Shown in pieces: positions 1 to 64,000 of a stretch of DNA of 64,000 nucleotides; position 1 is the first letter of the stretch; each line of letters begins with the position of its first letter. The position numbers and the translations under genes were made by a program. The stretch is from positions 124,001 to 188,000 of the forward strand of contig JAAFIQ010000003.1 of NCBI GenBank assembly GCA_013298715.1, written 5' to 3'. The DNA comes from Bacteroidota bacterium (GTDB taxonomy: Bacteria > Bacteroidota > Bacteroidia > B-17B0 > Aurantibacillaceae). The notes under the pieces were generated by a model. The model was not told where the DNA came from, ran no database searches, and saw nothing but the letters and a program-made list of their open reading frames with translations.

Positions 1-1
1 G

Positions 2-403
<402 letters not shown>

Positions 404-463
404 AATGTAAAATTATAGTAAGAACAATTTATTTGAAGATTTTATTAAATTTTTAAACTTAAA

Positions 464-1168
464 TTACTTCTTCTTTTGATCTTTTTTGTATTTCCCTTTT
501 CGCCATGCATCAATAAATTGTGCCCAGGCGATAGGATTAAGTAACGAAATACTTGGTTGTTGACCAGCGGTGTAAACCTTGGTGTAATAAGCTTGCATTA
601 CGTATTTATAATTTAGTGCTGCATTTGGCCCAGCGTTTCTCTCTAAATAGGTTAGCGCATCACGCTGCATATTTTTATCAGCGCGCTCATAATCGGTGTC
701 GTTTAAATTCAAATTTAAAAAGGCTTTTTTAAACTCTTCGCGCGATGGCCATGGGTAAACATCAACGTTTGCTAGTTGTATGGTATCTTTTACTAATATT
801 TGAATTGCAGAAAAATATTTATTGTTTAGTGTATCAGGAACTTTGTAGTAGGCATTTTTATGTTGAATAGAAATAAATTCTAACTCATCGCCAGGACTAA
901 CAATAATATTAAAAAAACCATAAAAATCTGTTTTAGTACCACGCTTGGTTCCGGAAATTAATATGGCCACAAGCGGCACAGGTGTTAGGCTATCCTTATC
1001 CAAAACAACCCCCGAAAACTGAATTAAATTATCTGTTTTTTTTGTCGCTATAACTGTCTGTGTCTGTCCAATCTGAGTAACAGAAATAACACATATGAGT
1101 ATTAAAAAAAATTGCTTCACATTAATAATAAGTTTAAAATTACAATTTGTTTTACAAATCAAATACAA
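464..1168 (-). CDS. Exported protein with carboxypeptidase-regulatory-like domain
   Basis: Unnamed exported protein of about 220 residues. After a hydrophobic N-terminal signal ending near GQTQT comes a segment starting FSGVVLDKDSLTPVPLV and running to FISIQHKNAYY, the pattern of the beta-sandwich carboxypeptidase-regulatory-like domain (CarboxypepD_reg-like) found on many Bacteroidota envelope proteins. The C-terminal half is unassigned and ends in a lysine-rich tail. The ATG at 1168 would give an unusually long n-region; a GTG at 1120 in the same frame gives the compact signal peptide VKQFFLILICVIS and is probably the true start. It is divergent from the barrel gene at 1207. Likely periplasmic or outer-membrane associated; the function is unknown. 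Confidence 0.7.
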   Translation of the reverse strand: MYLICKTNCNFKLIINVKQFFLILICVISVTQIGQTQTVIATKKTDNLIQFSGVVLDKDSLTPVPLVAILISGTKRGTKTDFYGFFNIIVSPGDELEFISIQHKNAYYKVPDTLNNKYFSAIQILVKDTIQLANVDVYPWPSREEFKKAFLNLNLNDTDYERADKNMQRDALTYLERNAGPNAALNYKYVMQAYYTKVYTAGQQPSISLLNPIAWAQFIDAWRKGKYKKDQKKK

Positions 1169-1206
1169 GTTAACAAATTTTATTAGATAATCCTTATCTT
1201 TACTTT

Positions 1207-1881
1207 ATGAAAACAATGCTGTTAAGCTCACTATTTTGTTTTTTATTTTTAGCAACGGGCGCTCAAATTAAAACTGCGAAGCCAATAAAAACTTATCCAA
1301 AGCATACAAATTTTGGTATTGGCGTAGGTTACACACGCAGTGTAATTTTTTTAAGTAGAAATGTAAAAGAAAATAACGATGCAAGTGGTTTACAAATTAG
1401 TGCAGTTTATGGTGGCGCAAAACTATTTAGATTTAGTGCTGAGTACAGTTATTACTTCCCTATAAAAATTGAACCAACTTGGTTTGATATAAAAGCAAAA
1501 ACATTTGAGGCAAACATGCACATTATAGCAAGATTTAAAAAGAGCGAGGCTTTTTTTTACCCGTTGTTTGGTATAAGTGCAAATTTTTTTCAAGGTTATT
1601 TTACAGGTAGAAATGATTTTCAGAATTTGAGCGACCGTTATGAAGCAAATTCAACGGTTACCCAAAATTGGGTTGGATTAAATATTGGTACAGGTTACGA
1701 ATATTACATCAAGCCTATAAGTTTGTTTTTTGATTATAAGATGCGTGTAGGTCTTGAAGAAGGTAAAAAACAACTAAATATTATGGATGTTTGTTTAATT
1801 GCCGGACTACGTTATAATATTAAAGTACCATCTATTCATAACTTGTACCGAGGCACAAAAAGTAGATACATGATAAATTAA
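1207..1881 (+). CDS. Outer-membrane beta-barrel protein
   Basis: Unrecognised 224-residue exported protein. It has a clear signal peptide (KTMLLSSLFCFLFLATGAQ) followed by alternating hydrophobic/polar strands with many aromatic residues, such as FGIGVGYTRSVIFL, FRFSAEYSYYFPI and GLNIGTGYEYYI, the look of an 8-10-stranded outer-membrane barrel (OMP_b-brl-like). It is divergent from the exported protein ending at 464 and is followed closely by a membrane protein. No catalytic motif is seen. The barrel assignment is inferred from strand pattern only. Confidence 0.65.
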   Translation: MKTMLLSSLFCFLFLATGAQIKTAKPIKTYPKHTNFGIGVGYTRSVIFLSRNVKENNDASGLQISAVYGGAKLFRFSAEYSYYFPIKIEPTWFDIKAKTFEANMHIIARFKKSEAFFYPLFGISANFFQGYFTGRNDFQNLSDRYEANSTVTQNWVGLNIGTGYEYYIKPISLFFDYKMRVGLEEGKKQLNIMDVCLIAGLRYNIKVPSIHNLYRGTKSRYMIN

Positions 1882-1884
1882 TTT

Positions 1885-1892
1885 TATTTTTG
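1885..1892 (+). promoter_or_regulatory. Candidate -7 box (TATTTTTG)
   Basis: An exact match to the Bacteroidota -7 consensus TAnnTTTG lies 12 bases before the ATG at 1905. No clear TTG -33 element is seen at the usual spacing, so this is supported by one element only. It argues against the upstream TTG start. Confidence 0.35.
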
Positions 1893-1904
1893 TGTCCTTT
1901 AAAA

Positions 1905-2582
1905 ATGGTTTTTCATTACTCATCAATATCTCTTTTTGGTTTTACATTATATGAACCTGTTACAATTTTAACTAATCTTTTTATTTTGGTTGCATGTTTG
2001 TTTGCGTACAAAAATTTGCAAGCCGTAAAATCGCAGCACGCCTTCCAATGGGCTATGTTTTTTCTATTGATTGGGATTAGTAGCGTTGTTGGTTCCTTTG
2101 GGCATGGAATTCACATGCAACTAGGTGATATTTTTTTTAAGGCAGTATTATTTTTTATGAATGCTGCCTCTTTTATTGCAATTTATTTTTGTTTCAAAGC
2201 AGCGAATACTCATTTTTTTAAGAGTAAAAATAAGCATGCGAAAATTATTGATAGTTTAATAGTGCTTTGGCTAATAATCGTTTTATTTGTTTCGCTTAAA
2301 TTAAATAATTTTATAGTTGTAAAAATCCATGCAGGCGCTGTTTTGCTTTATTCTATTATATTGCATTACATTCATTTAAGAAAGAGTAAAGATGGTAGCG
2401 AATTAGTAGTACTAGGAATTTTAATTTCCTTTTTATCAATTTTTGTTCATTCAATAAAACTAAATATCCACCCAGATTGGTTTAATTACAAAGATATTTC
2501 GCATTTGGTCATGATGGCCTCTGTTATAGTAATTTATTTAGGCGCTAACAAAATTGTTTCTAAATCGTTGTTGGCGAGATAA
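1905..2582 (+). CDS. Multi-spanning inner-membrane protein, unknown function
   Basis: Protein of about 225 residues with about seven hydrophobic helices (for example EPVTILTNLFILVACLFAY and DSLIVLWLIIVLFVSL), joined by short loops, with conserved-looking histidines in helix ends (FGHGIHM, HAGAVLLY). The layout recalls the seven-helix DUF6962-type membrane proteins, but I cannot confirm the family. A TTG at 1890 would also be in frame; I chose the ATG at 1905 because a TATTTTTG promoter box overlaps the TTG, so transcription should begin between them. It ends three bases before the convergent nadB gene. Confidence 0.6.
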   Translation: MVFHYSSISLFGFTLYEPVTILTNLFILVACLFAYKNLQAVKSQHAFQWAMFFLLIGISSVVGSFGHGIHMQLGDIFFKAVLFFMNAASFIAIYFCFKAANTHFFKSKNKHAKIIDSLIVLWLIIVLFVSLKLNNFIVVKIHAGAVLLYSIILHYIHLRKSKDGSELVVLGILISFLSIFVHSIKLNIHPDWFNYKDISHLVMMASVIVIYLGANKIVSKSLLAR

Positions 2583-2584
2583 TT

Positions 2585-4150
2585 TTATTTTTTCTTTTTG
2601 TAATCAACCATATAGTGTAAGCCAATACTGTCTTTTCTGCGCATTGCATGTTTAATTATTAAATAGCCAATACAAATTAAGTTTCTCAACTCGCAAAGTT
2701 TTGGGGTAATAATAGTGCGTTCGTACAAACTTTCATTCTCGTTAAATAAAATTTCCAATCTATCAAAGGCGCGTTTCAGCCGCAATTCACTTCTTACTAT
2801 CCCAACATAATTACTCATGAGTTGTTGCACCTCTTTTAAAGATTGAGTAATTAAAACCATTTCCTCGGCGTGTTCTGTGCCCTCTGCATCCCAGTCAGGT
2901 ATTGTATTTTCAAAGTTTATAATTTCAATTTCTTTTTCCGAAACTTCATAGGCTCGGTGGGCAAATACAACCGCTTCTAGCAAACTGTTACTCGCCAATC
3001 TATTTGCTCCGTGCAACCCAGTGCATGCACATTCGCCAATAGCAAATAAATTTTTTATAGTGCTTTGTGCATTTTCGTTTACCAAAATGCCACCGCATAA
3101 GTAGTGTTGCGCTGGCACTACCGGAATCATTTTCACAAATGGGTCAATCCCAATGCTCATACATTTGTTGTATATGTTAGGGAAGTGCTCAATAAATCCC
3201 CTTCTGTCAAAGTGCCTACAATCTAAATAAACAAAATCATCTCCTGTAATTTTTAATTCGTTATCAATGGCACGGGCAACAATATCGCGTGGCGCAAGCG
3301 AACCTCTGCTATCGTATTTTTGCATAAACGAAACGCCATTTTGCGTTTTTAACTCGCCACCAAAACCCCGCATGGCCTCGGTTATTAAAAAACTTGGATT
3401 TTCTCCGGGGTTGTATAAAGAGGTAGGGTGAAATTGCACAAACTCCATATCTTTAACATGGCCCTTTGCTCTATAAACCATGGCTATTCCGTCACCAGTT
3501 GCAATTTTAGGATTGGTTGTAGTTGCATAAACATGGCCAGCCCCACCTGTAGCCATTACAGTAATCTTTGATAGAACGGTATCTATTACACCAGTTTTAG
3601 TATTAAGAATGTAAGCACCATAGCACGTAATATTGGGCGTTTGCGAGGTTACAACTTTTCCTAAATGGTGTTGTGTAATAATATCAATTGCAAAATAATG
3701 ATCGTAAACTTCAATATTTTTACTAGCATGAATTTGTTTTAATAGTGCCCGTTCTATCTCAAAACCTGTAATATCTTTATGATGTAAAATTCTATTTTCG
3801 CTATGCCCACCTTCTTTAGCAAGATCATAATTTCCGCCAACAGTTTTATCAAAGTTTGTACCTAGTTCTATCAATTCTTTTACACGCTGCGTGCCTTCTG
3901 TTACAACAATTCTAACAATATTCTCATCGCATAAATTTGAACCAGCATTTAAGGTATCAGCAATGTGTTTTTCTATACTATCTTCGCTATGCCAAACCGC
4001 AGCAATGCCTCCTTGCGCATATTTAGTATTGCTTTCATCCTCATTACTTTTGGTTATTAAAATTACTTTACCTTTTTTAGATGCTTTTAAAGCATAGCTT
4101 AAGCCAGCGATACCAGAACCAATTACTAAAAAATCTGTTTTAATCCTCAT
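2585..4150 (-). CDS. nadB: L-aspartate oxidase
   Basis: Flavoenzyme that oxidises L-aspartate to iminoaspartate, the first step of bacterial de novo NAD synthesis; the product is condensed by quinolinate synthase (NadA). The 521 residues begin with the FAD-binding motif GSGIAGLSYA (about 11-20), followed by the succinate-dehydrogenase/fumarate-reductase flavoprotein fold: KYAQGGIAAVW, the substrate-loop HPTSLYNPGENPSFLITEAMRG, and the C-terminal FAD segment ANRLASNSLLEAVVFA. Length matches the family (about 520-540). nadA and nadC are not nearby. It is divergent from the Nfu-type Fe-S protein at 4210, which is suggestive because NadA needs a 4Fe-4S cluster. Confidence 0.95.
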   Translation of the reverse strand: MRIKTDFLVIGSGIAGLSYALKASKKGKVILITKSNEDESNTKYAQGGIAAVWHSEDSIEKHIADTLNAGSNLCDENIVRIVVTEGTQRVKELIELGTNFDKTVGGNYDLAKEGGHSENRILHHKDITGFEIERALLKQIHASKNIEVYDHYFAIDIITQHHLGKVVTSQTPNITCYGAYILNTKTGVIDTVLSKITVMATGGAGHVYATTTNPKIATGDGIAMVYRAKGHVKDMEFVQFHPTSLYNPGENPSFLITEAMRGFGGELKTQNGVSFMQKYDSRGSLAPRDIVARAIDNELKITGDDFVYLDCRHFDRRGFIEHFPNIYNKCMSIGIDPFVKMIPVVPAQHYLCGGILVNENAQSTIKNLFAIGECACTGLHGANRLASNSLLEAVVFAHRAYEVSEKEIEIINFENTIPDWDAEGTEHAEEMVLITQSLKEVQQLMSNYVGIVRSELRLKRAFDRLEILFNENESLYERTIITPKLCELRNLICIGYLIIKHAMRRKDSIGLHYMVDYKKKK

Positions 4151-4192
4151 TATTCAAAAAAAGTAATCTCGTTATTTTAACCTCAAAATTAG

Positions 4193-4200
4193 TATTTTTG
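4193..4200 (+). promoter_or_regulatory. Candidate -7 box (TATTTTTG) for the Nfu gene
   Basis: An exact TAnnTTTG match ends nine bases before the ATG at 4210, giving a very short leader as seen at other promoters in this window. No TTG is present at the -33 position. Confidence 0.4.
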
Positions 4201-4209
4201 CACTAATAA

Positions 4210-4833
4210 ATGAATTTACAAGAAATACCATTCATCGTTTACGTTGAAGAAACCCCGAACCCTACTAGTGTAAAGTTTGTGGCAAATAAGTTATTGTTGG
4301 TTAGTGGCGCTTCTGCCGAGTACAACACGAGCCAGCAAACTACAGATGCACCTTTACCTAAAGAATTGTTTAAGTTCCCATTTGTAAAGAACGTTTTTAT
4401 TGCTTCTAATTTTGTAACAATAACAAAAACAGATAATGTTATGTGGGAAGAAATACGCGATGAATTGCGTGTTTTTATTACTAACTATTTAAACCAAGGA
4501 AATGTTGTAATCACAAAGCTTCCAACAAAAGAGGTTCCAAAAGATTCATCCTTTAAAGAAACAATTTCTATAAATACCAACCACGCTATTCCTAAAAACG
4601 AGGTAGAAAATAAAATTGTAGAAGTACTTGAACAATATATTAGACCAGCAGTGGAGCAGGATGGAGGGCAAATAACGTTTAAGGAGTTGAATGACGGTAT
4701 AGTTACTGTGCAAATGCGAGGAAGTTGCAGCGGTTGTCCAAGCAGCACTATGACATTAAAGGCGGGTATCGAAGCATTATTAAAACGTCTCTTGCCAAAT
4801 GATGTTAAAGAAGTTGTAAGCGAAGCAATATAA
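4210..4833 (+). CDS. Nfu-type iron-sulfur cluster carrier (Nfu_N plus NifU-like domain)
   Basis: Predicted Fe-S cluster scaffold or carrier delivering clusters to apo-enzymes. The N-terminal part (about 1-90, with VEETPNPTSVKFV and FKFPFVKNVFI) is the Nfu/NifU N-terminal domain, which lacks cysteines; the C-terminal part (about 130-205) is the NifU-like domain with VEQDGGQITF and the cluster-binding CSGCPSSTMTLKAGIE, a CxxC motif. The architecture and length (207) match Nfu proteins of mitochondria and Bacteroidota rather than the A-type-fused E. coli NfuA. It is divergent from nadB and 29 bases upstream of a dCMP deaminase. Its exact client proteins are not known from the sequence. Confidence 0.92.
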   Translation: MNLQEIPFIVYVEETPNPTSVKFVANKLLLVSGASAEYNTSQQTTDAPLPKELFKFPFVKNVFIASNFVTITKTDNVMWEEIRDELRVFITNYLNQGNVVITKLPTKEVPKDSSFKETISINTNHAIPKNEVENKIVEVLEQYIRPAVEQDGGQITFKELNDGIVTVQMRGSCSGCPSSTMTLKAGIEALLKRLLPNDVKEVVSEAI

Positions 4834-4862
4834 ATTTAAAAAGTTTATTCTATACTCAACCC

Positions 4863-5330
4863 ATGCAACAAAAAATTACAAAGCCTTCTTTTAACGATAT
4901 ATACATGGATTTGGCGAGCCAGTTAGCGCTTCGCTCACATTGTGTGAAGGCGCAAGTAGGGGCAGTACTCACTAAGGATACTAGAATTATTTCTTTAGGA
5001 TATAACGGCCCTCCTGCTGGCACGCATAATTGCGATCAAGAATGGCCTAAAGAGGGTTGTCCGCGCGATAGTAAAGGAAGTTGTTCACTGGCATTGCATG
5101 CTGAACAAAACGCAATTTTGTATGCTTCAAAAAACGGCGTGAGTATGGCTGGGTCAACTTTGTATGTTACTTTATCTCCCTGTATCGCATGTGCTCGTGT
5201 TATATACACCATGGGAATTAAAAAAGTTTATTTTAAAGATAGCTATGCAAAATACAAAGGTTTAGTAAATGATGAGGGAGTTGATTTTTTAAGAAGATTT
5301 GGTGTTGAGGTATTAGAATACAAAAAATAA
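4863..5330 (+). CDS. dCMP deaminase family protein
   Basis: Zinc-dependent deaminase predicted to convert dCMP to dUMP, supplying thymidylate synthesis. The zinc and catalytic motifs are present: HAEQNAILYA (His ligand plus catalytic Glu) and PCIACARVIY (two Cys ligands); the N-terminal DIYMDLASQLALRSHC and the extra cysteine-rich loop CDQEWPKEGCPRDSKGSC are typical of the ComEB/dCMP deaminase branch rather than tRNA adenosine deaminase. Its length of 155 fits. The next gene starts five bases downstream, so the two may be co-transcribed. Confidence 0.92.
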   Translation: MQQKITKPSFNDIYMDLASQLALRSHCVKAQVGAVLTKDTRIISLGYNGPPAGTHNCDQEWPKEGCPRDSKGSCSLALHAEQNAILYASKNGVSMAGSTLYVTLSPCIACARVIYTMGIKKVYFKDSYAKYKGLVNDEGVDFLRRFGVEVLEYKK

Positions 5331-5334
5331 AAAC

Positions 5335-5664
5335 TTGATTAAAAAAATACTCTATACCTATTTCATCTTTTTTTTTGTAGGATTTAATGCAAATTCTCAA
5401 GATAAATCAAGTGGTACGGGACCTAAAGAAAAATCATTTACTAGCGAACGAAAACTAAGAAAAGTACTACGTAAAGAATCGCGCGAAAAGCGCCGAAAAG
5501 AGCGTGCTGAGCGAAAAGCAATAAAAAAGTATCACAAACGCTTACAAACTAAAAAAGTGCGTAAACGTATGAAAAAAAGTAAGCGAACGGCTACCCTTCA
5601 TAATGAAAATAAGCGTGAGTTTTTTTTAAAGCGATGGTTTAAAAAGAAAAAGAAACTCAAATAA
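5335..5664 (+). CDS. Small, extremely basic exported protein
   Basis: Unrecognised 109-residue protein with a TTG start, chosen because it gives a complete signal peptide (KKILYTYFIFFFVGFNANSQ) beginning right after the stop of the dCMP deaminase gene. The mature part is dominated by lysine and arginine (LRKVLRKESREKRRKERAER, KKVRKRMKKSKRTA, RWFKKKKKLK) with scattered glutamates, and looks helical or disordered. No domain is recognised. A role in binding nucleic acid, polyanions or the outer-membrane surface is only a guess. The upstream coupling to a core-metabolic gene may be accidental. Confidence 0.6.
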   Translation: MIKKILYTYFIFFFVGFNANSQDKSSGTGPKEKSFTSERKLRKVLRKESREKRRKERAERKAIKKYHKRLQTKKVRKRMKKSKRTATLHNENKREFFLKRWFKKKKKLK

Positions 5665-5752
5665 TTTCTTCCACTTATTTTTTAAAAAGTACCACTTATC
5701 AAGTTTACGTTACCACCTCTTTACCTGTTAAATATTTTAACATGTGGAATGT

Positions 5753-5760
5753 TAACTTTG
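5753..5760 (+). promoter_or_regulatory. Candidate -7 box (TAACTTTG) upstream of the TonB operon
   Basis: Exact match to TAnnTTTG in the 249-bp gap before the TonB-receptor gene; transcription from it would give a leader of about 150 nt. No good -33 element is seen. A short perfect inverted repeat (GTTAAA-TAT-TTTAAC, 5727-5741) lies just upstream and could be an operator. Both are weak, motif-only observations. Confidence 0.3.
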
Positions 5761-5913
5761 TGATAAAATTAGAAGTTGTTAATTCGAGTTAAAATATTAA
5801 ATGTCTGATTATTAGTAGTTTATGTTTTATTTGATATTTTTATTTGTAAATTTTAACTAGTTACCCTAATTTTAAGGCTTTTAAGAATTTAGGATTTAAA
5901 TAAATTTAACAGT

Positions 5914-8900
5914 ATGATTAAAAATTTATTATTTGCGTTGGGATTAGTTTTATTGTTTGGCCTTAGTGCTAAGGCGCAAACCGGCAACGGTGCAATAAAA
6001 ATTACGTTAACTGATAAGGCCACTAAGGAAACCATTCCGTTTGCTAATGTGGTTGCTTATAAAGATGGTGTACAGGTTGGTGTTGCTACTACCAATATGG
6101 ATGGGGAGGCCGTAATTAAGCCATTAGCGCCAGGTAAATATACTGTTAAAGGTGTGTATGTAGGCTACCAAGCTGCCGAAGTTAAAGATGTTTTGGTTGG
6201 TGATGGTAAAACAGCTGAAATTAAAATACCATTGTCGAATGGAGAAGGAGTTAAATTAGACGAAGTTGAGGTTATAACTTATATGGTGCCTTTAATAGAT
6301 CCTGATACTAAATCGGGTGCTACTATTACCCGCGAAGATTACCAAAATTTGGCAACTAAAGATGTAAACTCGGTTGCTGCAACTACTGCAGGGGTATTTC
6401 AAGCAGATGAGGGTAAATCTTTAAGCGTTCGTGGTGGACGTTCGGGAGCTACAACTTATTTTGTGGATGGTGTAAAGGTGTTCGGTTCTCCTAATTTACC
6501 GCAACAATCAATAGAACAAATTGGCGTTATTACAGGTGGTGTACCAGCTATGTATGGTGACTTAACTTCGGGGGCAATTTCCATTTCAACGCGTGGTCCT
6601 CAATCAAAATATTTTGGTGGAATTGAATTAATTTCCTCTCAGATTACTGATCCTTATGGTTACAATTCCTTAGGTTTTAGTTTTGGCGGACCGATTTATA
6701 AAAAGAAAGATTCAACCAAACGTACTGTTTTAGGTTTTTTTATCTCAGGTCAAGGTAACTATATAAAAGAACCTAATCCGTCTTTTGTACCTATTTATGT
6801 TTTAAAAGATGAAAAATTGCAAGAAATAAAAGATGCTCCTTTACTTCCATCCCCTTCTGGTGTTGGATTTGTAAAAGCTTCTGAATTTGTAACAAAGGAT
6901 GATATGAATGCTCAAAAAACACGTCCTAATGCACGTAATAGAAGCATCTCTTTAAATGCAAAAATTGATTATGCTCCAAGCGATAATACAAATATTACTT
7001 TAGGTGGCTATTTCGATTATAATGATAATCTTAATGCTAGCGCAAATAACCAAATGTTTAATTCGGTTAATAATGCTTTAACAACTAATCGAACATTACG
7101 CGGTACAATCGGTATTACTCAAAAATTCGGAAAATCAGCTAAAAATAAAGAACAAGCGCAATCTTTATTGCAAAATTCATTTTTTAGAGCCTTGTTAAGT
7201 TATGATAACTTGTATTCAAGGTCAATGGATGCAAAACATAAGGACAATATTTTTAGAGTTGGTTATGTAGGTAAGTTCAACAGAAGATTCCTAGAAAAAG
7301 ATTTCTCTTTCAATTATCAGTTTAATGAAAATTACAATGGAAGTAATGCATACTTATACACTGGGAGAAGAGAAATTGCTGGGACATTTGAGGCAGGGAC
7401 CTACAATCCTGATGCAGTACAATATACAAGCTATTTAATTAGTCAAATAAATCCCAACTTTCTGTTTCCTGATTTTTTAGCTGCTAACGGTGGTTTAAGA
7501 AACGGAGATGCTCCTCAAAGCGTATACTCGCTGTATAATAATTTTGGTAGAACGTTTGCTGGTAATTCTAAAAATATTACTGAACAATGGCGTTTTACTT
7601 CAAGTTTTAACACCGATATTAAAAATCACGCTATTACTTTTGGAGTAGAATTTGATCAGCGTATATCAAGTAATTTTGGGTTTACAGGTGCTGGTACTAC
7701 AGGTCTTTGGACAAGAATGCGTTTGTTGGCAAATTCGCACACAGAAAATTTGGATAAATCTTCAGGTAAATTAGAAACGCAATTTAGCTCAGTAGTTCCT
7801 TATTATTCGTTCGACAATTTATATGAAGAGAATAAACAAAGTCAAATTTCTGAAAGTATTTTAAACTTATTAGGCTTACCAAAAAATTACACTGGTTTTG
7901 TTAATACAGATGAATTAAACCCAGATGATTTAAAATTATCCATGTTTAGTGCAGAAGATTTATTAGGAAATAATGACGCAGTAAATTTAGTAACTTATAA
8001 TGGATTTAGCGCACAAGGCGAAAGAACTGGTGGTAAAACTAATATTACTAATTTTCTTGAGGCTAAAGATGCAAATGGTAGAAGAACATTTGAAATCGGT
8101 TCATTCAGGCCAATCTACTCTTCGGTTTATGTAATGGATAAGTTTGAATTCAAAGATATTAAATTTAACATAGGCTTACGTGTAGATAGATATGACGCTA
8201 ACCAACAAATATTAAAAGATAAATTTGCTATGCACGATTTAGCAAAAGTAGGTGATTTAAAATCCTTAGATTATTTACCTGCTGGATTTACTGATAACAT
8301 TCCACAGAATATATCTAAAGATGCGGCGGTTTATGTGAAATCAAATCCTTCTAATGGAAAATCTCCAACTGCAATTACAGGATATAGAGAAAATGAAAGA
8401 TGGTTTGATGCTGCGGGTAATGAGATTTCAGATCCGAGCCTAATCCAGTCTGATGACGGTAGAGCTATCCCTCTATATAAAGATAGAGAAAATTACAACA
8501 AAAAAATGTCTGCAGGAGCGTTTACAAATTATGCTGCTGCAATTAATGCAATGCCACGTGTAGCATTCTCTTTTCCTATATCAGATGTAGCAAACTTTTT
8601 TGCCCACTATGATATATTAACTCAACGCCCAACAAATAGTGTATTAAGCCCATTAGATTATTATTTTCTTGACGCTTCGGGTAATACCCCACAAATTTCA
8701 AATCCTAACCAACGTCCTCAACAAACTATTGATTATGAGTTAGGTTTTGCACAAGTATTAAACGAGCGTAAAAACGCATCTATTACAATTACCTCTTTTT
8801 ACCGTGAAATGCGTAATATGATTAACCAACGTTTGGTTGTTGGTGCTTACCCTAGACAATACATCATGTTTGATAATATTGATTTCGGAACAACTAAAGG

Positions 8901-9633
8901 TTTATCCTTTACTTTTGATTTTAGAAGAACTGGGGGATCAAGAATTAATTTTAATTATACGCTTCAATTTGCTGAAGGTTCTGGTTCGAATGCTAACTCA
9001 GGAGCTAACTTAGCATCTACCGGCCAACCAAATTTACGTATTCTTCAGCCTTTAGACTTTGATCAACGTCATAGTTTTGTATTAAACTACGATTATCGTT
9101 TTGGTAGTGAAAAAGATTATAAAGGACCATCTTTTAAAAAGAAATCAGGTAAAGTTGTAAAGGTATTTGAAGATGTTGGATTAAATTTATCATTTATTTT
9201 AGGCTCAGGTACACCTTATACACGTTGGAGTCAAGCCGTTCCTTTTGATGGATTTACTGGGGGTGGAAGATCAAGCTTACTTGGGCAAATTAATGGTTCT
9301 AGCAAACCTTGGGCATTTAGAACGAATTTAAGGATAGATAAAAACATACCACTTACTTTTGGTAAAAAAGATGGTGAAGATAAAAAAACTGCTAATTTGA
9401 ATATTTACTTACAAGTTTTAAATTTATTTAATAACAGAAATATTTTAAATGTTTACAATTACACTGGTAATCCTGATGATGATGGTTATTTATCTTCAAC
9501 TCAGGCTATAAACGCTTTAAAGTTGGCTAATAGTGCTCAAGCATATTCTGATTTGTATACCGTTAGAATAACAAGTCCAAGCAACTTTAGTTTACCACGT
9601 CAAATTCGTATTGGTGTTTTATTTGAATTTTAA
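5914..9633 (+). CDS. TonB-dependent outer-membrane receptor with carboxypeptidase-regulatory-like domain
   Basis: Large outer-membrane receptor of 1239 residues. In order: signal peptide (about 1-21, ending SAKAQ); a carboxypeptidase-regulatory-like domain (about 27-105, with TIPFANVVAYKDGVQVGVA and PGKYTVKGVYVGY); a plug domain (about 125-230, with SVRGGRSGATTYFVDGVKV and GVPAMYGDLTSGAISI); then a long 22-strand-type barrel ending in the phenylalanine-terminated strand RIGVLFEF. Such receptors are energised by TonB-ExbBD and import ligands or, in Bacteroidota, cooperate with surface proteins. It is not followed by a SusD homologue, so it is not a classical glycan-uptake pair; it is followed after 17 bases by a large exported protein and a PorV/PorQ-like barrel. 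Confidence 0.9.
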   Translation: MIKNLLFALGLVLLFGLSAKAQTGNGAIKITLTDKATKETIPFANVVAYKDGVQVGVATTNMDGEAVIKPLAPGKYTVKGVYVGYQAAEVKDVLVGDGKTAEIKIPLSNGEGVKLDEVEVITYMVPLIDPDTKSGATITREDYQNLATKDVNSVAATTAGVFQADEGKSLSVRGGRSGATTYFVDGVKVFGSPNLPQQSIEQIGVITGGVPAMYGDLTSGAISISTRGPQSKYFGGIELISSQITDPYGYNSLGFSFGGPIYKKKDSTKRTVLGFFISGQGNYIKEPNPSFVPIYVLKDEKLQEIKDAPLLPSPSGVGFVKASEFVTKDDMNAQKTRPNARNRSISLNAKIDYAPSDNTNITLGGYFDYNDNLNASANNQMFNSVNNALTTNRTLRGTIGITQKFGKSAKNKEQAQSLLQNSFFRALLSYDNLYSRSMDAKHKDNIFRVGYVGKFNRRFLEKDFSFNYQFNENYNGSNAYLYTGRREIAGTFEAGTYNPDAVQYTSYLISQINPNFLFPDFLAANGGLRNGDAPQSVYSLYNNFGRTFAGNSKNITEQWRFTSSFNTDIKNHAITFGVEFDQRISSNFGFTGAGTTGLWTRMRLLANSHTENLDKSSGKLETQFSSVVPYYSFDNLYEENKQSQISESILNLLGLPKNYTGFVNTDELNPDDLKLSMFSAEDLLGNNDAVNLVTYNGFSAQGERTGGKTNITNFLEAKDANGRRTFEIGSFRPIYSSVYVMDKFEFKDIKFNIGLRVDRYDANQQILKDKFAMHDLAKVGDLKSLDYLPAGFTDNIPQNISKDAAVYVKSNPSNGKSPTAITGYRENERWFDAAGNEISDPSLIQSDDGRAIPLYKDRENYNKKMSAGAFTNYAAAINAMPRVAFSFPISDVANFFAHYDILTQRPTNSVLSPLDYYFLDASGNTPQISNPNQRPQQTIDYELGFAQVLNERKNASITITSFYREMRNMINQRLVVGAYPRQYIMFDNIDFGTTKGLSFTFDFRRTGGSRINFNYTLQFAEGSGSNANSGANLASTGQPNLRILQPLDFDQRHSFVLNYDYRFGSEKDYKGPSFKKKSGKVVKVFEDVGLNLSFILGSGTPYTRWSQAVPFDGFTGGGRSSLLGQINGSSKPWAFRTNLRIDKNIPLTFGKKDGEDKKTANLNIYLQVLNLFNNRNILNVYNYTGNPDDDGYLSSTQAINALKLANSAQAYSDLYTVRITSPSNFSLPRQIRIGVLFEF

Positions 9634-9635
9634 TA

Positions 9636-9641
9636 AGGAGG
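9636..9641 (+). promoter_or_regulatory. Strong Shine-Dalgarno sequence (AGGAGG)
   Basis: AGGAGG lies nine bases before the ATG at 9651 and three bases before an ATG at 9645. The normal 5-9 base spacing favours the start at 9651 (protein beginning MKKLLITL). Most genes in this window have A/T-rich leaders with no such motif. Confidence 0.7.
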
Positions 9642-9650
9642 AAAATGATT

Positions 9651-12600
9651 ATGAAAAAGCTATTAATAACCTTAAGTATCTCAGCAGCCTTAGTTGCTTC
9701 TGCTAAAGAAAATGCTGCTGTTTCGATGAGACAAAAGCAAAAGGATTCTCAGCAAAGCCTTAATCAAAGGGTAATGTCTGCATGTGCAGCTGCCAGAGGA
9801 AGTGCAGAATTAAAAACAAATAATGTTCGTACAATTATTTACACGGGTGGCGACATGTGGTGGGATCAGTTCGGTAGTGGTAACGCACGTTATATTATAC
9901 CAAAAGTTGAAGTTTTAGCGAATGGTATTTCCTCAAGTTTTGCTGGCTCAATCTGGTTAGGTGGTTTAGATGCCGGAGGAACGTTAAAGGTTGCGGCTAT
10001 GACATATCGTCAAAATGGTAGCGATTTTTGGCCTGGACCTCTAGATATCACAAATGCCTCTGCCGATCCAGCTGTGTGTTCACAGTATGACCAATTGTTC
10101 AGAATGACAAGAGCTGAGGTGGATAATATGGTTTTAAATGGTTCATCACCTAGCGCAAGTATTTTAAACTGGCCGGGTAATGGCGATTTTTTGAAAAATC
10201 AAGACCCAATTTTGGCGCCTTTTGTTGATGTTAATAACAATGGAATTTATGAGCCAACCTCTGGTGATTATCCCTCTTATGATGTTTTTAATAGAATAGA
10301 TAACAAAGATGACAAAGGATTTTGTAAAGCTAAACTATTTGGTGATGAAACCCTATTTTGGGTTTTTAATGATAAAGGAGACGTGCATACAGAAACTCAA
10401 GGTGTTGCAATTGGTGTTGAAATAAGAGCTCAGGCATTTGCCTTTAAAACAAATGACGAAATTAATAATATGACTTTCTATAGTTATGAGATTCATAATC
10501 GTTCTTCATTTCAGTTAAATAAAACATATTTTACTATCTGGAATGATGCAGACTTAGGGTATTATTTGGATGATTATGTTGGTTGTGATGTAGGTCGTGG
10601 ATTAGGTTATATTTACAATGCGGATCCATTTGATGAAACTGCTGCTGGAACGAATGGTTATGGTGATTTTCCACCTGCATTGGGTTGTGATTTCTTTAAA
10701 GGTCCATTAGCTGATTTAAACGATGGTATAGATAATGATTTTGATGCAAGCCAAAGTGGTCAATTTGCTGGAACTGATGAAAAAGGAGAAACTATTCAGA
10801 TGAGTCGTTTTACATATTATAATAATAATATAGGAGCTTTCCCACCTCAAACTACAAACCCAGATATCGCTATTCATTACTATAATTTTATGACTGGTTT
10901 TTGGAAGGATGGTTCACCATTTACTTTTGGTAATAATGCCTATGGTGGAACTCTACCTTACACATTTGTGTATGATGGAGACCCTGTGAACAACACTGGT
11001 TGGACTGAAAAAAATTCTGGAAACCTTCCAGGGGACAGACGGTTCTTACAATCAGCTGGACCTTTCACGTTAAAACCTGGGGCTGTTAATGACATTACAT
11101 TTGGTATGCCTTGGGCTCAAGCTCCCACTAAAGGTGGAAATATTGAGTCAATAAGACTTCTAAGGTCTGCTGATGATAAAGCTCAGGCTTTGTTTGATGC
11201 ATGTTTTAAAATTCTTGATGGTCCTGAAGCCCCAAACATGACCATACAAGAAATGGACAAGGAAATGATTTTTTATTTAACCAACAAACGTGGTAGTAAT
11301 AATTACAAGCAGTTTAACAACGATTATAACGAAGAAGACATTTCTATAGTATCTGATCCAACTTCAACTATTACTGCTCTATCTAATCCAGATAAATTTT
11401 ATAAATTTGAAGGTTATATCGTTTATCAAGTAAGAGATGCTGGGGTTTCTTCTACAGATTTAAGTGATAGAACAAAAGCTATTCCTGTTTTTCAGTGCGA
11501 CATTAAAAACGGCGTTTCTCGTTTGATTAACTTCGAGCAAGATAACAATGTGGGTCAATTGGTTCCAAAGATTAAAGTAGAAGGTAACGATAATGGGGTA
11601 GTATCAACCTTTAAATTAACAGAGGATGCATTTTCTACCCTTGAAAATAGAAAATTCGTTAATAATAAAACCTATTATTTTGTATCTGTGGCCTATGCTT
11701 ACAATAACTATTTAACTTATGCTCCTGATGTTCCAGTTTCAGTTAATCCAGCAGCAAATGTTTTAGGTCAAAAACGCACTTACCTTGAAGGTAGAAATAT
11801 AAAAAGAGCCGCAGGTATCCCGCATATTACCGACACTGAAAAGGATGGGACTATCTCTCAAGCAGCTTACGGTTTTGGCCCAAAAATAACCAGAATTGAA
11901 GGTCAAGGTAATGGAGGTAATTTTATTACACTTACCAAGGCTAGTGAGGATGCTATTTTGGCTAATAATTTTGTTCCTGAAATTACTTATGAGAACGGAA
12001 AAGGACCTATCAACGTAAAAGTTGTGGATCCATTAAACGTAATTAATTCTAATTTTCAATTCAAGTTACGTTCTAATTTGGCCACGAATACGGGAACTGC
12101 AGCCTCTACGTTCTCTTTAGCACTCCCAACTACAACTGCTGGAGCGATGTTAGGCGATGTAAATGCAGATCTATCAAGTTGGGAACTTTACGATGTTACC
12201 AACAATAAATACTATTATCCAACTCCTGTTAACACGAGTTCAACTATATCTGGTGGGATTCCTGATAACAAATATCAACCAATTAGAAACGACAATGAGG
12301 TTTATTTCCCTGAATTAGGCTTATCCATTACCTTAAAACAGGTTGCTGACCCTGGAGAAAAAGTAAATTCTTTCACTGATTATGCATCTTTAAAAAATTA
12401 TGCAGGATTAGAGCCTGGAACTTTTTTAGGAGCATCACTTACTTATGAAAATGGAACTGCTAACTGGTTAATTCCACAAAAGGATGCTGATGGTGTTCAA
12501 AACCCTACTAACTGGATTTTAAGTGGAACAACCAAATTTTCTGATAAACAAAACAGATATGGGTCTGACGCCTATTATAATTTAGATGGTGCAGAGCAGC

Positions 12601-14162
12601 CTGAAACATTTGTTGACCCAACCAAGCAGTTTGGCAACATATTAGAAGGAACTTGGGCGCCTTATACCTTGTGTTCTTCATTCTATCGTTTAGCAGCTAA
12701 TGTTGCGGGTGGTAATACTCGTTGTTTTGGCGGACCTGCTCTAAGCGGCTATGTTTGGAAAAACGACGATGCAATTTTACGAAGTGAAGGTTTAGGAATT
12801 ACCGCTACTGATGTTTATGGTCTTCCAGGCACTATGAACCCTAATGAAGGGGCATCTGATTTACGTCGTTTGTCCAGTGTTGTAATTGTTTACACTAAAG
12901 ATAAGTCTAAATGGACACGTTGTCCAGTTATCGAGATGCAAGAACGCTATACCTTAAGTGAAGGGAATGCTGTTTTCTTTTCTCCAAGAAATCATGCGTC
13001 AATCGACAAACAGGGCATTTCTTTCGGAGCTCCTGGTTGCAATACCGCAGAGGCTTCAATTACATCTACTGCGAGTATGGGTTGGTTTCCTGGATATGCG
13101 ATAAGCATCGAAACAGGTGAACGTTTAAATATGATGTATGGTGAAGATAGTTACCAAAAAGAAAATAATGGTGATGATATGATTTGGAATCCCACTAATT
13201 CGAGCACAGGTTCAAGTTTTTCAATGGGGGGTAAGCATTTCGTGTATGTTTTTTCTGCAAATGCCATAACAGGTCAGTTTAGAAAAATAAGTAATGCCAG
13301 TTGGCAAGAAACAAGTGAACCTAATAGTTTAATAGGCAACAATATTGGTTCACCTAGGTACGATCAAGGCGCCCATGCATATAACATTTTAAGCAAATTT
13401 TTCCGTAAAGATCCTTCATTAGGATTCCCTTCTTATAATGCTGGGAATAATGCAGCACCAATTGAGTGTTTAACGCGTGATATTATGTGGGTTTCAATGC
13501 CAATGGTTAGAAATGGTTTTATATTTAAGGACCCTGCAAATATGCCATCTGATGTTAGAATTCAGATTAATGTTACAAAGCCTTATAGATTCGGTTATAC
13601 TGGGATCGTCGATGTTACCAATAATCCTGCGGGAACATCTCTTGGTTTATTAAACAAATTAGTTGCTGTAAGAAATTTCACTTCATTAACAACCTTTACA
13701 GCTTCTAACCCTCAAAATGGTAATTTACCAATGTATAAATTTAATACAAGTGATATTGCTTCCTTGTTTGGACAAACCGATGTTGCTAAGAACTCTTTAG
13801 ATTTAATTAAAGTTGTTCCTAATCCTTATTATGGGTCATCTTCTTACGAAACAAAACGTATTGATAATCGTGTTAGAATCACTAACCTTCCTAACAAATG
13901 TACTGTGAAAATTTTTACAATGAATGGAACCCTGGTGCGCACGCTTAAACGTGATGTGAGTGATCAAGAAGATATTGGAATTGCAAATACAGAAATTAAA
14001 CAATCTAAACGTATACCTTATATGGATTGGGATTTAAAAAATCAAAATAATATTTCGGTAGCAAGTGGATTATACATTTTCCATATTGATGCACCTGGAA
14101 TTGGAGAAAAAATTGTGAAATGGTTTGGTGTTATGCGTCCGCTTGATGTTCAAAATTATTAA
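9651..14162 (+). CDS. Large exported protein with T9SS-like C-terminal domain
   Basis: Exported protein of about 1503 residues with signal peptide KKLLITLSISAALVASA. The N-terminal third carries a pattern I recognise from large Bacteroidota secreted proteins: GGDMWWDQFGSG, SFAGSIWLGGLDAGG, TYRQNGSDFWPGPLD, followed by aspartate/asparagine-rich loops such as VDVNNNGIYEPTSGDYP and LNDGIDNDFDAS that could bind calcium. The C-terminal about 110 residues (VVPNPYYGSS, VKIFTMNGTLVRTL, ASGLYIFHIDAPG) resemble the Ig-like FlgD/T9SS sorting fold, so type IX secretion to the surface is likely. No enzymatic motif is seen. It lies between a TonB receptor and a PorV/PorQ-family gene with short gaps and very probably belongs to the same operon. 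Function unknown. Confidence 0.85.
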   Translation: MKKLLITLSISAALVASAKENAAVSMRQKQKDSQQSLNQRVMSACAAARGSAELKTNNVRTIIYTGGDMWWDQFGSGNARYIIPKVEVLANGISSSFAGSIWLGGLDAGGTLKVAAMTYRQNGSDFWPGPLDITNASADPAVCSQYDQLFRMTRAEVDNMVLNGSSPSASILNWPGNGDFLKNQDPILAPFVDVNNNGIYEPTSGDYPSYDVFNRIDNKDDKGFCKAKLFGDETLFWVFNDKGDVHTETQGVAIGVEIRAQAFAFKTNDEINNMTFYSYEIHNRSSFQLNKTYFTIWNDADLGYYLDDYVGCDVGRGLGYIYNADPFDETAAGTNGYGDFPPALGCDFFKGPLADLNDGIDNDFDASQSGQFAGTDEKGETIQMSRFTYYNNNIGAFPPQTTNPDIAIHYYNFMTGFWKDGSPFTFGNNAYGGTLPYTFVYDGDPVNNTGWTEKNSGNLPGDRRFLQSAGPFTLKPGAVNDITFGMPWAQAPTKGGNIESIRLLRSADDKAQALFDACFKILDGPEAPNMTIQEMDKEMIFYLTNKRGSNNYKQFNNDYNEEDISIVSDPTSTITALSNPDKFYKFEGYIVYQVRDAGVSSTDLSDRTKAIPVFQCDIKNGVSRLINFEQDNNVGQLVPKIKVEGNDNGVVSTFKLTEDAFSTLENRKFVNNKTYYFVSVAYAYNNYLTYAPDVPVSVNPAANVLGQKRTYLEGRNIKRAAGIPHITDTEKDGTISQAAYGFGPKITRIEGQGNGGNFITLTKASEDAILANNFVPEITYENGKGPINVKVVDPLNVINSNFQFKLRSNLATNTGTAASTFSLALPTTTAGAMLGDVNADLSSWELYDVTNNKYYYPTPVNTSSTISGGIPDNKYQPIRNDNEVYFPELGLSITLKQVADPGEKVNSFTDYASLKNYAGLEPGTFLGASLTYENGTANWLIPQKDADGVQNPTNWILSGTTKFSDKQNRYGSDAYYNLDGAEQPETFVDPTKQFGNILEGTWAPYTLCSSFYRLAANVAGGNTRCFGGPALSGYVWKNDDAILRSEGLGITATDVYGLPGTMNPNEGASDLRRLSSVVIVYTKDKSKWTRCPVIEMQERYTLSEGNAVFFSPRNHASIDKQGISFGAPGCNTAEASITSTASMGWFPGYAISIETGERLNMMYGEDSYQKENNGDDMIWNPTNSSTGSSFSMGGKHFVYVFSANAITGQFRKISNASWQETSEPNSLIGNNIGSPRYDQGAHAYNILSKFFRKDPSLGFPSYNAGNNAAPIECLTRDIMWVSMPMVRNGFIFKDPANMPSDVRIQINVTKPYRFGYTGIVDVTNNPAGTSLGLLNKLVAVRNFTSLTTFTASNPQNGNLPMYKFNTSDIASLFGQTDVAKNSLDLIKVVPNPYYGSSSYETKRIDNRVRITNLPNKCTVKIFTMNGTLVRTLKRDVSDQEDIGIANTEIKQSKRIPYMDWDLKNQNNISVASGLYIFHIDAPGIGEKIVKWFGVMRPLDVQNY

Positions 14163-14171
14163 TGTATAGTT

Positions 14172-14176
14172 AGGAG
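14172..14176 (+). promoter_or_regulatory. Shine-Dalgarno sequence (AGGAG)
   Basis: AGGAG lies six bases upstream of the ATG at 14183, in the 20-base gap after the large exported-protein gene. Together with the site at 9636 it makes the two downstream genes of this operon stand out from the SD-less genes around them. Confidence 0.6.
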
Positions 14177-14182
14177 AAAGTT

Positions 14183-15247
14183 ATGATAAAAAATTTAAAA
14201 TACATTGGTTTAAGCACTATTATTGCTTGCTCAACCCTTCATGCAGGAAATCCTGAACGTGCTGGACAAGCAGGCGCTGGACAACTTTTAATAAATCCTT
14301 ATGCCCGTAATTCGGGTATGGTAGGTGCAAATTCTGCTAAAGTTAGAGGTTTAGAAGCTCAGTTTCTTAATATAGCAGGAACTGCCTATACACGTAAAAC
14401 CGAAATAATTTTTAACCGTACAGCTTGGTTATTGGGTACGGATATTAATATTAATACTTTTGGTTTAACCCAAGGTATTGGTGAAACTAGTACAATAGGT
14501 TTTGGTGTAATGGCTATTAATGCTGGTAAAATTGATATTACTACTGAAGAACAGCCTGAAGGTGGTCTAGGTACTTATCAACCAACATTTCAAAACATTA
14601 GCTTGTCTTACGCCAAAATGTTTTCTGAAGCTATTTTCGGTGGGATTAACATTAAGTTAATTAATGAACAAATTCCTAATGTATCAGCTAAAGGAGTTGC
14701 AATTGATGCTGGTATTCAATATCATACGGGTAAATACGATCAAATTCATATTGGTATAGCACTAAAAAATTGGGGACCAAAAATGACTTACCGAGGCGAT
14801 GGTTTAAGTCGTCAAGCCACCACGAATTATGGTGGTAATTATGAATTAACTGTAAACAATCGTTCTGGTGCGTTTGAATTGCCAGCGCTGGTAAATATCG
14901 GCGGAGCTTATGATATTTATCTTTTAAAAGACAGTAGTGGTGTTTCAAAAAAGCATAGAATTACTTTAAATTCAACTTTTACTTCAAATTCTTTTACTTA
15001 CGACAATCTTTTATTCGGCGTAGAATATGCTTGGAAAGATATGTTAATGCTTAGAGGAGGTTATATGTACGAAAAGGGAATAACAAGTAGTGCTGACAGA
15101 AGAACTGTGTTTACTGGTCCGGCGCTTGGTGCTACGTTTGAAGTTCCATTTAATGAGAAAAAATCTACCGTTGGTTTTGATTACTCTTACCGTTTTACCA
15201 ATCCGTTTGGTGGATCACATACTTTTGGATTACGTGTGAACTTATAA
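14183..15247 (+). CDS. PorV/PorQ family outer-membrane protein
   Basis: A 354-residue barrel with signal peptide (NLKYIGLSTIIACSTLHAG) and the family's opening pattern: GQAGAGQLLINPYARNSGMVGANSAKVRGLEAQFLN-type segment followed by repeated strands (IIFNRTAWLLG, ISLSYAKMFSEAIFGGINIKL) and a terminal VNL strand. PorV is the FadL-like barrel that shuttles cargo from the T9SS translocon to the attachment complex; this family also includes paralogues of unknown cargo. Its position directly after a large T9SS-like exported protein suggests a dedicated partner rather than the housekeeping PorV, which is inference. An AGGAG Shine-Dalgarno lies upstream (14172-14176), and a terminator follows at 15276. 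Confidence 0.85.
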   Translation: MIKNLKYIGLSTIIACSTLHAGNPERAGQAGAGQLLINPYARNSGMVGANSAKVRGLEAQFLNIAGTAYTRKTEIIFNRTAWLLGTDININTFGLTQGIGETSTIGFGVMAINAGKIDITTEEQPEGGLGTYQPTFQNISLSYAKMFSEAIFGGINIKLINEQIPNVSAKGVAIDAGIQYHTGKYDQIHIGIALKNWGPKMTYRGDGLSRQATTNYGGNYELTVNNRSGAFELPALVNIGGAYDIYLLKDSSGVSKKHRITLNSTFTSNSFTYDNLLFGVEYAWKDMLMLRGGYMYEKGITSSADRRTVFTGPALGATFEVPFNEKKSTVGFDYSYRFTNPFGGSHTFGLRVNL

Positions 15248-15275
15248 GAAAAAATTATTATTTTTGAATTTAATT

Positions 15276-15309
15276 AAGAGTCCCGAATTTATCGGGATTC
15301 TTTGTTTTT
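15276..15309 (+). terminator. Rho-independent terminator of the TonB/PorV-like operon
   Basis: An 11-bp stem (AAGAGTCCCGA pairing with TCGGGATTCTT, one G-U pair) with a five-base loop is followed by a T-rich tract. It lies 28 bases after the PorV/PorQ-like gene and 17 before greA, so it closes the operon. Confidence 0.85.
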
Positions 15310-15325
15310 TATAACCTAAAATACT

Positions 15326-15799
15326 ATGTCGCAAGTTGGATATTATACCGAAGAAAGCTTAAAAAAATTGCAAGCCGAACTGCATCAACTAAAAACAGTT
15401 GAACGAAAAAAATGTACTGCCGCAGTTGCCGAAGCCAGAGATAAAGGAGATTTGAGTGAAAATGCCGAGTACGATGCAGCACGTGAGGCACAAGCTTTAT
15501 TAGAAGTTAAAATTGCTAAGTTAGAAGATGTTGTGGCTAATGCAAGAATTGTTGATGAAACAAAACTCGATTTGAGCAAAGTAAGTATCTTAACCACCGC
15601 TACAATTAAAAATACCAAAAACGGAGCATCTATGAAATATACCCTAGTTGCCCAAAGTGAAGCTGATTTAAAGGCCGGAAAAATCTCAGTTGACTCGCCT
15701 ATTGGAAAAGCGATTCTGGGTAAAAAGGTTGGCGATAAAGTAGATGTTCAAATCCCCGCAGGAACGGTTACCTTTGAGATTACAGAAATAGCAATTTAA
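15326..15799 (+). CDS. greA: Transcription elongation factor GreA
   Basis: GreA rescues backtracked RNA polymerase by stimulating cleavage of the transcript 3' end. The 157 residues match the usual length. The N-terminal coiled coil (about 1-75) carries the acidic tip signature RDKGDLSENAEYDAAREAQ, whose Asp and Glu reach into the polymerase secondary channel; the C-terminal FKBP-like domain contains SPIGKAILGKKVGDKVDVQ. It stands after a strong terminator and two bases before the HIT-protein gene, so it probably heads a new unit with it. Confidence 0.96.
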   Translation: MSQVGYYTEESLKKLQAELHQLKTVERKKCTAAVAEARDKGDLSENAEYDAAREAQALLEVKIAKLEDVVANARIVDETKLDLSKVSILTTATIKNTKNGASMKYTLVAQSEADLKAGKISVDSPIGKAILGKKVGDKVDVQIPAGTVTFEITEIAI

Positions 15800-15801
15800 T
15801 T

Positions 15802-16197
15802 GTGGGTAGCATTTTCACTAAAATAATTAATGGCGAAATTCCAAGCTACAAAATTGCGGAAGATGAAAATTTTTTAGCTTTTTTGGATGCCTTTCCTTTA
15901 AAGAAAGGACATGTGCTAGTGATTCCTAAAACAGAGGTTGATTATATTTTTGATTTAGATACAGATATGTATACTGGTTTGATGGCTTTTAGTAATCGTG
16001 TTGCAAAGGCTATTAAAAAAGCAATTGCATGCAATAGAATTAGTATACACGTTGTGGGACTCGAAGTTCCTCACGCACATATTCATCTTATTCCTATTAA
16101 TACAATGAATGATTGTAATTTTTCAAATTCAAAACTAAAATTAACCCAAGAGGAGTTTATAGAAATCGCATCACTAATAAAAAATAATTTTTTATGA
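15802..16197 (+). CDS. HIT family protein (nucleotide hydrolase/transferase)
   Basis: Histidine-triad protein of 131 residues, with the catalytic triad HAHIH (91-95) in VPHAHIHLIPIN and the typical opening SIFTKIINGEIPSYKIAE. HIT proteins of this branch hydrolyse nucleoside phosphoramidates or related adenylates; the exact substrate is not visible. The start is a GTG at 15802, two bases after the greA stop, because no ATG precedes the conserved opening. Its stop overlaps the next gene's start by four bases (ATGA), indicating translational coupling. Confidence 0.92.
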   Translation: MGSIFTKIINGEIPSYKIAEDENFLAFLDAFPLKKGHVLVIPKTEVDYIFDLDTDMYTGLMAFSNRVAKAIKKAIACNRISIHVVGLEVPHAHIHLIPINTMNDCNFSNSKLKLTQEEFIEIASLIKNNFL

Positions 16198-17600
16198 CAA
16201 AAATCAAATTCGGAACTGATGGCTGGAGGGCCATAATAGCTCAAGACTTTACTGTTGAAAACGTAGCCCGCGTAACTGAAGCAACAAGTAAATGGTTATT
16301 AGCTTCGCACAAAAATCCTACGGTTGTTGTAGGGCACGATTGTAGGTTTGCAGGAGAATTATTTGCTGCAACAACTGCAAAAGTTTTTATTGCTAATGGC
16401 ATAAAAGTTTTATTAGCTAAAGGATTTGTTAGTACACCAATGATATCACTTGGGGCCGTAAAATATAAAACCAATTTAGGAATTATTTTAACGGCAAGCC
16501 ACAACCCGCCATCTTATAACGGTTACAAAATAAAAGCGCATTACGGTGGACCACTTGGACCAGATGAAGTGCAACAGGTAGAAGATATTATTCCTGAAGC
16601 GGCTAACCAAAATTACCTGTCTGTAAATTTTTCTGAAGCGGAAGCCAAAGGACTGCTGGAATATGTTGATTTAGAAGATTTATACATCAAACATGTTGAA
16701 GCAAATTTTGATTTACAAGCAATTCGGAATTCAAATTTAGTTTTGGCTTACGATAGTATGTATGGTGCTGGACAACGTGTTATGAGTAAATTGTTTCCTA
16801 ACATTCATCATTTACATAACGACCATAACCCTGGTTTTCATGGGCAAGCGCCTGAACCAATTCATAAAAATTTATTAGAGTTTAGTAATTTTATAAAGGA
16901 AAAGAAAAACATTTCTTGTGGATTAGCGACTGATGGTGATGCTGATAGAATTGGACTATACGACAACGAAGGAAACTTTGTTGATTCGCACCACATTATT
17001 TTATTATTGATTCATTATTTAAAAAAATACAAAGGGCAAACAGGTAAGGTAGCTACAGCGTTTAGCACAACCGTTAAAATTAACAATATATGCAAGCATT
17101 ATAATTTGCCTTTAGATGTAGTAAAAATTGGTTTCAAATACATTTGCGGTATAATGGTGAATGAAGATGTATTGGTTGGTGGTGAAGAGAGCGGCGGTAT
17201 AGCTATTAAGGGACATATACCAGAGCGGGATGGGATTTGGATGGGGCTTACCATTTGGGAATTTATGGCCAAAACAGGAAAGTCGCTAAAAGAATTAATA
17301 CAAGAAGTTTACGATATTACTGGTACTTTTTGGTTTGAAAGGTACGATATGCATATTGATGAAAGTATAAAACAAAAAGTATTATCAAATTGTAAGAACA
17401 ATACGTATAAAACGTTTGGAAAATATAGTGTTAGTCGTGTAGATGATTTAGACGGATATAAATATTTTTTTGACGACAACACCTGGTTAATGATTCGTGC
17501 AAGTGGAACTGAGCCTGTTTTACGCGTTTATACTGAAGCAGCAACAAAAGAAAAAGCCTTTGATATTTTAGCGGATGCAAAAAATGTTCTGTTAAGTTAA
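16194..17600 (+). CDS. Phosphoglucomutase/phosphomannomutase family protein
   Basis: Alpha-D-phosphohexomutase of 468 residues that interconverts hexose 1- and 6-phosphates for envelope or storage polysaccharides. All four active-site regions are present: the phosphoserine loop TASHNP (S102), the metal loop DGDADR (247-252), the sugar-binding loop GGEESGGI and the phosphate-binding RASGTEPVLRVYTEA near the C-terminus. It starts KIKFGTDGWRAIIA, a form common in Bacteroidota enzymes of mixed glucosamine/glucose/mannose specificity, so the preferred sugar cannot be assigned. It is translationally coupled to the HIT gene and followed after nine bases by nadK. Confidence 0.92.
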   Translation: MTKIKFGTDGWRAIIAQDFTVENVARVTEATSKWLLASHKNPTVVVGHDCRFAGELFAATTAKVFIANGIKVLLAKGFVSTPMISLGAVKYKTNLGIILTASHNPPSYNGYKIKAHYGGPLGPDEVQQVEDIIPEAANQNYLSVNFSEAEAKGLLEYVDLEDLYIKHVEANFDLQAIRNSNLVLAYDSMYGAGQRVMSKLFPNIHHLHNDHNPGFHGQAPEPIHKNLLEFSNFIKEKKNISCGLATDGDADRIGLYDNEGNFVDSHHIILLLIHYLKKYKGQTGKVATAFSTTVKINNICKHYNLPLDVVKIGFKYICGIMVNEDVLVGGEESGGIAIKGHIPERDGIWMGLTIWEFMAKTGKSLKELIQEVYDITGTFWFERYDMHIDESIKQKVLSNCKNNTYKTFGKYSVSRVDDLDGYKYFFDDNTWLMIRASGTEPVLRVYTEAATKEKAFDILADAKNVLLS

Positions 17601-17609
17601 AATCACAAA

Positions 17610-18488
17610 ATGAAAATAGCAATCTACGCGCGTTCTACGAATGATAATCACAAAAATTATCTTGAAGAAATTTACAATTGTGTAAAGAACGAGGGCGTTG
17701 AGTTAATTGTATATAAACCTTACTATAATTTTTTAAGAAATAAATTTAATCTTCAGATAGAACTAAAAACATTTTCTAATTCTGAAGAGTTGGTTGCAAG
17801 TGCAGATTATGTTATTTCTTTAGGTGGAGATGGCACAATGCTTGAAACCCTTGAGTTTGTTCGTAAATCGGGAATCCCTGTAATGGGTGTAAATACAGGC
17901 AGGTTGGGATTTTTAGCAACTGTTGCTAAAGAAGATTTGAATAAGTTTATTGCCCTTTTAATTAAAGAAAAATTCACCTTAGATAAGCGGGAGTTGATTG
18001 AAATATCGGGATGTAATAATTGTTTTAATAACGTAAATTACGCAATAAACGAATTTACACTGCATAAAAAAGATAGTGGCGCCATGATTAATATTGATAC
18101 GTTTGTTGATGGTGTTTTTTTAAACTCTTATTTTGCCGATGGATTAATTGTAAGCACACCAACTGGCTCTACAGCCTATTCCTTAAGTTGCGGCGGACCA
18201 ATTATGGTACCCGACTCAGAAAATTTTATTATTACGCCAATTGCCCCGCATAACTTAAATGTTAGGCCTATTGTAATTTCTAACAATAAAAAATTAACCT
18301 TTAAAGTTAGTGGTCGGAGCGAATTCTTTAATTTATCCCTCGATTCAAGAAGCGCGCAAATAGCTTCAAATATTGAGATTGAGATTAAAAAGGCTGATTT
18401 CAGATTTAATTTAATTAACTTTGAAGGACAACATTTTTTTACCACACTTCGCAACAAGTTACTTTGGGGAATTGACAGAAGGTTATAA
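17610..18488 (+). CDS. nadK: NAD kinase
   Basis: ATP-dependent kinase that makes NADP from NAD. The 292 residues include the diagnostic GGDGTM motif (72-77), the NTGRLGFLA segment, and the C-terminal nucleotide-binding SPTGSTAYSLSCGGPI-type stretch (here STPTGSTAYSLSCGGPI) followed by ITPIAPHNLNVRPIVI. Length is normal. It closes the greA-HIT-phosphomutase series, which has gaps of only 2 to 9 bases or overlaps, so the four genes are probably one operon. Confidence 0.96.
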   Translation: MKIAIYARSTNDNHKNYLEEIYNCVKNEGVELIVYKPYYNFLRNKFNLQIELKTFSNSEELVASADYVISLGGDGTMLETLEFVRKSGIPVMGVNTGRLGFLATVAKEDLNKFIALLIKEKFTLDKRELIEISGCNNCFNNVNYAINEFTLHKKDSGAMINIDTFVDGVFLNSYFADGLIVSTPTGSTAYSLSCGGPIMVPDSENFIITPIAPHNLNVRPIVISNNKKLTFKVSGRSEFFNLSLDSRSAQIASNIEIEIKKADFRFNLINFEGQHFFTTLRNKLLWGIDRRL

Positions 18489-18563
18489 TTTAATTCAAAA
18501 AATTTTTTCCTAAAAATCTAAAATTGTATAATTGTTTAATATTTCTATTAGCAACTAAAGATT

Positions 18564-20861
18564 ATGAAAAAAATTGCAACACTAGGTTTGGCTTTATGCT
18601 TAAGTTCATTAAACATTTTTGCACAAACATCTAACGATAAAACTTGGAGCCAGATTGACGAGAGCAATGTAAATCCAGTTGGTAAACGTCAAATCGTTCC
18701 AAAAAAGTATTTAGTTTATACGCTTAATTTAACTGATTTAAAATCACAACTTAGTCAAGCGCCGTTAGATAAAAATGTACAAATCAATTATAGTAATTGC
18801 GTAATTTCTTTACCGCTTCCAAATGGAACTATTCAAAAATTTAAAGTGGTTGAAGCCCCGGTAATGGCGCCAGAATTAGCAGCTCAGTTCCCGGATATTA
18901 AAACCTATTCAATAAAAGGAATCGATGATGTTTACGCAAACGGAAAAATCGATTTCAATGAATTTGGATTTCATGGAATGGTAAGAACAATCAATGGCGA
19001 TTTTTTCATAGATCCATATTGTTTGCAAAACACCAAAGATTACATCACCTATTATACTGCAGATTTTGTAAAAGATCCGTCGCAAGTTATTCCAGAAGCA
19101 GGTTTAGAAAAACCAAACGAGACGAAAGAAACTCCAAAAAAAAAAGAAAGTGGCGAAGAAAAAGTAAGTAGTCTAAATCCTCCTGCCACGTGTGTTGGTA
19201 CTAATTTACGCACTTACCGCCTAGCTGTTGCGTGTACAGGTGAATATGCAGTTGCAGCTACAGGTTCTGCAACCCCTACAATGGCGCAAACTTTAGCAAA
19301 AATTGTAACAAGTGTAAATAGAGTAGATGGTGTTTATGAAACAGAAGTAGCAATTCGTATGGTTTTAGTACCTACACAAACTGCCATTGTTTTTACTACT
19401 GCATCTACTGATCCATTTACAGGAAATAACAATTCAAACACATTAATTAACGAATCGCAAGCGGTTATTACTGCTACAATTGGCTCTGCAAATTATGATA
19501 TTGGCCATACTTTTAGCACTGGTGGTGGTGGTTTAGCATTTTTAGGTTGTGTTTGTAGTAACAATAATAAAGCACGTGGAATAACTGGCAGTCCCAGCCC
19601 AGTTGGAGATCCTTATGATATTGATTATGTAGCACACGAAATTGGGCATCAATTTGGTGGTAATCATACGTTTAATGCAGTTAGCGGAAGTTGCAATGGA
19701 AATAGAAATGCTAGCACGGCTGTTGAGCCTGGTAGCGGCATTACAATTATGGCCTACGCGGGTATTTGTGGGTCAACGAATGATATTGCACCAAATAGTA
19801 TTGCTTACTTTCATGCAATTAGCTACGACGAAATTGTAAATTTTTCTAATTTGGCAAATGGTAACAATTGTGCAACAACCACCACAACCGGCAACAACCC
19901 ACCAGTTGTTACAGGTTCAGGTAATTTTGCAATTCCTATTTCAACCCCATTTGTTTTAACAGGGAGTGCAACTGACCCAAATAACGATCCTTTAACCTAT
20001 TCGTGGGAAGAAACTTCGGTTGGGACCGCAGGAGCAAACTGGAATGCTGGCACGCGTCCGTTTTTCCGTTCTTATAATCCAACCGCAGTACCAAGTAGAA
20101 CTTTTCCAATAAATGCAAATGCTAATTCTGGTGCGTTTCAAACAACTAAAGGAGAATTCTTACCATCAACAGCTCAAACATTACAATTTAGATTAACTGC
20201 TCGCGATAATAAAATGGGCGGCGGCGGCGTTTGTTACGCAATTAATTCTGTTTCAGTAATTGGTAGTGCCGGGCCTTTTAGTTTAACTGTGCCTAGTACA
20301 GCTGGCATTGTTTATGGTAGCGGAACACAACAAACTATTTTGTGGAATGTTAATAATACTGATATTGCTCCTATCTCTTGTACTGATGTTAAAATTTCTA
20401 TTTCTACCAATGGAGGTGCGAGTTATACTACTTTGGTGAATTCAACACCTAATGATGGTTCGGAGTTGGTAACCTTACCAACTGTTACGGCAAATATAAA
20501 TACATGCAGAATTAAAGTAGAGAGTATTGGAAATGTGTTTTACGACGTTAGTAATAATAATTTCACGTTGAGTATTAGTGTTGGTGTTCAGGCACAATCA
20601 AAAAATAATCCAATTGGATTAATTGCTTATCCTAACCCTGCGACTAATAATTTGTTTGTCGTTGCTAGTAGCTTAAACGGAAGTAATTCTTCCTTTATTC
20701 AAATTACAGATGTATTAGGAAAAGTAGTTTACAAAAACGAATTAAAAAACAAAGTTGAAATTAAAGAAGAAATTAATATAAGTAATTTTAATAGTGGTGT
20801 TTATTTTGTAAGTCTTGTAAATGGAGATAAACAATCTGTTTATAGATTTGTAAAAGACTAA
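18564..20861 (+). CDS. Secreted reprolysin-like zinc metallopeptidase with T9SS sorting domain
   Basis: Exported protease of 765 residues. Order: signal peptide (about 1-21, SSLNIFAQ), a pro-region to about residue 200 rich in lysine near its end (KETPKKKESGEEKV), a reprolysin-type catalytic domain with the zinc motif HEIGHQFGGNH (H358, E359, H362, H368) and the downstream IMAYAGICG met-turn, a fibronectin/PKD-like region, and a C-terminal T9SS type A sorting domain (LIAYPNPATNNLFVVAS, GVYFVSLVNGDKQSVYRFVK). This predicts secretion by the type IX system and surface attachment or release. Family members are degradative extracellular proteases; the substrate is unknown. It has its own transcription start region. 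Confidence 0.93.
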   Translation: MKKIATLGLALCLSSLNIFAQTSNDKTWSQIDESNVNPVGKRQIVPKKYLVYTLNLTDLKSQLSQAPLDKNVQINYSNCVISLPLPNGTIQKFKVVEAPVMAPELAAQFPDIKTYSIKGIDDVYANGKIDFNEFGFHGMVRTINGDFFIDPYCLQNTKDYITYYTADFVKDPSQVIPEAGLEKPNETKETPKKKESGEEKVSSLNPPATCVGTNLRTYRLAVACTGEYAVAATGSATPTMAQTLAKIVTSVNRVDGVYETEVAIRMVLVPTQTAIVFTTASTDPFTGNNNSNTLINESQAVITATIGSANYDIGHTFSTGGGGLAFLGCVCSNNNKARGITGSPSPVGDPYDIDYVAHEIGHQFGGNHTFNAVSGSCNGNRNASTAVEPGSGITIMAYAGICGSTNDIAPNSIAYFHAISYDEIVNFSNLANGNNCATTTTTGNNPPVVTGSGNFAIPISTPFVLTGSATDPNNDPLTYSWEETSVGTAGANWNAGTRPFFRSYNPTAVPSRTFPINANANSGAFQTTKGEFLPSTAQTLQFRLTARDNKMGGGGVCYAINSVSVIGSAGPFSLTVPSTAGIVYGSGTQQTILWNVNNTDIAPISCTDVKISISTNGGASYTTLVNSTPNDGSELVTLPTVTANINTCRIKVESIGNVFYDVSNNNFTLSISVGVQAQSKNNPIGLIAYPNPATNNLFVVASSLNGSNSSFIQITDVLGKVVYKNELKNKVEIKEEINISNFNSGVYFVSLVNGDKQSVYRFVKD

Positions 20862-20883
20862 ATTTTTGTATAATACGTGAGCG

Positions 20884-21369
20884 TTATTTCTTTTTCAACT
20901 CTTCCAGATTTAATTCTAAATCTTTAAGAGTAACACTTTGTTCTGCAAAAATTTCCTTCTTTTTATTTTTAAAGTAAGTGGCGGGTATTGCACCTGTCCA
21001 TTCATTGCTAATTTTATTAATGTAATCATTGCCGTTCACTTCATCCAACAAAACAACTTCGCATTTGATTTTGTTTTTTTGTAAGAATGGATTTACTTTT
21101 TTTTCAATATCCTCTTTAAAATCTAAACTAACTAAAATAATTTTTACATACGCTAAGTCTTTCTGCTTTAGACTATCAAAGGCAGGTAATTCTTTTATGC
21201 AAGGTTTGCACCAAGTTGCCCAAAAATTTACAACGTAAGTAGTGTCTTTATTTTTTAAGCGATTTAGTAAGTTGTCAATTTTATAAATGCCACTTACTTT
21301 TTGAGCATTCGCATTCAGTCCAATTAAAAAAATTAGTATCACTAAAATTTTATTTGTTTTTAAATTCAT
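20884..21369 (-). CDS. TlpA-type thioredoxin-fold protein, exported
   Basis: 161-residue exported thiol-disulfide protein with signal peptide (KILVILIFLIGLNANAQ) and the active-site WATWCKPCIKELP (C54, C57) in a thioredoxin fold. Such proteins reduce or oxidise disulfides in the periplasm, often in cytochrome or Cu-centre maturation. Its start lies inside the last 20 bases of the SCO-family gene upstream, so the two are translationally linked. SCO proteins insert copper into cytochrome oxidase and need their cysteines kept reduced, so this TlpA may serve its neighbour; that link is inferred from position. Confidence 0.88.
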   Translation of the reverse strand: MNLKTNKILVILIFLIGLNANAQKVSGIYKIDNLLNRLKNKDTTYVVNFWATWCKPCIKELPAFDSLKQKDLAYVKIILVSLDFKEDIEKKVNPFLQKNKIKCEVVLLDEVNGNDYINKISNEWTGAIPATYFKNKKKEIFAEQSVTLKDLELNLEELKKK

Positions 21370-22006
21370 ATTCTTGTTTTAATAAATTTATTTCTAAAAT
21401 TAATTTGTCAATTTCGGTAGCAATGGTGCCATCGTAAAAGCCGCGTATATGCCCTTCTTTATCAATCAAAGCAAAATTTTGTGTGTGCACAAAATCTTCA
21501 TCGTCACCTGTTCCTTTGGTATTATCTAACAAGTAGGCTTTGCGCGCCATTTTGTAAAGCTCTTTTTTGCTGCCTGTTACAAATTGCCAATTAGTGGTGG
21601 TAACTTTTCTAAAATCGGCGTAGGCTTTAAGCACGCTTACAGAGTCTATTTCAGGGTCAACAGTATGCGAAAGAATTAAAAAATTTGTATCCGCTTTAAA
21701 TGTTGCATAAACTTTTTCGAGGTTGTTATTCATTATGGGACAAATTGTTTTGCAGGTTGTGAAGAAAAATTCTGTTACATAAATTTTATTTTTTACCTCA
21801 TTGTTGGTAAAGGTTTTGCCAAATTGATTAGTAAAACTAAACGCTGAAATTTTATGATAACTCGTATCGCTTTTACCTGAAAAATTTTTAGGTCCAAAAT
21901 AAGGCAAAGTGCGTAAAGGTTTGTTTTCATTTTTGGTTACAAAAAACCATATAATAAAAAGCAAAGGAATAATGCTTAGTAGCCAATAATAATTAAATTT
22001 GCGCAT
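21350..22006 (-). CDS. SCO1/SenC family copper chaperone-like protein
   Basis: Membrane-anchored thioredoxin-fold protein of 218 residues: N-terminal anchor (YYWLLSIIPLLFIIWFFV), the copper-binding CKTIC (C85, C89) in TEFFFTTCKTICPIMNNN, and the distal histidine in DFVHTQNFALIDKEGHIRG. SCO proteins deliver copper to the CuA site of cytochrome c oxidase or act as thiol oxidoreductases. I use the ATG at 22006 rather than a TTG at 22024 because a TACTTTTG promoter box ends just upstream. It overlaps the TlpA gene by 20 bases and is divergent from the K+ channel gene. No oxidase genes are in the window. Confidence 0.92.
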   Translation of the reverse strand: MRKFNYYWLLSIIPLLFIIWFFVTKNENKPLRTLPYFGPKNFSGKSDTSYHKISAFSFTNQFGKTFTNNEVKNKIYVTEFFFTTCKTICPIMNNNLEKVYATFKADTNFLILSHTVDPEIDSVSVLKAYADFRKVTTTNWQFVTGSKKELYKMARKAYLLDNTKGTGDDEDFVHTQNFALIDKEGHIRGFYDGTIATEIDKLILEINLLKQEYEFKNK

Positions 22007-22021
22007 AAGGTAGTAATGTAA

Positions 22022-22029
22022 CAAAAGTA
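22022..22029 (-). promoter_or_regulatory. Candidate -7 box (TACTTTTG) for the SCO/TlpA pair
   Basis: Read on the minus strand this is an exact TAnnTTTG, ending about 15 bases before the ATG at 22006. No TTG is seen at the -33 position. It lies in the 40-base space between divergent genes. Confidence 0.4.
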
Positions 22030-22046
22030 CTCACTTATAAAGTAAT

Positions 22047-22985
22047 ATGGCTATTTTCTCGAATAAAAAAAACGAAGATATAGAAATTGGTTTCGGAAAA
22101 AAGAAATACAATAATTCTGTTCGTTTTTTAAATCCAGATGGTTCGGTAAACATAAATCGCACAGGATCTGGTGGATTAAATAATATTGATATTTTTCATT
22201 GGCTCACAACTTGTTCTCTTTTTCATTTAATCTCGGTTATTATTTTGGGTTATGCACTTGTAAATTTTTTATTTGCCTCGGTTTATTTTATTATCGGTGC
22301 CGAAAATTTTGGTGGGATCGATGGCAGCGGCGCAATTAATCATTTTTTTAGTTTGTATTTTTTTAGCGCCCAAACCCTTACCACGCTTGGTTACGGACAC
22401 ATGTACCCTGTGAGCCACGCCGCCAGCACCGTTGCCGCTTTTGAATCGTTATTAGGTTTAATGAGTTTTGCATTGGCTACTGGTATTTTGTACGGGCGTT
22501 TTTCGCGGCCAAAAGCAGATTTACTTTTTAGTAATAATATTTTAATTTCACCGTACGGCGATATAAAAGGCTTAATGTTTAGGTTAGCCAATCAAAAACA
22601 ATACGAATTAATTGAGTGCGAAACCAGAGTAATTGTATCCTATAACGATCCTGAAACAGGGAAACGTGAATTTGATGGATTGCCGTTAGAAGTAGACAAA
22701 ATTAATTTTTTAGCACTGAGTTGGACAATTGTTCACCCATTAAACGAAGAGAGTCCTTTGTATGGTTTAACATTAAAGGATTACGAAGAACGCGATGTTG
22801 AAGTTTTAATTTTGTTTAAAGCCACCAATGATACATTTACACAAACTGTTTTTAGCCGTCGCTCATACAAAGCCAGCGAATTGATTGAAAATGCGAAATT
22901 TACACCAATAAAAACAGAGCCTGATGAAAAAAATAGGTTAAAAATTGATGTTACAAAATTGCATGAATACTCCAAATTGAGCTAA
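22047..22985 (+). CDS. Inward-rectifier (KirBac-type) potassium channel
   Basis: 312-residue channel subunit. Two transmembrane helices (about 57-83 and 125-150) flank a pore loop with the potassium selectivity filter TLGYG (113-117) in QTLTTLGYGHMYPVS; the remaining C-terminal half (VIVSYNDPETGKREF, LSWTIVHPLNEESPLYG, DVEVLILFKATNDTF) is the cytoplasmic immunoglobulin-like Kir domain. KirBac channels are tetramers that pass K+ and respond to lipids and pH. The gene stands alone and is divergent from the SCO/TlpA pair. A physiological role beyond K+ flux cannot be read from the sequence. Confidence 0.94.
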   Translation: MAIFSNKKNEDIEIGFGKKKYNNSVRFLNPDGSVNINRTGSGGLNNIDIFHWLTTCSLFHLISVIILGYALVNFLFASVYFIIGAENFGGIDGSGAINHFFSLYFFSAQTLTTLGYGHMYPVSHAASTVAAFESLLGLMSFALATGILYGRFSRPKADLLFSNNILISPYGDIKGLMFRLANQKQYELIECETRVIVSYNDPETGKREFDGLPLEVDKINFLALSWTIVHPLNEESPLYGLTLKDYEERDVEVLILFKATNDTFTQTVFSRRSYKASELIENAKFTPIKTEPDEKNRLKIDVTKLHEYSKLS

Positions 22986-23058
22986 AAATTTACAAATTAG
23001 GTTTTACCAAAAAATACCTATATTAGTGCCTCAAAATTAAATTTATAAAACATAAAAT

Positions 23059-23949
23059 ATGGCAGTATTAGTAAATAAAAATTCTAAAGTTATTGTTCAA
23101 GGATTTACAGGTGGCGAAGGAACATTTCACGCAACTCAAATGATTGAATATGGTACAAACGTTGTAGGTGGCGTTACTCCTGGTAAAGGAGGCACAACGC
23201 ATCTTGAAAGACCAGTTTTTAATACTGTTGTAGAAGCGGTTCAAAAAGCTGGAGCGGACGTAAGTATTATATTTGTGCCTGCGCCGTTTGCTGCTGATGC
23301 TATTATGGAAGCAGCTGATGCTGGTATTAAAGTTATTGTTTGTATTACCGAAGGCATTCCTGTAAAGGATATGATTTATGCCAAAGAATATATTAAAGGT
23401 AAATCGTGCAGATTAATTGGTCCTAACTGCCCAGGCGTAATAAGCGCTGGCGAGGCTAAAGTTGGTATTATGCCAGGTTTTGTGTTTAAAAAAGGTCGTG
23501 TTGGAATTGTATCTAAATCAGGTACTTTAACTTATGAAGCAGCGGATCAAATTGCAAAAGCTGGACTTGGAGTTAGCACTGCTATTGGTATTGGTGGCGA
23601 CCCAATTATTGGAACACCAACTAAAGAAGCGGTTGAATTATTAATGAACGACCCTGACACAGATGCAATTGTAATGATTGGTGAAATTGGAGGAACTTAC
23701 GAAGCCGATGCGTCACGTTGGATAAAAGCAAATGGAAATAAAAAACCAGTTGTAGGATTTATTGCAGGGCAAACAGCTCCTAAAGGTCGTACAATGGGGC
23801 ATGCAGGTGCAATTGTTGGAGGCGCAGAAGATACTGCTCAAGCAAAAATGGAAATTATGCGCGAATGCGGAATTACTGTTTGTGCTAGCCCTGCCGAAAT
23901 TGGTAAAACAATGGCTGCCGTTTTAAAAGGTGAGCGCGTAGGAGCATAA
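23059..23949 (+). CDS. sucD: Succinyl-CoA synthetase (ligase) subunit alpha
   Basis: Alpha subunit of the TCA-cycle enzyme that makes succinyl-CoA and succinate interconvert with ATP or GTP formation. The 296 residues carry the CoA-binding Rossmann start [20 protein letters not shown], the conserved GPNCPGVI, and the phosphohistidine loop GHAGAIVGG. Length matches the family. The beta subunit gene sucC is not adjacent, as is common in Bacteroidota. A strong terminator at 23972 follows directly, so the gene is probably monocistronic. Confidence 0.97.
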
Positions 23950-23971
23950 AATAATTAGTAAATAATAAACG

Positions 23972-23999
23972 AAAGCCGATTTTTATAGTCGGCTTTTTT
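23972..23999 (+). terminator. Rho-independent terminator of sucD
   Basis: An 8-bp perfect stem (AAAGCCGA / TCGGCTTT) with a nine-base loop runs into a T tract, 22 bases after the sucD stop. Confidence 0.85.
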
Positions 24000-24016
24000 G
24001 ATTTAAAGAAACAGGG

Positions 24017-24046
24017 TTGTAAATTCTTTGTATAAACCTATCTTTG
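24017..24046 (+). promoter_or_regulatory. Promoter of tilS (TTG - 19 nt - TATCTTTG)
   Basis: TTG at 24017-24019 and an exact TAnnTTTG at 24039-24046 are separated by 19 bases, the textbook Bacteroidota arrangement. The tilS ATG lies only five bases after the -7 box, so the transcript should have no or almost no leader. Confidence 0.65.
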
Positions 24047-24050
24047 TTAG

Positions 24051-25376
24051 ATGTTACAGCAGTTTCAAAACTATATTAAAGCGCATAATTTGTTTTTGAA
24101 AAAAGATAAATTGCTGTTAGCTATAAGTGGCGGTAAAGACTCGGTGTTATTGGCACACTTATTAAAGCAGAGTGGTTTTAATTTTAGTTTAGCGCATTGT
24201 AATTTTAAACTGCGCGATAAAGAGAGTAATGATGATGAAAAATTTTGTATTGATTTGGCAAAAAAATTAAATGTTGAATTGTTTTGTAAAAGCTTTGATA
24301 CTAGAAAGTATGCCAAACAAAATAAATTAAGCATACAAATGGCAGCCCGCGAACTACGCTACAACTGGTTTAACGAGTTGCTTAAAATTAATAGTTTTGA
24401 CTATCTGCTAACTGCGCATCATGCAACCGATAATGTAGAAACGGTATTAATTAATTTATTGCGAGGAACAGGGTTAAAAGGTTTAACAGGAATTTCTTTG
24501 AAAAACGAAGAACAAAAAATTATAAGGCCCTTATTGTTTTTTAGTTCAGAAGAAATAACGAAGGTAGTAAAAGATTTAAAACTTAAGTACAGAGAAGATT
24601 CTTCGAATAAAGAAGATAAGTATCAACGAAATTTTTTACGATTAAAAGTACTACCAAACTTAAAAAAAATACAACCTCAATTAGAGGCGGTAATGCTTGA
24701 AAACTCAAGGGTTTTGCTATCTGATTATAAAAAATTAAAAACGCTCAATGTACACTTGAAAGAAGATTTACTTCAAAAAAAACAAAATGGTTTTTCAATT
24801 GAATTAAAAAAACTAGAAGCAATTGGTTATTCTGAAAACACGTTATATAATTTATTGAAAGCATTTAATTTTTCTAAAACGCAAATCAAAAATTTAGCGT
24901 TAACTTTAAAAGGAAATGATAGAGTAGGGAAGACCTTTAAAAGTAAAACCCATAACTTAATTATTGATAGAAACACAATTGAAATTATAGAGAAGAAAAC
25001 TGAAGCCAGCACCATTAATAAGTTTAAATCTATTAAAGACCTTATAAATTTTCCGAAATTTGCTTTATCGCGACCAAAAAAATTTATTGTTCCTAAAAAA
25101 AATGAATTGTTGATTAATGAAGGTAAACTTAAATTTCCGCTTTTAATGCGCAATGTAAAAACAGGCGATAAGTTTAAACCCTTTGGTATGTATGGTTTTA
25201 AACTTATAAGTGATTTTTTAAGAGAACAAAAAATAAATGCACTTCAAAAAAAAGAAGTATGTGTTTTAGTAAATGGTAATAATGAAATTATTTGGGTGAT
25301 AGGATTAAGAAGCGATGAGCGCTACAAGGTAAATGCAAACGAAACAAATTTAATACTCTTAAAAATTGAACACTGA
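24051..25376 (+). CDS. tilS: tRNA(Ile)-lysidine synthase
   Basis: Essential enzyme that attaches lysine to C34 of the CAU-anticodon isoleucine tRNA, switching it to read AUA. The 441 residues open with the N-type ATP-PPase P-loop SGGKDS (26-31) after LLLAI, followed by HCNFKLRDKESNDDEKF and the LLTAHHATDNVETVLINLLRG motif; the C-terminal third (MRNVKTGDKFKPFGMYG and LISDFLREQKI) is the TilS C-terminal domain. Length is normal. The stop overlaps the following unknown membrane gene by 11 bases. Confidence 0.95.
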   Translation: MLQQFQNYIKAHNLFLKKDKLLLAISGGKDSVLLAHLLKQSGFNFSLAHCNFKLRDKESNDDEKFCIDLAKKLNVELFCKSFDTRKYAKQNKLSIQMAARELRYNWFNELLKINSFDYLLTAHHATDNVETVLINLLRGTGLKGLTGISLKNEEQKIIRPLLFFSSEEITKVVKDLKLKYREDSSNKEDKYQRNFLRLKVLPNLKKIQPQLEAVMLENSRVLLSDYKKLKTLNVHLKEDLLQKKQNGFSIELKKLEAIGYSENTLYNLLKAFNFSKTQIKNLALTLKGNDRVGKTFKSKTHNLIIDRNTIEIIEKKTEASTINKFKSIKDLINFPKFALSRPKKFIVPKKNELLINEGKLKFPLLMRNVKTGDKFKPFGMYGFKLISDFLREQKINALQKKEVCVLVNGNNEIIWVIGLRSDERYKVNANETNLILLKIEH

Positions 25377-25917
25377 AGAAGAAATATTTTTTGAAGAAAA
25401 GCAATTTTTAGGTCATAATCGATTTAGTATTATCGTTCGAACACTTCTAGCCATTTTTTGTTTCGTTGGTTATTATTGGAGCGAGAACCCTAACCCAGTG
25501 CAGGTTTCGTTTATTAAAATTGGATCATATCCTATTTCACATTTAAGTCATTCAGGATTAATGTTTTTTATTTTTGGACTAACAATTCTACTTTTCTCGG
25601 TATTGCTTACTTACGTTTTACACATACATACCAAGGTTTACAGAGGTTATATTATTTTAGATGGTTTTTGGACAGCCAGAAAAGTAAAGATTGATCTCAA
25701 TAATATTATTCATGTAAGAAAAAGTAGGTATAAAAAAAATGCTCTAAGAAGAGCAGTTTACAATCTTCATAATAAAGGCATAATTCGGTTTTATAGCAGC
25801 GGCGAAGATTTTGTGGAATTAACCGACAAGAGCGGTTTTAGTTACCGCATTGGCTCTCAAAAACCATTAGAGCTATACAGAGTTATTAACACAGAACTAA
25901 AATTTATAAAAAATTGA
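25366..25917 (+). CDS. Membrane protein, possible bacterial PH-like domain
   Basis: Unrecognised 183-residue protein starting at a TTG that overlaps the tilS stop by 11 bases. It has two hydrophobic helices (about 22-40 and 62-87) followed by a basic, beta-rich cytoplasmic tail (GYIILDGFWTARKVKIDLNNI, IIRFYSSGEDFVELTDKS) that recalls bacterial PH-like domains of YdbS type; that resemblance is weak. Translational coupling to tilS suggests co-expression but says little about function. Confidence 0.6.
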   Translation: MNTEEEIFFEEKQFLGHNRFSIIVRTLLAIFCFVGYYWSENPNPVQVSFIKIGSYPISHLSHSGLMFFIFGLTILLFSVLLTYVLHIHTKVYRGYIILDGFWTARKVKIDLNNIIHVRKSRYKKNALRRAVYNLHNKGIIRFYSSGEDFVELTDKSGFSYRIGSQKPLELYRVINTELKFIKN

Positions 25918-25973
25918 AACCTTTTACGATTTCAATTCGTTTATATTAACAGTTAAACAAAACTTTATAAAGT

Positions 25974-26255
25974 ATGGCAGCATTTGAAGCAATTGAAAAA
26001 GAGTTAATAGAAAATTTAAAATTTCCAAGTTCAGAAGTTTTAAAAGAAGAGGTTTTAATTAAAGAAAGAAGAATGGAATTGGATAGGGCGCTTGCTTTAG
26101 GAAATTTAGAACATTCAAAAATTCAGATTTATTTTGAGGACGAAGCAGGTAAAAAGGTTGTAAACACTACGGTTTGGGGAGTAACAGACAAACGAGTAAT
26201 TTTAAAACAAGGCGTTGTAATTCCAATTCACCGCATACACACAGTTAAATTATAA
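25974..26255 (+). CDS. Small conserved-looking protein, unknown function
   Basis: 93-residue cytoplasmic protein with an acidic helical N-terminus (AIEKELIENLKFPSSEVLKE) and a beta-rich C-terminus ending VTDKRVILKQGVVIPIHRI. The motif TDKRVILKQG recalls the start of PH-like domains, where a T-x-x-R-hydrophobic strand is typical, but the protein ends too early for a whole domain. No signal peptide and no membrane segment. It lies 57 bases after the TTG-start membrane gene. Confidence 0.55.
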   Translation: MAAFEAIEKELIENLKFPSSEVLKEEVLIKERRMELDRALALGNLEHSKIQIYFEDEAGKKVVNTTVWGVTDKRVILKQGVVIPIHRIHTVKL

Positions 26256-26325
26256 CTTGGTTATATTTTAAAAGTTATGTTGCAAATAATGAATTTATGA
26301 AACTTAAATTTTTATCTTAACTTTT

Positions 26326-26868
26326 TTGTTACTCTTTTCACGAGGTTGCGATTTTTACTCAACCAGTCTTTTGTTTTTTGGTAATCCTAGCAGTGAAACA
26401 AATCCGTTGTATAAATTTTTCGGAATTGGTTGGACGGGTTTAATTATTGTTAATCTTGTAATAATTGCTTTAATTATTTATGCTTTTTATTATTACACAT
26501 TTAAATATAAATTAAGGAGTACTAATTTTTCATCAAATTTTAAGGACTTTATATCAGAATCTTATTTTAATGAAAAAGGGCGTTTTTACGAAGTGTTTTA
26601 TAAAACACCAAAAAATAAAACTACACTCTTAGCTCATGCTGGTTATGTGATTATAAGGGTAACAATTCTTGCAAGTTTTTTGGCAACATTTCATAACATT
26701 TGCCAGTTTTATAACCTTGCTTTTTATAATTACTTCCGAGAATTGGTCGGCAGACCACTTTACGTAATATATGGACTTATATTTTTTTCATTTATTTATT
26801 TTTTATATCGATTGTTGTATAGAGAATACCAACAAACTCTTAAAGTAAGTACCAAAAAAGATTTTTAA
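26326..26868 (+). CDS. Membrane protein, probably frameshifted at its 5' end
   Basis: Unrecognised protein of 180 residues from a TTG, with about four hydrophobic helices and a motif CDFYSTSLLF...SETNPLYKF that recalls the D-x-x-T...E-x-NP pattern of DUF5658-like membrane proteins. The TTG lies inside the first helix, which is suspicious. An ATG at 26297 reads only MKLKFLS before a stop; one extra T in the T5 run at 26309-26313 would fuse it in frame (MKLKFFILTFLLLFSRGCDF), giving a complete first helix and about 190 residues. So the gene is either inactivated, phase-variable, or misread by one base. Confidence 0.55.
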   Translation: MLLFSRGCDFYSTSLLFFGNPSSETNPLYKFFGIGWTGLIIVNLVIIALIIYAFYYYTFKYKLRSTNFSSNFKDFISESYFNEKGRFYEVFYKTPKNKTTLLAHAGYVIIRVTILASFLATFHNICQFYNLAFYNYFRELVGRPLYVIYGLIFFSFIYFLYRLLYREYQQTLKVSTKKDF

Positions 26869-27203
26869 ACCACAATTAGACAGTAAAAGTCGATTTCACC
26901 GACTAACTATCTGTCTTATTGCGTGTTATTCCCGAAATAAAGTCGGGACAGGCCCCGATTTAGCAACTTTCGGGATTTCTGACAAAGGATTTTTCTAGAA
27001 ATCCTTGTAGTTGCTTAATCGAAGACAGTGCTTTTTTGAATTGTCTGTTTAAGGTTAAAGAATAGAAAATGATACGAGCAACATAAGACTTTCAACATTA
27101 TTCGCATTATTAGAGAAGGGCTTGGTGGGCATTTGAAATTAAGTTTTGATTGATACAAATAAACACTAAAGGCATCAGAAATTGATAAGATGAACTAAAA
27201 ATA
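26869..27203. repeat. 335-bp non-coding gap with nested inverted repeats
   Basis: No gene is seen here. A nested hairpin occupies 26879-26915 (GACAG...CTGTC around AGTCG...CGACT). A larger structure follows: a 13-base arm CGATTTAGCAACT (26956-26968) pairs with 27009-27021 with one mismatch and encloses an inner 8-bp stem (AAGGATTT 26985-26992 with AAATCCTT 26999-27006). CTGTCTT at 26911 also pairs with AAGACAG at 27022-27028. The outline could be a palindromic mobile remnant (MITE-like), a structured RNA, or bidirectional terminators. From 27030 to 27203 nothing is recognised. Confidence 0.5.
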
Positions 27204-27728
27204 TTATTGAAAGTCAAGAAATAACTTATTTCGTTCTGTAGGTTTCGCCTTACTCATTTCAGTTATAAATTCCGTTAATCTTTTTTCGTCAATTTTTATT
27301 GAAGACAAATTTATATTTAATTCTTCAAAACCCATTGCTTTGTTAATCGAAGAAATTTTTTTAGAAAATTTGGATTGAGATTTTTTTATGTCAATTCCAG
27401 ACTTCAAAGAAACACAAATGAATTTTACTCCAGTGTCTACCAAATAAGCATTTTCAATGATGTTCCAATTTATAAACTCTTTAAGTATCGTCCTATCGTA
27501 AATTCCTATTTCATTTATTATTATTTGAGGTCTCCAGTCTAATAAATTATAAAATGCAACGAGAACACCTAACCCAAAAAACAAGATTGAAACCCAACCA
27601 ATTATAATCTTAAATAAATCCGAATGTTTAGCGCTAATGAAATATATACCACCAAAAACAAAAACACTACATCCAAGAAAAAGCCCGAGATTTTTCCATT
27701 TAGATTTATAGAGTTTAATCTCTTTCAT
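27204..27728 (-). CDS. STM3941 family-like membrane protein
   Basis: 174-residue protein with two N-terminal membrane helices (about 13-31 and 39-61) and a cytoplasmic tail with the PH-like strand pattern IIINEIGIYDRTILKEFINW, followed by an asparagine/lysine-rich segment. The opening KEIKLYKSKWKN and topology match the STM3941-like family, whose function is unknown. It stands alone between a palindrome-rich gap and gcdH. Family assignment is by recalled pattern. Confidence 0.65.
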   Translation of the reverse strand: MKEIKLYKSKWKNLGLFLGCSVFVFGGIYFISAKHSDLFKIIIGWVSILFFGLGVLVAFYNLLDWRPQIIINEIGIYDRTILKEFINWNIIENAYLVDTGVKFICVSLKSGIDIKKSQSKFSKKISSINKAMGFEELNINLSSIKIDEKRLTEFITEMSKAKPTERNKLFLDFQ

Positions 27729-27828
27729 TCTTTAATAAAATAAAAACAAGTAAACAGAGATGGTAATGATTTGGCTACTCCCTCTCAATTAAATAAAACA
27801 AGAGTTTTAATATTTTCCTTATTTAGAT

Positions 27829-29013
27829 CTACGAAAACGCATTAAACCCGGTAATATCCATTCCTGTAATTAGTAAATGAATATCATGCGTTCCTTCGTA
27901 AGTAATTACGCTTTCTAAATTCATCATGTGGCGCATAATTGGGTACTCACCTGTAATACCCATGCCACCATGTATTTGGCGTGCTTCGCGAGCAATTTGT
28001 AAGGCCATGTTTACATTATTACGCTTAGCCATACTTATTTGCGCTGGCGATGCGCGGTGTTCGTTTTTTAACACACCCAAACGCCAAGTTAATAATTGCG
28101 CTTTTGTAATCTCAGTAATCATCTCAGCTAATTTTTTTTGTGTTAACTGAAACGCACCAATAGGTTTGCCAAATTGCTGACGCTCTTTACTATAACGTAA
28201 TGCGCTATCGTAACAATCCATTGCGGCGCCAATAACGCCCCAAGCAATACCAAAACGTGCAGAATTTAAACAACCCAAAGGACCTTTTAATCCTTTAATA
28301 TTTGGGAAAATATTTTCTTTAGGAACCAACACATTATCAAACACCAACTCGCCTGTTGCGCTAGCACGTAAACTCCATTTGCCATGGGTTTCAGGCGTTG
28401 TAAAGCCTTCCATACCACGCTCAACAATAATACCTCGTATCTCCCCAGCTTCATCTTTTGCCCAAACAACTGCAATATCAGCAAACGGACTATTACTTAT
28501 CCACAATTTAGCACCATTTAAAATTACGTTTTTACCATCGCCTGCATCTTTAAAATTTGTGAGCATGCCCGCTGGGTTACTTCCGTGGTCAGGCTCTGTT
28601 AAACCAAAGCATCCCATTAAATCGCCAGTGGCTAATTTTGGTAAATATTTTTTCTTTTGCTCTTCGCTACCATAAGTAAAAATTGGGTACATCACCAAAG
28701 AGCTTTGCACCGATGCAGTTGAACGTAAGCCACTATCACCACGCTCCAACTCTTGCATAATTAAACCATAGCTAATTTGATCTAAACCCGGACCGCCGTA
28801 TTCAGCAGGAATGTAAGGGCCAAAAGCGCCAATTTCAGCCAAACCTTTAATCCATTGTTTTGGGAAAGTAGTTGTTTGGCAGGCCTCTTCAACAATAGGA
28901 GTTACCTCTTTTTTAACCCAAGCACGGGCAGTTTCGCGAATTAGTTTGTGTTCGTCGGTTAATAACTCATCCATTAAATAGTAATCGTGAGCTTGAAAAT
29001 TATCAGATGCCAT
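27829..29013 (-). CDS. gcdH: Acyl-CoA dehydrogenase, glutaryl-CoA dehydrogenase type
   Basis: FAD enzyme predicted to oxidise and decarboxylate glutaryl-CoA to crotonyl-CoA in lysine/tryptophan breakdown. The 394 residues follow the GCDH form closely: SVQSSLVMYPIFTYGSEEQ, the flavin-binding GCFGLTEPDHGSNPAGM, WISNSPFADIAVVWA, and the catalytic glutamate in TYEGTHDIHLL (E373). These features separate it from short-chain acyl-CoA dehydrogenases. A promoter of the usual type lies upstream on the minus strand. No other lysine-degradation gene is near. Confidence 0.9.
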   Translation of the reverse strand: MASDNFQAHDYYLMDELLTDEHKLIRETARAWVKKEVTPIVEEACQTTTFPKQWIKGLAEIGAFGPYIPAEYGGPGLDQISYGLIMQELERGDSGLRSTASVQSSLVMYPIFTYGSEEQKKKYLPKLATGDLMGCFGLTEPDHGSNPAGMLTNFKDAGDGKNVILNGAKLWISNSPFADIAVVWAKDEAGEIRGIIVERGMEGFTTPETHGKWSLRASATGELVFDNVLVPKENIFPNIKGLKGPLGCLNSARFGIAWGVIGAAMDCYDSALRYSKERQQFGKPIGAFQLTQKKLAEMITEITKAQLLTWRLGVLKNEHRASPAQISMAKRNNVNMALQIAREARQIHGGMGITGEYPIMRHMMNLESVITYEGTHDIHLLITGMDITGFNAFS

Positions 29014-29032
29014 AGTATAGAAATTTAGTTTA

Positions 29033-29066
29033 CAAATGTAACATTAAATGCTTCAATTTAAAACAA
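29033..29066 (-). promoter_or_regulatory. Promoter candidate for gcdH
   Basis: On the minus strand a TTG (29066-29064) precedes an exact -7 box TACATTTG (29040-29033) by 23 bases, the upper limit of the usual spacing. The box ends about 20 bases before the gcdH ATG. Confidence 0.45.
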
Positions 29067-29093
29067 GTTTTGGCTATTATTGTTTACCGTTTT

Positions 29094-29678
29094 ATGGTTA
29101 AGCAGTTGTTACCCGAACCCGCTTTTGCGAGTTATTTTCCTAATTTTTTTAGTGAAGGAGAAAATAATCATTACTTACAACTTTTAACATCCACTATAAA
29201 TTGGAAACATGAACACATAACATTATTCGGAAAAGAAGTGTTGCAACCTCGATTAACAGCATTTTACGGCGATAAAGGAATTTCTTACACATACTCTCAC
29301 CGAGAAATGGAAGCAACTATTTGGACAAGCGAACTCTGCATCCTAAAAGAAAAGTTGGAAAAATTTTGTGATTCAGAGTTTAATAGTGTGCTTTTAAACT
29401 ATTACCGCCATGGCAATGATAGTATGGGTTGGCACCGCGATAATGAAAAAAGTTTAGGAATAAACCCTACAATTGCTTCCGTTAGTTTTGGAGCCGAACG
29501 CCTGTTTGAGTTCAGAAATTATTTAAACAAAAAAGAAAAAGTAAAAATTACACTAGAGACCGGTAGCCTTCTAATTATGAAAAATAGAACGCAAGAACTT
29601 TACGAACACCAAGTTCCAAAATCAAAAAAACCTTTAGAAACAAGAATTAACCTAACTTTCAGAAAAATTTTACAATGA
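29094..29678 (+). CDS. AlkB-like 2-oxoglutarate/Fe(II) dioxygenase
   Basis: Probable DNA/RNA demethylase that removes alkyl lesions oxidatively. The 194 residues contain the iron triad H114-x-D116 (GWHRDNEKSLG) and H172 (YEHQVPKSKK), and the 2-oxoglutarate-binding arginines in ETRINLTFR. The nucleotide-recognition part (PRLTAFYGDKGISYTYS) resembles the ALKBH2/3-like branch. I use the ATG at 29094 rather than a TTG at 29070. Its stop overlaps the TspO gene by four bases (ATGA). Confidence 0.92.
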   Translation: MVKQLLPEPAFASYFPNFFSEGENNHYLQLLTSTINWKHEHITLFGKEVLQPRLTAFYGDKGISYTYSHREMEATIWTSELCILKEKLEKFCDSEFNSVLLNYYRHGNDSMGWHRDNEKSLGINPTIASVSFGAERLFEFRNYLNKKEKVKITLETGSLLIMKNRTQELYEHQVPKSKKPLETRINLTFRKILQ

Positions 29679-30151
29679 TTGATTACCTCAACACCCATAA
29701 AAAAATAGCTCTTATTTTGTGTATTAGTCTCCCCATTTTGGTTGGATTTACTGGCGCTTTTGCAACATCATCAGGGGTATCAACCTGGTACCAAACCATC
29801 AATAAACCTTGGTTTACTCCACCCAATTGGTTATTTGGTCCTGCTTGGACAACCCTTTACATACTAATGGGCATTAGTTTGTATAAAATAATTTTTTTGC
29901 CGAATAACAAATTGCCACTAACAGTTTTTTTTATTCAACTGGTTTTAAATTTCTTTTGGTCTTTTATTTTCTTCTACTTTGTTGAGTTTGGCTGGGCCTT
30001 GACAGAAATTATTTTCCTTTGGATTTCTATACTTGCCATGATAATACTGTTTTACAAACAAAACAAAATAGCTGCATTATTAAACCTGCCTTATTTACTT
30101 TGGGTAAGCTTTGCTACTTGCTTAAACTGTTCTATTTGGCTTTTAAATTAA
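29675..30151 (+). CDS. TspO/MBR family membrane protein
   Basis: 158-residue five-helix protein of the tryptophan-rich sensory protein/peripheral benzodiazepine receptor family, which binds porphyrins and cholesterol-like ligands. Diagnostic segments are WYQTINKPWFTPPNWLFGPAW and TTLYILMGISLY, with conserved tryptophans and PNWLFG. It is translationally coupled to the AlkB-like gene by a four-base overlap, so the two are co-expressed, possibly as an oxidative-damage pair; that is inference. Confidence 0.9.
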   Translation: MIDYLNTHKKIALILCISLPILVGFTGAFATSSGVSTWYQTINKPWFTPPNWLFGPAWTTLYILMGISLYKIIFLPNNKLPLTVFFIQLVLNFFWSFIFFYFVEFGWALTEIIFLWISILAMIILFYKQNKIAALLNLPYLLWVSFATCLNCSIWLLN

Positions 30152-30191
30152 TTTGATTTTAAAACCTTATTTTTACAAAAATTCTGAATTG

Positions 30192-31676
30192 ATGAAAAAA
30201 ATTTTAATTGCCAATAGAGGAGAAATTGCCCTAAGGGTGATGCGCAGTGCTAAAGAAATGGGTATTAAAACAGTAGCTGTTTATAGCGAGGCAGATGCTA
30301 ATGCTCCGTTTGTTAGATATGCAGATGAAGCCGTATTATTAGGCCCTCCTCCAAGCAACCAATCGTATTTATTAGGCGATAAAATAATTGAAATTTGTAA
30401 ACAATTACAGGTAGATGGTATTCACCCTGGTTACGGCTTTTTAAGCGAGAATGCCGATTTTGCAAGAAAAGTGCGTGATGCAAAAATAACGTTTATTGGT
30501 CCTAGTCCTGAAAGTATGGATATGATGGGCGATAAACTAAGCGCAAAAGCAACCGCCAAAAAAATGAATGTGCCAATGATTACTGGTTCTGAAGGTGCGG
30601 TTACTGATGTTAAAGAAGCCATTAAAATAGCCAAAGAAACTGGATTTCCTTTACTTATAAAAGCCAGTGCAGGCGGTGGCGGCAAAGGTATGAAGTTGGT
30701 GGAAAACGAAGCAGAAATAGAAGAACAAATGCGCTTGGCTATGAGCGAGGCCAAATCTTCGTTTGGTAACGATGCAGTATTTATTGAAAAATACGCTAAT
30801 CGCCCACGTCATATTGAAATTCAGCTAATTGCAGATAATTTTGGGAATTGCGTTTATTTATTTGAACGTGAGTGTAGCATACAACGCCGTCATCAAAAGG
30901 TGGTTGAAGAGGCTCCTAGTTCTGTATTAACGCCAGAATTAAGAGAACGTATGGGAAAATGCGCCGTGGATGTTGCTAAAGCTTGTAATTATAGTGGTGC
31001 AGGCACAGTAGAGTTTTTGGTGGATGATAAATTGAATTTCTACTTTTTAGAAATGAACACACGCCTGCAAGTAGAGCATACGGTAAGCGAAATGATAACA
31101 GGATTAGATTTAGTAAAAGAACAAATAAAAGTTGCCCGTGGCGAAAAATTAAGCTTCACTCAAAACGATGTTAAAATAAACGGCCACGCCATGGAAATAC
31201 GCGTTTGTGCCGAAGATCCAATGAATAATTTTTTACCCGAAGTTGGTAATTTGTTAGTTTACCAAACACCTAAAGGCAATGGTGTGCGTGTGGATGATGG
31301 CTTTGAACAAGGTATGGATATTCCGATTTATTATGATAGTATGATTGCGAAATTAATTACGCATGGAAAAGACAGAACAGAAGCTATTGATAAAATGTTA
31401 CGCGCCATTAAAGATTATAAAATTGTTGGTGTAGAAACTACCTTAGATTTTTGTACATTTGTATTAGAACATCCAAAATTTGTGAGTGGTGATTTTGATA
31501 CTGGCTTTATAAAAAATTATTTTGAACCAGAAATGCTTCAAACTAAAAATACAAATTTGAACCAAATTGCAAGTATAGCCGCAAGTTTAATTCATACACA
31601 AACCAATAAAAACAATAATTTGACTGAGACGAACGTTGTTAAAAAAAGTAAATGGAAAGCTAACCGCTTAGTTTAG
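30192..31676 (+). CDS. accC: Acyl-CoA carboxylase, biotin carboxylase subunit
   Basis: ATP-grasp enzyme that carboxylates biotin, feeding acetyl-CoA (fatty acid synthesis) or propionyl-CoA carboxylation. The 494 residues from the ATG at 30192 begin KKILIANRGEIALRVMRSA and include the ATP-binding glycine-rich loop SAGGGGKGMK, EKYANRPRHIEIQ, ERECSIQRRHQK and the catalytic FLEMNTRLQVEHTVSE. A TTG at 30153 is also in frame but is less likely, since homologues start at this MKK. The tail after about 450 (QTKNTNLNQIAS...KWKANRLV) is longer than in E. coli AccC and hints at an acyl-CoA carboxylase of broader specificity. No BCCP or carboxyltransferase gene is adjacent. Confidence 0.9.
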   Translation: MKKILIANRGEIALRVMRSAKEMGIKTVAVYSEADANAPFVRYADEAVLLGPPPSNQSYLLGDKIIEICKQLQVDGIHPGYGFLSENADFARKVRDAKITFIGPSPESMDMMGDKLSAKATAKKMNVPMITGSEGAVTDVKEAIKIAKETGFPLLIKASAGGGGKGMKLVENEAEIEEQMRLAMSEAKSSFGNDAVFIEKYANRPRHIEIQLIADNFGNCVYLFERECSIQRRHQKVVEEAPSSVLTPELRERMGKCAVDVAKACNYSGAGTVEFLVDDKLNFYFLEMNTRLQVEHTVSEMITGLDLVKEQIKVARGEKLSFTQNDVKINGHAMEIRVCAEDPMNNFLPEVGNLLVYQTPKGNGVRVDDGFEQGMDIPIYYDSMIAKLITHGKDRTEAIDKMLRAIKDYKIVGVETTLDFCTFVLEHPKFVSGDFDTGFIKNYFEPEMLQTKNTNLNQIASIAASLIHTQTNKNNNLTETNVVKKSKWKANRLV

Positions 31677-31724
31677 TATCAAACTTGTAGGTTACTTTTT
31701 GCGTATTAGTAAATAAACCTATAA

Positions 31725-32342
31725 ATGAAACATTTTAAATTAAAAATATATTTAGTTATTTCTGTTTTAAGTAATGGTTTAAACCTATTGTCTCAAAATT
31801 CAAATTTTGATATTACTGTTCCGCCTGAGAAAGGTTATCGCTGCCGCGCCGAGATTTACCAAGGAGATACCATTCCTGTGGTTGATTTGTATAGTGTTGA
31901 TGTTATAACCACATTTGTATTTAAAAATCCTCGTCAATATGAACTTTGGACACGCACCAAGTTTAACGTTAAAAAAGTATATCCTTACGCCATATTGGCT
32001 GCTGCAAAGTTACGAGAGTATGATAAAGCCCTTGCCCTTATTAAGGATGAGCATACTAAAAAAGCGTTTTTGAAAATTTGCGAAAAAGATTTACGCAACG
32101 AGTTTGAAGATGAATTAAAAGGATTAAGCGTAAGTCAAGGCAAGGTATTAATGAAATTAATTGACAGAGAAACTGGCAAAACAACCTATGAAATTGTGAA
32201 ACAAATGCGTGGTAATTTTCAGGCCTGTTTTTGGCAAGCCTTAGCTTCTTTATTTGGTAATAGTATGAAAGTAACTTACGACCCTGTAGAAGATGTTATG
32301 ATTGAGCGTGCAATTGTATTAGTAGAAACTGGCGCATTTTAA
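31725..32342 (+). CDS. DUF4294 domain-containing exported protein
   Basis: 205-residue exported protein with a signal peptide (LKIYLVISVLSNGLNLLSQ) and a domain of conserved Bacteroidota pattern: GDTIPVVDLYSVDVIT, RTKFNVKKVYPYAILAA, KVLMKLIDRETGKTTYEIVK and GNFQACFWQALASLFG. I recognise this as DUF4294, of unknown function and restricted to Bacteroidota envelopes. It starts 48 bases after the biotin carboxylase gene and ends two bases before the next exported protein, so those two are likely co-transcribed. Confidence 0.85.
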   Translation: MKHFKLKIYLVISVLSNGLNLLSQNSNFDITVPPEKGYRCRAEIYQGDTIPVVDLYSVDVITTFVFKNPRQYELWTRTKFNVKKVYPYAILAAAKLREYDKALALIKDEHTKKAFLKICEKDLRNEFEDELKGLSVSQGKVLMKLIDRETGKTTYEIVKQMRGNFQACFWQALASLFGNSMKVTYDPVEDVMIERAIVLVETGAF

Positions 32343-32344
32343 AG

Positions 32345-33214
32345 ATGAAGAAATTAATTTTTTTATGTACGTTTTTACTTCAATCTAATTTTCAATCGAG
32401 GAGTAATGTGGCATTAAACTCATCTAACAGATTTTCATTCTTTCACTCAAAAATTGCTGCAAAGTCAGATTCCTTAAAAAATGAAAAAACGTTGTTTAAA
32501 ATAAAAACACCTATCGATTTTTTTGAGGTAGATAATTTAGAAAACATCTTTTGTATTCATGAGGCTCAGATTACGAAGTACCTAACAAATGGGAAAATAG
32601 TATCAAAATACAGCAATTTAAAATTAGGAAACATAAAAGCAATAGATGTAATGAATCCTTTAAAAATTTTGGTGTATTATAAAGATTACCAACAACTGGT
32701 TTTTTTAGATAACCAGCTTTCTGAAAACAGTGAAACAATTAATTTAGAAAAACTAGGTTACGAACAAACGGAATTAGTTTGTGCAAGCGCCAATAATAGT
32801 TTTTGGTTGTTTAACAAACAAAACAACGAGTTGATAAGGTTTAACGAAAATTCTAAAAAAATACACAGCACAGGCAATTTAGCGCAATTACTTAAAACAG
32901 AATTACACCCAACTTTTTTGTGCGAGAACAACGGTAATGTTTACTTAAACTGCCCTAACCAAGGCATTTTTGTATTTGATATTTTTGGCACCTATATAAA
33001 AACAATAGGCTTAACAAAACAAGAAACTATAAAAGTGAATGATAATTTTATCTATTATAAATTAGACTCTACTTTTTGCAGCTACAACACACTAAGTTTT
33101 GAAAAATCTTGCAAAATATTGGTTCAAAATGCAACAAATGCTCATTTTTTTAAAAGTAAACTTTATGTTTCTTCTAAAAATGAATTGCAAATATCAAGTT
33201 TATTAAAGGAATAG
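32345..33214 (+). CDS. Exported protein, possible beta-propeller
   Basis: Unrecognised 289-residue protein with signal peptide (KKLIFLCTFLLQSNFQ). The mature part alternates short hydrophobic strands with charged turns in a loosely repeated way (FEVDNLENIFCIHE, IDVMNPLKILVYY, ENNGNVYLNCPNQGIFVFD), the look of a six-bladed propeller of NHL type. No active-site motif is present. It lies two bases after the DUF4294 gene, so the two may form an envelope complex. Confidence 0.6.
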   Translation: MKKLIFLCTFLLQSNFQSRSNVALNSSNRFSFFHSKIAAKSDSLKNEKTLFKIKTPIDFFEVDNLENIFCIHEAQITKYLTNGKIVSKYSNLKLGNIKAIDVMNPLKILVYYKDYQQLVFLDNQLSENSETINLEKLGYEQTELVCASANNSFWLFNKQNNELIRFNENSKKIHSTGNLAQLLKTELHPTFLCENNGNVYLNCPNQGIFVFDIFGTYIKTIGLTKQETIKVNDNFIYYKLDSTFCSYNTLSFEKSCKILVQNATNAHFFKSKLYVSSKNELQISSLLKE

Positions 33215-33277
33215 TTTAGATTAATTCTAATTAATTTGCAATAAATTGTTAATTTTTTTAATAACTTATAAAAACTA

Positions 33278-33307
33278 TTGCCAATTGAAAAAATCCTATT
33301 ACTTTTA
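33278..33307 (+). promoter_or_regulatory. Promoter candidate for the small lipoprotein pair
   Basis: TTG at 33278-33280 and TACTTTTA at 33300-33307 (seven of eight matches to TAnnTTTG) are 19 bases apart, 24 bases before the ATG at 33332. The spacing is ideal though the last base of the -7 box is off consensus. Confidence 0.45.
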
Positions 33308-33331
33308 CGCCAACTTTAAAACAAAATAATT

Positions 33332-33592
33332 ATGAAAAAAATTACAATTTTAGCTGTTGCTGCCTTAGCAATTAGCTTTGCTTCTTGTAAGAAGGAAAGG
33401 ACTTGTACTTGTACAACCACAAATACTTCGACAAACGGCACAGTAACTACTGGTACACCTAGAACAACAGTTTATGAGAAAATTAGCAAAAAAGATGCTC
33501 AAAAACAATGTTGGACAACAATGTCGGAAAATAACTCTATTACTCCAACGGCATCAACAAGTAAATCAGATACTAAATGTGAATTAAAATAA
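33332..33592 (+). CDS. Small cysteine-containing lipoprotein, copy A
   Basis: 86-residue lipoprotein with signal peptide and lipobox (LAISFASC, lipidated C19) followed by KKERTCTCTTTNTST, a threonine/serine-rich stretch and a charged helical part ending in a cysteine (KSDTKCELK). The next gene is a paralogue nine bases downstream; both share C-K-K-x-R-T-C-T-C right after the lipid site and a second distal cysteine pair. A structural or surface role is likely; nothing specific is recognised. Confidence 0.7.
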   Translation: MKKITILAVAALAISFASCKKERTCTCTTTNTSTNGTVTTGTPRTTVYEKISKKDAQKQCWTTMSENNSITPTASTSKSDTKCELK

Positions 33593-33601
33593 TTAATTAA
33601 A

Positions 33602-33901
33602 ATGAAAAAAAATATTATAATAGCCGTTTTAGCTGTAGCAGCAATGGCTGTATCTTGTAAAAAAGATCGTACTTGTACTTGTGAGTCAACATCTACAGTT
33701 GTTTCTACATCTAACGGGCAAACAACTACAACAACCTCTACAGATAAAGATAAAACAACAGTTAATAAAATCAAAAAAGGTGATATGAAGTGGCAATCTG
33801 ATTGCCACAACAAAACTGAAACATATACCAGTTCTTTTGGTCAAGGTCAGTTTGCTGTAACAAATAATCACACAGATGTTTATAAATGTACTTTAGATTA
33901 A
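33602..33901 (+). CDS. Small cysteine-containing lipoprotein, copy B
   Basis: 99-residue paralogue of the preceding lipoprotein: lipobox AMAVSC, then KKDRTCTCESTSTV, a threonine-rich stretch and distal cysteines (WQSDCHNKTET, DVYKCTLD). The two genes are nine bases apart and share a promoter and a terminator (33922), so they form a bicistronic unit made by tandem duplication. The function is unknown; the even number of cysteines suggests internal disulfides. Confidence 0.7.
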   Translation: MKKNIIIAVLAVAAMAVSCKKDRTCTCESTSTVVSTSNGQTTTTTSTDKDKTTVNKIKKGDMKWQSDCHNKTETYTSSFGQGQFAVTNNHTDVYKCTLD

Positions 33902-33921
33902 TTTCTTAATACAATTAATAG

Positions 33922-33947
33922 AAACCCGCCTTTGTGCGGGTTTTTTT
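33922..33947 (+). terminator. Rho-independent terminator of the lipoprotein pair
   Basis: A perfect 8-bp stem (AAACCCGC / GCGGGTTT) with a six-base loop is followed by a run of T, 20 bases after the second lipoprotein stop. Confidence 0.9.
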
Positions 33948-33983
33948 ATGCCCAAGACTTTCAAAATAATTCTTTCATAAAAA

Positions 33984-34014
33984 TTGGGACATCTCAGCTA
34001 AAATGCTATATTTG
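33984..34014 (+). promoter_or_regulatory. Promoter of secDF (TTG - 20 nt - TATATTTG)
   Basis: TTG at 33984-33986 and exact -7 box TATATTTG at 34007-34014 with a 20-base spacer, 36 bases before the secDF ATG. This is the cleanest canonical promoter in the window with a normal-length leader. Confidence 0.7.
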
Positions 34015-34050
34015 CACCCTTAAAATTTTTTAATTTTTTACAATTTTATT

Positions 34051-37000
34051 ATGCAAAACAAAGGTGCTATTAAAATATTTGCTTTACTACTAGGTATAGC
34101 TTGTATTTTTTATTTATCGTTTACTTGGGTAACGCGCGGGGTTGAAGGCGACGCAACAGAATACGCTCAAAATTTAATGAACTCCCCAAAGGTTATTGAA
34201 ACAGCCAAAGCAAAAGGTTTAAATGTTGATTCTTTAAGAACTTCTTACGAAGACAGATTTTTAGACTCAATGAAAAAAGTAGAAGTGTATCCACTTTTAG
34301 GTTATACTTACGAAGATTGTAAAAAACAAGAAATTAATCTTGGGTTAGATTTACGTGGTGGTATGAACGTTACTTTAGAAGTTTCGGTTTTAGATATCAT
34401 TAAAAATTTAAGCAATAATAGTTTAGATATTCCTTTTAATAATGCATTAAAAGAAACACAAAAAAACTTAGGAGTAAATAACAACGATGATTTTGTTACT
34501 TTATTCGAAAAAGAATACAAAAAAGCTGCCCCAAGTGGTAAATTAGCACCCTTGTTTCAAAGCATTGAAAACAAAAGCAAAATTTCTTACAATAGCTCAA
34601 ACGAAGAGGTAATTAAATTTATTAGAGAGCGCGTAAACGAAGCTGTGGCCAATGCAGAAAAAACATTCCGCAGCCGTATCGATCGTTTTGGTGTAACACA
34701 ACCTAACATTCAAAAATTGGAATCAACTGGTCGAATTTTAGTTGAATTACCAGGTGTAAAAGATAAAGCCCGTGTACGCGAATTATTACAAGGAACCGCA
34801 AACTTAGAATTTTGGGAAACCTACGAAAATGGTGAAGTTGCACCTATGTTAGATAAAGCAAACACAATTATTGCTCAGTACTTAAATGCAACTACCGAAA
34901 TTGCAAAAACGGATTCTTTAGCTCCAAAGGCAATAGATACTTTGGCGGTTGCTAATGCTACACCAGCTGCAACCCCTTCTGCTGTTGCTAACTCAACTCC
35001 TGAAGTTAAAGACACTACTAAAAAAGATAGCGCAAGTTTAGCAAAAGCCCCTGTAACAAGTTCAGTTAATGCACAAGATACTGCCATTAAAGGTTTCATG
35101 AAACGTGTACCTTTGTTCTCTGTATTTCAAAATGCATTTGGTTTAGTGCCTTTAAAAGGTAGAGTAACATTAGATGAAAAAGGGAATCCTAAAACATACG
35201 CTGAAGGGCCAGTAGTAGGTTTTGCAACAACAAAAGCCGATACAGCAAAAGTAAATGCCTTATTAAAAATTGCCATCGAAAGAAATGCTTTCCCAAGTAA
35301 ATTACGTTTTATGTGGGGTAATAAAGAAGTAGAAACTAAAAACGAAGAAGGTACTGTTGTTGGCGGGTATTATGAATTATTTGCTGTTAAAACCAGCGAT
35401 AGCAAAGGAAAACCTGCATTAAGTGGCGATATTATTACCGATGCACGTAAAGATTACAATCAACAAAGTGGTGGTTCTCCGTTCATCAGCATGAATATGA
35501 ACAACGAAGCTTCTACTAAATGGGCCAGAATCACTGGTGCTAATGTTGGTAAAAGCATTGCTGTAGTGATGGATAACATGGTTTACTCTGCGCCTCGTGT
35601 AAATGGCGAAATTACTGGTGGTTCATCTCAAATTAGCGGTAATTTTACAGACTCAGAGGCTGACGGCTTAGCGGCAATTTTAAGTGCTGGTAAATTGCCT
35701 GCACCTGCTCATATTGTTGAAGAGAGTGTGGTTGGTCCTACTTTAGGTAAAGAAGCCATCGATTCTGGGTTAATGAGCTTTGTAATAGCATTGTTAGTAA
35801 TTTTAGTATTTATGTATGTGTATTACAACAAATCTGGCTTGGTTGCTAATATTGCTTTAATTGCAAACATGTTCTTTATTATGGGAATTTTAACATCGTT
35901 ACATGCGGTATTAACACTTCCTGGTATTGCTGGTATCGTTTTAACTATTGGTTTGGCGGTAGATGCTAACATCTTAATTTTTGAACGTGTGCGTGAAGAA
36001 TTAGCACTTGGAAAATCAACCAATCAAGCTATTAAAGAAGGTTTTAAACACGCTATGAGTTCAATTATTGACTCTAACGTAACGCTGGCAATATTAGCGG
36101 TTATTCTTTATGTGTTTGGTAGCGGCCCGGTACAAGGTTTTGCAACTACTTTATTTATTGGTATTTGTACGTCATTATTCTCGGCAATTTTAATTACACG
36201 TGTAATTTTTGAATGGATGTTGGATCGTAAAATGGAAATTCCGTTTGATACAACTGCAACACGTAACGCTTTTAAAAAATTACATTTTGATTTTGTAGGT
36301 AAACGTAAAATCTACTACATAATTTCCACCTTAGTTATTGTTGCTGGTGTATTTTTCTTCTTCAAAAATCATGGTTTAAACTTAGGTGTTGATTTTAAAG
36401 GTGGAAGAACATACAAAGTTCGTTTTGATAATGCAGTTAATACGGATGATGTAAAAAAATGTTTAGCTGTACCTTTTGAATCAGCCCCTGAAGTGAAAAC
36501 ATTAGGGAGTGCTACACAAGTAAAAATTACAACTACTTTTAAAGTTAATGATAAAACAAGTAATGCAGATTCAATTGCAGATGCTCAGTTAAACAAAGGT
36601 TTACTTACTTTAGGAAATAAGTACGAGGTAATGAGTTCTCAAAAAGTGGGCGCTACTATTGCAACCGATGTTGTGTATGGTGCTTACGGAGCTGTTTTAT
36701 TCTCATGTTTAATGATGTTTATATACATCGTTGTTCGTTTCCGTAAATGGCAATATGGTTTAGGATCAGTTGTAGCTTTATTCCATGACGTTTTAATTGT
36801 ATTATCGTTCTACACTATTTTTGATGGTGTATTACCTTTCTCTCTAGAAATTGGACAAGATTTTATCGCAGCAATTTTAACGGTAATGGGTTATACAATG
36901 ACAGAAACGGTTGTAGTGTTTGACCGTATTCGTGAGCGATTAAGCGAAAGTGGTAAAGCTGATGTATTTGGTGAAGAGCGTAATAAATTAATTAATTACG

Positions 37001-37203
37001 CTTTAAATAGCACATTAAGCCGTACTATATTAACATCGTTAACGGTATTCTTTGTGTTATTGGTTATCTTCATTTTTGGTGGAGAAAGTATCAGAGGATT
37101 TATATTTGCTTTATTAATTGGTCGTATTATTGGTACTTACTCATCGTTATGTATATCAACACCAATAGTTGTAGACTTTGATAAAAAGCAAGCCGTTAAA
37201 TAG
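34051..37203 (+). CDS. secDF: Fused protein translocase SecDF
   Basis: Single polypeptide (1050 residues) combining SecD and SecF, the proton-driven accessory of the Sec translocon that pulls exported proteins across the inner membrane. N-terminal helix (about 8-25), the periplasmic P1 domain beginning INLGLDLRGGMNVTLEV and with RSRIDRFGVTQPNIQ, then six helices with the conserved GLAVDANILIFERVREEL; SecF begins near residue 755 (FDFVGKRKIYYI) with GVDFKGGRTYKV and has MTETVVVFDRIRERL in its helix bundle. An alanine/threonine/serine-rich low-complexity stretch (about 275-345) is inserted in P1. The fusion is normal for Bacteroidota. Terminator at 37221. Confidence 0.97.
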   Translation: MQNKGAIKIFALLLGIACIFYLSFTWVTRGVEGDATEYAQNLMNSPKVIETAKAKGLNVDSLRTSYEDRFLDSMKKVEVYPLLGYTYEDCKKQEINLGLDLRGGMNVTLEVSVLDIIKNLSNNSLDIPFNNALKETQKNLGVNNNDDFVTLFEKEYKKAAPSGKLAPLFQSIENKSKISYNSSNEEVIKFIRERVNEAVANAEKTFRSRIDRFGVTQPNIQKLESTGRILVELPGVKDKARVRELLQGTANLEFWETYENGEVAPMLDKANTIIAQYLNATTEIAKTDSLAPKAIDTLAVANATPAATPSAVANSTPEVKDTTKKDSASLAKAPVTSSVNAQDTAIKGFMKRVPLFSVFQNAFGLVPLKGRVTLDEKGNPKTYAEGPVVGFATTKADTAKVNALLKIAIERNAFPSKLRFMWGNKEVETKNEEGTVVGGYYELFAVKTSDSKGKPALSGDIITDARKDYNQQSGGSPFISMNMNNEASTKWARITGANVGKSIAVVMDNMVYSAPRVNGEITGGSSQISGNFTDSEADGLAAILSAGKLPAPAHIVEESVVGPTLGKEAIDSGLMSFVIALLVILVFMYVYYNKSGLVANIALIANMFFIMGILTSLHAVLTLPGIAGIVLTIGLAVDANILIFERVREELALGKSTNQAIKEGFKHAMSSIIDSNVTLAILAVILYVFGSGPVQGFATTLFIGICTSLFSAILITRVIFEWMLDRKMEIPFDTTATRNAFKKLHFDFVGKRKIYYIISTLVIVAGVFFFFKNHGLNLGVDFKGGRTYKVRFDNAVNTDDVKKCLAVPFESAPEVKTLGSATQVKITTTFKVNDKTSNADSIADAQLNKGLLTLGNKYEVMSSQKVGATIATDVVYGAYGAVLFSCLMMFIYIVVRFRKWQYGLGSVVALFHDVLIVLSFYTIFDGVLPFSLEIGQDFIAAILTVMGYTMTETVVVFDRIRERLSESGKADVFGEERNKLINYALNSTLSRTILTSLTVFFVLLVIFIFGGESIRGFIFALLIGRIIGTYSSLCISTPIVVDFDKKQAVK

Positions 37204-37220
37204 AAAATAATTTTTAATTG

Positions 37221-37270
37221 AACCTCCAACATTATTGTAATTTAAAAAGATAAATGTTGGAGGTTTTTTT
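37221..37270 (+). terminator. Rho-independent terminator of secDF
   Basis: A perfect 13-bp stem (AACCTCCAACATT / AATGTTGGAGGTT) around a 19-base loop runs into seven T, 17 bases after the secDF stop. Confidence 0.88.
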
Positions 37271-37299
37271 GTTACCAATTTTTTTCAGAATTGCAGTAC

Positions 37300-37346
37300 T
37301 ACCTAGTTGAAGTATATTATAGTCTAATATATAATTCAGCTTGGTA
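37300..37346. repeat. 47-bp imperfect palindrome, possible dispersed repeat
   Basis: The segment begins TACCTAGTTGAAG and ends ATTCAGCTTGGTA; the two arms are nearly complementary around an A/T-rich centre. A diverged copy of its left arm and centre lies at about 38755-38804. It sits 36 bases before the antitoxin start and could be a MITE-like remnant or an operator for the toxin-antitoxin pair. Confidence 0.4.
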
Positions 37347-37382
37347 TAAGAGTTTTACAAAGCCGTTTTAATTTTCAATAAA

Positions 37383-37640
37383 TTGAGTAAATTAGAGGAA
37401 ACTTTAAAAATGACTTCAAAGGCTATAAAGAAAAAAGTTATTGAGTATATTAATCATGCTGAAGACAATGTTGTTGAAGCAGTATATAAAATGCTTCAGC
37501 TATATGAAGATGGGGATAACAAAAGCTTAATGAGTGATGAACAAAAATCTGAAATTGAAAGGCGATCAATCCTTTATAGACAGGGCGCATTAAAATCATC
37601 ATCTTGGACAGAGGTGAAGAAACGTACAAAAAAAATTTAA
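37383..37640 (+). CDS. Type II antitoxin, addiction-module-like
   Basis: 85-residue protein starting at TTG 37383 (an ATG at 37410 is also possible). The basic start (KAIKKKVIEYINHAEDNVVEAVYKM) and the end RRSILYRQGALKSSSWTEVKK fit the short antitoxins placed before ParE/RelE toxins, in which the C-terminal W-x-E-V stretch wraps the toxin. It is seven bases upstream of a ParE/RelE-type toxin gene. The operon may be autoregulated through the palindrome at 37300; that is inference. Confidence 0.75.
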   Translation: MSKLEETLKMTSKAIKKKVIEYINHAEDNVVEAVYKMLQLYEDGDNKSLMSDEQKSEIERRSILYRQGALKSSSWTEVKKRTKKI

Positions 37641-37647
37641 AGCTATT

Positions 37648-37944
37648 TTGCTATACAAGATAGAAATAACAATACTTGCCGAAGAGGAATATTACTCAAC
37701 ATTTTGTTACTACGAAAATCAAGAATTAGGTTTAGGTGATAAATTTGAAAAGGAAACTGAACTTTTAATAAAAAAGTTAAGAAAAAATCCCTACCTATTT
37801 CAACGAAAATATAAACACTACAGAGAAGCTATTTATAAACGATTCCCCTACTACATTGTATACGAAATCATTGAAAGTTCTGTTATCATCCATTCATTTT
37901 TTCACACTAGCAGAAATCCAAAAAGAAAATTAAAAACTAAATAA
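37648..37944 (+). CDS. ParE/RelE-type toxin
   Basis: 98-residue protein with TTG start. YKIEITILAEEEYYSTFCYYENQELGLGD matches the opening of the RelE/ParE superfamily fold, with the later EAIYKRFPYYIVYEI and HTSRNPKRK typical of ParE-like plasmid stabilisation toxins. These act on gyrase (ParE) or on ribosome-bound mRNA (RelE); the target is not readable here. It follows the antitoxin gene by seven bases. Confidence 0.85.
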   Translation: MLYKIEITILAEEEYYSTFCYYENQELGLGDKFEKETELLIKKLRKNPYLFQRKYKHYREAIYKRFPYYIVYEIIESSVIIHSFFHTSRNPKRKLKTK

Positions 37945-38014
37945 TAAATAGTTAATTATTTATCATAATGTAAAACTGTTCTGATTATTTACCTAACCTT
38001 ATTAAAAAAACGAA

Positions 38015-38752
38015 ATGTTTCAAATAAAAAATAGTTTATGTTTAGGCGTTTTCCTTATCGCTATTACAATACAACTCGCCACTGCTCAAACAAATACCAA
38101 AGCAGATGATAAATTCATTTCTTATGTTGTTGATTTAAAAAGTGATGAGCTCAAATTTTATTGGAAAAACGATAAAAAAGAAATTTTTAGAAGTATTGAA
38201 AATTTAAAGAACTGGCTAAAGAAAAGAAACAAAACTTTAAAGTTTGCTACAAATAGCGGCATGAATAAAAATGACAATTCGCCACAAGGACTTTATATTG
38301 AAAATCAAGAAACAATTGTTCCTTTAGACACCTCCAACGGAAACGGAAATTTTTATTTACAACCCAATGGTGTTTTTTATATTACAACAAATAATGAAGC
38401 AAATATATCTACAACTAAAAATTTTAAAAATTCAACTACAATAAAATATGCCACTCAATCAGGACCAATGTTACTAATTAATGGTCAAATTCACTCAGCC
38501 TTTAAAGAAGGCACAGCAAACTTAAATATTAGAAACGGTGTTGGAATTTTACCAAATAATAAAATTATTTTTGCAATGTCAAAAGAAGAAATAAACTTTT
38601 ACGACTTCTCGAATTATTTTAAAAGCCTAGGTTGCAAAAATGCTTTATACCTTGATGGCTTTGTTTCACAAACCTATTTGCCCGAAAAAAATTGGACACA
38701 GAATGATGGCAATTTTGGAGTAATAATTGGAATTACAACCAGTAAAAAATAA
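38015..38752 (+). CDS. Phosphodiester glycosidase family protein (NAGPA-like domain)
   Basis: 245-residue exported protein with signal peptide (LCLGVFLIAITIQLATAQ). The body follows the phosphodiester glycosidase (NAGPA, YigE-like) pattern: KFATNSGMNKNDNSPQGLYI, FYLQPNGVFYIT, ATQSGPMLLINGQIH, RNGVGILPNNKIIFAMS and CKNALYLDGFVSQTYLP, whose aspartate and glycine-rich loops form the active site. The family cleaves N-acetylglucosamine phosphodiesters in the mammalian founder; the substrate of small bacterial members is unknown. It lies next to a toxin-antitoxin pair and between repeat copies. Confidence 0.88.
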   Translation: MFQIKNSLCLGVFLIAITIQLATAQTNTKADDKFISYVVDLKSDELKFYWKNDKKEIFRSIENLKNWLKKRNKTLKFATNSGMNKNDNSPQGLYIENQETIVPLDTSNGNGNFYLQPNGVFYITTNNEANISTTKNFKNSTTIKYATQSGPMLLINGQIHSAFKEGTANLNIRNGVGILPNNKIIFAMSKEEINFYDFSNYFKSLGCKNALYLDGFVSQTYLPEKNWTQNDGNFGVIIGITTSKK

Positions 38753-38754
38753 AA

Positions 38755-38914
38755 AGTAATACCAAGTTAAAGTATATTTTAGACTGAAGATATGATTAGA
38801 AATTTTTCATTGTTCAAGGCACTACAAATATCTGCGAGGTATTTGAGCGAGTAGTGGGCTGCTAAGGTATTGCAATGAGCTAAGTCGATTTCAATTTACT
38901 TTATAACAAACAAG
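38755..38914. repeat. Diverged repeat copy with a short open-frame remnant
   Basis: 38755-38804 aligns with the left arm and centre of the palindrome at 37300 (about three quarters identity by eye). On the minus strand 38788-38905 is open for 38 codons without an ATG (it includes LAHCNTLAAHYSLKYLA), ending in a stop inside the repeat. It may be the tail of a decayed coding sequence carried with the repeat. Confidence 0.35.
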
Positions 38915-39769
38915 CTACTTAGTAACCTTATCTCTTAAAGCAATAATTTTTGATGATATGCTGTTAAAGTGCGGGTCGTCTAGCATTTTTGGGTCTTTAA
39001 TCGCTGTAATTTCGTCGTGAATTGGTTTTAAATCTGCAATTAATTCAGCGCACTCTTTTTTATCTTTATAATCGTTCAATAAGTTAATTAAATTTCCTAA
39101 GTGAAAGCGTTGTTCCCATAAATGGGTATGAATTTTTTTCGCCATTATGTTATCATGTGGATTTTGGCCTGCTTTACAAGTTAAGTACAAGCCTTCTAAC
39201 CAACTACCTGCAAATACGGTAGCCGCAGTATATACACGTTCATTGGTTCTTAAATAAGTATCGCTTTTTGTAAAAATTTCATCTAAAATTCCAAACAAGC
39301 TATCTTTGTTACTAATGTTGGTTTCGGCACGTTTACCAACCATTTGGTCAACAGCATTTTTTAAACCTAAGGCATCGCTCATTAGCATTACATTTTTCAT
39401 GTATTTTAAAACGTCTTCACCTTTTTCATTAATCATGGCATAAGCCATATCAATGTTGTAAATACCAAGATTTAGAGCTCTTTTACTTTCATCCGTATAT
39501 GAGTTTGCTTTTTTAAGATCGCTTAAAATAGATGCGTCGTAACTAATACCAAAATGACTTAATTCATTTAAACTGTTTGCTGGTGAAGGTATATTGGCAA
39601 TCGCAAAATCAAATTTGAATTTTGTTGTATCACTAACCGTAACAGGGGTTGTATCTTTTACAACAGAAGTACTATCGGTTAATGTTTCGTTTGATTTTTC
39701 TTTATCGCCACCACAGGCTGTTAGTAAAATGGCGCTTATTGCAGTTGCCGTTAAAAACAAATTTTTCAT
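38915..39769 (-). CDS. Lipoprotein, helical, unknown function
   Basis: 284-residue lipoprotein (lipobox ILLTAC, followed by GGDKEKSNETL). After a low-complexity linker (to about residue 50) it appears almost wholly helical, with regularly spaced leucine and alanine (NSLNELSHFGISYDASIL, AMINEKGEDVLKYMKNVM, RVYTAATVFAGSWLEGLYL). No known domain is recognised. A good promoter lies upstream on the minus strand. It stands alone. Confidence 0.7.
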   Translation of the reverse strand: MKNLFLTATAISAILLTACGGDKEKSNETLTDSTSVVKDTTPVTVSDTTKFKFDFAIANIPSPANSLNELSHFGISYDASILSDLKKANSYTDESKRALNLGIYNIDMAYAMINEKGEDVLKYMKNVMLMSDALGLKNAVDQMVGKRAETNISNKDSLFGILDEIFTKSDTYLRTNERVYTAATVFAGSWLEGLYLTCKAGQNPHDNIMAKKIHTHLWEQRFHLGNLINLLNDYKDKKECAELIADLKPIHDEITAIKDPKMLDDPHFNSISSKIIALRDKVTK

Positions 39770-39824
39770 AGTTAAAATAGACTAATTATTCGATAAAATA
39801 TTATTTACACTTTTATGTCCTTGA

Positions 39825-39854
39825 CAAAAATAGTAGAATTTTTTGAATAGCCAA
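39825..39854 (-). promoter_or_regulatory. Promoter of the helical lipoprotein (TTG - 19 nt - TATTTTTG)
   Basis: Read on the minus strand: TTG at 39854-39852, 19-base spacer and exact -7 box TATTTTTG at 39832-39825. The leader to the ATG at 39769 is about 50 nt. Confidence 0.6.
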
Positions 39855-39906
39855 CCTAGTTAGTTTTAACTATTTGTCTTTTTTTTCACTAATAAAATAA
39901 GCTGGA

Positions 39907-40524
39907 TTAGTTGGAGTAAATAACTGCCTCTAAATAACGCTTGGTTTCAATGCGCTTTAATTCTTTAAATACCGATTGGTCGAAGCATGATTTATGAATA
40001 GGATTCATGTAAACAATAATTGTTTTTTCACTTTTAGTTTGCTCAATTTTTTTTATTACTTGTTTCAACAAAAAATCGTTAAACGGATTAAACAAAAAAT
40101 AAACACAGTCTGTTTTTTTGTAATCATATTCTAAAGCGTTTGCCACCTCAAAAGTTATACCGTTTTCAAGATTAATATTTTTTTTTGCTTGCTTTATTAA
40201 TGCTGCATTCAAATCAAAGCCAATTATTTTTTTAAACCCTATTGCCTTGGCTACAAAGCAAACTCTGCCCATACCGCAACCTATATCCACAAAATTTGCA
40301 GTTGGCAATAAGTTATAAACGAGTGGCAATATCTGTTCAAGTATTAAATAGCTTGCGCCTTGGTAATGGTGGTTTGTGGCAGATTTACTAATTTTTATTC
40401 CTGTTGTTTTTATTCCATATTTTTTTTCACCAACTTTTTCGTAACGGATGATGCTTAAGGTATTAAAAAAACCTCGTAAAAAAACCGACCTAAAAAAGTA
40501 ATAGGTATATAATAAAATTTTCAA
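39907..40524 (-). CDS. Class I SAM-dependent methyltransferase
   Basis: 205-residue Rossmann-fold methyltransferase with the SAM-binding motif I FVDIGCGMGRVCFVAKA, motif II IIGFDLNAAL, and later DCVYFLFNPFND as the motif IV region. The N-terminal hydrophobic stretch (LLYTYYFFRSVFLRGFF) may bind membrane. The start is TTG at 40524, as no ATG is available before the fold. It is divergent from the (p)ppGpp synthetase with only 16 bases between starts. The substrate is unknown. Confidence 0.8.
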   Translation of the reverse strand: MKILLYTYYFFRSVFLRGFFNTLSIIRYEKVGEKKYGIKTTGIKISKSATNHHYQGASYLILEQILPLVYNLLPTANFVDIGCGMGRVCFVAKAIGFKKIIGFDLNAALIKQAKKNINLENGITFEVANALEYDYKKTDCVYFLFNPFNDFLLKQVIKKIEQTKSEKTIIVYMNPIHKSCFDQSVFKELKRIETKRYLEAVIYSN

Positions 40525-40540
40525 TTTTACTTTTTAATTT

Positions 40541-42793
40541 ATGGTAAAAGTAATACCTTCATCTGATTATCTAGCACTGTTTATGCAAATTGATTTAGAA
40601 GCAGAAAGAAAAGAAATACTTAAACGCTACAGGGCGCTTATAAAAGCTTGTAAGCGCCAACTTACCGAAGCAGATAAAAAAACAATTCGTAAGGCGTTTG
40701 ATGTGGCGGTTGAATCACATAAACACATGCGTCGTAAAAGTGGCGAGCCTTACATTTATCATCCAATTGCAGTGGCGCATATTTGTGCCGAAGAAATTGG
40801 TTTAGGAACTACAGGAATTGTTTGCGCCTTGTTGCACGATACAGTTGAAGATACCGATTTAACACTTGAAGACGTTAAAGGTTTATTTGGCGAAAAAGTG
40901 AGCAAAATTATTGATGGTCTTACAAAAATTTCAGGTGTTGTAGATAATTCATCCTCTATTCAGGCAGAAAATTTCAGAAAAGTTTTGCTCACCATGAGCG
41001 AAGACATACGCGTAATCTTAATAAAGTTAGCCGATAGATTGCACAACATGCGTACGCTTGAACACATGAAGCGCGATAAACAAATGAAAATTGCTAGCGA
41101 AACATTATTTTTATATGCACCGCTTGCGCATCGCTTGGGCTTAAATGTGTTAAAGATGGAGCTTGAAGATTTGGGATTAAAATACACCGATACCGAATCT
41201 TACAACGACATTGCTGCCCGCCTAAAGGAAACTGAGCCCGAACGTAAAAAGTTTATTGCAAAATTTATTGAACCCTTACAAGAAATTTTAAGCGAACAAG
41301 GTTTTAGTTTTAAAATGTATGGTAGGCCTAAATCTATTTTTAGCATTAACAACAAAATAAAGTACAAGCATGTTTTATTTGAGGAGATATACGACCTTTT
41401 TGCAATCCGCATTATTATTGATACACCTTTTGAATTAGAAAAATCTGACTGTTGGAAAGTGTATTCTATAATTACCGATTTTTATCACCCAAGCCCTGAA
41501 CGTTTACGCGATTGGATAAGCACACCAAAAAGTAATGGTTACGAAAGTTTACATACAACGGTAATGGGACCTGAAGGTAAATGGGTTGAGGTTCAAATTA
41601 GAACCGTGCGTATGGATGAAATTGCAGAAAATGGTTTTGCTGCCCACTGGAAATACAAAGACACTGGGGGCATGGATAGAGAAAGCAAGTTAGAAGCTTG
41701 GCTATTTAAAGTGAAGGAGATGTTGGAGAACCCTGACCCAAATGCTTTAGAATTTATTGATGATTTTAAATTGAATTTATTCAGCGATGAGTTATTTGTT
41801 TTTACGCCCAAAGGCGATATGAAAACATTGCCCGTTGGCTCCACGGCATTAGATTTTGCTTTTGATATACATACAAAAGTTGGCGAGCATTGTATTGGCG
41901 CCAAAGTAAATCACAAATTGGTTCAATTAAATTATGAATTAAAAAGTGGTGATCAGGTAGAGATTTTAACTAGCAGTAAACAAACACCAAAAGAAGATTG
42001 GTTGAGTTATGTTATTACAGCTAAGGCAAAATCTAAAATAAAAAATTGCTTAAAAGACCAACGTAAAAAAGTTGCTGAAGAAGGAAAAGAAATTTTAGAA
42101 CGGAAATTTTATAAAAACAAATTGGATTTTACCTTACAAAATGTAAACGAGTTTTGTAATTTTTTACATATCAGTTCTTCTCAAGAATTGTTTTACAGGG
42201 CAGCCTTGGGTAATGTAGATTTAAAAGAAATAAAAGCCTTTGTTCGCCATAAAGAAAATCCTTTAAGCGATGCTAAAAAAGGGAAAAAATCAGATGCGCC
42301 AAAATTAGAACAACTCGTTACTAATGCCCGAGGCAGCTCTGATTTATTGGTTATTGGCGATGATATGCAAAAGTTAGATTACAATTTGTCGCCTTGCTGC
42401 AATCCCATACCGGGTGATGACGTATTTGGTTTTGTTACCATAAGTGAAGGCATAAAAATACATCGCGTAAATTGTCCTAATGCTGTCAAACTTTTGTCTA
42501 ATTACGCCTACAGAGTTGTAAAAGCAAAATGGATGAACGATCAATTAATTTCGTTTTTAGCCGGAATAAAAATTTATGGTACAGATGAAATTGGAATTGT
42601 AAATAATATTACAAAAGTAATTTCGAGCGAGAATAATGTAAACATGCGCTCTATTAGTTTTGATACAGATGGCGGTGTTTTTGAAGGAACAATAATGATT
42701 TATGTGCACGACACAAAACACTTAAACCACATGATAAATAATTTAAAAAAGGTAAAAGGTGTAACTAAAGTAGAAAGAACAGAGGATAAATAA
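40541..42793 (+). CDS. rsh: Bifunctional (p)ppGpp synthetase/hydrolase (Rel/Spo homologue)
   Basis: Stringent-response enzyme of 750 residues. HD hydrolase domain (about 45-200) with the metal site HD at 99-100 in ALLHDTVEDTDL; synthetase domain (about 240-370) with STPKSNGYESLHTTVMGPEG and VEVQIRTVRMDEIAENGFAAHWKYK; then TGS (FTPKGDMKTLPVGSTALDFAF), a zinc-finger-like region with CCNPIPGDD and the C-terminal ACT domain (GIVNNITKVISSENNVNMR). Both catalytic domains look intact, so it should make and break (p)ppGpp. It is followed after 14 bases by a DUF1801 gene. Confidence 0.96.
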   Translation: MVKVIPSSDYLALFMQIDLEAERKEILKRYRALIKACKRQLTEADKKTIRKAFDVAVESHKHMRRKSGEPYIYHPIAVAHICAEEIGLGTTGIVCALLHDTVEDTDLTLEDVKGLFGEKVSKIIDGLTKISGVVDNSSSIQAENFRKVLLTMSEDIRVILIKLADRLHNMRTLEHMKRDKQMKIASETLFLYAPLAHRLGLNVLKMELEDLGLKYTDTESYNDIAARLKETEPERKKFIAKFIEPLQEILSEQGFSFKMYGRPKSIFSINNKIKYKHVLFEEIYDLFAIRIIIDTPFELEKSDCWKVYSIITDFYHPSPERLRDWISTPKSNGYESLHTTVMGPEGKWVEVQIRTVRMDEIAENGFAAHWKYKDTGGMDRESKLEAWLFKVKEMLENPDPNALEFIDDFKLNLFSDELFVFTPKGDMKTLPVGSTALDFAFDIHTKVGEHCIGAKVNHKLVQLNYELKSGDQVEILTSSKQTPKEDWLSYVITAKAKSKIKNCLKDQRKKVAEEGKEILERKFYKNKLDFTLQNVNEFCNFLHISSSQELFYRAALGNVDLKEIKAFVRHKENPLSDAKKGKKSDAPKLEQLVTNARGSSDLLVIGDDMQKLDYNLSPCCNPIPGDDVFGFVTISEGIKIHRVNCPNAVKLLSNYAYRVVKAKWMNDQLISFLAGIKIYGTDEIGIVNNITKVISSENNVNMRSISFDTDGGVFEGTIMIYVHDTKHLNHMINNLKKVKGVTKVERTEDK

Positions 42794-42807
42794 TAATAAA
42801 TTTGAAG

Positions 42808-43266
42808 ATGGCAAAATCAGAATTAAAAACAGTAAGCGAATACATTAAAACAATTGATGAAGATAGAAAACCTGCTTTTGAAAAATTAAGAGAAATCATT
42901 TCAAAAAATTTACCTAAAGGTTTTGAAGAGTGTATGAGTTACGGGATGCCGGCATTTGTGGTGCCTCATAAAATTTATCCAAATGGTTACCATTGCAAAC
43001 CAAGCGAGCCACTTCCGTTTGTAAGTATTGCAGTGCAGAAGGCAGCTATTTCTGTTTACCACATGGGTATGTATATGGATCAAAATTTGTACGATTGGTT
43101 TGTGGCAGAATATCCAAAACATTGTAAAACAAAAATTGACATTGGTAAAAGCTGCATTAAATTCAAAAAAGTAGATGATATTCCTTTCAAATTAATTGAA
43201 GAACTTGTAAAAAAAATCACTGTAAAAGAGTGGATCGCTAAGTACGAATCTGCGTTAAGGAAATAG
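42808..43266 (+). CDS. DUF1801 domain-containing protein
   Basis: 152-residue cytoplasmic protein of the YdhG/DUF1801 family, recognisable by KLREIISKNLPKGFEECMSYGMPAFV and the KIDIGKSCIKFKKVDDIPFK region. The family fold is related to the iron chaperone frataxin-like Fra/YdhG group; its biochemical role is not established. I start at ATG 42808 rather than a TTG at 42802. It follows the Rel/Spo gene closely and may be co-transcribed with it. Confidence 0.85.
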   Translation: MAKSELKTVSEYIKTIDEDRKPAFEKLREIISKNLPKGFEECMSYGMPAFVVPHKIYPNGYHCKPSEPLPFVSIAVQKAAISVYHMGMYMDQNLYDWFVAEYPKHCKTKIDIGKSCIKFKKVDDIPFKLIEELVKKITVKEWIAKYESALRK

Positions 43267-43986
43267 AACAATTCAATATTTTTTATTTTTAGTTTTACAT
43301 AATGAGTGACTAAGCTATTTACCTTTTCAGTTTTGCTCTAGTATAGATTTCTGTTTTTAAAATGTCATATTACCAATTAACAAAGCTCCGTAGGAGCGAG
43401 CTGTATGTAAAGAGTGATAAGAATACTTCATGCAGCTTCTTAGGAGCGAGCTGTATGTAAAGAGTAATGAGAATATTTCAGGCAGCTCCTTAGTAGCGAC
43501 CTATTGAGTGTCAAACCACATTGAGTATTAATTAACAAAGTTCTATTGGAACGAGCTGTTTGTAAAGAGTAAGGTGAATATTTCTGATAGATTTCTGTTT
43601 TTAAAATGTAATACTACCAATTAACAAAGCTCCGTAGGAGCGAGCTGTTTGCAACCACTATTAAGGTTCATTCCGAAAGCACCGTAGGAGAGAGTTGTAT
43701 GTATAGAGTAATAAGAATACTTCAGGCAGCTCCTTAGTAGCGACCTGTTGAGTGTCAAACCGCATTGAGTATTAATTAACAAAGCTCCGTAGGAGCGAGC
43801 TGTTTGTAACCACTAATAAGGTTCATTCCGAGAGCTCCGTAGGAGCGACCCGTTAAACATTGACTTAAAATTGTTAGATTTTTCTGGAGGTCATTAAACA
43901 TTTAATAAAACAATAATTCGGAAAAAAATACTCCTTTCTTTCCAACTAAAAAATTGTTACCTTGCCTTCTTAATTTTAATACAGTT
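43267..43986. repeat. Non-coding array of nine AGCTCC-type hairpin repeats with 244-bp duplication
   Basis: The gap between the DUF1801 and malic-enzyme genes holds nine imperfect copies of a hairpin whose core is AGCTCC-GTA-GGAGCG, at 43384, 43434, 43484, 43539, 43628, 43678, 43728, 43783 and 43833, mostly 50 bases apart. Copies 1-4 and 5-8 are offset by exactly 244 bases, so a 244-bp block was duplicated (about 43343-43586 and 43587-43830). In the fourth copy the stem changes to GTTC/GAAC, keeping pairing. No reading frame and no cas gene are present. Before 43340 and after 43860 nothing further is recognised. Confidence 0.8.
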
Positions 43987-46254
43987 ATGGCAAAGTTCAG
44001 AAGAGAAGATGCACTTGATTATCATTCGCAAGGCAAACCAGGTAAAATTGAAGTTATTCCAACAAAACCTTACAGCACCCAACGTGATCTAACGCTGGCA
44101 TACAGTCCAGGCGTTGCAGAACCTTGCTTGGAAATTGAAAAAAATCCAGAAGACGCCTATAAATATACCACTAAGGGGAATTTAGTTGCCGTTATTAGCA
44201 ATGGTACTGCGGTTTTAGGTTTAGGAGACATTGGTGCTTTAGCCAGCAAGCCCGTAATGGAAGGTAAAGGACTCTTGTTTAAAATTTTTGCTGATATTGA
44301 TGTTTTTGATATTGAAGTTGATACAAAAGATATCGAAGAATTTGTACGCACTGTAAAAAATATTGCCCCAACTTTTGGAGGAATTAATTTAGAAGATATT
44401 AAAGCCCCAGAATGTTTTGAAATTGAACGCCGATTAAAGGAAGAATTGGACATACCTTTAATGCACGATGACCAGCACGGAACTGCAATTATCAGCGCAG
44501 CAGGCTTGTTAAATGCCATTGAGTTAAGTGGCAAAAAAATGAGTGAAATTAAATTGGTAATTAATGGGGCAGGAGCAAGCGCTAATAGTTGTGCTAAAAT
44601 GTACATTGCTGTTGGCGTAAAAAAGGAAAACATTACGATGTTAGATAGCAAAGGTGTTATACACGTTGGCAGAACAGATCTAGATAAGTACAAACAATTT
44701 TTTGCTTCAGAAAATACTAAAATCACCACCTTAGATGAAGCTATTAAAGGCGCTGATGTGTTTGTGGGATTGAGTAAAGGAAATATTTTGTCGCAAGATA
44801 TGGTACGCAGCATGAATAAAAACTGTGTAGTGTTTGCCTTGGCTAATCCAACACCCGAAATTAGTTACGAAGATGCAATGGCTGCCCGCCCTGATATTAT
44901 TGTAGCTACAGGGCGTAGCGATAATCCAAACCAAGTAAATAACGTGTTAGGATTTCCGTTTATTTTTAGAGGCGCTTTAGATGTGCGCGCAAATACCATT
45001 AACGAAGAAATGAAATTAGCAGCTACCAGAGCCATTGCTGAGCTTGCAAAAGAGGCAGTACCCGACTACGTGAATCTTGCCTATGGAAGTAAAAATTTAA
45101 GTTTCGGGTCAGATTATATCATTCCAAAACCGATTGATAACCGTTTAATGAGCGCCGTATCAAGTGCTGTAGCCAAAGCTGCCATTGATAGTGGCGTTGC
45201 AAAATATAAAATTACTGATTGGGAGGCATACAAAACACAATTAGAAAACCGATTAGGAAAAGACAACAAGCTTATTAGAAGCCTTACCAATAAAGCAAAA
45301 AGTAATCCGAAGCGTGTTGTGTTTACCGAAGCAGATACTTACAAAATTTTAAAGGCTGCACAAGTAGTGCGCGATGAAGGTATTGCAAAACCAATACTTT
45401 TGGGTAATAGCGAAAAAATAAAACGTATTGCCGAAGAAAATAATATTGATTTAGGCGATATGCCAATTATAGACCCAATTGCGCAAGATGAAACAACACG
45501 CAATGAGTACGGTGATTTACTTTGGAAAAAACGCCAACGCAGAGGCCTAACACAATACGATGCACGCAAGCTAATGCGTGATAGAAATTATTATGGCGCT
45601 ATGATGGTTGAAACGGGTATAGCAGACGCTATGATTAGTGGATTAACGCGCAAGTACGGCCAGCCAATAAAACCAGCTTTAGAAGTTATTGGTGTGCAAG
45701 ATGGAATTAGCCGTGTTGCAGGATTATACATGATGGTTACAAAAAAAGGACCTTACTTTTTTGCTGATACTACAATGAATGCCGACCCTAACGCCCAACA
45801 ATTGGCAGATATTGCAGTACTTACAGCAAACACTGTAAAACAATACAACATTACACCGCGTATTGCTATGCTTAGTTATTCTAATTTTGGAAGCGCAGAA
45901 GGCGATGTGCCAAACAAAGTGAGTAAGGCAGTTGAAATTTTACACAAAAATTTTCCTGGTTTAGTTGTTGATGGAGATATCCAAGCAAATTTTGCAACCA
46001 ACAACAATTTATTAAAAGAGCAATTTCCGTTTAGCACCTTAGTTGATAAGGATGTGAATACATTTATTTTTCCAAATTTAGCTTCGGGCAATATTGCTTA
46101 TAAACTAATGCAAGAACTTGGTGGTGCAGAGGCAATTGGTCCTATTTTAATGGGACTAAACAAACCAGTGCACGTCCTACAATTAGGCAGCAGCGTGCGC
46201 GAAATAGTAAATATGATTGTTTTGGCTGTAGTTGATGCGCAGAATAAGAAGTAA
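43987..46254 (+). CDS. maeB: NADP-dependent malic enzyme with phosphotransacetylase-like domain
   Basis: 755-residue fusion that decarboxylates malate to pyruvate with NADP. The malic-enzyme part (about 1-420) contains STQRDLTLAYSPGVAEPC, the metal/substrate segment MHDDQHGTAIISAAGLLNA, the dinucleotide motif INGAGASANSC and ALANPTPEISYEDA; the C-terminal part (about 430-750, VVFTEADTYKILKAAQVV, MLSYSNFGSAEGD and ALNAGTA-like phosphate loops) is the phosphotransacetylase-like domain of MaeB, which usually regulates the enzyme. I start at ATG 43987, as a TTG at 43954 would add a non-conserved extension. Single gene. Confidence 0.95.
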   Translation: MAKFRREDALDYHSQGKPGKIEVIPTKPYSTQRDLTLAYSPGVAEPCLEIEKNPEDAYKYTTKGNLVAVISNGTAVLGLGDIGALASKPVMEGKGLLFKIFADIDVFDIEVDTKDIEEFVRTVKNIAPTFGGINLEDIKAPECFEIERRLKEELDIPLMHDDQHGTAIISAAGLLNAIELSGKKMSEIKLVINGAGASANSCAKMYIAVGVKKENITMLDSKGVIHVGRTDLDKYKQFFASENTKITTLDEAIKGADVFVGLSKGNILSQDMVRSMNKNCVVFALANPTPEISYEDAMAARPDIIVATGRSDNPNQVNNVLGFPFIFRGALDVRANTINEEMKLAATRAIAELAKEAVPDYVNLAYGSKNLSFGSDYIIPKPIDNRLMSAVSSAVAKAAIDSGVAKYKITDWEAYKTQLENRLGKDNKLIRSLTNKAKSNPKRVVFTEADTYKILKAAQVVRDEGIAKPILLGNSEKIKRIAEENNIDLGDMPIIDPIAQDETTRNEYGDLLWKKRQRRGLTQYDARKLMRDRNYYGAMMVETGIADAMISGLTRKYGQPIKPALEVIGVQDGISRVAGLYMMVTKKGPYFFADTTMNADPNAQQLADIAVLTANTVKQYNITPRIAMLSYSNFGSAEGDVPNKVSKAVEILHKNFPGLVVDGDIQANFATNNNLLKEQFPFSTLVDKDVNTFIFPNLASGNIAYKLMQELGGAEAIGPILMGLNKPVHVLQLGSSVREIVNMIVLAVVDAQNKK

Positions 46255-46281
46255 GACGTTAGTTTAATAGTTTGAGTTAGA

Positions 46282-49200
46282 TTAAAACTTAAACCCAATC
46301 ATAATAATATCATCTGTTTGTTCTACCGAGCCACGCCATGTTTTTATGGTTTTAGAAATTTCTTTTGGTTGTTCGTTAAACGGCATTTGGTAAACGGATA
46401 AAAGCAAATCTCTAAAACGCTTAACTGTAAAGCGTTTGTTATCGTTGCTTCCAAACTGATCCTTAATGCCATCACTGGTTAAATAAAAATAACGGTTTGG
46501 TTCGTAATCTAATTTTATTGTTTTAAAATCGTTGGTATCGTTTTCGCCAATAGAAAATCTATCGGCTTTTATTGTAGTTATTGTGTTATTTTGCAACACA
46601 TAAGCGTCGTTTTTAGCGCCTGCAAAAAATACATTATTGTTTACAAGGTTCACCACTAGCACACTTCCATCCATTCCATCGCGTAGGTTATCCTCTTTTA
46701 ATTGTAGTTGATGGAAGAATAAATAATTTAAGCGTGTTAATATTTCACCAGGCATGAACACGTTTTCTTCGTAAATAATTTTATTAAGTAGTGAAGTGCC
46801 AACTATACTTAACAATGCGCCGGGTACACCGTGTCCAGTGCAATCACCACTAAAAACAATTAACATATCTTTGTGTTTTCCAATCCAAAAAAAGTCACCG
46901 CTAATTTTATCTTTAGGTCTGTAATAAATAAAACTTTCCTTAAGTACGTCTTTTAAAATTTCTTGTCCAACAAAAATAGCACGTTGCAAACGTTGGGCAT
47001 AATTTATACTATCCATCAAAGTTGCACGTTGACCTTCAATTTCTTGGGTTCTGTCTTTAATAATTTTTTCAAGTTTTATTGTATTTCGTTTTATGGCCCT
47101 ACTCCTAATAATGGTAAAGATTAAAATGAAAAGCGCACCTAAAATAATTACTAAATAAAAAAACCAACGTGCTTTATAAAAAGGTGGAACAATTTTTATA
47201 GTAATGACAAAAGGCTCTGCACACCAGCTTTGGTCAGCATTTGCACCCATTAACTCAAACTTATAGGTGCCTGCATCTAATGCGTTATAAATTACAAAAT
47301 GTTCGCCTATTGGGCTTGCCCAGTCTTCCAAAAGTGGCGTGAATCTAAACTTATATGAATTTTTTTCGGGTAAATTAAAATCGAGTAATGTAAAATTTAT
47401 TCTAAAACTATTTTGATTTTGTTTTAATTCTATTTCTTGTCCGTTTTTTATATTTCTAATTTCAAAATTTGAACTTAATCCTTCAATATTTGTAACATCA
47501 ACCTTTGGCAAATTAAAATGCGAACCTTGATAATCTGGATTAAAAATCACCAAGCCTTCTTGAGTTCCAATATAAAAATAACCATCAACAATATCTATAG
47601 AATTTATAATTTCTGATGGTAGACCGTCGTTAGCGGTAATTTGAGAATGTTCACCAGTTTGGAAGTTGTATTTTAAAAGTCCGTTATTAGTACCAACCCA
47701 AATACACGATTTGTAACGAACTCCAAACTTTGTTTCAGTAAAAAAATTATTATTTAAACCGTAAAGCGTTTCAAATTTTTTAGTTAGGGTATTAAATTTT
47801 ATCAATCCTAAATACTGACTTGTTAAAATAAGTTCATTTTCTTTGGTAGCTGTTGCTGAGCTAATTCGGCCAGAGTTTGGTATGCTGAATGTTTCAAACG
47901 TTTTAGTTAAAAGATTATATTTTAATAAGTTGTTGGCTGTAGTAAAGTAAATCTCTTCTCCTTTTGTGATACTAGATTCAAAGAGTGTTTTAATGCCATT
48001 TGGTTCTTTAATAAATTCAAACGTTTCTTTTTCTATGTTAAAAAATATAAGTTGGCCATTGCCTAAAATTATAACCTCATTTTTATTTAATGGATTAAGC
48101 AAGGAATGTGTTACGTAATTTTCTTGTCTTTTAAAAAATGTTTTTATGTTGTACTTACCTGTGGCAGAATTATACACCAACTTTTGAAAATGAGTTTGAC
48201 CAGAAACGAACACATCACCGTTTTCCAATTCTAAAAAATGATTCACAAAGCGCTCATTGTTTTTAGTGGTAGCGTTAGGGCCAAAATTTTCACTCTCTTT
48301 TGAGGCTTTGTTATAGATAGAGAAGCCTTCGCCATCAATACCAACAAATATGGTGTTACTTTTTAATCTGCTCACATTCACATTACTTACAATGTTGCTT
48401 AAAAATGTTTTGTTTGGTGAAGTGTAATTTCTTTTAATTACCTCAACATTTGGTTTACGATTGGTTATTTTTTGTAAACCAACATCACTGCCAATCCAAA
48501 TAATATCATTCTCATCTTTAAACAAAGCCCAGTTTTTATTGCTTAGTAGCGATTTAGGATTTTCAGGGTCATGCGCAATTACCTTAAATTCTTTTTTATC
48601 TATATCAAAGGCTGTTACGCCAAAACTCCAAAAGCTTTGTAAAATAATATTATCCTTTGTGTGAAAGTGGGCTATATTCGAATAGAAATTATTTGGTGCT
48701 TTGTAAAATGTCTGTTTATTATTCAAAGGATTTATTGAGATTAACCCACTATCAGTACTTGCCCAAATGTTGCCTAAATAATCTTCTGAAATGCCGTAGA
48801 ATTGGTTTGAACCACCATCAAATCTTTGAGAGTATTCTAACACTGATAATCGGTTTAAATTACATTTGAATAATTTTTGTAAAATTGATTCTCCCTTTTT
48901 TTGTTGAGCACCAGCCCATAAATTCCCTCTTCTATCAATAAATAGACTATTAATTTGCCAATTACTCAAGAGATTTCTTGAGCCATATTTTATTGGTGAT
49001 AGTTTTTTTGATTTGGCATCATAATACATTAAACCGTCTTTAGTACCAATTATATATTCTGAATTTTTGTAAGGAACAATAGCCTTAATAAAATTTTTCA
49101 GGTTATAATTTGAAAGTGTGCTGTCAATTTTAATTTTTCTGAATTTATTGGTGTTATAGTTGTATATACTCAATCCTTTAATGGTACCAATTAATAACTC

Positions 49201-49494
49201 GTCTTCGTTAATTTGAATGATGTCTTTTATTTGCGGATTATGGATAGAGTTGGAGTCATTCGGATGGTGCATAAATTTTTCAAAACTATAACCATCGTAT
49301 TTATTAATACCTGATAGTGTGCCCACCCACAAGTAACCTTTATTATCTTGATAAATTTTTGTAACAAACGAATTGCTTAACTCGCCACTTTTTATTCTAT
49401 CAATAATACTTGTTTGTGCTAATTGAGATTTGCCTACTATGCTTAAAAAAATAGTACACCATAATAGCCAATATTTGAAATGTTGTTTAACCAG
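46282..49494 (-). CDS. Propeller sensor with Y_Y_Y domain and SpoIIE-type PP2C phosphatase
   Basis: Membrane sensor of about 1070 residues. The periplasmic part is a series of two-component-regulator-propeller blades (MWVGTLSGINKYDGYSF, KYNFQTGEHSQITANDGLP, GYFYIGTQEGLVIFNP), then a Y_Y_Y domain (YKFRFTPLLEDWASP), one helix (about 770-795), a coiled coil (INYAQRLQRAIF) and a cytoplasmic SpoIIE/PP2C phosphatase (SGDFFWIGKHKDMLIV, SGDCTGHGVPGALLSI, TSDGIKDQFG). The signal peptide (HFKYWLLWCTIFLSIVGKSQLAQ) lies upstream of the first TTG (49332), so I extend to CTG 49494; no ATG/GTG/TTG exists there. Its anti-sigma partner is unknown. Confidence 0.85.
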   Translation of the reverse strand: MVKQHFKYWLLWCTIFLSIVGKSQLAQTSIIDRIKSGELSNSFVTKIYQDNKGYLWVGTLSGINKYDGYSFEKFMHHPNDSNSIHNPQIKDIIQINEDELLIGTIKGLSIYNYNTNKFRKIKIDSTLSNYNLKNFIKAIVPYKNSEYIIGTKDGLMYYDAKSKKLSPIKYGSRNLLSNWQINSLFIDRRGNLWAGAQQKKGESILQKLFKCNLNRLSVLEYSQRFDGGSNQFYGISEDYLGNIWASTDSGLISINPLNNKQTFYKAPNNFYSNIAHFHTKDNIILQSFWSFGVTAFDIDKKEFKVIAHDPENPKSLLSNKNWALFKDENDIIWIGSDVGLQKITNRKPNVEVIKRNYTSPNKTFLSNIVSNVNVSRLKSNTIFVGIDGEGFSIYNKASKESENFGPNATTKNNERFVNHFLELENGDVFVSGQTHFQKLVYNSATGKYNIKTFFKRQENYVTHSLLNPLNKNEVIILGNGQLIFFNIEKETFEFIKEPNGIKTLFESSITKGEEIYFTTANNLLKYNLLTKTFETFSIPNSGRISSATATKENELILTSQYLGLIKFNTLTKKFETLYGLNNNFFTETKFGVRYKSCIWVGTNNGLLKYNFQTGEHSQITANDGLPSEIINSIDIVDGYFYIGTQEGLVIFNPDYQGSHFNLPKVDVTNIEGLSSNFEIRNIKNGQEIELKQNQNSFRINFTLLDFNLPEKNSYKFRFTPLLEDWASPIGEHFVIYNALDAGTYKFELMGANADQSWCAEPFVITIKIVPPFYKARWFFYLVIILGALFILIFTIIRSRAIKRNTIKLEKIIKDRTQEIEGQRATLMDSINYAQRLQRAIFVGQEILKDVLKESFIYYRPKDKISGDFFWIGKHKDMLIVFSGDCTGHGVPGALLSIVGTSLLNKIIYEENVFMPGEILTRLNYLFFHQLQLKEDNLRDGMDGSVLVVNLVNNNVFFAGAKNDAYVLQNNTITTIKADRFSIGENDTNDFKTIKLDYEPNRYFYLTSDGIKDQFGSNDNKRFTVKRFRDLLLSVYQMPFNEQPKEISKTIKTWRGSVEQTDDIIMIGFKF

Positions 49495-49595
49495 AAAAAT
49501 TCTATCGAATTTATGAATAATTACTGAGTTCTAAAAGTTTTAGATTTTAAGTTTAGATTAATTTTTGAATGTTTTAGGTTTTTTATTTTTTGAAA

Positions 49596-50870
49596 TTACA
49601 GTAAGTTGTTTAAAATTTCTCCAAACCTAAAAATATCGGTAAATGAATTGTAAAGCGGAACTGGCGCACAGCGAATAACGTTTGGTTCGCGCCAATCGGG
49701 TATCACTCCATTTTTTATCAACTCATTATACAATGCTTTTCCATAACCATTTGCAACAATGCTAATTTGGCAACCTCTATTTTTTATAGGCGTGATGATT
49801 TGTAGGCAATTATTTTTACGTAGGTTAATATCATTAATAACGAACTCTAAATATTCAGTAAGCAACTTGCTTTTTGCTAAGAGTTTTTCCATACCTACTT
49901 CATTAAAAATATCTAAACTGGCCCTGCACGCGGCCATGCTAAATATTGGTGCGTTGCTAAGTTGCCAACGCTCCACAGTTTGAATAGGTTCAAAGGTACT
50001 TTCCATTAAAAAACGTTTTTCTTTATCGTGGCCCCACCAGCCTGCAAACATCGGCATCTTTGTATTTGCATGATGTTTTTGGTGAACAAAGGCACCAGCA
50101 ACACTCCCAGGCCCGCTGTTTAAGTATTTATAACTACACCAAGCTGCAAAATCAACTCCCCAATTATGTAAGTCTAATTTTAAATTTCCGGCTGCATGTG
50201 CCAAATCAAATCCTACAACTGCCCCAACGGCTTGTCCGGCTTTGGTTATAGCAGCCATATCAAAAACCTGACCACTAAAATAATTAACGCCACCAATCAT
50301 AATTAATGCCAACGAATCGTTATGTTGATTAATGGCCGCAAATATATCCTCTTCGTTAATTGTATATTCTCCCTCGCGCGGATGAATTTCTATAAGCGCA
50401 TCATTTACATCAAATCCATGAAAATTTATTTGTGATTTTATTGCATATTGATCGCTTGGAAATGCTTTTGCTTCGCACAAAATTTTATAACGGTTTGCAG
50501 TTGGGCGGTAAAAACTTACCATCAATAAATGCACGTTTACCGTTAGTTGGTTCATCATAATGGTTTCACTTGGCAATGCTCCAACCAATTTTGCCATGTT
50601 CTCAGTTAAAAATTCGTGGTACGGCAACCAAGGGTTTTTTGCTAGAAAATGCCCTTCAACTCCGAATTGTGCCCAATCGTTTAATTCTTGCTCAATATAG
50701 GATTTTGTTGTTGTTGGCTGAAGCCCTAATGAATTCCCTGTAAAATAAACCACATTTGTGTTGTTATGCTGCGGAAAATGAAATTTTTTTCTGTAATCTT
50801 TTAATACATCTGCGGTATCTAATTCGGTTGCAAATTCTAATGTATTTTTATAGTTTGTGGTAATGGACAT
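49596..50870 (-). CDS. kynU: Kynureninase
   Basis: PLP enzyme (424 residues) that cleaves kynurenine or 3-hydroxykynurenine to anthranilate/3-hydroxyanthranilate plus alanine. Identified by VVYFTGNSLGLQP near the start, the PLP-binding GFDLAHAAGNLKLDLHNWGVDF and the catalytic lysine in WCSYKYLNSGPGSVAGAF, and MFAGWWGHDKEKRF. Length is normal. In Bacteroidota it serves the kynurenine route to NAD or tryptophan catabolism; the window also has nadB of the aspartate route, so both may coexist. No other kynurenine-pathway gene is adjacent. Confidence 0.96.
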   Translation of the reverse strand: MSITTNYKNTLEFATELDTADVLKDYRKKFHFPQHNNTNVVYFTGNSLGLQPTTTKSYIEQELNDWAQFGVEGHFLAKNPWLPYHEFLTENMAKLVGALPSETIMMNQLTVNVHLLMVSFYRPTANRYKILCEAKAFPSDQYAIKSQINFHGFDVNDALIEIHPREGEYTINEEDIFAAINQHNDSLALIMIGGVNYFSGQVFDMAAITKAGQAVGAVVGFDLAHAAGNLKLDLHNWGVDFAAWCSYKYLNSGPGSVAGAFVHQKHHANTKMPMFAGWWGHDKEKRFLMESTFEPIQTVERWQLSNAPIFSMAACRASLDIFNEVGMEKLLAKSKLLTEYLEFVINDINLRKNNCLQIITPIKNRGCQISIVANGYGKALYNELIKNGVIPDWREPNVIRCAPVPLYNSFTDIFRFGEILNNLL

Positions 50871-50920
50871 AAAAATTTAATTTCTTAAATGTAATATTTT
50901 TTTAAGAAATCCTAGCGTAT

Positions 50921-51277
50921 TTACGAGCTTAAAGTTGCCCACTTTGCTTTAAATGTATGGCTTAAACTTGTGGCGCGTTGTATTGCAATGGTTGCTTTTT
51001 CGCCACTATACAACTCATTCACACTTTTTATAAAAACCGCTAACCATTCATCAAAATGTGATGTGTTAATTTTTAAGTTTCGGTGTTTATCAAACACATT
51101 GGTTTTGTAGCCTTCCTCATCCAACAATACAAAACTCCAAAAGTGCACTATTTGTGGTAGGTGCGCCTCAAAGTTAATTTGCTCAAAAATTGGTTGCATG
51201 CTTGGTAATTGTAAAAGCTGGTTATAAAAGTTACGGATTAAAACTTCAATGTCGTTTTTAGTTTCAATATCATGCAT
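50921..51277 (-). CDS. Group III truncated haemoglobin
   Basis: 118-residue haem protein. The 2-on-2 globin pattern is visible: VLIRNFYNQLLQLPSMQPIFE, HLPQIVHFWSFVLLDEEGY and, at the distal/proximal end, HFDEWLAVFIKSVNELYSG, with the proximal histidine in the HFDEW stretch. Group III members may handle oxygen, nitric oxide or peroxide; roles in Bacteroidota are not established. It is followed by a sigma/anti-sigma-like pair upstream on the minus strand and lies 50 bases before kynU. Confidence 0.88.
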   Translation of the reverse strand: MHDIETKNDIEVLIRNFYNQLLQLPSMQPIFEQINFEAHLPQIVHFWSFVLLDEEGYKTNVFDKHRNLKINTSHFDEWLAVFIKSVNELYSGEKATIAIQRATSLSHTFKAKWATLSS

Positions 51278-51299
51278 AGTAAATCGAACTTTTTAAAAA

Positions 51300-52142
51300 T
51301 TATTTTAGCTCAAGTTCTTTTTCAGAGGCACCAACTGGCAATAAACCAGCGCTTGGGGTTATTGTTTCGAGTTGTTCTACATTTTTAGGTTTTTTAGGTT
51401 TAGCAAGCGCGTTAGAGTTATTAACTGGAGTATTTTTTCCATTTTCTGCAATATGACTTTTTCGTATGTAACCAATTTTTTTACTTCCGTTTTTAGTAAA
51501 CTCTACCTTTATAAAATATATTTTCTCTTCAAGTGCTGTATATTCTTCCTTAAGTTTTGTAGTTCCTATTTGTTCAGATTTTATACTTGGGTCAATATAA
51601 ATTCCACCTTGTTCAATAACTCGGTATTTTTTTCCAGTACTTGTAATCTCAGTTGATTTAATCTCGACGGTTGGTGTAGGGGCAATTGTTTTTGTAGCAG
51701 CAATTGTTGTGGTTGCGGCAACACTTGGTGTAATGGTGGTGCTTAAAGTTTTTACAGTTGATGTATCAATTTTTTTTATAGTATCAACTACTGCAGGTAT
51801 TATTTTTTTATCAACTACTTTAGGAACTTCAGGTTTTTTTATAGGTGCATTATCTATTACCGCGTTTTTTTGTACTAAATCTGGTTTATTTTTTATGTTA
51901 ATGAAATTAAAAAGTATTAATGAAAAGCCAATTATTATTGTGCCAAAAATTATGGGCATAATGAAATTTTTATTTAGGGCAAAATTTAATTTTATTGGAT
52001 TCTCAAATGATTTTGATTTTGTGTTCTTGGAGTTGTATTCCTCAAAACTATTCCAAGCACTATCTGTAAAAGCCGGGGCAAAGGCTTTAAACCTATCTCG
52101 CATATTGCGCTCATCTATTTCGTAGTTAAAATGACTGCTCAT
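51300..52142 (-). CDS. Membrane-anchored anti-sigma-like protein with SH3-like domain
   Basis: 280-residue protein: short cytoplasmic N-terminus (about 1-55, including FKAFAPAFTDSAWNSFEEYN), one helix (about 62-82, FIMPIIFGTIIIGFSLILFNF), a proline/threonine/lysine-rich linker, and a bacterial SH3-like domain (about 170-235, KYRVIEQGGIYIDPS and KKIGYIRKSHIAENGK). It overlaps the sigma-factor gene by 17 bases, so it is the natural candidate for that factor's anti-sigma partner, with the SH3 part sensing an envelope ligand; no known anti-sigma motif is seen, so this is inference from context and topology. Confidence 0.65.
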   Translation of the reverse strand: MSSHFNYEIDERNMRDRFKAFAPAFTDSAWNSFEEYNSKNTKSKSFENPIKLNFALNKNFIMPIIFGTIIIGFSLILFNFINIKNKPDLVQKNAVIDNAPIKKPEVPKVVDKKIIPAVVDTIKKIDTSTVKTLSTTITPSVAATTTIAATKTIAPTPTVEIKSTEITSTGKKYRVIEQGGIYIDPSIKSEQIGTTKLKEEYTALEEKIYFIKVEFTKNGSKKIGYIRKSHIAENGKNTPVNNSNALAKPKKPKNVEQLETITPSAGLLPVGASEKELELK

Positions 52143-52710
52143 ATTTTGCTGATTTAAAGTTCTTCTCTATATTTTTTTGCAGATTAAAACGGGCTTTTTC
52201 TAAATTACTTTTTGCAGTTTGTTCGCTTGCCTCAAGCAATATTGCTGCATCGGCTAGGGTATAATTGTCTATTGCAATCAAGTTAAAAATTAAGCGCTGC
52301 GATGGAACTAATTGTTGTATTGAATTTATTAATACATCCAAATCTAAATGCTTAAAATCAATTAGCTCGTTGTTCTCAAATAAATCATATTCTTTGCTTC
52401 TGCTTTCGCTTGCATAAACGGTACTTGCAACATAATATTCATTTCTAATAGATTTTATGTAGTTTACGCAACCTGTTATAATTTCTTTTTCAAAAAAAGC
52501 TTCGTAATTAAATCCAGTTTGGTTTTTATGTATATGAATTTTATCTAAAGCGGATGAAAAACCAATGTTTAAGCACTGCTGCGCCTGTTGCTGTGATTTG
52601 GAGTACCTAATACATATCGAAAAAAGTTGAGAATATAAGTTTTCAAAAACGAGTTTTTGCGCGTTTTTGTCTTTTTTAACCAGAGCCGATAGCACATCAG
52701 CAGTAAACAT
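52126..52710 (-). CDS. RNA polymerase sigma-70 family factor (ECF-like)
   Basis: 194-residue ECF-type sigma factor. Region 2 corresponds to VFENLYSQLFSICIRYSKSQQQAQQCLN, and region 4 to LDVLINSIQQLVPSQRLIFNLIAIDNYTLADAAILLEASEQTAKSNLEKARFNLQ (helix-turn-helix TLADAAILLEASEQTAKSNL). It is somewhat diverged and the region 2.4 signature is weak. The membrane-anchored SH3 protein follows with a 17-base overlap, the usual sigma/anti-sigma arrangement. Its targets are unknown. Confidence 0.85.
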   Translation of the reverse strand: MFTADVLSALVKKDKNAQKLVFENLYSQLFSICIRYSKSQQQAQQCLNIGFSSALDKIHIHKNQTGFNYEAFFEKEIITGCVNYIKSIRNEYYVASTVYASESRSKEYDLFENNELIDFKHLDLDVLINSIQQLVPSQRLIFNLIAIDNYTLADAAILLEASEQTAKSNLEKARFNLQKNIEKNFKSAKYEQSF

Positions 52711-53073
52711 AGTTTAGGGTATAAGTATAAGTTAAACGAATTTAAGGCTAAAAAAGTTGCAAAACAGACTTACTAATTTTAATTGCTAACAACTTTGCTT
52801 TAAAAACCTTTAGCAACAGGAGTTTAGATAAAAACACCTATAATTCATTTAAAAAATTAATCCATTAATGCAACTAAAAAATTCAGAATTTTTTGTATTT
52901 TTATTACTGAACTGTAAATCAGCACCATTTAAAATTTTACTTAAACCAAAGGTAATTTATCATGTTTAAAACTTCAACTTTCTGTTAATTCATTTGTTAC
53001 ACTATGCAAGTCATTTTTATATTTATTTGTAGTCCGTTATTATAATTAAACTATTTAAAATACATTACTCGTT
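52711..53073. other. 363-bp gap upstream of nrdB, nothing firmly recognised
   Basis: The space between the divergent sigma-factor and nrdB genes is A/T-rich with no open frame of note. A near-match to the -7 consensus (TTTATTTG, two bases off position) precedes nrdB, and ACACTAT at about 52999 matches half of the NrdR box only. I see no complete NrdR box, riboswitch or terminator. Confidence 0.4.
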
Positions 53074-54045
53074 ATGACAGAACCAATTTTAGTCGAAAAC
53101 AAAGATAGATTCGTACTCTTTCCTATTAAGTACAAAGATATTTGGGAATTTTATAAAAAATCAGAAGCTAGCTTTTGGACAGCAGAAGAAATTGATCTTG
53201 CTTCAGATTTAACCGACTGGAATAATAAGTTAAATGATAACGAACGTCATTTTATTAAGCATGTGCTGGCTTTTTTTGCAGCTAGCGATGGTATTGTAAA
53301 TGAAAATTTAGCAATTAATTTTTTAAACGAAGTTCAGTATCCTGAGGCACGTTGTTTTTATGGTTTCCAAATTATGATGGAGAATATCCACTCCGAAACC
53401 TATTCTCTACTAATTGATACTTACATAAAGGATCCTGTAGAAAAAGATAAATTATTGCATGCGGTTGATACCGTGCCATGTGTTGGTGAAAAGGCTGATT
53501 GGGCCTTGCGTTGGATTGGTAATGGTACTTTTGCTGAGCGCTTAATTGCCTTTGCGGCCGTTGAAGGAATTTTCTTCTCAGGTTCATTCTGCTCAATTTT
53601 TTGGTTAAAAAAACGAGGCTTAATGCCAGGATTAACATTTAGTAATGAATTAATTAGCCGCGATGAAGGCTTACATTGCGATTTTGCATGTTTACTTTAT
53701 ACCAATCATATTAAAAATCAACTACCACAAGAACAAGTAACTAAGATTATTATTGATGCAGTAATGATTGAGAAAAAATTTGTTGTTGATGCAATTCCTG
53801 TAAAATTAATAGGAATGAACTCAGATTTAATGTGCCAATACATTGAATTTTGTGCCGATAGATTGCTTCAGGCATTAGGATGCCCTAAATACTTTAACGC
53901 TTCTAATCCTTTCGATTTCATGGAAATGATTTCGTTACAAGGGAAAACCAACTTTTTTGAAAAACGCGTGGCCGAATACCAAAAGGCTGGTGTTATGGGG
54001 AAAAATGAGGAAAATAACGTATTTAAACTAGACGAAGACTTCTAG
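53074..54045 (+). CDS. nrdB: Ribonucleotide reductase class I, beta subunit
   Basis: Small subunit (323 residues) carrying the di-iron tyrosyl radical centre for dNTP synthesis. Ligand residues are visible: D41 (EEIDLASD), E103 and H106 and the radical tyrosine Y110 in ENIHSETY, E164 ([12 protein letters not shown]), E198 and H201 ([10 protein letters not shown]). The sequence is strikingly like the eukaryotic R2 form ([30 protein letters not shown]), as known for Bacteroidota class Ia enzymes. The large subunit follows after a 335-base gap. Confidence 0.96.
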
Positions 54046-54380
54046 CTAAACATCTGGTTACAAAACAGTTATTACTAATTGTAACCAAACAAACCAAACA
54101 GTTTTATAGTAACAGTAATGTAAAGAGCTAAAACTCTAGGTGGAATAGAATCCCCCAAAAACTGGTACTAATAAAACAAAAAATACAAATAACAATTGCA
54201 TGTTAATAGAAACACTAAAAATTAACACTTGTAGCCCCGATGTGATTGTAACTTGTAAGGACTAAAAAACGTAAAAAAATAAAAAACAAAAAAGAACTAC
54301 TATCCTTGCTAATTAACCACTACAAGGAAAAAATATAAATTTCAAAAAACTAAAATAACCAATTAAAAACCCTTAGGCGT
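54046..54380. other. 335-bp structured gap between nrdB and nrdA
   Basis: No gene is seen. Three hairpins stand in A-rich sequence: GGTTACAA/TTGTAACC (54056-54063 and 54079-54086), AGAG/CTCT (54124-54137), and TCCTTG/CAAGGA (54303-54308 and 54323-54328). None is followed by a T tract on the plus strand. The long spacer between genes that are usually adjacent suggests an independently transcribed nrdA with a structured leader; this is a proposal. Confidence 0.4.
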
Positions 54381-56795
54381 ATGTTTGTAATTAAAAGAGA
54401 TGGCACAACAGAATCGGTAAAATTTGATAAAATTACCGCTCGTATTCAAAAACTCAGTTATGGATTAGATCCAAACCATGTAGACCCCATACAAGTTGCT
54501 AAAAAAGTAATTGACGGTGTTTATGATGGTGTAACTACCAGCGAATTAGATAACCTTGCAGCTGAAACAGCGGCATCGCTTACAGTGCGCCACCCCGATT
54601 ATGCACAGCTTGCATCGCGCATTGCAGTAAGTAACTTGCATAAAAACACCATTAAAAGTTTTTCGAAAACTGTTGAGGCTCTTTTTAATTATCTTGACCC
54701 AAAAACTGGATTAAAAGCCGCCCTTATTGCCGATGATGTAAATGAAATAATACAGAACAACGCCCAGTTATTAGATTCATCTATTATATACGACAGAGAT
54801 TTTGGTTACGATTATTTTGGTTTTAAAACATTAGAACGTTCATACCTTTTAAAAATGCACGGCAAAGTGGCTGAGCGTCCGCAACACATGATTATGCGTG
54901 TGGCAATTGGTATTCATAAAAACGATATTGAAAGTGCTATACAAACTTACCAATTAATGAGCGAGCGCTGGTTTACGCATGCTACACCAACTTTATTTAA
55001 TGCTGGTACGCCTAAACCGCAAATGAGTTCGTGCTTTTTATTACAAGTAAAAGACGATAGTATTGATGGTATTTATGATACATTAAAACAATGTGCAAAA
55101 ATTTCGCAAAGTGCTGGTGGAATAGGTATAAACATACATAATGTTCGCGCTACAGGCTCTTACATTAAAGGCACTAACGGTACAAGCAACGGTATTATAC
55201 CAATGCTTAAAGTGTACAACGAAACTGCACGTTATGTAGACCAAGGTGGTGGAAAACGCAAAGGATCTATAGCTGTGTACTTAGAGCCTTGGCATGCTGA
55301 TATTTTTGAATTTTTAGATATTCGTAAAAACCACGGTAAAGAAGAAATGCGTGCCCGCGATTTATTTACCGCATTGTGGATACCAGATTTATTTATGAAA
55401 CGTGTGGAGGAAGAAGGTGTTTGGAGTTTAATGTGTCCTAACGAGTGTCCAGGTCTTAGCGATTGCCACAGCGAAGCATTTGAAAAATTATATACCAGTT
55501 ACGAAGAACAAGGTAGATTCCGCAAGCAAATTAAAGCACGTGATTTGTGGGCAGAAATTATTTCGGCACAAATAGAAACTGGTAATCCTTACATGTTGTT
55601 TAAAGATGCTGCTAACAGTAAATCTAACCAACAAAATTTAGGAACTATAAAATCAAGTAACTTGTGTACCGAAATTATTGAATACACAAGTGCTGATGAG
55701 GTTGCTGTATGTAACTTAGCAAGTATTGCATTGCCACGTTTTGTGGATGAAAAAACAGGAACATTTGACCACAATAAATTATTTGAAATTACTTACGTTG
55801 CCACCAAAAATTTGAATAAAATTATTGACCGCAACTACTACCCAGTGCCAGAAGCGCGTAACAGCAACATGCGCCATCGCCCAATTGGCTTAGGTGTACA
55901 AGGTTTGGCCGATGCGTTTATTTTAATGCGTTTTCCGTTTGAAAGCGAAGAAGCAAAACGTTTAAATTCAGAAATTTTTGAAACCATTTATTTTGCAGCA
56001 CTTACAGCAAGTAAAGATTTAGCTAAAGTAGAAGGTGCTTACGAAACCTATGCAGGTTCGCCAATTAGCAAAGGAATTTTTCAACAAGATATGTGGAATG
56101 TAACACCAAGCAACCGCTGGGAGTGGGATATTTTACGTGAAGAAATTCAAAAATACGGTGTGCGCAACAGCTTGTTATTAGCACCAATGCCAACAGCAAG
56201 CACATCGCAAATTTTAGGAAACAACGAATGTTTTGAGCCATACACAAGCAACATTTACACGCGCCGTGTATTAAGCGGTGAGTTTGTGGTTGTAAACAAA
56301 CATTTGTTACGCGATTTAGTGAAACTAGGAATTTGGAACGATAATTTAAAAAACAAAATTATTGCAAGTAATGGTTCTATACAAAACATTCCTGAAATAC
56401 CTGCTAACATAAAAGAATTGTACAAAACCGTTTGGGAAATTAAACAACGTACAATAATTGATATGGCTGCAGACCGCGGTGCATACATTGACCAAAGCCA
56501 AAGTTTAAACCTATTTATACAAGATGCTAACTTTGCAAAAATGAGCAGTGCCCATTTTTATGCTTGGAAAAAAGGATTAAAAACAGGTATGTATTACTTA
56601 CGTACTAAAGCAGCAGCCGATGCTATTAAATTTACAGTAGATCAAGATGCGCTTGCACAACCAGCAATATTAGGCAACGAAGATGCATTATTATTAGAAC
56701 GCGGCCAAGCACACGTGCTAACGTTTGAAGAACAACAAGCACAATTAGCTTGCAGTTTGGATAATCCAGATGCTTGTGAGGCTTGTGGAAGTTAA
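54381..56795 (+). CDS. nrdA: Ribonucleotide reductase class I, alpha subunit
   Basis: Large subunit (804 residues) that reduces NDPs to dNDPs. N-terminal ATP-cone (about 1-90, [17 protein letters not shown]) for allosteric control; catalytic barrel with the active-site cysteine regions [10 protein letters not shown] and [11 protein letters not shown] (N, C and E of the radical site), [17 protein letters not shown], and the C-terminal shuttle cysteines in CEACGS. Everything needed for activity is present, so nrdA with nrdB forms a complete class I enzyme. Terminator at 56848. Confidence 0.97.
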
Positions 56796-56805
56796 AGCTA
56801 GGTAA

Positions 56806-56825
56806 TGCTGAGCGAAGTCGAAGCA
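56806..56825. repeat. Short dispersed-repeat-like motif
   Basis: The 20-base segment from TGCTGAGCG to CGAAGCA has complementary ends (TGCT/AGCA) and looks like a motif I recall as scattered in many bacterial genomes, close after nrdA. Recognition is by memory only; genome-wide count would decide. Confidence 0.35.
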
Positions 56826-56847
56826 TGAAAGACGATTATATAAAAAG

Positions 56848-56874
56848 AAAACCAACAGCGATGTTGGTTTTTTT
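56848..56874 (+). terminator. Rho-independent terminator after nrdA
   Basis: A perfect 10-bp stem (AAAACCAACA / TGTTGGTTTT) with a four-base loop runs into T residues, about 50 bases after nrdA and before the OLD-type pseudogene. Confidence 0.88.
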
Positions 56875-56894
56875 GTGAAATAAAAAAGAAGAAT

Positions 56895-58705
56895 ATGTAT
56901 ATATCACAGTTTAAAATTTATAACTACAAAAGTTATTTAGATTCAGGTGAAATTAAATTAAAGCCAGGTATTAATATCATAACAGGTAAAAACAATGTCG
57001 GAAAAACTGCATTATTACAAGCATTAAGTTTACAATTCGGTAACTTACCTCATAAGAGTTCATTAAATTTAAAGAACAGACTTTCACAGAACAATAATCC
57101 ATCTGAAGTAGAGTTAATAATAAACTCAAATACAAGCGATTTTCAAATTTATATGTTTGAAAATTTCTACCAAATTTCATTACCAGATTTTACAATATTG
57201 CCAAGCTATAGCAATGTAACTATAGGAGAATTACAATCTTTATTATTACCAAATAAGAATTGTTTAGTGAGATTTAATATTAAGAATGGTGTAGCTCCTG
57301 AGTTTATTTCTTTCAATGATTTTTCCTCTAAAGGGGCAATGACTGTAACTTATTCCAAAAATGATACTGATAATTTTTTGAGAAGGACTCATTCTACAAA
57401 TACAAAAAGTTCAATTTTTCAACAAATAATATCAAAACAAATATCAAGGATATATTTTTTTCATGCCGAGAGATTAAATATAAGTTCACATACTCATGGA
57501 ACAAACAGAGTCTTGACTCCGAATGCAAGTAATTTGCCCGAGGTATTAACTAATTTATTAACAAATAAATCTAAATTTTTAAGGTATGTTGAGAGTGTAA
57601 AAAAAATTTTCCTCCAGATACAAGATGTTTAAATCAGGCCAATTAATGGTTCATTCAATGAAATCATAATTTGGAATGAAGACCCAAGAAACGAAAGAGA
57701 AGATTTGGTGGTTCCCTTGTCGGAGTGTGGAACAGGAATTGGACAGGTATTGGCCATACTATATGTGGTTTTAACATCAGATATACCACATGTAATAATA
57801 ATTGATGAACCTAACAGTTTTTTACATCCAGGCGCATGTAGAAAGTTAATTGAAATTTTGAAAGAACATCCACAACATCAGTTTATTATAGCAACGCACT
57901 CCCCTTCTACAATAGCCGCAGCAAACCCAACAACAATAAACATTGTGCAATATGAAAATGCACAAAGTAAAATTCAACAAGTAGATTTAACAGAACTAAA
58001 AAATCAACAAAGTTACTTAACTGAAATTGGAGCGAAATTATCTGATGTTTTTGGATCTGACAATATATTATGGGTAGAAGGAAAGACAGAGGAATTATGT
58101 TTCCCATTAATTATAGATAAAACAGAAGGTTTATCAGTAATGGGAACTTCTATTTTATCCGTTAAAAATACAGGCGATTTCGAGTCGAGAAATAGTAAAT
58201 TAATTTATGATATATACAAAAAGCTAAGCACAGGTGCAGGTTTAATGCCTCCGGCTATTGGTTTTTTATTTGACAGAGAGAATAAAAATGAAAAAGACAT
58301 AACAGAGTTAGAAAAAAAAGTAACGGGACTGTAAAATTTTTAGCAAGGCGACTTTACGAAAATTATTTAATTGAACCAGAAGCAATACTTTCTATTATTA
58401 AATATAATCTTAACGATTTAGAAATTGAATTATCTGAAATTGTAAAATGGATAGCGGATAATAAATGGAGTAATAAGTACTATAAGGGACAAGGTAATAA
58501 TGAAGAGAAGTGGTTAAAGCAAGTTGATGGTGCAAAATTTCTTACAGATATGTTTAGTCATTTGTCAAAAAATACTTTAGAGTTTCGCAAGACATTACAC
58601 TCAAAGGAATTGACGGAATGGCTCTTAGAAAATAAACCGCAAGTGTTTGATGAGGTAGTTGATTTATTAAGAAGTATTTTGCTGAAAAATAGTATTAGTA
58701 AATAA
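56895..58705 (+). pseudogene. OLD-family-like ATPase with TOPRIM domain, broken by a stop and a frameshift
   Basis: Reads as one gene of about 600 codons: AAA ATPase head with Walker A GKNNVGKTALLQA (about residues 31-43), then in the second part ECGTGIGQVLAILY, Walker B HVIIIDEPNSFLHPG and IATHSPSTIAA, a TOPRIM-like ILWVEGKTEELCFPLI, and a basic C-terminal helical tail. A TAA at 57630-57632 interrupts the frame; the downstream part stays in the same frame. A second break is in the A8 run at 58312-58319, where one more A would continue into KFLARRLYENYL up to the stop at 58703. Such proteins are overcoming-lysogenisation-defect nucleases or defence genes; this copy looks inactivated. No partner helicase. 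Confidence 0.85.
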
Positions 58706-58706
58706 A

Positions 58707-59462
58707 TCACCTTACTCCAACCAAACTAAACACTTTGGCTTCTTTAAATTTTTCTATTTTTTTGTTTTTGCCGTTTTGGTCGTAGCTAATCCAAGTGCCT
58801 TCTTTTAGGTAGGTTTTACCGTCTTCACTTAAGCCTAATTGGCCTTCTTCTTTTAACTGTCCGTTTTGGTAATAATTTTTTATTGAGAATTTTTTATTTT
58901 TTTCGTCTGTAATTTCAAACAGGCTTTCTTGCCCACCGTTAGCATACCAACTTTTTTTAAGTAAGCAATATTTCATTTCTTTTTCATTCTCCTCGGTGTA
59001 TTTTGGCAAGCCGCTCGCAAAAAATTCGTAACGCTTGGTTGGTAAACCATTGTAATAATTAATTTTACGTCGGGGTTTTCCGTTCTCAAAAAATATTTCA
59101 ATATTGCAATGCAAAGGGTCGGGGTTAACAACCGTACGCTCTACTTGGCCATTTTCAAAAAAGTTTTTAAAAACAATTACTTTTCCATCAATATAATAAC
59201 CACGGTGCAAAATTTTACCACTCATGTAAAAATCTTCATTCCAGCCCTGTAGGTTGTAACCTGCCTTATTATAGGTGATAGAATCGCCTCCAATGGCTTC
59301 TAACAAACGGTTATAAACTTTAATGCCTTCAATGCTATCTACTACATCTTTTTGGTAATACCTGCGAATTTGCGGCACTTGGTCGGCAAAGCGCTGCGCA
59401 TAAGAACTTACCGTAAGCAGAGTTAGGTAAATAGAAATAAATATGGATTTTTTATTTTTCAA
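58707..59462 (-). CDS. Exported MORN-repeat (YwqK-like) protein
   Basis: 251-residue exported protein with signal peptide (SIFISIYLTLLTVSSYAQ). The mature part repeats the MORN/YwqK pattern of aromatic-x-x-N/D-G-x-x strand pairs: GWNEDFYMSGKILHRGYY, FKNFFENGQVERTV, NYYNGLPTKRYEFF and WISYDQNGKNKKIEKF. Such repeats form a beta-rich sheet that may bind surface polymers; no enzymatic role is known. It ends one base after the pseudogene, convergently, and has a promoter box upstream. Confidence 0.8.
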   Translation of the reverse strand: MKNKKSIFISIYLTLLTVSSYAQRFADQVPQIRRYYQKDVVDSIEGIKVYNRLLEAIGGDSITYNKAGYNLQGWNEDFYMSGKILHRGYYIDGKVIVFKNFFENGQVERTVVNPDPLHCNIEIFFENGKPRRKINYYNGLPTKRYEFFASGLPKYTEENEKEMKYCLLKKSWYANGGQESLFEITDEKNKKFSIKNYYQNGQLKEEGQLGLSEDGKTYLKEGTWISYDQNGKNKKIEKFKEAKVFSLVGVR

Positions 59463-59474
59463 TTATTTGTATAA

Positions 59475-59482
59475 CAAAGATA
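59475..59482 (-). promoter_or_regulatory. Candidate -7 box (TATCTTTG) for the MORN-type gene
   Basis: On the minus strand this is an exact TAnnTTTG ending about 13 bases before the ATG at 59462. No TTG at -33 is seen. Confidence 0.4.
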
Positions 59483-59574
59483 ATCTAAAAAGCGGAGTTA
59501 AGTTTAAATTTTAAGGTTTTTAAACAGATTGTAAGTAAATTTCGATTAAACTTGGCGAAATAAGCTTTGTGCCT

Positions 59575-60447
59575 TTATATTTCTATGTAGTTGCGGTTTT
59601 CACCAATTTTCCAACCAGTTAATTTTTCAACAATGTATAAAAATTTATACTTTAAATTTGTTTTAACTTTTTCGGGTTGGTAAACAAAATTCCAATTTGC
59701 GGCTTTTATACGCTCACTATAAATTTTTGGATGCGTATCTTTATAAAGTTCTAATAAATCAATGTTATTATAATCGAATTCTTCAGCTTTGGCAATATTT
59801 TTTTCTAACCAAGAATCATCGTGCCACATTTTATGAAAATTTTCTTGCTTTGCTTGTTGTGCCTTAGGTGGCTTTACCCAGCCGTAATGGTAAATGTGTG
59901 CCTTAATTTTTTTTACGTATAGTTTTTTATTATCAATGGTTCTAAAACCTTGCGCATCTTTATATGAACGGATATTTTTTTGATTTTTAATTACTCGAAT
60001 TTCTTTGGCGTACCAACGACGGCCAACACCAATGTACTTATAGTGTCCGTAAAAATGTTTGTAATCAAACAACAAGCCTTGCACCCTGTTAGTATTTGCA
60101 TGTGTTTGCATGGCTTGTTTAATGGTATCTAAATCATTTTCGTGCACGCACTCATCGCTTTGAATGTAGAAGCACCAAGTGTATTCACTAGGTATTGCAT
60201 CAAATACTTTGTTGGTTTCTTCTGATAACACCAAACCGCCTTCACGCTTTGAGTCATCCCACACGGTATCGATAATTTTAATTTTCGGCGAATTAATTTT
60301 TTCGATTAAAGTTCTTGTTTCATCATCACTATTTCCTACACCAACAAAAAACATATCGCAAATTGAAAGAATTGAATTAATGGCTTCAACCACCGGATAA
60401 TCGTATTTTATCGCGTTTCGTATTATTGTAAATCCTGCAACTTTCAT
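59575..60447 (-). CDS. Glycosyltransferase family 2-like protein
   Basis: 290-residue GT-A-like glycosyltransferase. The start KVAGFTIIRNAIKYDYPVVEAI, the nucleotide-binding FVGVGNSDDETR stretch, and the metal-binding variant QSDECV in WCFYIQSDECVHEN (replacing the classical DxD) place it in this family, near the enzymes that start 'FTIIRN'. The C-terminal half (HIYHYGWVKPPKAQQAKQEN) is lineage-type. I use the ATG at 60447 rather than a GTG at 60456. It follows the BamA/TamA-like gene closely (about 12 bases) on the minus strand. The sugar and acceptor are unknown. Confidence 0.8.
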   Translation of the reverse strand: MKVAGFTIIRNAIKYDYPVVEAINSILSICDMFFVGVGNSDDETRTLIEKINSPKIKIIDTVWDDSKREGGLVLSEETNKVFDAIPSEYTWCFYIQSDECVHENDLDTIKQAMQTHANTNRVQGLLFDYKHFYGHYKYIGVGRRWYAKEIRVIKNQKNIRSYKDAQGFRTIDNKKLYVKKIKAHIYHYGWVKPPKAQQAKQENFHKMWHDDSWLEKNIAKAEEFDYNNIDLLELYKDTHPKIYSERIKAANWNFVYQPEKVKTNLKYKFLYIVEKLTGWKIGENRNYIEI

Positions 60448-60458
60448 TTTAAACACTA

Positions 60459-62999
60459 TTAAAAAGGATAACCAATACCAAAATTAGCAACAATGTTATT
60501 CCAAGGTTTTTTATTAAAAGTCCAGCGGTTACCACTTTCGTAGCGTGGGTCTTTTAACGGAGTAGCCAAATCTAAACGCAATACAAAAAAGTCTAAATCC
60601 CAGCGTATGCCTGTTCCGCCGCCCAATGCAATTTGATTATAAAATTCGGTTACTACAAATTCGCCATTTGGTTTATCTGCTGTTTTATTTAAACGCCAAA
60701 TATTTCCAGCATCCACAAAAAATGCACCGTTAAGCGATTTAATTATATGAAAACGGTATTCAATATTTCCTTCTAAAAGTATATCGCCAATTTTATCAAA
60801 TTTTGCTGAACTATTTGAAGGGTCGTAACCACCTGGGCCTAATGTGCGTGCGCGCCAAGCCCTAACACTGTTGGGGCCTCCACTAAAAAAACTTTGTTCG
60901 TATGGCAATACACTTAAGTTGCGTAAAGGTTTTCCTATACCGCCTGCAACCCTATACACTACTCGGCTTTTACGGCGAATAGGAATATAAATACGGTAAT
61001 CGATATCTGCTTTTAAAAATTGAGCAAAAGGTACTCCAAAAATTAAATAACGGTCAAGGCTATCTTTTTGCCTGCCTTGATAATTAAAGAATGTTCGTAA
61101 AATATTGCCTGCGCTTTCTACTCCAACTTTTAAAAACGAAACTGGTTTTCTGCTTGAGTTTTGATCGTCTTTTGAGGTGTAAATAAAACTATATTTTGTT
61201 GAAGTAGTGATGTGATCTTGAAAAGAATTTTTTAAAAAGGCATCGTTATAGCTATCTAATAAGGTTTTAAATTCATTGCTAAGTGTGGCGCGCACCAGCA
61301 GTAACTCTAAAGGAATTAAATTATGTTTGAATTGATTTTTATTTGTTTTAAACGTAAATCCATAATCTAAATTATTTATTACACGTGCAAATTCATCACG
61401 TGCCTGAACGTTAAGCGATGTTTTTAAATAAGTACGTGGCGACATTTCTTTTCGGAAAGGTAATAATGAAAATGGGAAAAAGGCGCGTGGCACTGAGAAT
61501 GATACCTCTGGACCAAACTGCACCGTGTTGAATGAACCTTGAAGTTTACGTAAACTTGTTGCGTTTTCAATTGCCGTTTTAGAATCGCTATTTAGTTGGC
61601 TTTGCGCTGAAATTGCACCTTGAAGTTTAATCTCGAAAAATTCGCCGCCTCTAAAGGTATTTTTGTTATTGTATACAATACTGCCATCTAAGCCTAAGTT
61701 ACTCGATGTGTTGTTACCTTCAGTTTGAGTGGTAATGGCTTGTTTTATTAAGGGATTACAAATTATGTAACAATCTAGTCGGCTACTGTATTCTTTGCTT
61801 TTAAAGAATTGGATAGAAACGTTTTTAAAAATATTTAATCCTACTAATTGTTTGTAGGTGAGTTCAGCTGTATCTTTTCTGAATATTTGGCCAACATACA
61901 GATCCACGTAATTTGCAATTAAAACTTTTCTGTAAGGTAATTTTTTTCCATTAAGTAAATACACCATTTTGTTGTTTTTTACTTTAATGGTATCAGTAAA
62001 TTGTGTCTCTTGCACCTTGCCAATTATGGGTTCGGTAATTATGTATACATTTTGAAGTTTGTACTTTGTATGGCTTGCAAGCACTAAAGAATCGCTATTG
62101 CTGCTGTATGGCTTTGAAAATTTTTTGATTTGAATTTCAACAGCAACTTGATTTGATTTTAAATTTGAATCTAAATTAAAAACAACATAAGCATTTTCAA
62201 AATTATAGTAACCATTATTTAAGCAATAGTTAGTTATACGCTGGCGTTCATTAGATATTGAGTACTCATCATAGTTGTTACCGCGTTTTAGTAAATTATG
62301 CACCGTGTCAGCATAAATTAAATTTGCTATTTTGTCATCATCAATTCTGTATTTTATAGAACCTATAGTATAAGCAGGTTTAGGAACCAGATAGTAAGTT
62401 ACGGTTACTCGCTTTTTACTTTTGTTTAACCGCTTGGGTTTAAACAGGCTAACACTATCTAACACATCGTTATTAAAGTAGCCTTTGCTAAACAAAAACT
62501 TTTTAAGTTGTAAACGTGTTTGTTCAGTTGCACTAGAATCAAGTATTACTGGGGCCTCACCAATATCTCTATAACTTTCTTTGGTTGTTGGACTTTCTTT
62601 ATTTTTTAGCTTAGGTTGTTTTGGTTTTTTATTTTTGGCGGCACGTTTAATGTTTCTCTCATCGCAGGCTTTTACCCGGTTTGCATTTATCTCATCGTAC
62701 CTTAAATTGCGTTTTATTTTTTCTTGTTTTAATTTTTCTTCATCAAATAAATTATACCACCAAACATAGAAATGAAAAGCCCTAAATAATTTTCTGTTTG
62801 GTTTTTGTCTTATAAATGCTTCCAATTCTGACGTTTCGATAGGAAGCTTTTTAGATTTATCAGCCACTTTAATTTCAACGCGTTGAACCAAATATTCATT
62901 TTGTTTTAATTTTTTTGTAGGATGACAAGATGTAATTAGTGCCGTAAAAAAAATTAGCACCAACACCTTAAAGTAAATATGTTTGCAAATAGTTACCAA
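60459..62999 (-). CDS. BamA/TamA family outer-membrane protein
   Basis: 846-residue Omp85-superfamily protein: TTG start, lipobox-like signal (IFFTALITSC), POTRA-like repeats (about 30-430, FSKGYFNNDVLDSV, KPAYTIGSIKYRID, NYCLNNGYYNFENAYVVF), and a C-terminal 16-strand-type barrel with PRAFFPFSLLPFRKEMSPRT, FFSGGPNSVRAWRARTLG and terminal strand NIVANFGIGYPF. Omp85 proteins insert barrels (BamA) or assemble surface proteins (TamA); the lipid signal and Bacteroidota type suggest the TamA-like branch. Divergent from the TrmH-type gene across a perfect inverted repeat at 63001. Confidence 0.88.
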   Translation of the reverse strand: MVTICKHIYFKVLVLIFFTALITSCHPTKKLKQNEYLVQRVEIKVADKSKKLPIETSELEAFIRQKPNRKLFRAFHFYVWWYNLFDEEKLKQEKIKRNLRYDEINANRVKACDERNIKRAAKNKKPKQPKLKNKESPTTKESYRDIGEAPVILDSSATEQTRLQLKKFLFSKGYFNNDVLDSVSLFKPKRLNKSKKRVTVTYYLVPKPAYTIGSIKYRIDDDKIANLIYADTVHNLLKRGNNYDEYSISNERQRITNYCLNNGYYNFENAYVVFNLDSNLKSNQVAVEIQIKKFSKPYSSNSDSLVLASHTKYKLQNVYIITEPIIGKVQETQFTDTIKVKNNKMVYLLNGKKLPYRKVLIANYVDLYVGQIFRKDTAELTYKQLVGLNIFKNVSIQFFKSKEYSSRLDCYIICNPLIKQAITTQTEGNNTSSNLGLDGSIVYNNKNTFRGGEFFEIKLQGAISAQSQLNSDSKTAIENATSLRKLQGSFNTVQFGPEVSFSVPRAFFPFSLLPFRKEMSPRTYLKTSLNVQARDEFARVINNLDYGFTFKTNKNQFKHNLIPLELLLVRATLSNEFKTLLDSYNDAFLKNSFQDHITTSTKYSFIYTSKDDQNSSRKPVSFLKVGVESAGNILRTFFNYQGRQKDSLDRYLIFGVPFAQFLKADIDYRIYIPIRRKSRVVYRVAGGIGKPLRNLSVLPYEQSFFSGGPNSVRAWRARTLGPGGYDPSNSSAKFDKIGDILLEGNIEYRFHIIKSLNGAFFVDAGNIWRLNKTADKPNGEFVVTEFYNQIALGGGTGIRWDLDFFVLRLDLATPLKDPRYESGNRWTFNKKPWNNIVANFGIGYPF

Positions 63000-63000
63000 T

Positions 63001-63020
63001 TAAATTAGTTTACTAATTTA
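63001..63020. promoter_or_regulatory. Perfect 9+2+9 inverted repeat between divergent genes
   Basis: TAAATTAGT and ACTAATTTA are exact reverse complements separated by TT, and lie in the 30-base space between the starts of the BamA/TamA-like gene and the TrmH-type gene. The size and placement fit an operator or a symmetric promoter element; A/T-rich chance similarity is possible. Confidence 0.45.
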
Positions 63021-63029
63021 GCTGAAATT

Positions 63030-63791
63030 ATGATTAGTAAGAACCAAATTAGTTTTATTAAGAGTTTGCATTTAAAAAAAAATAGAGATGCCGAGCAACT
63101 ATTTATAGCCGAAGGAGTAAAGACTGTTTTAGAGCTTATAAATGACAAAAATAATTTGGTAACACAACTTTATGCAGAGGTTGATTTTATTGAGAAAAAC
63201 AAAAAACTATTAGAAGATTCAAATGTAAATTGTTTTGAGGTAAATGAACGTGAATTACAGCGAATAAGCCTACAAGTTGCGCCAAATAAGGTGTTGGCTG
63301 TTTGTAATTATTTTAAGGGAAGAGATATTAAAATAAATGGTACTAAGGATTTTTGTATTTTTTTAGATGATATACGCGACCCAGGGAATTTTGGTACAAT
63401 AATTAGGTTAGCAAGTTGGTTTGGTGTAAAAACTATTTTTTGTTCGCCTACAACCTGTGAATTATACAACTCAAAAGTGATACAGGCCAGCATGGGCGCA
63501 TTTTTAAGAGTAAATTGTGTTTATATGAATTTAGAGGAAGTTATAAAAACCTACGGTTTTTCAAAAATTTATGGGGCCTTTTTAGAGGGCGATAATTTTT
63601 ATAAACAACAATTAAATAATGGCCTACTTGTTATTGGTAACGAAGCAAACGGCATTGGGCAAGAAAATATAAAACATGTAACCCAAAAAATTACAATTCC
63701 ATCGCATAGCGAAAATAACACGGAATCTTTGAATGCAGGCACAGCAACAGCAATTCTATTATCAGAATTTTTTAGACAAAAAAATTATTAA
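63030..63791 (+). CDS. TrmH/SpoU family RNA 2'-O-methyltransferase
   Basis: 253-residue SPOUT methyltransferase. An N-terminal substrate-binding region (IKSLHLKKNRDAEQLFIAEG) precedes the knotted SAM domain with the three motifs: FLDDIRDPGNFGTIIRLASWFG, LLVIGNEANGIGQENI, and IPSHSENNTESLNAGTATAILLSE. The family methylates ribose in tRNA or 23S rRNA; the target of this one is not known. It is convergent with slyD and overlaps it by four bases at the end. Confidence 0.93.
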   Translation: MISKNQISFIKSLHLKKNRDAEQLFIAEGVKTVLELINDKNNLVTQLYAEVDFIEKNKKLLEDSNVNCFEVNERELQRISLQVAPNKVLAVCNYFKGRDIKINGTKDFCIFLDDIRDPGNFGTIIRLASWFGVKTIFCSPTTCELYNSKVIQASMGAFLRVNCVYMNLEEVIKTYGFSKIYGAFLEGDNFYKQQLNNGLLVIGNEANGIGQENIKHVTQKITIPSHSENNTESLNAGTATAILLSEFFRQKNY

Positions 63792-64000
63792 TGATGATGC
63801 CCGCCTGGACCATGCACATGGCCATGATCTAATTCCTCAGGAGAGGCAGTTCTAACGTTCAATACTTCACCAATAAAGTGTAAATCATAACCAGCTAAAG
63901 GGTGGTTAAAATCCATTGTAACATGCGCATCAGCAATTTCAATTACTTTGCCAACCAACAAATTTCCATCAGCATCATTCATTTCAATATCTTCATCCAA
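63788..64000 (-). CDS. slyD: FKBP-type peptidyl-prolyl isomerase SlyD, C-terminal part (5' end outside window)
   Basis: The last 70 codons of a SlyD-type prolyl isomerase, running out of the window at 64000. VTMDFNHPLAGYDLHFIGEVLNVRTAS is the C-terminal part of the FKBP fold and HGHVHGPGGHHH is the histidine-rich nickel-binding tail typical of SlyD. SlyD folds proteins and helps nickel delivery to hydrogenase in E. coli. The apparent start at the window edge (TTG) is internal; the true start lies beyond. The stop overlaps the TrmH-type gene by four bases. Confidence 0.9.
   Translation of the reverse strand: MDEDIEMNDADGNLLVGKVIEIADAHVTMDFNHPLAGYDLHFIGEVLNVRTASPEELDHGHVHGPGGHHH

Follow-up and report, generated by a model that had tools for sequence, protein, structure and literature searches.

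A conserved Bacteroidota operon encoding a TonB-dependent receptor, a large T9SS-linked protein and a PorV/PorQ-family barrel: a candidate surface uptake unit

What might a TonB-dependent receptor, a very large exported protein and a PorV/PorQ-family barrel do together when their genes lie side by side? The window (the whole stretch of DNA analysed here, 64,000 nucleotides) carries such a trio. The original prediction took the barrel for a dedicated exporter or retainer of the large protein and the receptor for its energised surface partner. The analysis supports this in part: the genes belong together and the large protein has a C-terminal domain (CTD) of the type found in T9SS substrates, but the barrel is less likely to be the exporter. 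We propose, with a probability of about 0.5, that the trio is a SusCD-like importer, the surface partner of which is exported by the T9SS and anchored by the barrel instead of being lipidated.

Layout and conservation of the operon

The genes for the receptor (P0001, 1239 aa, positions 5914-9633), the large protein (P0002, 1505 aa, 9645-14162; orthologue alignments A1, A2 and A3) and the barrel (P0003, 354 aa, 14183-15247) are all on the forward strand and form a single operon, as had been predicted. The gaps are 11 and 20 bases. Counted from a second ATG at 9651, which gives a protein of 1503 aa and has the better spacing from the ribosome-binding-site-like AAGGAGG (9635-9641, forward strand) ahead of the gene, the first gap becomes 17 bases. 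Downstream of the operon, a hairpin with a T tail (15276-15302, forward strand) resembles an intrinsic terminator. The hairpin that had been described as one strong terminator is present, but its weight comes from its position only, since positions 5000-17000 hold no more such sites than shuffled sequences (seven versus a mean of 7.5). Pfam identifies the genes that follow, outside the trio, as greA and a HIT-family gene (15326-16197, forward strand); both stand behind the trio in 54 of 60 trio loci.

Whether the genes stay together across Bacteroidota had been set beforehand as a check, and they do. The order holds at all 27 same-family loci where the contig continues on both sides and at 65 of the 75 named Bacteroidia loci that have enough sequence to either side; in other classes, all 18 loci show it. 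At the remaining ten Bacteroidia loci the full trio is absent, nine of them having no adjacent barrel. The genomes of 13 of the 14 loci without a full trio were searched for barrels, L105 being left out as it is cut by its contig; tblastn located the barrel of L069 and, for L072, barrel, receptor and large protein. Exactly one barrel is found at E ≤ 1e-30 in ten of the 13 genomes (in one, L165, it is the barrel already adjacent), and nine of these ten barrels have the CTD of a large protein directly upstream, so these loci were dropped as counter-examples. In a phylum sample of 296 genomes, the same eight of 73 same-class genomes carry both the large protein and the barrel. The barrel profile has matches in 145 of the 296 genomes. 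This exceeds by 95 the number found for the large protein, at its stricter cut-off, because other PorV-family barrels match too.

The barrel and the C-terminal domain of the large protein

P0003 scores 144.9 bits against the NCBIfam PorV/PorQ family NF033709 (cut-off 90), which bears out the predicted family. Its predicted model (pLDDT 85.9) has 14 long strands forming a FadL/PorV-like barrel. In the PDB it comes closest to chain F of two T9SS translocon structures, 8gl6 and 6h3i (Z 32.8), a chain that we take to be PorV. FadL, TodX and CymD come next (Z 28.8 to about 26), and on this account P0003 might, like FadL, be a channel through which small hydrophobic compounds pass; the large protein would then be a capture protein that ordinary mechanisms release or fix. 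Such a channel is very unlikely, given that the translocon chain is nearer, that the PorV/PorQ profile is passed, and that among 20 further PorV-family barrel loci from other classes, 18 have a receptor and a large CTD protein ahead of the barrel (contig ends cut the remaining two). BamG of the Bacteroidota BAM complex is also a FadL homologue and, in passages of PMC12578637, binds the surface protein BamH via extracellular loops. However, BamG sits with BamA, whereas P0003 is nearer the translocon chain than the chains of BAM entries 9n2d, 9hiv and 9hjm (Z 23.9 to 25.7).

P0003 is none of the named barrels proper, as it stays under the equivalog cut-offs of PorV (65.5 of 250 bits), PorQ (68.6 of 220) and PorV2 (36 of 325). 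In the barrel tree, these three fall outside the core clade, on long branches. In the same genome, PorV lies next to PorU and PorV2 next to PorU2, while PorQ is a further barrel; judged by these neighbourhoods, P0003 adds to the barrels that have a CTD protein as neighbour.

The CTD of P0002 (residues 1386-1505; 13800-14159, forward strand) is matched by the T9SS_PorZ (4.6e-8) and PorU (8.5e-5) profiles, and hhalign gives 95.5 and 94.3% against the PorZ and PorU domains. Seven strands are seen for this domain in the predicted model of an orthologue. Against the general type A model TIGR04183, P0002 scores 18.0 bits, below the cut-off of 23, and four orthologues score 21.3 to 23.6 bits. The predicted T9SS-like domain is thus recognisable, and the profile search named in advance as a possible refutation leaves the reading standing. 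It should be noted that the CTD of an ordinary cargo is also matched by the PorU and PorZ profiles.

By its distribution, the large protein is firmly linked to the T9SS. SprA is found in 229 of the 296 genomes (228 over cut-off) and in all 50 with the large protein (hypergeometric 6.6e-7, without correction for kinship), and at E ≤ 1e-40 the protein occurs in none of the 67 genomes lacking SprA. P0002 should therefore be exported via SprA. This distribution, together with the better matches to the PorZ and PorU domains, makes it scarcely conceivable that the CTD is a mere FlgD-type Ig-like domain of a protein independent of the T9SS, as weak FlgD_ig matches under cut-off might otherwise suggest.

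The fate of the CTD after export is a separate matter. Passages of PMC12618676 state that all type A CTDs are recognised by the PorV shuttle. Since the genome has PorV and PorU, and two distant orthologues reach the TIGR04183 cut-off (23.0 and 23.6 bits), PorV might carry P0002, and PorU cut it, as with any ordinary type A cargo, the adjacent barrel doing another job. We consider this quite unlikely: P0002 is not among the 150 matches scored with TIGR04183 in its genome (212 candidates), it is regularly paired with the barrel, and its CTD identity is far above those of two ordinary cargoes. The mean identity of the CTD to its orthologues is 0.79 over 19 shared genomes, compared with 0.72 for PorU and 0.35 for the first cargo; the second cargo has an absolute CTD identity of 0.46. 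The retention argument uses only these absolute identities over shared genomes. The ratio of CTD to body conservation (0.53 versus 1.29 to 1.31 in the comparison with the first cargo) was dropped as a sign of retention and is no proof of it alone, because the CTD of the second ordinary cargo is likewise more conserved than its body (1.19 over 12, 1.22 over 8).

The protein ends in a conserved tail, MRPLDVQNY (14133-14159, forward strand), past the last strand (tails of 80 loci, alignment A1), and copies of the large protein without partners keep the same CTD and tail. Passages of PMC5562754, PMC8545088 and PMC10202324 report that the CTDs of PorU and PorZ are uncleaved and kept on PorV and PorQ. 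Because the CTD of P0002 resembles these retained, barrel-bound domains, the role of retainer fits P0003 well, and permanent anchoring of the large protein by the barrel is likely. The role of exporter is less so, judging from the constant presence of SprA.

The receptor, the N-terminal domain and the carbohydrate context

P0001 is a TonB-dependent receptor, with a plug domain (PF07715, 34.4 bits, cut-off 23.9) and a CarboxypepD_reg domain (43.2 bits, cut-off 32.3). A profile search for the SusC/RagA family TIGR04056 finds no match in P0001 at E ≤ 1, and Pfam finds no SusD in P0002 or ten flanking genes, in agreement with the predicted receptor without SusD. A receptor from a trio of the barrel's sister clade reaches 49 bits against TIGR04056 (cut-off 368). 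Between the carboxypeptidase-like domain and the plug, residues 115-123 (6256-6282, forward strand) read LDEVEVITY, with the consensus LxEVEVxxYxxPLI in orthologue alignment A5, a putative TonB box. Receptors with a plug and such a segment are mostly importers.

Outside the CTD, profiles tell little about P0002: Pfam and NCBIfam give no domain over cut-off, the CTD matches being the only convincing ones below, and sequence searches against the PDB were uninformative for all three proteins. The N-terminal domain (about residues 47-524; 9783-11216, forward strand) is predicted to be a β-supersandwich as in GH15, GH94 and GH116, judging from the model of orthologue L154 (pLDDT 86.9). In VIA-align, this model matches 9ju0_CCC with Z 19.4 (253 residues, rmsd 3.2) and 1lf6 and 1ug9 with Z 18.4. 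The best 50 structural matches (Z 14.7 to 19.4) are mostly GH15/GH94/GH116-type enzymes, whose common domain is presumably the β-supersandwich. As for the catalytic (α/α)6 barrel, at least one fifth of the structural matches listed cover only model residues 3-513, and no glycosidase Pfam family matches P0002 over cut-off. The domain is thus predicted to have a fold of glycan-active enzymes without a matched catalytic barrel, though the fold may serve other functions. The putative calcium-like loops noted in the original prediction can be read by eye in P0002 (DGIDNDFDASQSG). Their pattern matches 12 of 14 close orthologues, ten of these having a real DG/DHxDN-type loop, against 16 of 63 proteins in a wider set and about 3% of shuffles of P0002.

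The trio of the window lies among housekeeping genes, with no carbohydrate genes beside it, and the three core-clade neighbours scanned show no carbohydrate domain over cut-off. In the sister clade of the barrel, the same gene order lies beside carbohydrate-linked genes at seven of eight trios (GH130, ABC importer, LacI, GH9, CBM20/48/53/9). In passages of PMC9530828, an alginate locus of Rhodothermus marinus has tonB, hypA and hypB in series, which by annotation are a receptor, a T9SS sorting-domain protein and a PorV/PorQ protein in the order seen here, although hypA is only 2,181 nt long. These passages assign no function. As the copy in the window has no carbohydrate genes alongside, we only infer that the ligand of the large protein is a glycan.

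The same synteny and CTD evidence would fit a surface structure such as an adhesin, coat or sensor, in which the barrel is a T9SS shuttle and anchor and the receptor signals or stabilises without import. The position of the core Bacteroidia trio beside greA, outside any carbohydrate locus, would suit such a structure, as would the putative adhesins served by SprF-type shuttles in passages of PMC12618676. The carbohydrate genes adjoining the sister-clade trios, the annotated trio within the alginate locus and the importer-like features of the receptor point the other way, and we regard a surface structure as fairly unlikely.

Proposed mode of action and relation to known systems

In the proposed importer, the large protein would be exported by Sec and then by the translocon SprA. 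Its PorU/PorZ-like CTD would dock on its cognate partner, the PorV-family barrel encoded in this operon, and the docked barrel would shield the CTD against cleavage by the sortase PorU, so that the protein stays at the surface. There, the N-terminal domain would capture a ligand, most likely a glycan, and hand it to the receptor, with which it may form a complex, for import with TonB energy.

SusC-SusD pairs a TonB-dependent receptor with a dedicated lipidated surface partner for glycan uptake. The present trio shares the receptor, the large dedicated partner encoded next to it, and paralogous copies beside carbohydrate genes. It differs in that the receptor is outside SusC/RagA by profile, and in that the partner is not SusD and is probably exported by the T9SS with a barrel rather than lipidated. 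By membership, then, the unit is indeed no Sus pair, although in its way of working it probably resembles one. The gliding machinery was dropped as a reading, no CHU_C or SprF-type match being found in P0002 or P0003.

Among T9SS components, PorU-PorV and PorZ-PorQ of the attachment complex likewise combine a PorV-family barrel with a large surface protein, the CTD of which is related and retained, according to passages of PMC5562754 and PMC10202324. However, the similarity of P0002 to PorU and PorZ is confined to the CTD, and P0002 and P0003 have a receptor as a regular third partner. Type B CTD substrates of the T9SS also share an operon with barrels of their own, the cognate PorP/SprF shuttles (passages of PMC12618676), whereas P0003 is of the PorV/PorQ family and the CTD of P0002 is type A-like. 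Among the open-access papers found by literature searches, no title or consulted passage describes the unit as a system. The usual model species are expected to be among the 65 of 73 same-class genomes in the sample that are without the unit, which would explain why it is unstudied.

More tentatively, and with somewhat less confidence than the importer itself, the unit may belong to a third, ancient Bacteroidota class of TonB-linked machines for uptake at the surface, in which a private PorV-family barrel takes over the uncleaved CTD of a giant capture protein from SprA and is its lasting membrane anchor. A single barrel could then serve several capture proteins per genome, as the partner-less copies retain this CTD and tail, and the CTD would thus direct proteins to one barrel like an address. 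Such a machine could account for many of the uncharacterised PorV paralogues in the phylum. If true, the proposal offers a function for PorV-family barrels apart from PorV and PorQ themselves. It also lends itself naturally to testing the idea, published in passages of PMC10202324, that cognate PorV-like barrels shield a CTD from cleavage, and gives an alternative to SusCD that would work without a lipoprotein.

Organization and conservation of the operon

The genes for the TonB-dependent receptor (ORF at 5914-9633), the large exported protein P0002 (9645-14162) and the PorV/PorQ-family barrel (14183-15247) all lie on the plus strand, separated by 11 bases (17 if the second ATG is taken as the start) and by 20. 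Downstream of the barrel gene, a scan for terminator-like sites gave a hairpin and T run at 15276-15302; it is weighted by its position, since such sites around the trio do not outnumber those in shuffled sequence. Shine-Dalgarno-like sequences precede the second gene (AAGGAGG, 9635-9641) and the third (TTAGGAG, 14170-14176), and none is seen in the window before the receptor gene. Upstream of the operon, 1890-2582 encodes a DUF6962 family protein. In profile searches, the receptor has a carboxypeptidase-like N-terminal domain and a plug, P0002 has no named domain above any cut-off, and the barrel is above the PorV/PorQ family cut-off and under those of PorV, PorQ and PorV2.

The prediction that the three genes stay together across genomes is borne out. 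The large protein has a match in 59 of 61 genomes of the same family, fragments and N-domain paralogues included. Thirty of these loci were kept, the window's own counted, and the receptor and barrel flank the large protein in all 27 with a continuing contig (L016, L026 and L029 end at contig ends). A scan of named bacterial genomes gave at least 590 matching stretches, 573 of them coding for a relative. Among the best 80, receptor, large protein and barrel follow in this order in 65 of the 75 loci with at least 600 bases on either side; the widest gaps within these trios are 116 and 330 bases, and the orders given in the titles are Bacteroidales, Flavobacteriales and Chitinophagales, beside unspecified Bacteroidia. 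The trio is also found in 18/18 loci from other classes of the phylum, selected through a large-protein match (L068-L080, L093-L097). Behind the trio, greA is retained in 56 of the 60 loci with 700 bases past the barrel, and greA with HIT in 54; the locus therefore looks old and stable within Bacteroidia.

The full trio is missing from 14 named loci, and the genomes of 13 were searched for barrels. Exactly one barrel is present in ten of them (for L165, the adjacent one), and in nine of these ten a large-protein CTD is encoded directly upstream of it. Partner-less copies of the large protein retain the same CTD, and the C-terminal tail is retained in all except those cut short.

Co-occurrence was scored in 296 genomes across the phylum (large protein at E ≤ 1e-40, two candidates per genome). 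The large protein is present in 50 and SprA in 229 (228 above cut-off), including all 50 with the large protein, an overlap with a hypergeometric chance of 6.6e-7, uncorrected for kinship. Within the same class (73 genomes, counted from listed rows), the large protein and the barrel occur in the identical eight. Phylum-wide, the barrel profile (E ≤ 1e-30) matches in 145/296, because other PorV-family barrels also match; trios with more divergent large proteins exist in some genomes beyond the 50 (e.g. L286, L287, L291). The three genes are a conserved unit linked to the T9SS.

C-terminal domain of the large protein and its barrel

The T9SS-type CTD expected in the large protein is recognizable: residues 1386-1505 match the PorZ CTD (4.6e-8) and the PorU CTD (8.5e-5). 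The fit to the general type A model TIGR04183 is poorer, at 18.0 bits against a cut-off of 23; four orthologues, taken from families and classes other than the window's, score 21.3 to 23.6. P0002 is not among the 150 TIGR04183 matches that were scored, out of 212 candidates, in its own genome. Profile comparison of the CTD gives 95.5% for PorU, 94.3% for PorZ, 78.9% for PorU2 and 9.4% for the neighbouring cargo, though the likeness to PorU and PorZ is not exclusive, since the neighbouring cargo also matches both. The cargo control, at 18564-20861, is a reprolysin-like metallopeptidase whose type A CTD is of the ordinary kind (Pfam Por_Secre_tail). Averaged over the 19 genomes common to three proteins, CTD identity with the window's genome is 0.79 for the large protein, 0.72 for PorU and 0.35 for this cargo; in the eight genomes with a second cargo, the values are 0.79, 0.71, and 0.35 and 0.46 for the cargoes. 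A separate measurement gave a CTD-to-body ratio of 1.29 for PorZ.

The barrel is modelled with 14 long strands (pLDDT 85.9). Among solved structures it comes closest (Z 32.8) to chain F, taken to be PorV, in two T9SS translocon entries, 8gl6, with the RemA CTD bound, and 6h3i; FadL-type channels come next (Z 28.8 and lower). The large protein was modelled via a 1199-residue orthologue fragment (pLDDT 86.9), whose final hundred residues form seven strands, like type A CTDs. Foldseek with this model lists PorZ (5m11) among the matches at 5.6e-5, the match region being unspecified.

PorU and PorZ are described as retaining their CTDs, held by PorV and PorQ (PMC5562754, PMC8545088), and the suggestion has been made in a review that a CTD is shielded from cleavage by its cognate PorV-like barrel (PMC10202324). 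In the window's genome, PorV adjoins PorU and PorV2 adjoins PorU2, while PorQ and PorZ are on separate contigs. The directly adjacent PorU2 and PorV2 (NCBIfam equivalogs; L087:3018-9079) make a further pair of CTD protein and barrel. The large protein probably has its cognate anchor in the barrel of its operon (probability about 0.7).

N-terminal domain and carbohydrate-linked neighbours

In the orthologue model, the N-terminal domain (P0002 residues ~47-524) aligns with dextran dextrinase, glucoamylase, glucodextranase, GH94 phosphorylases and GH116 enzymes (Z 14.7 to 19.4), presumably through their beta-supersandwich domain; the structure search matched no catalytic helical barrel. Such N-domains also occur on proteins of ~570-920 residues apart from receptor and barrel (L089:3768-5471; L090:3158-11491, three tandem genes; L091:3908-5671). 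The L089 protein, the sole one scanned, has an ordinary type A CTD.

Twenty further PorV-family barrel loci of other classes were hand-picked from phylum-wide barrel-profile matches; 18 have the full trio and two end at contig ends. The contig of one full trio carries a second PorV-family barrel ~5 kb past the receptor gene (L288:5745-19658), probably part of a second unit. The tree of 32 barrels contains a core clade including the window's copy (87/92) and a second clade of eight (96/94). The large proteins of the two clades have the middle part and CTD in common and N-domain sequences that are hardly alike, as expected if the N-domain meets different ligands.

Carbohydrate-linked genes stand beside seven of the eight second-clade trios, by Pfam matches of neighbour genes selected by eye: GH130 and an ABC importer (L285), an ABC solute-binding protein and LacI (L290), GH9 and CBM9 (L301), and CBM20/48/53 proteins (L284, L289, L296 and L299; L284 barely above cut-off). 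The matches of the ABC components name no sugar. No carbohydrate domain above cut-off was found among the scanned neighbours of the eighth, L298, or in those of the core-clade L286, L291 and L300, and housekeeping genes flank the window's trio. PPIC-type peptidyl-prolyl isomerase genes adjoin second-clade trios at L284:12167-13834 and L285:4102-5631; L289, L290 and L299 have genes similar to these in size and position.

In an alginate locus of Rhodothermus marinus, a tonB, a T9SS protein and a PorV/PorQ protein are annotated in series, with no function given in the passage on them (PMC9530828). According to a figure legend, haem-uptake gene clusters of Porphyromonas species include one gene for a T9SS sorting-domain protein and one of the PorV/PorQ family (PMC12106395). 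Import of a glycan-like ligand by the unit via its receptor is about an even possibility.

The original prediction of an assembly other than a Sus pair holds by profile, the receptor giving no SusC/RagA match at E ≤ 1; judged by its profiles, the unit is neither a Sus pair nor PorU-PorV nor PorZ-PorQ. The prediction holds less well for working principles, since the unit seems to combine those of Sus pairs and of PorU-PorV/PorZ-PorQ.
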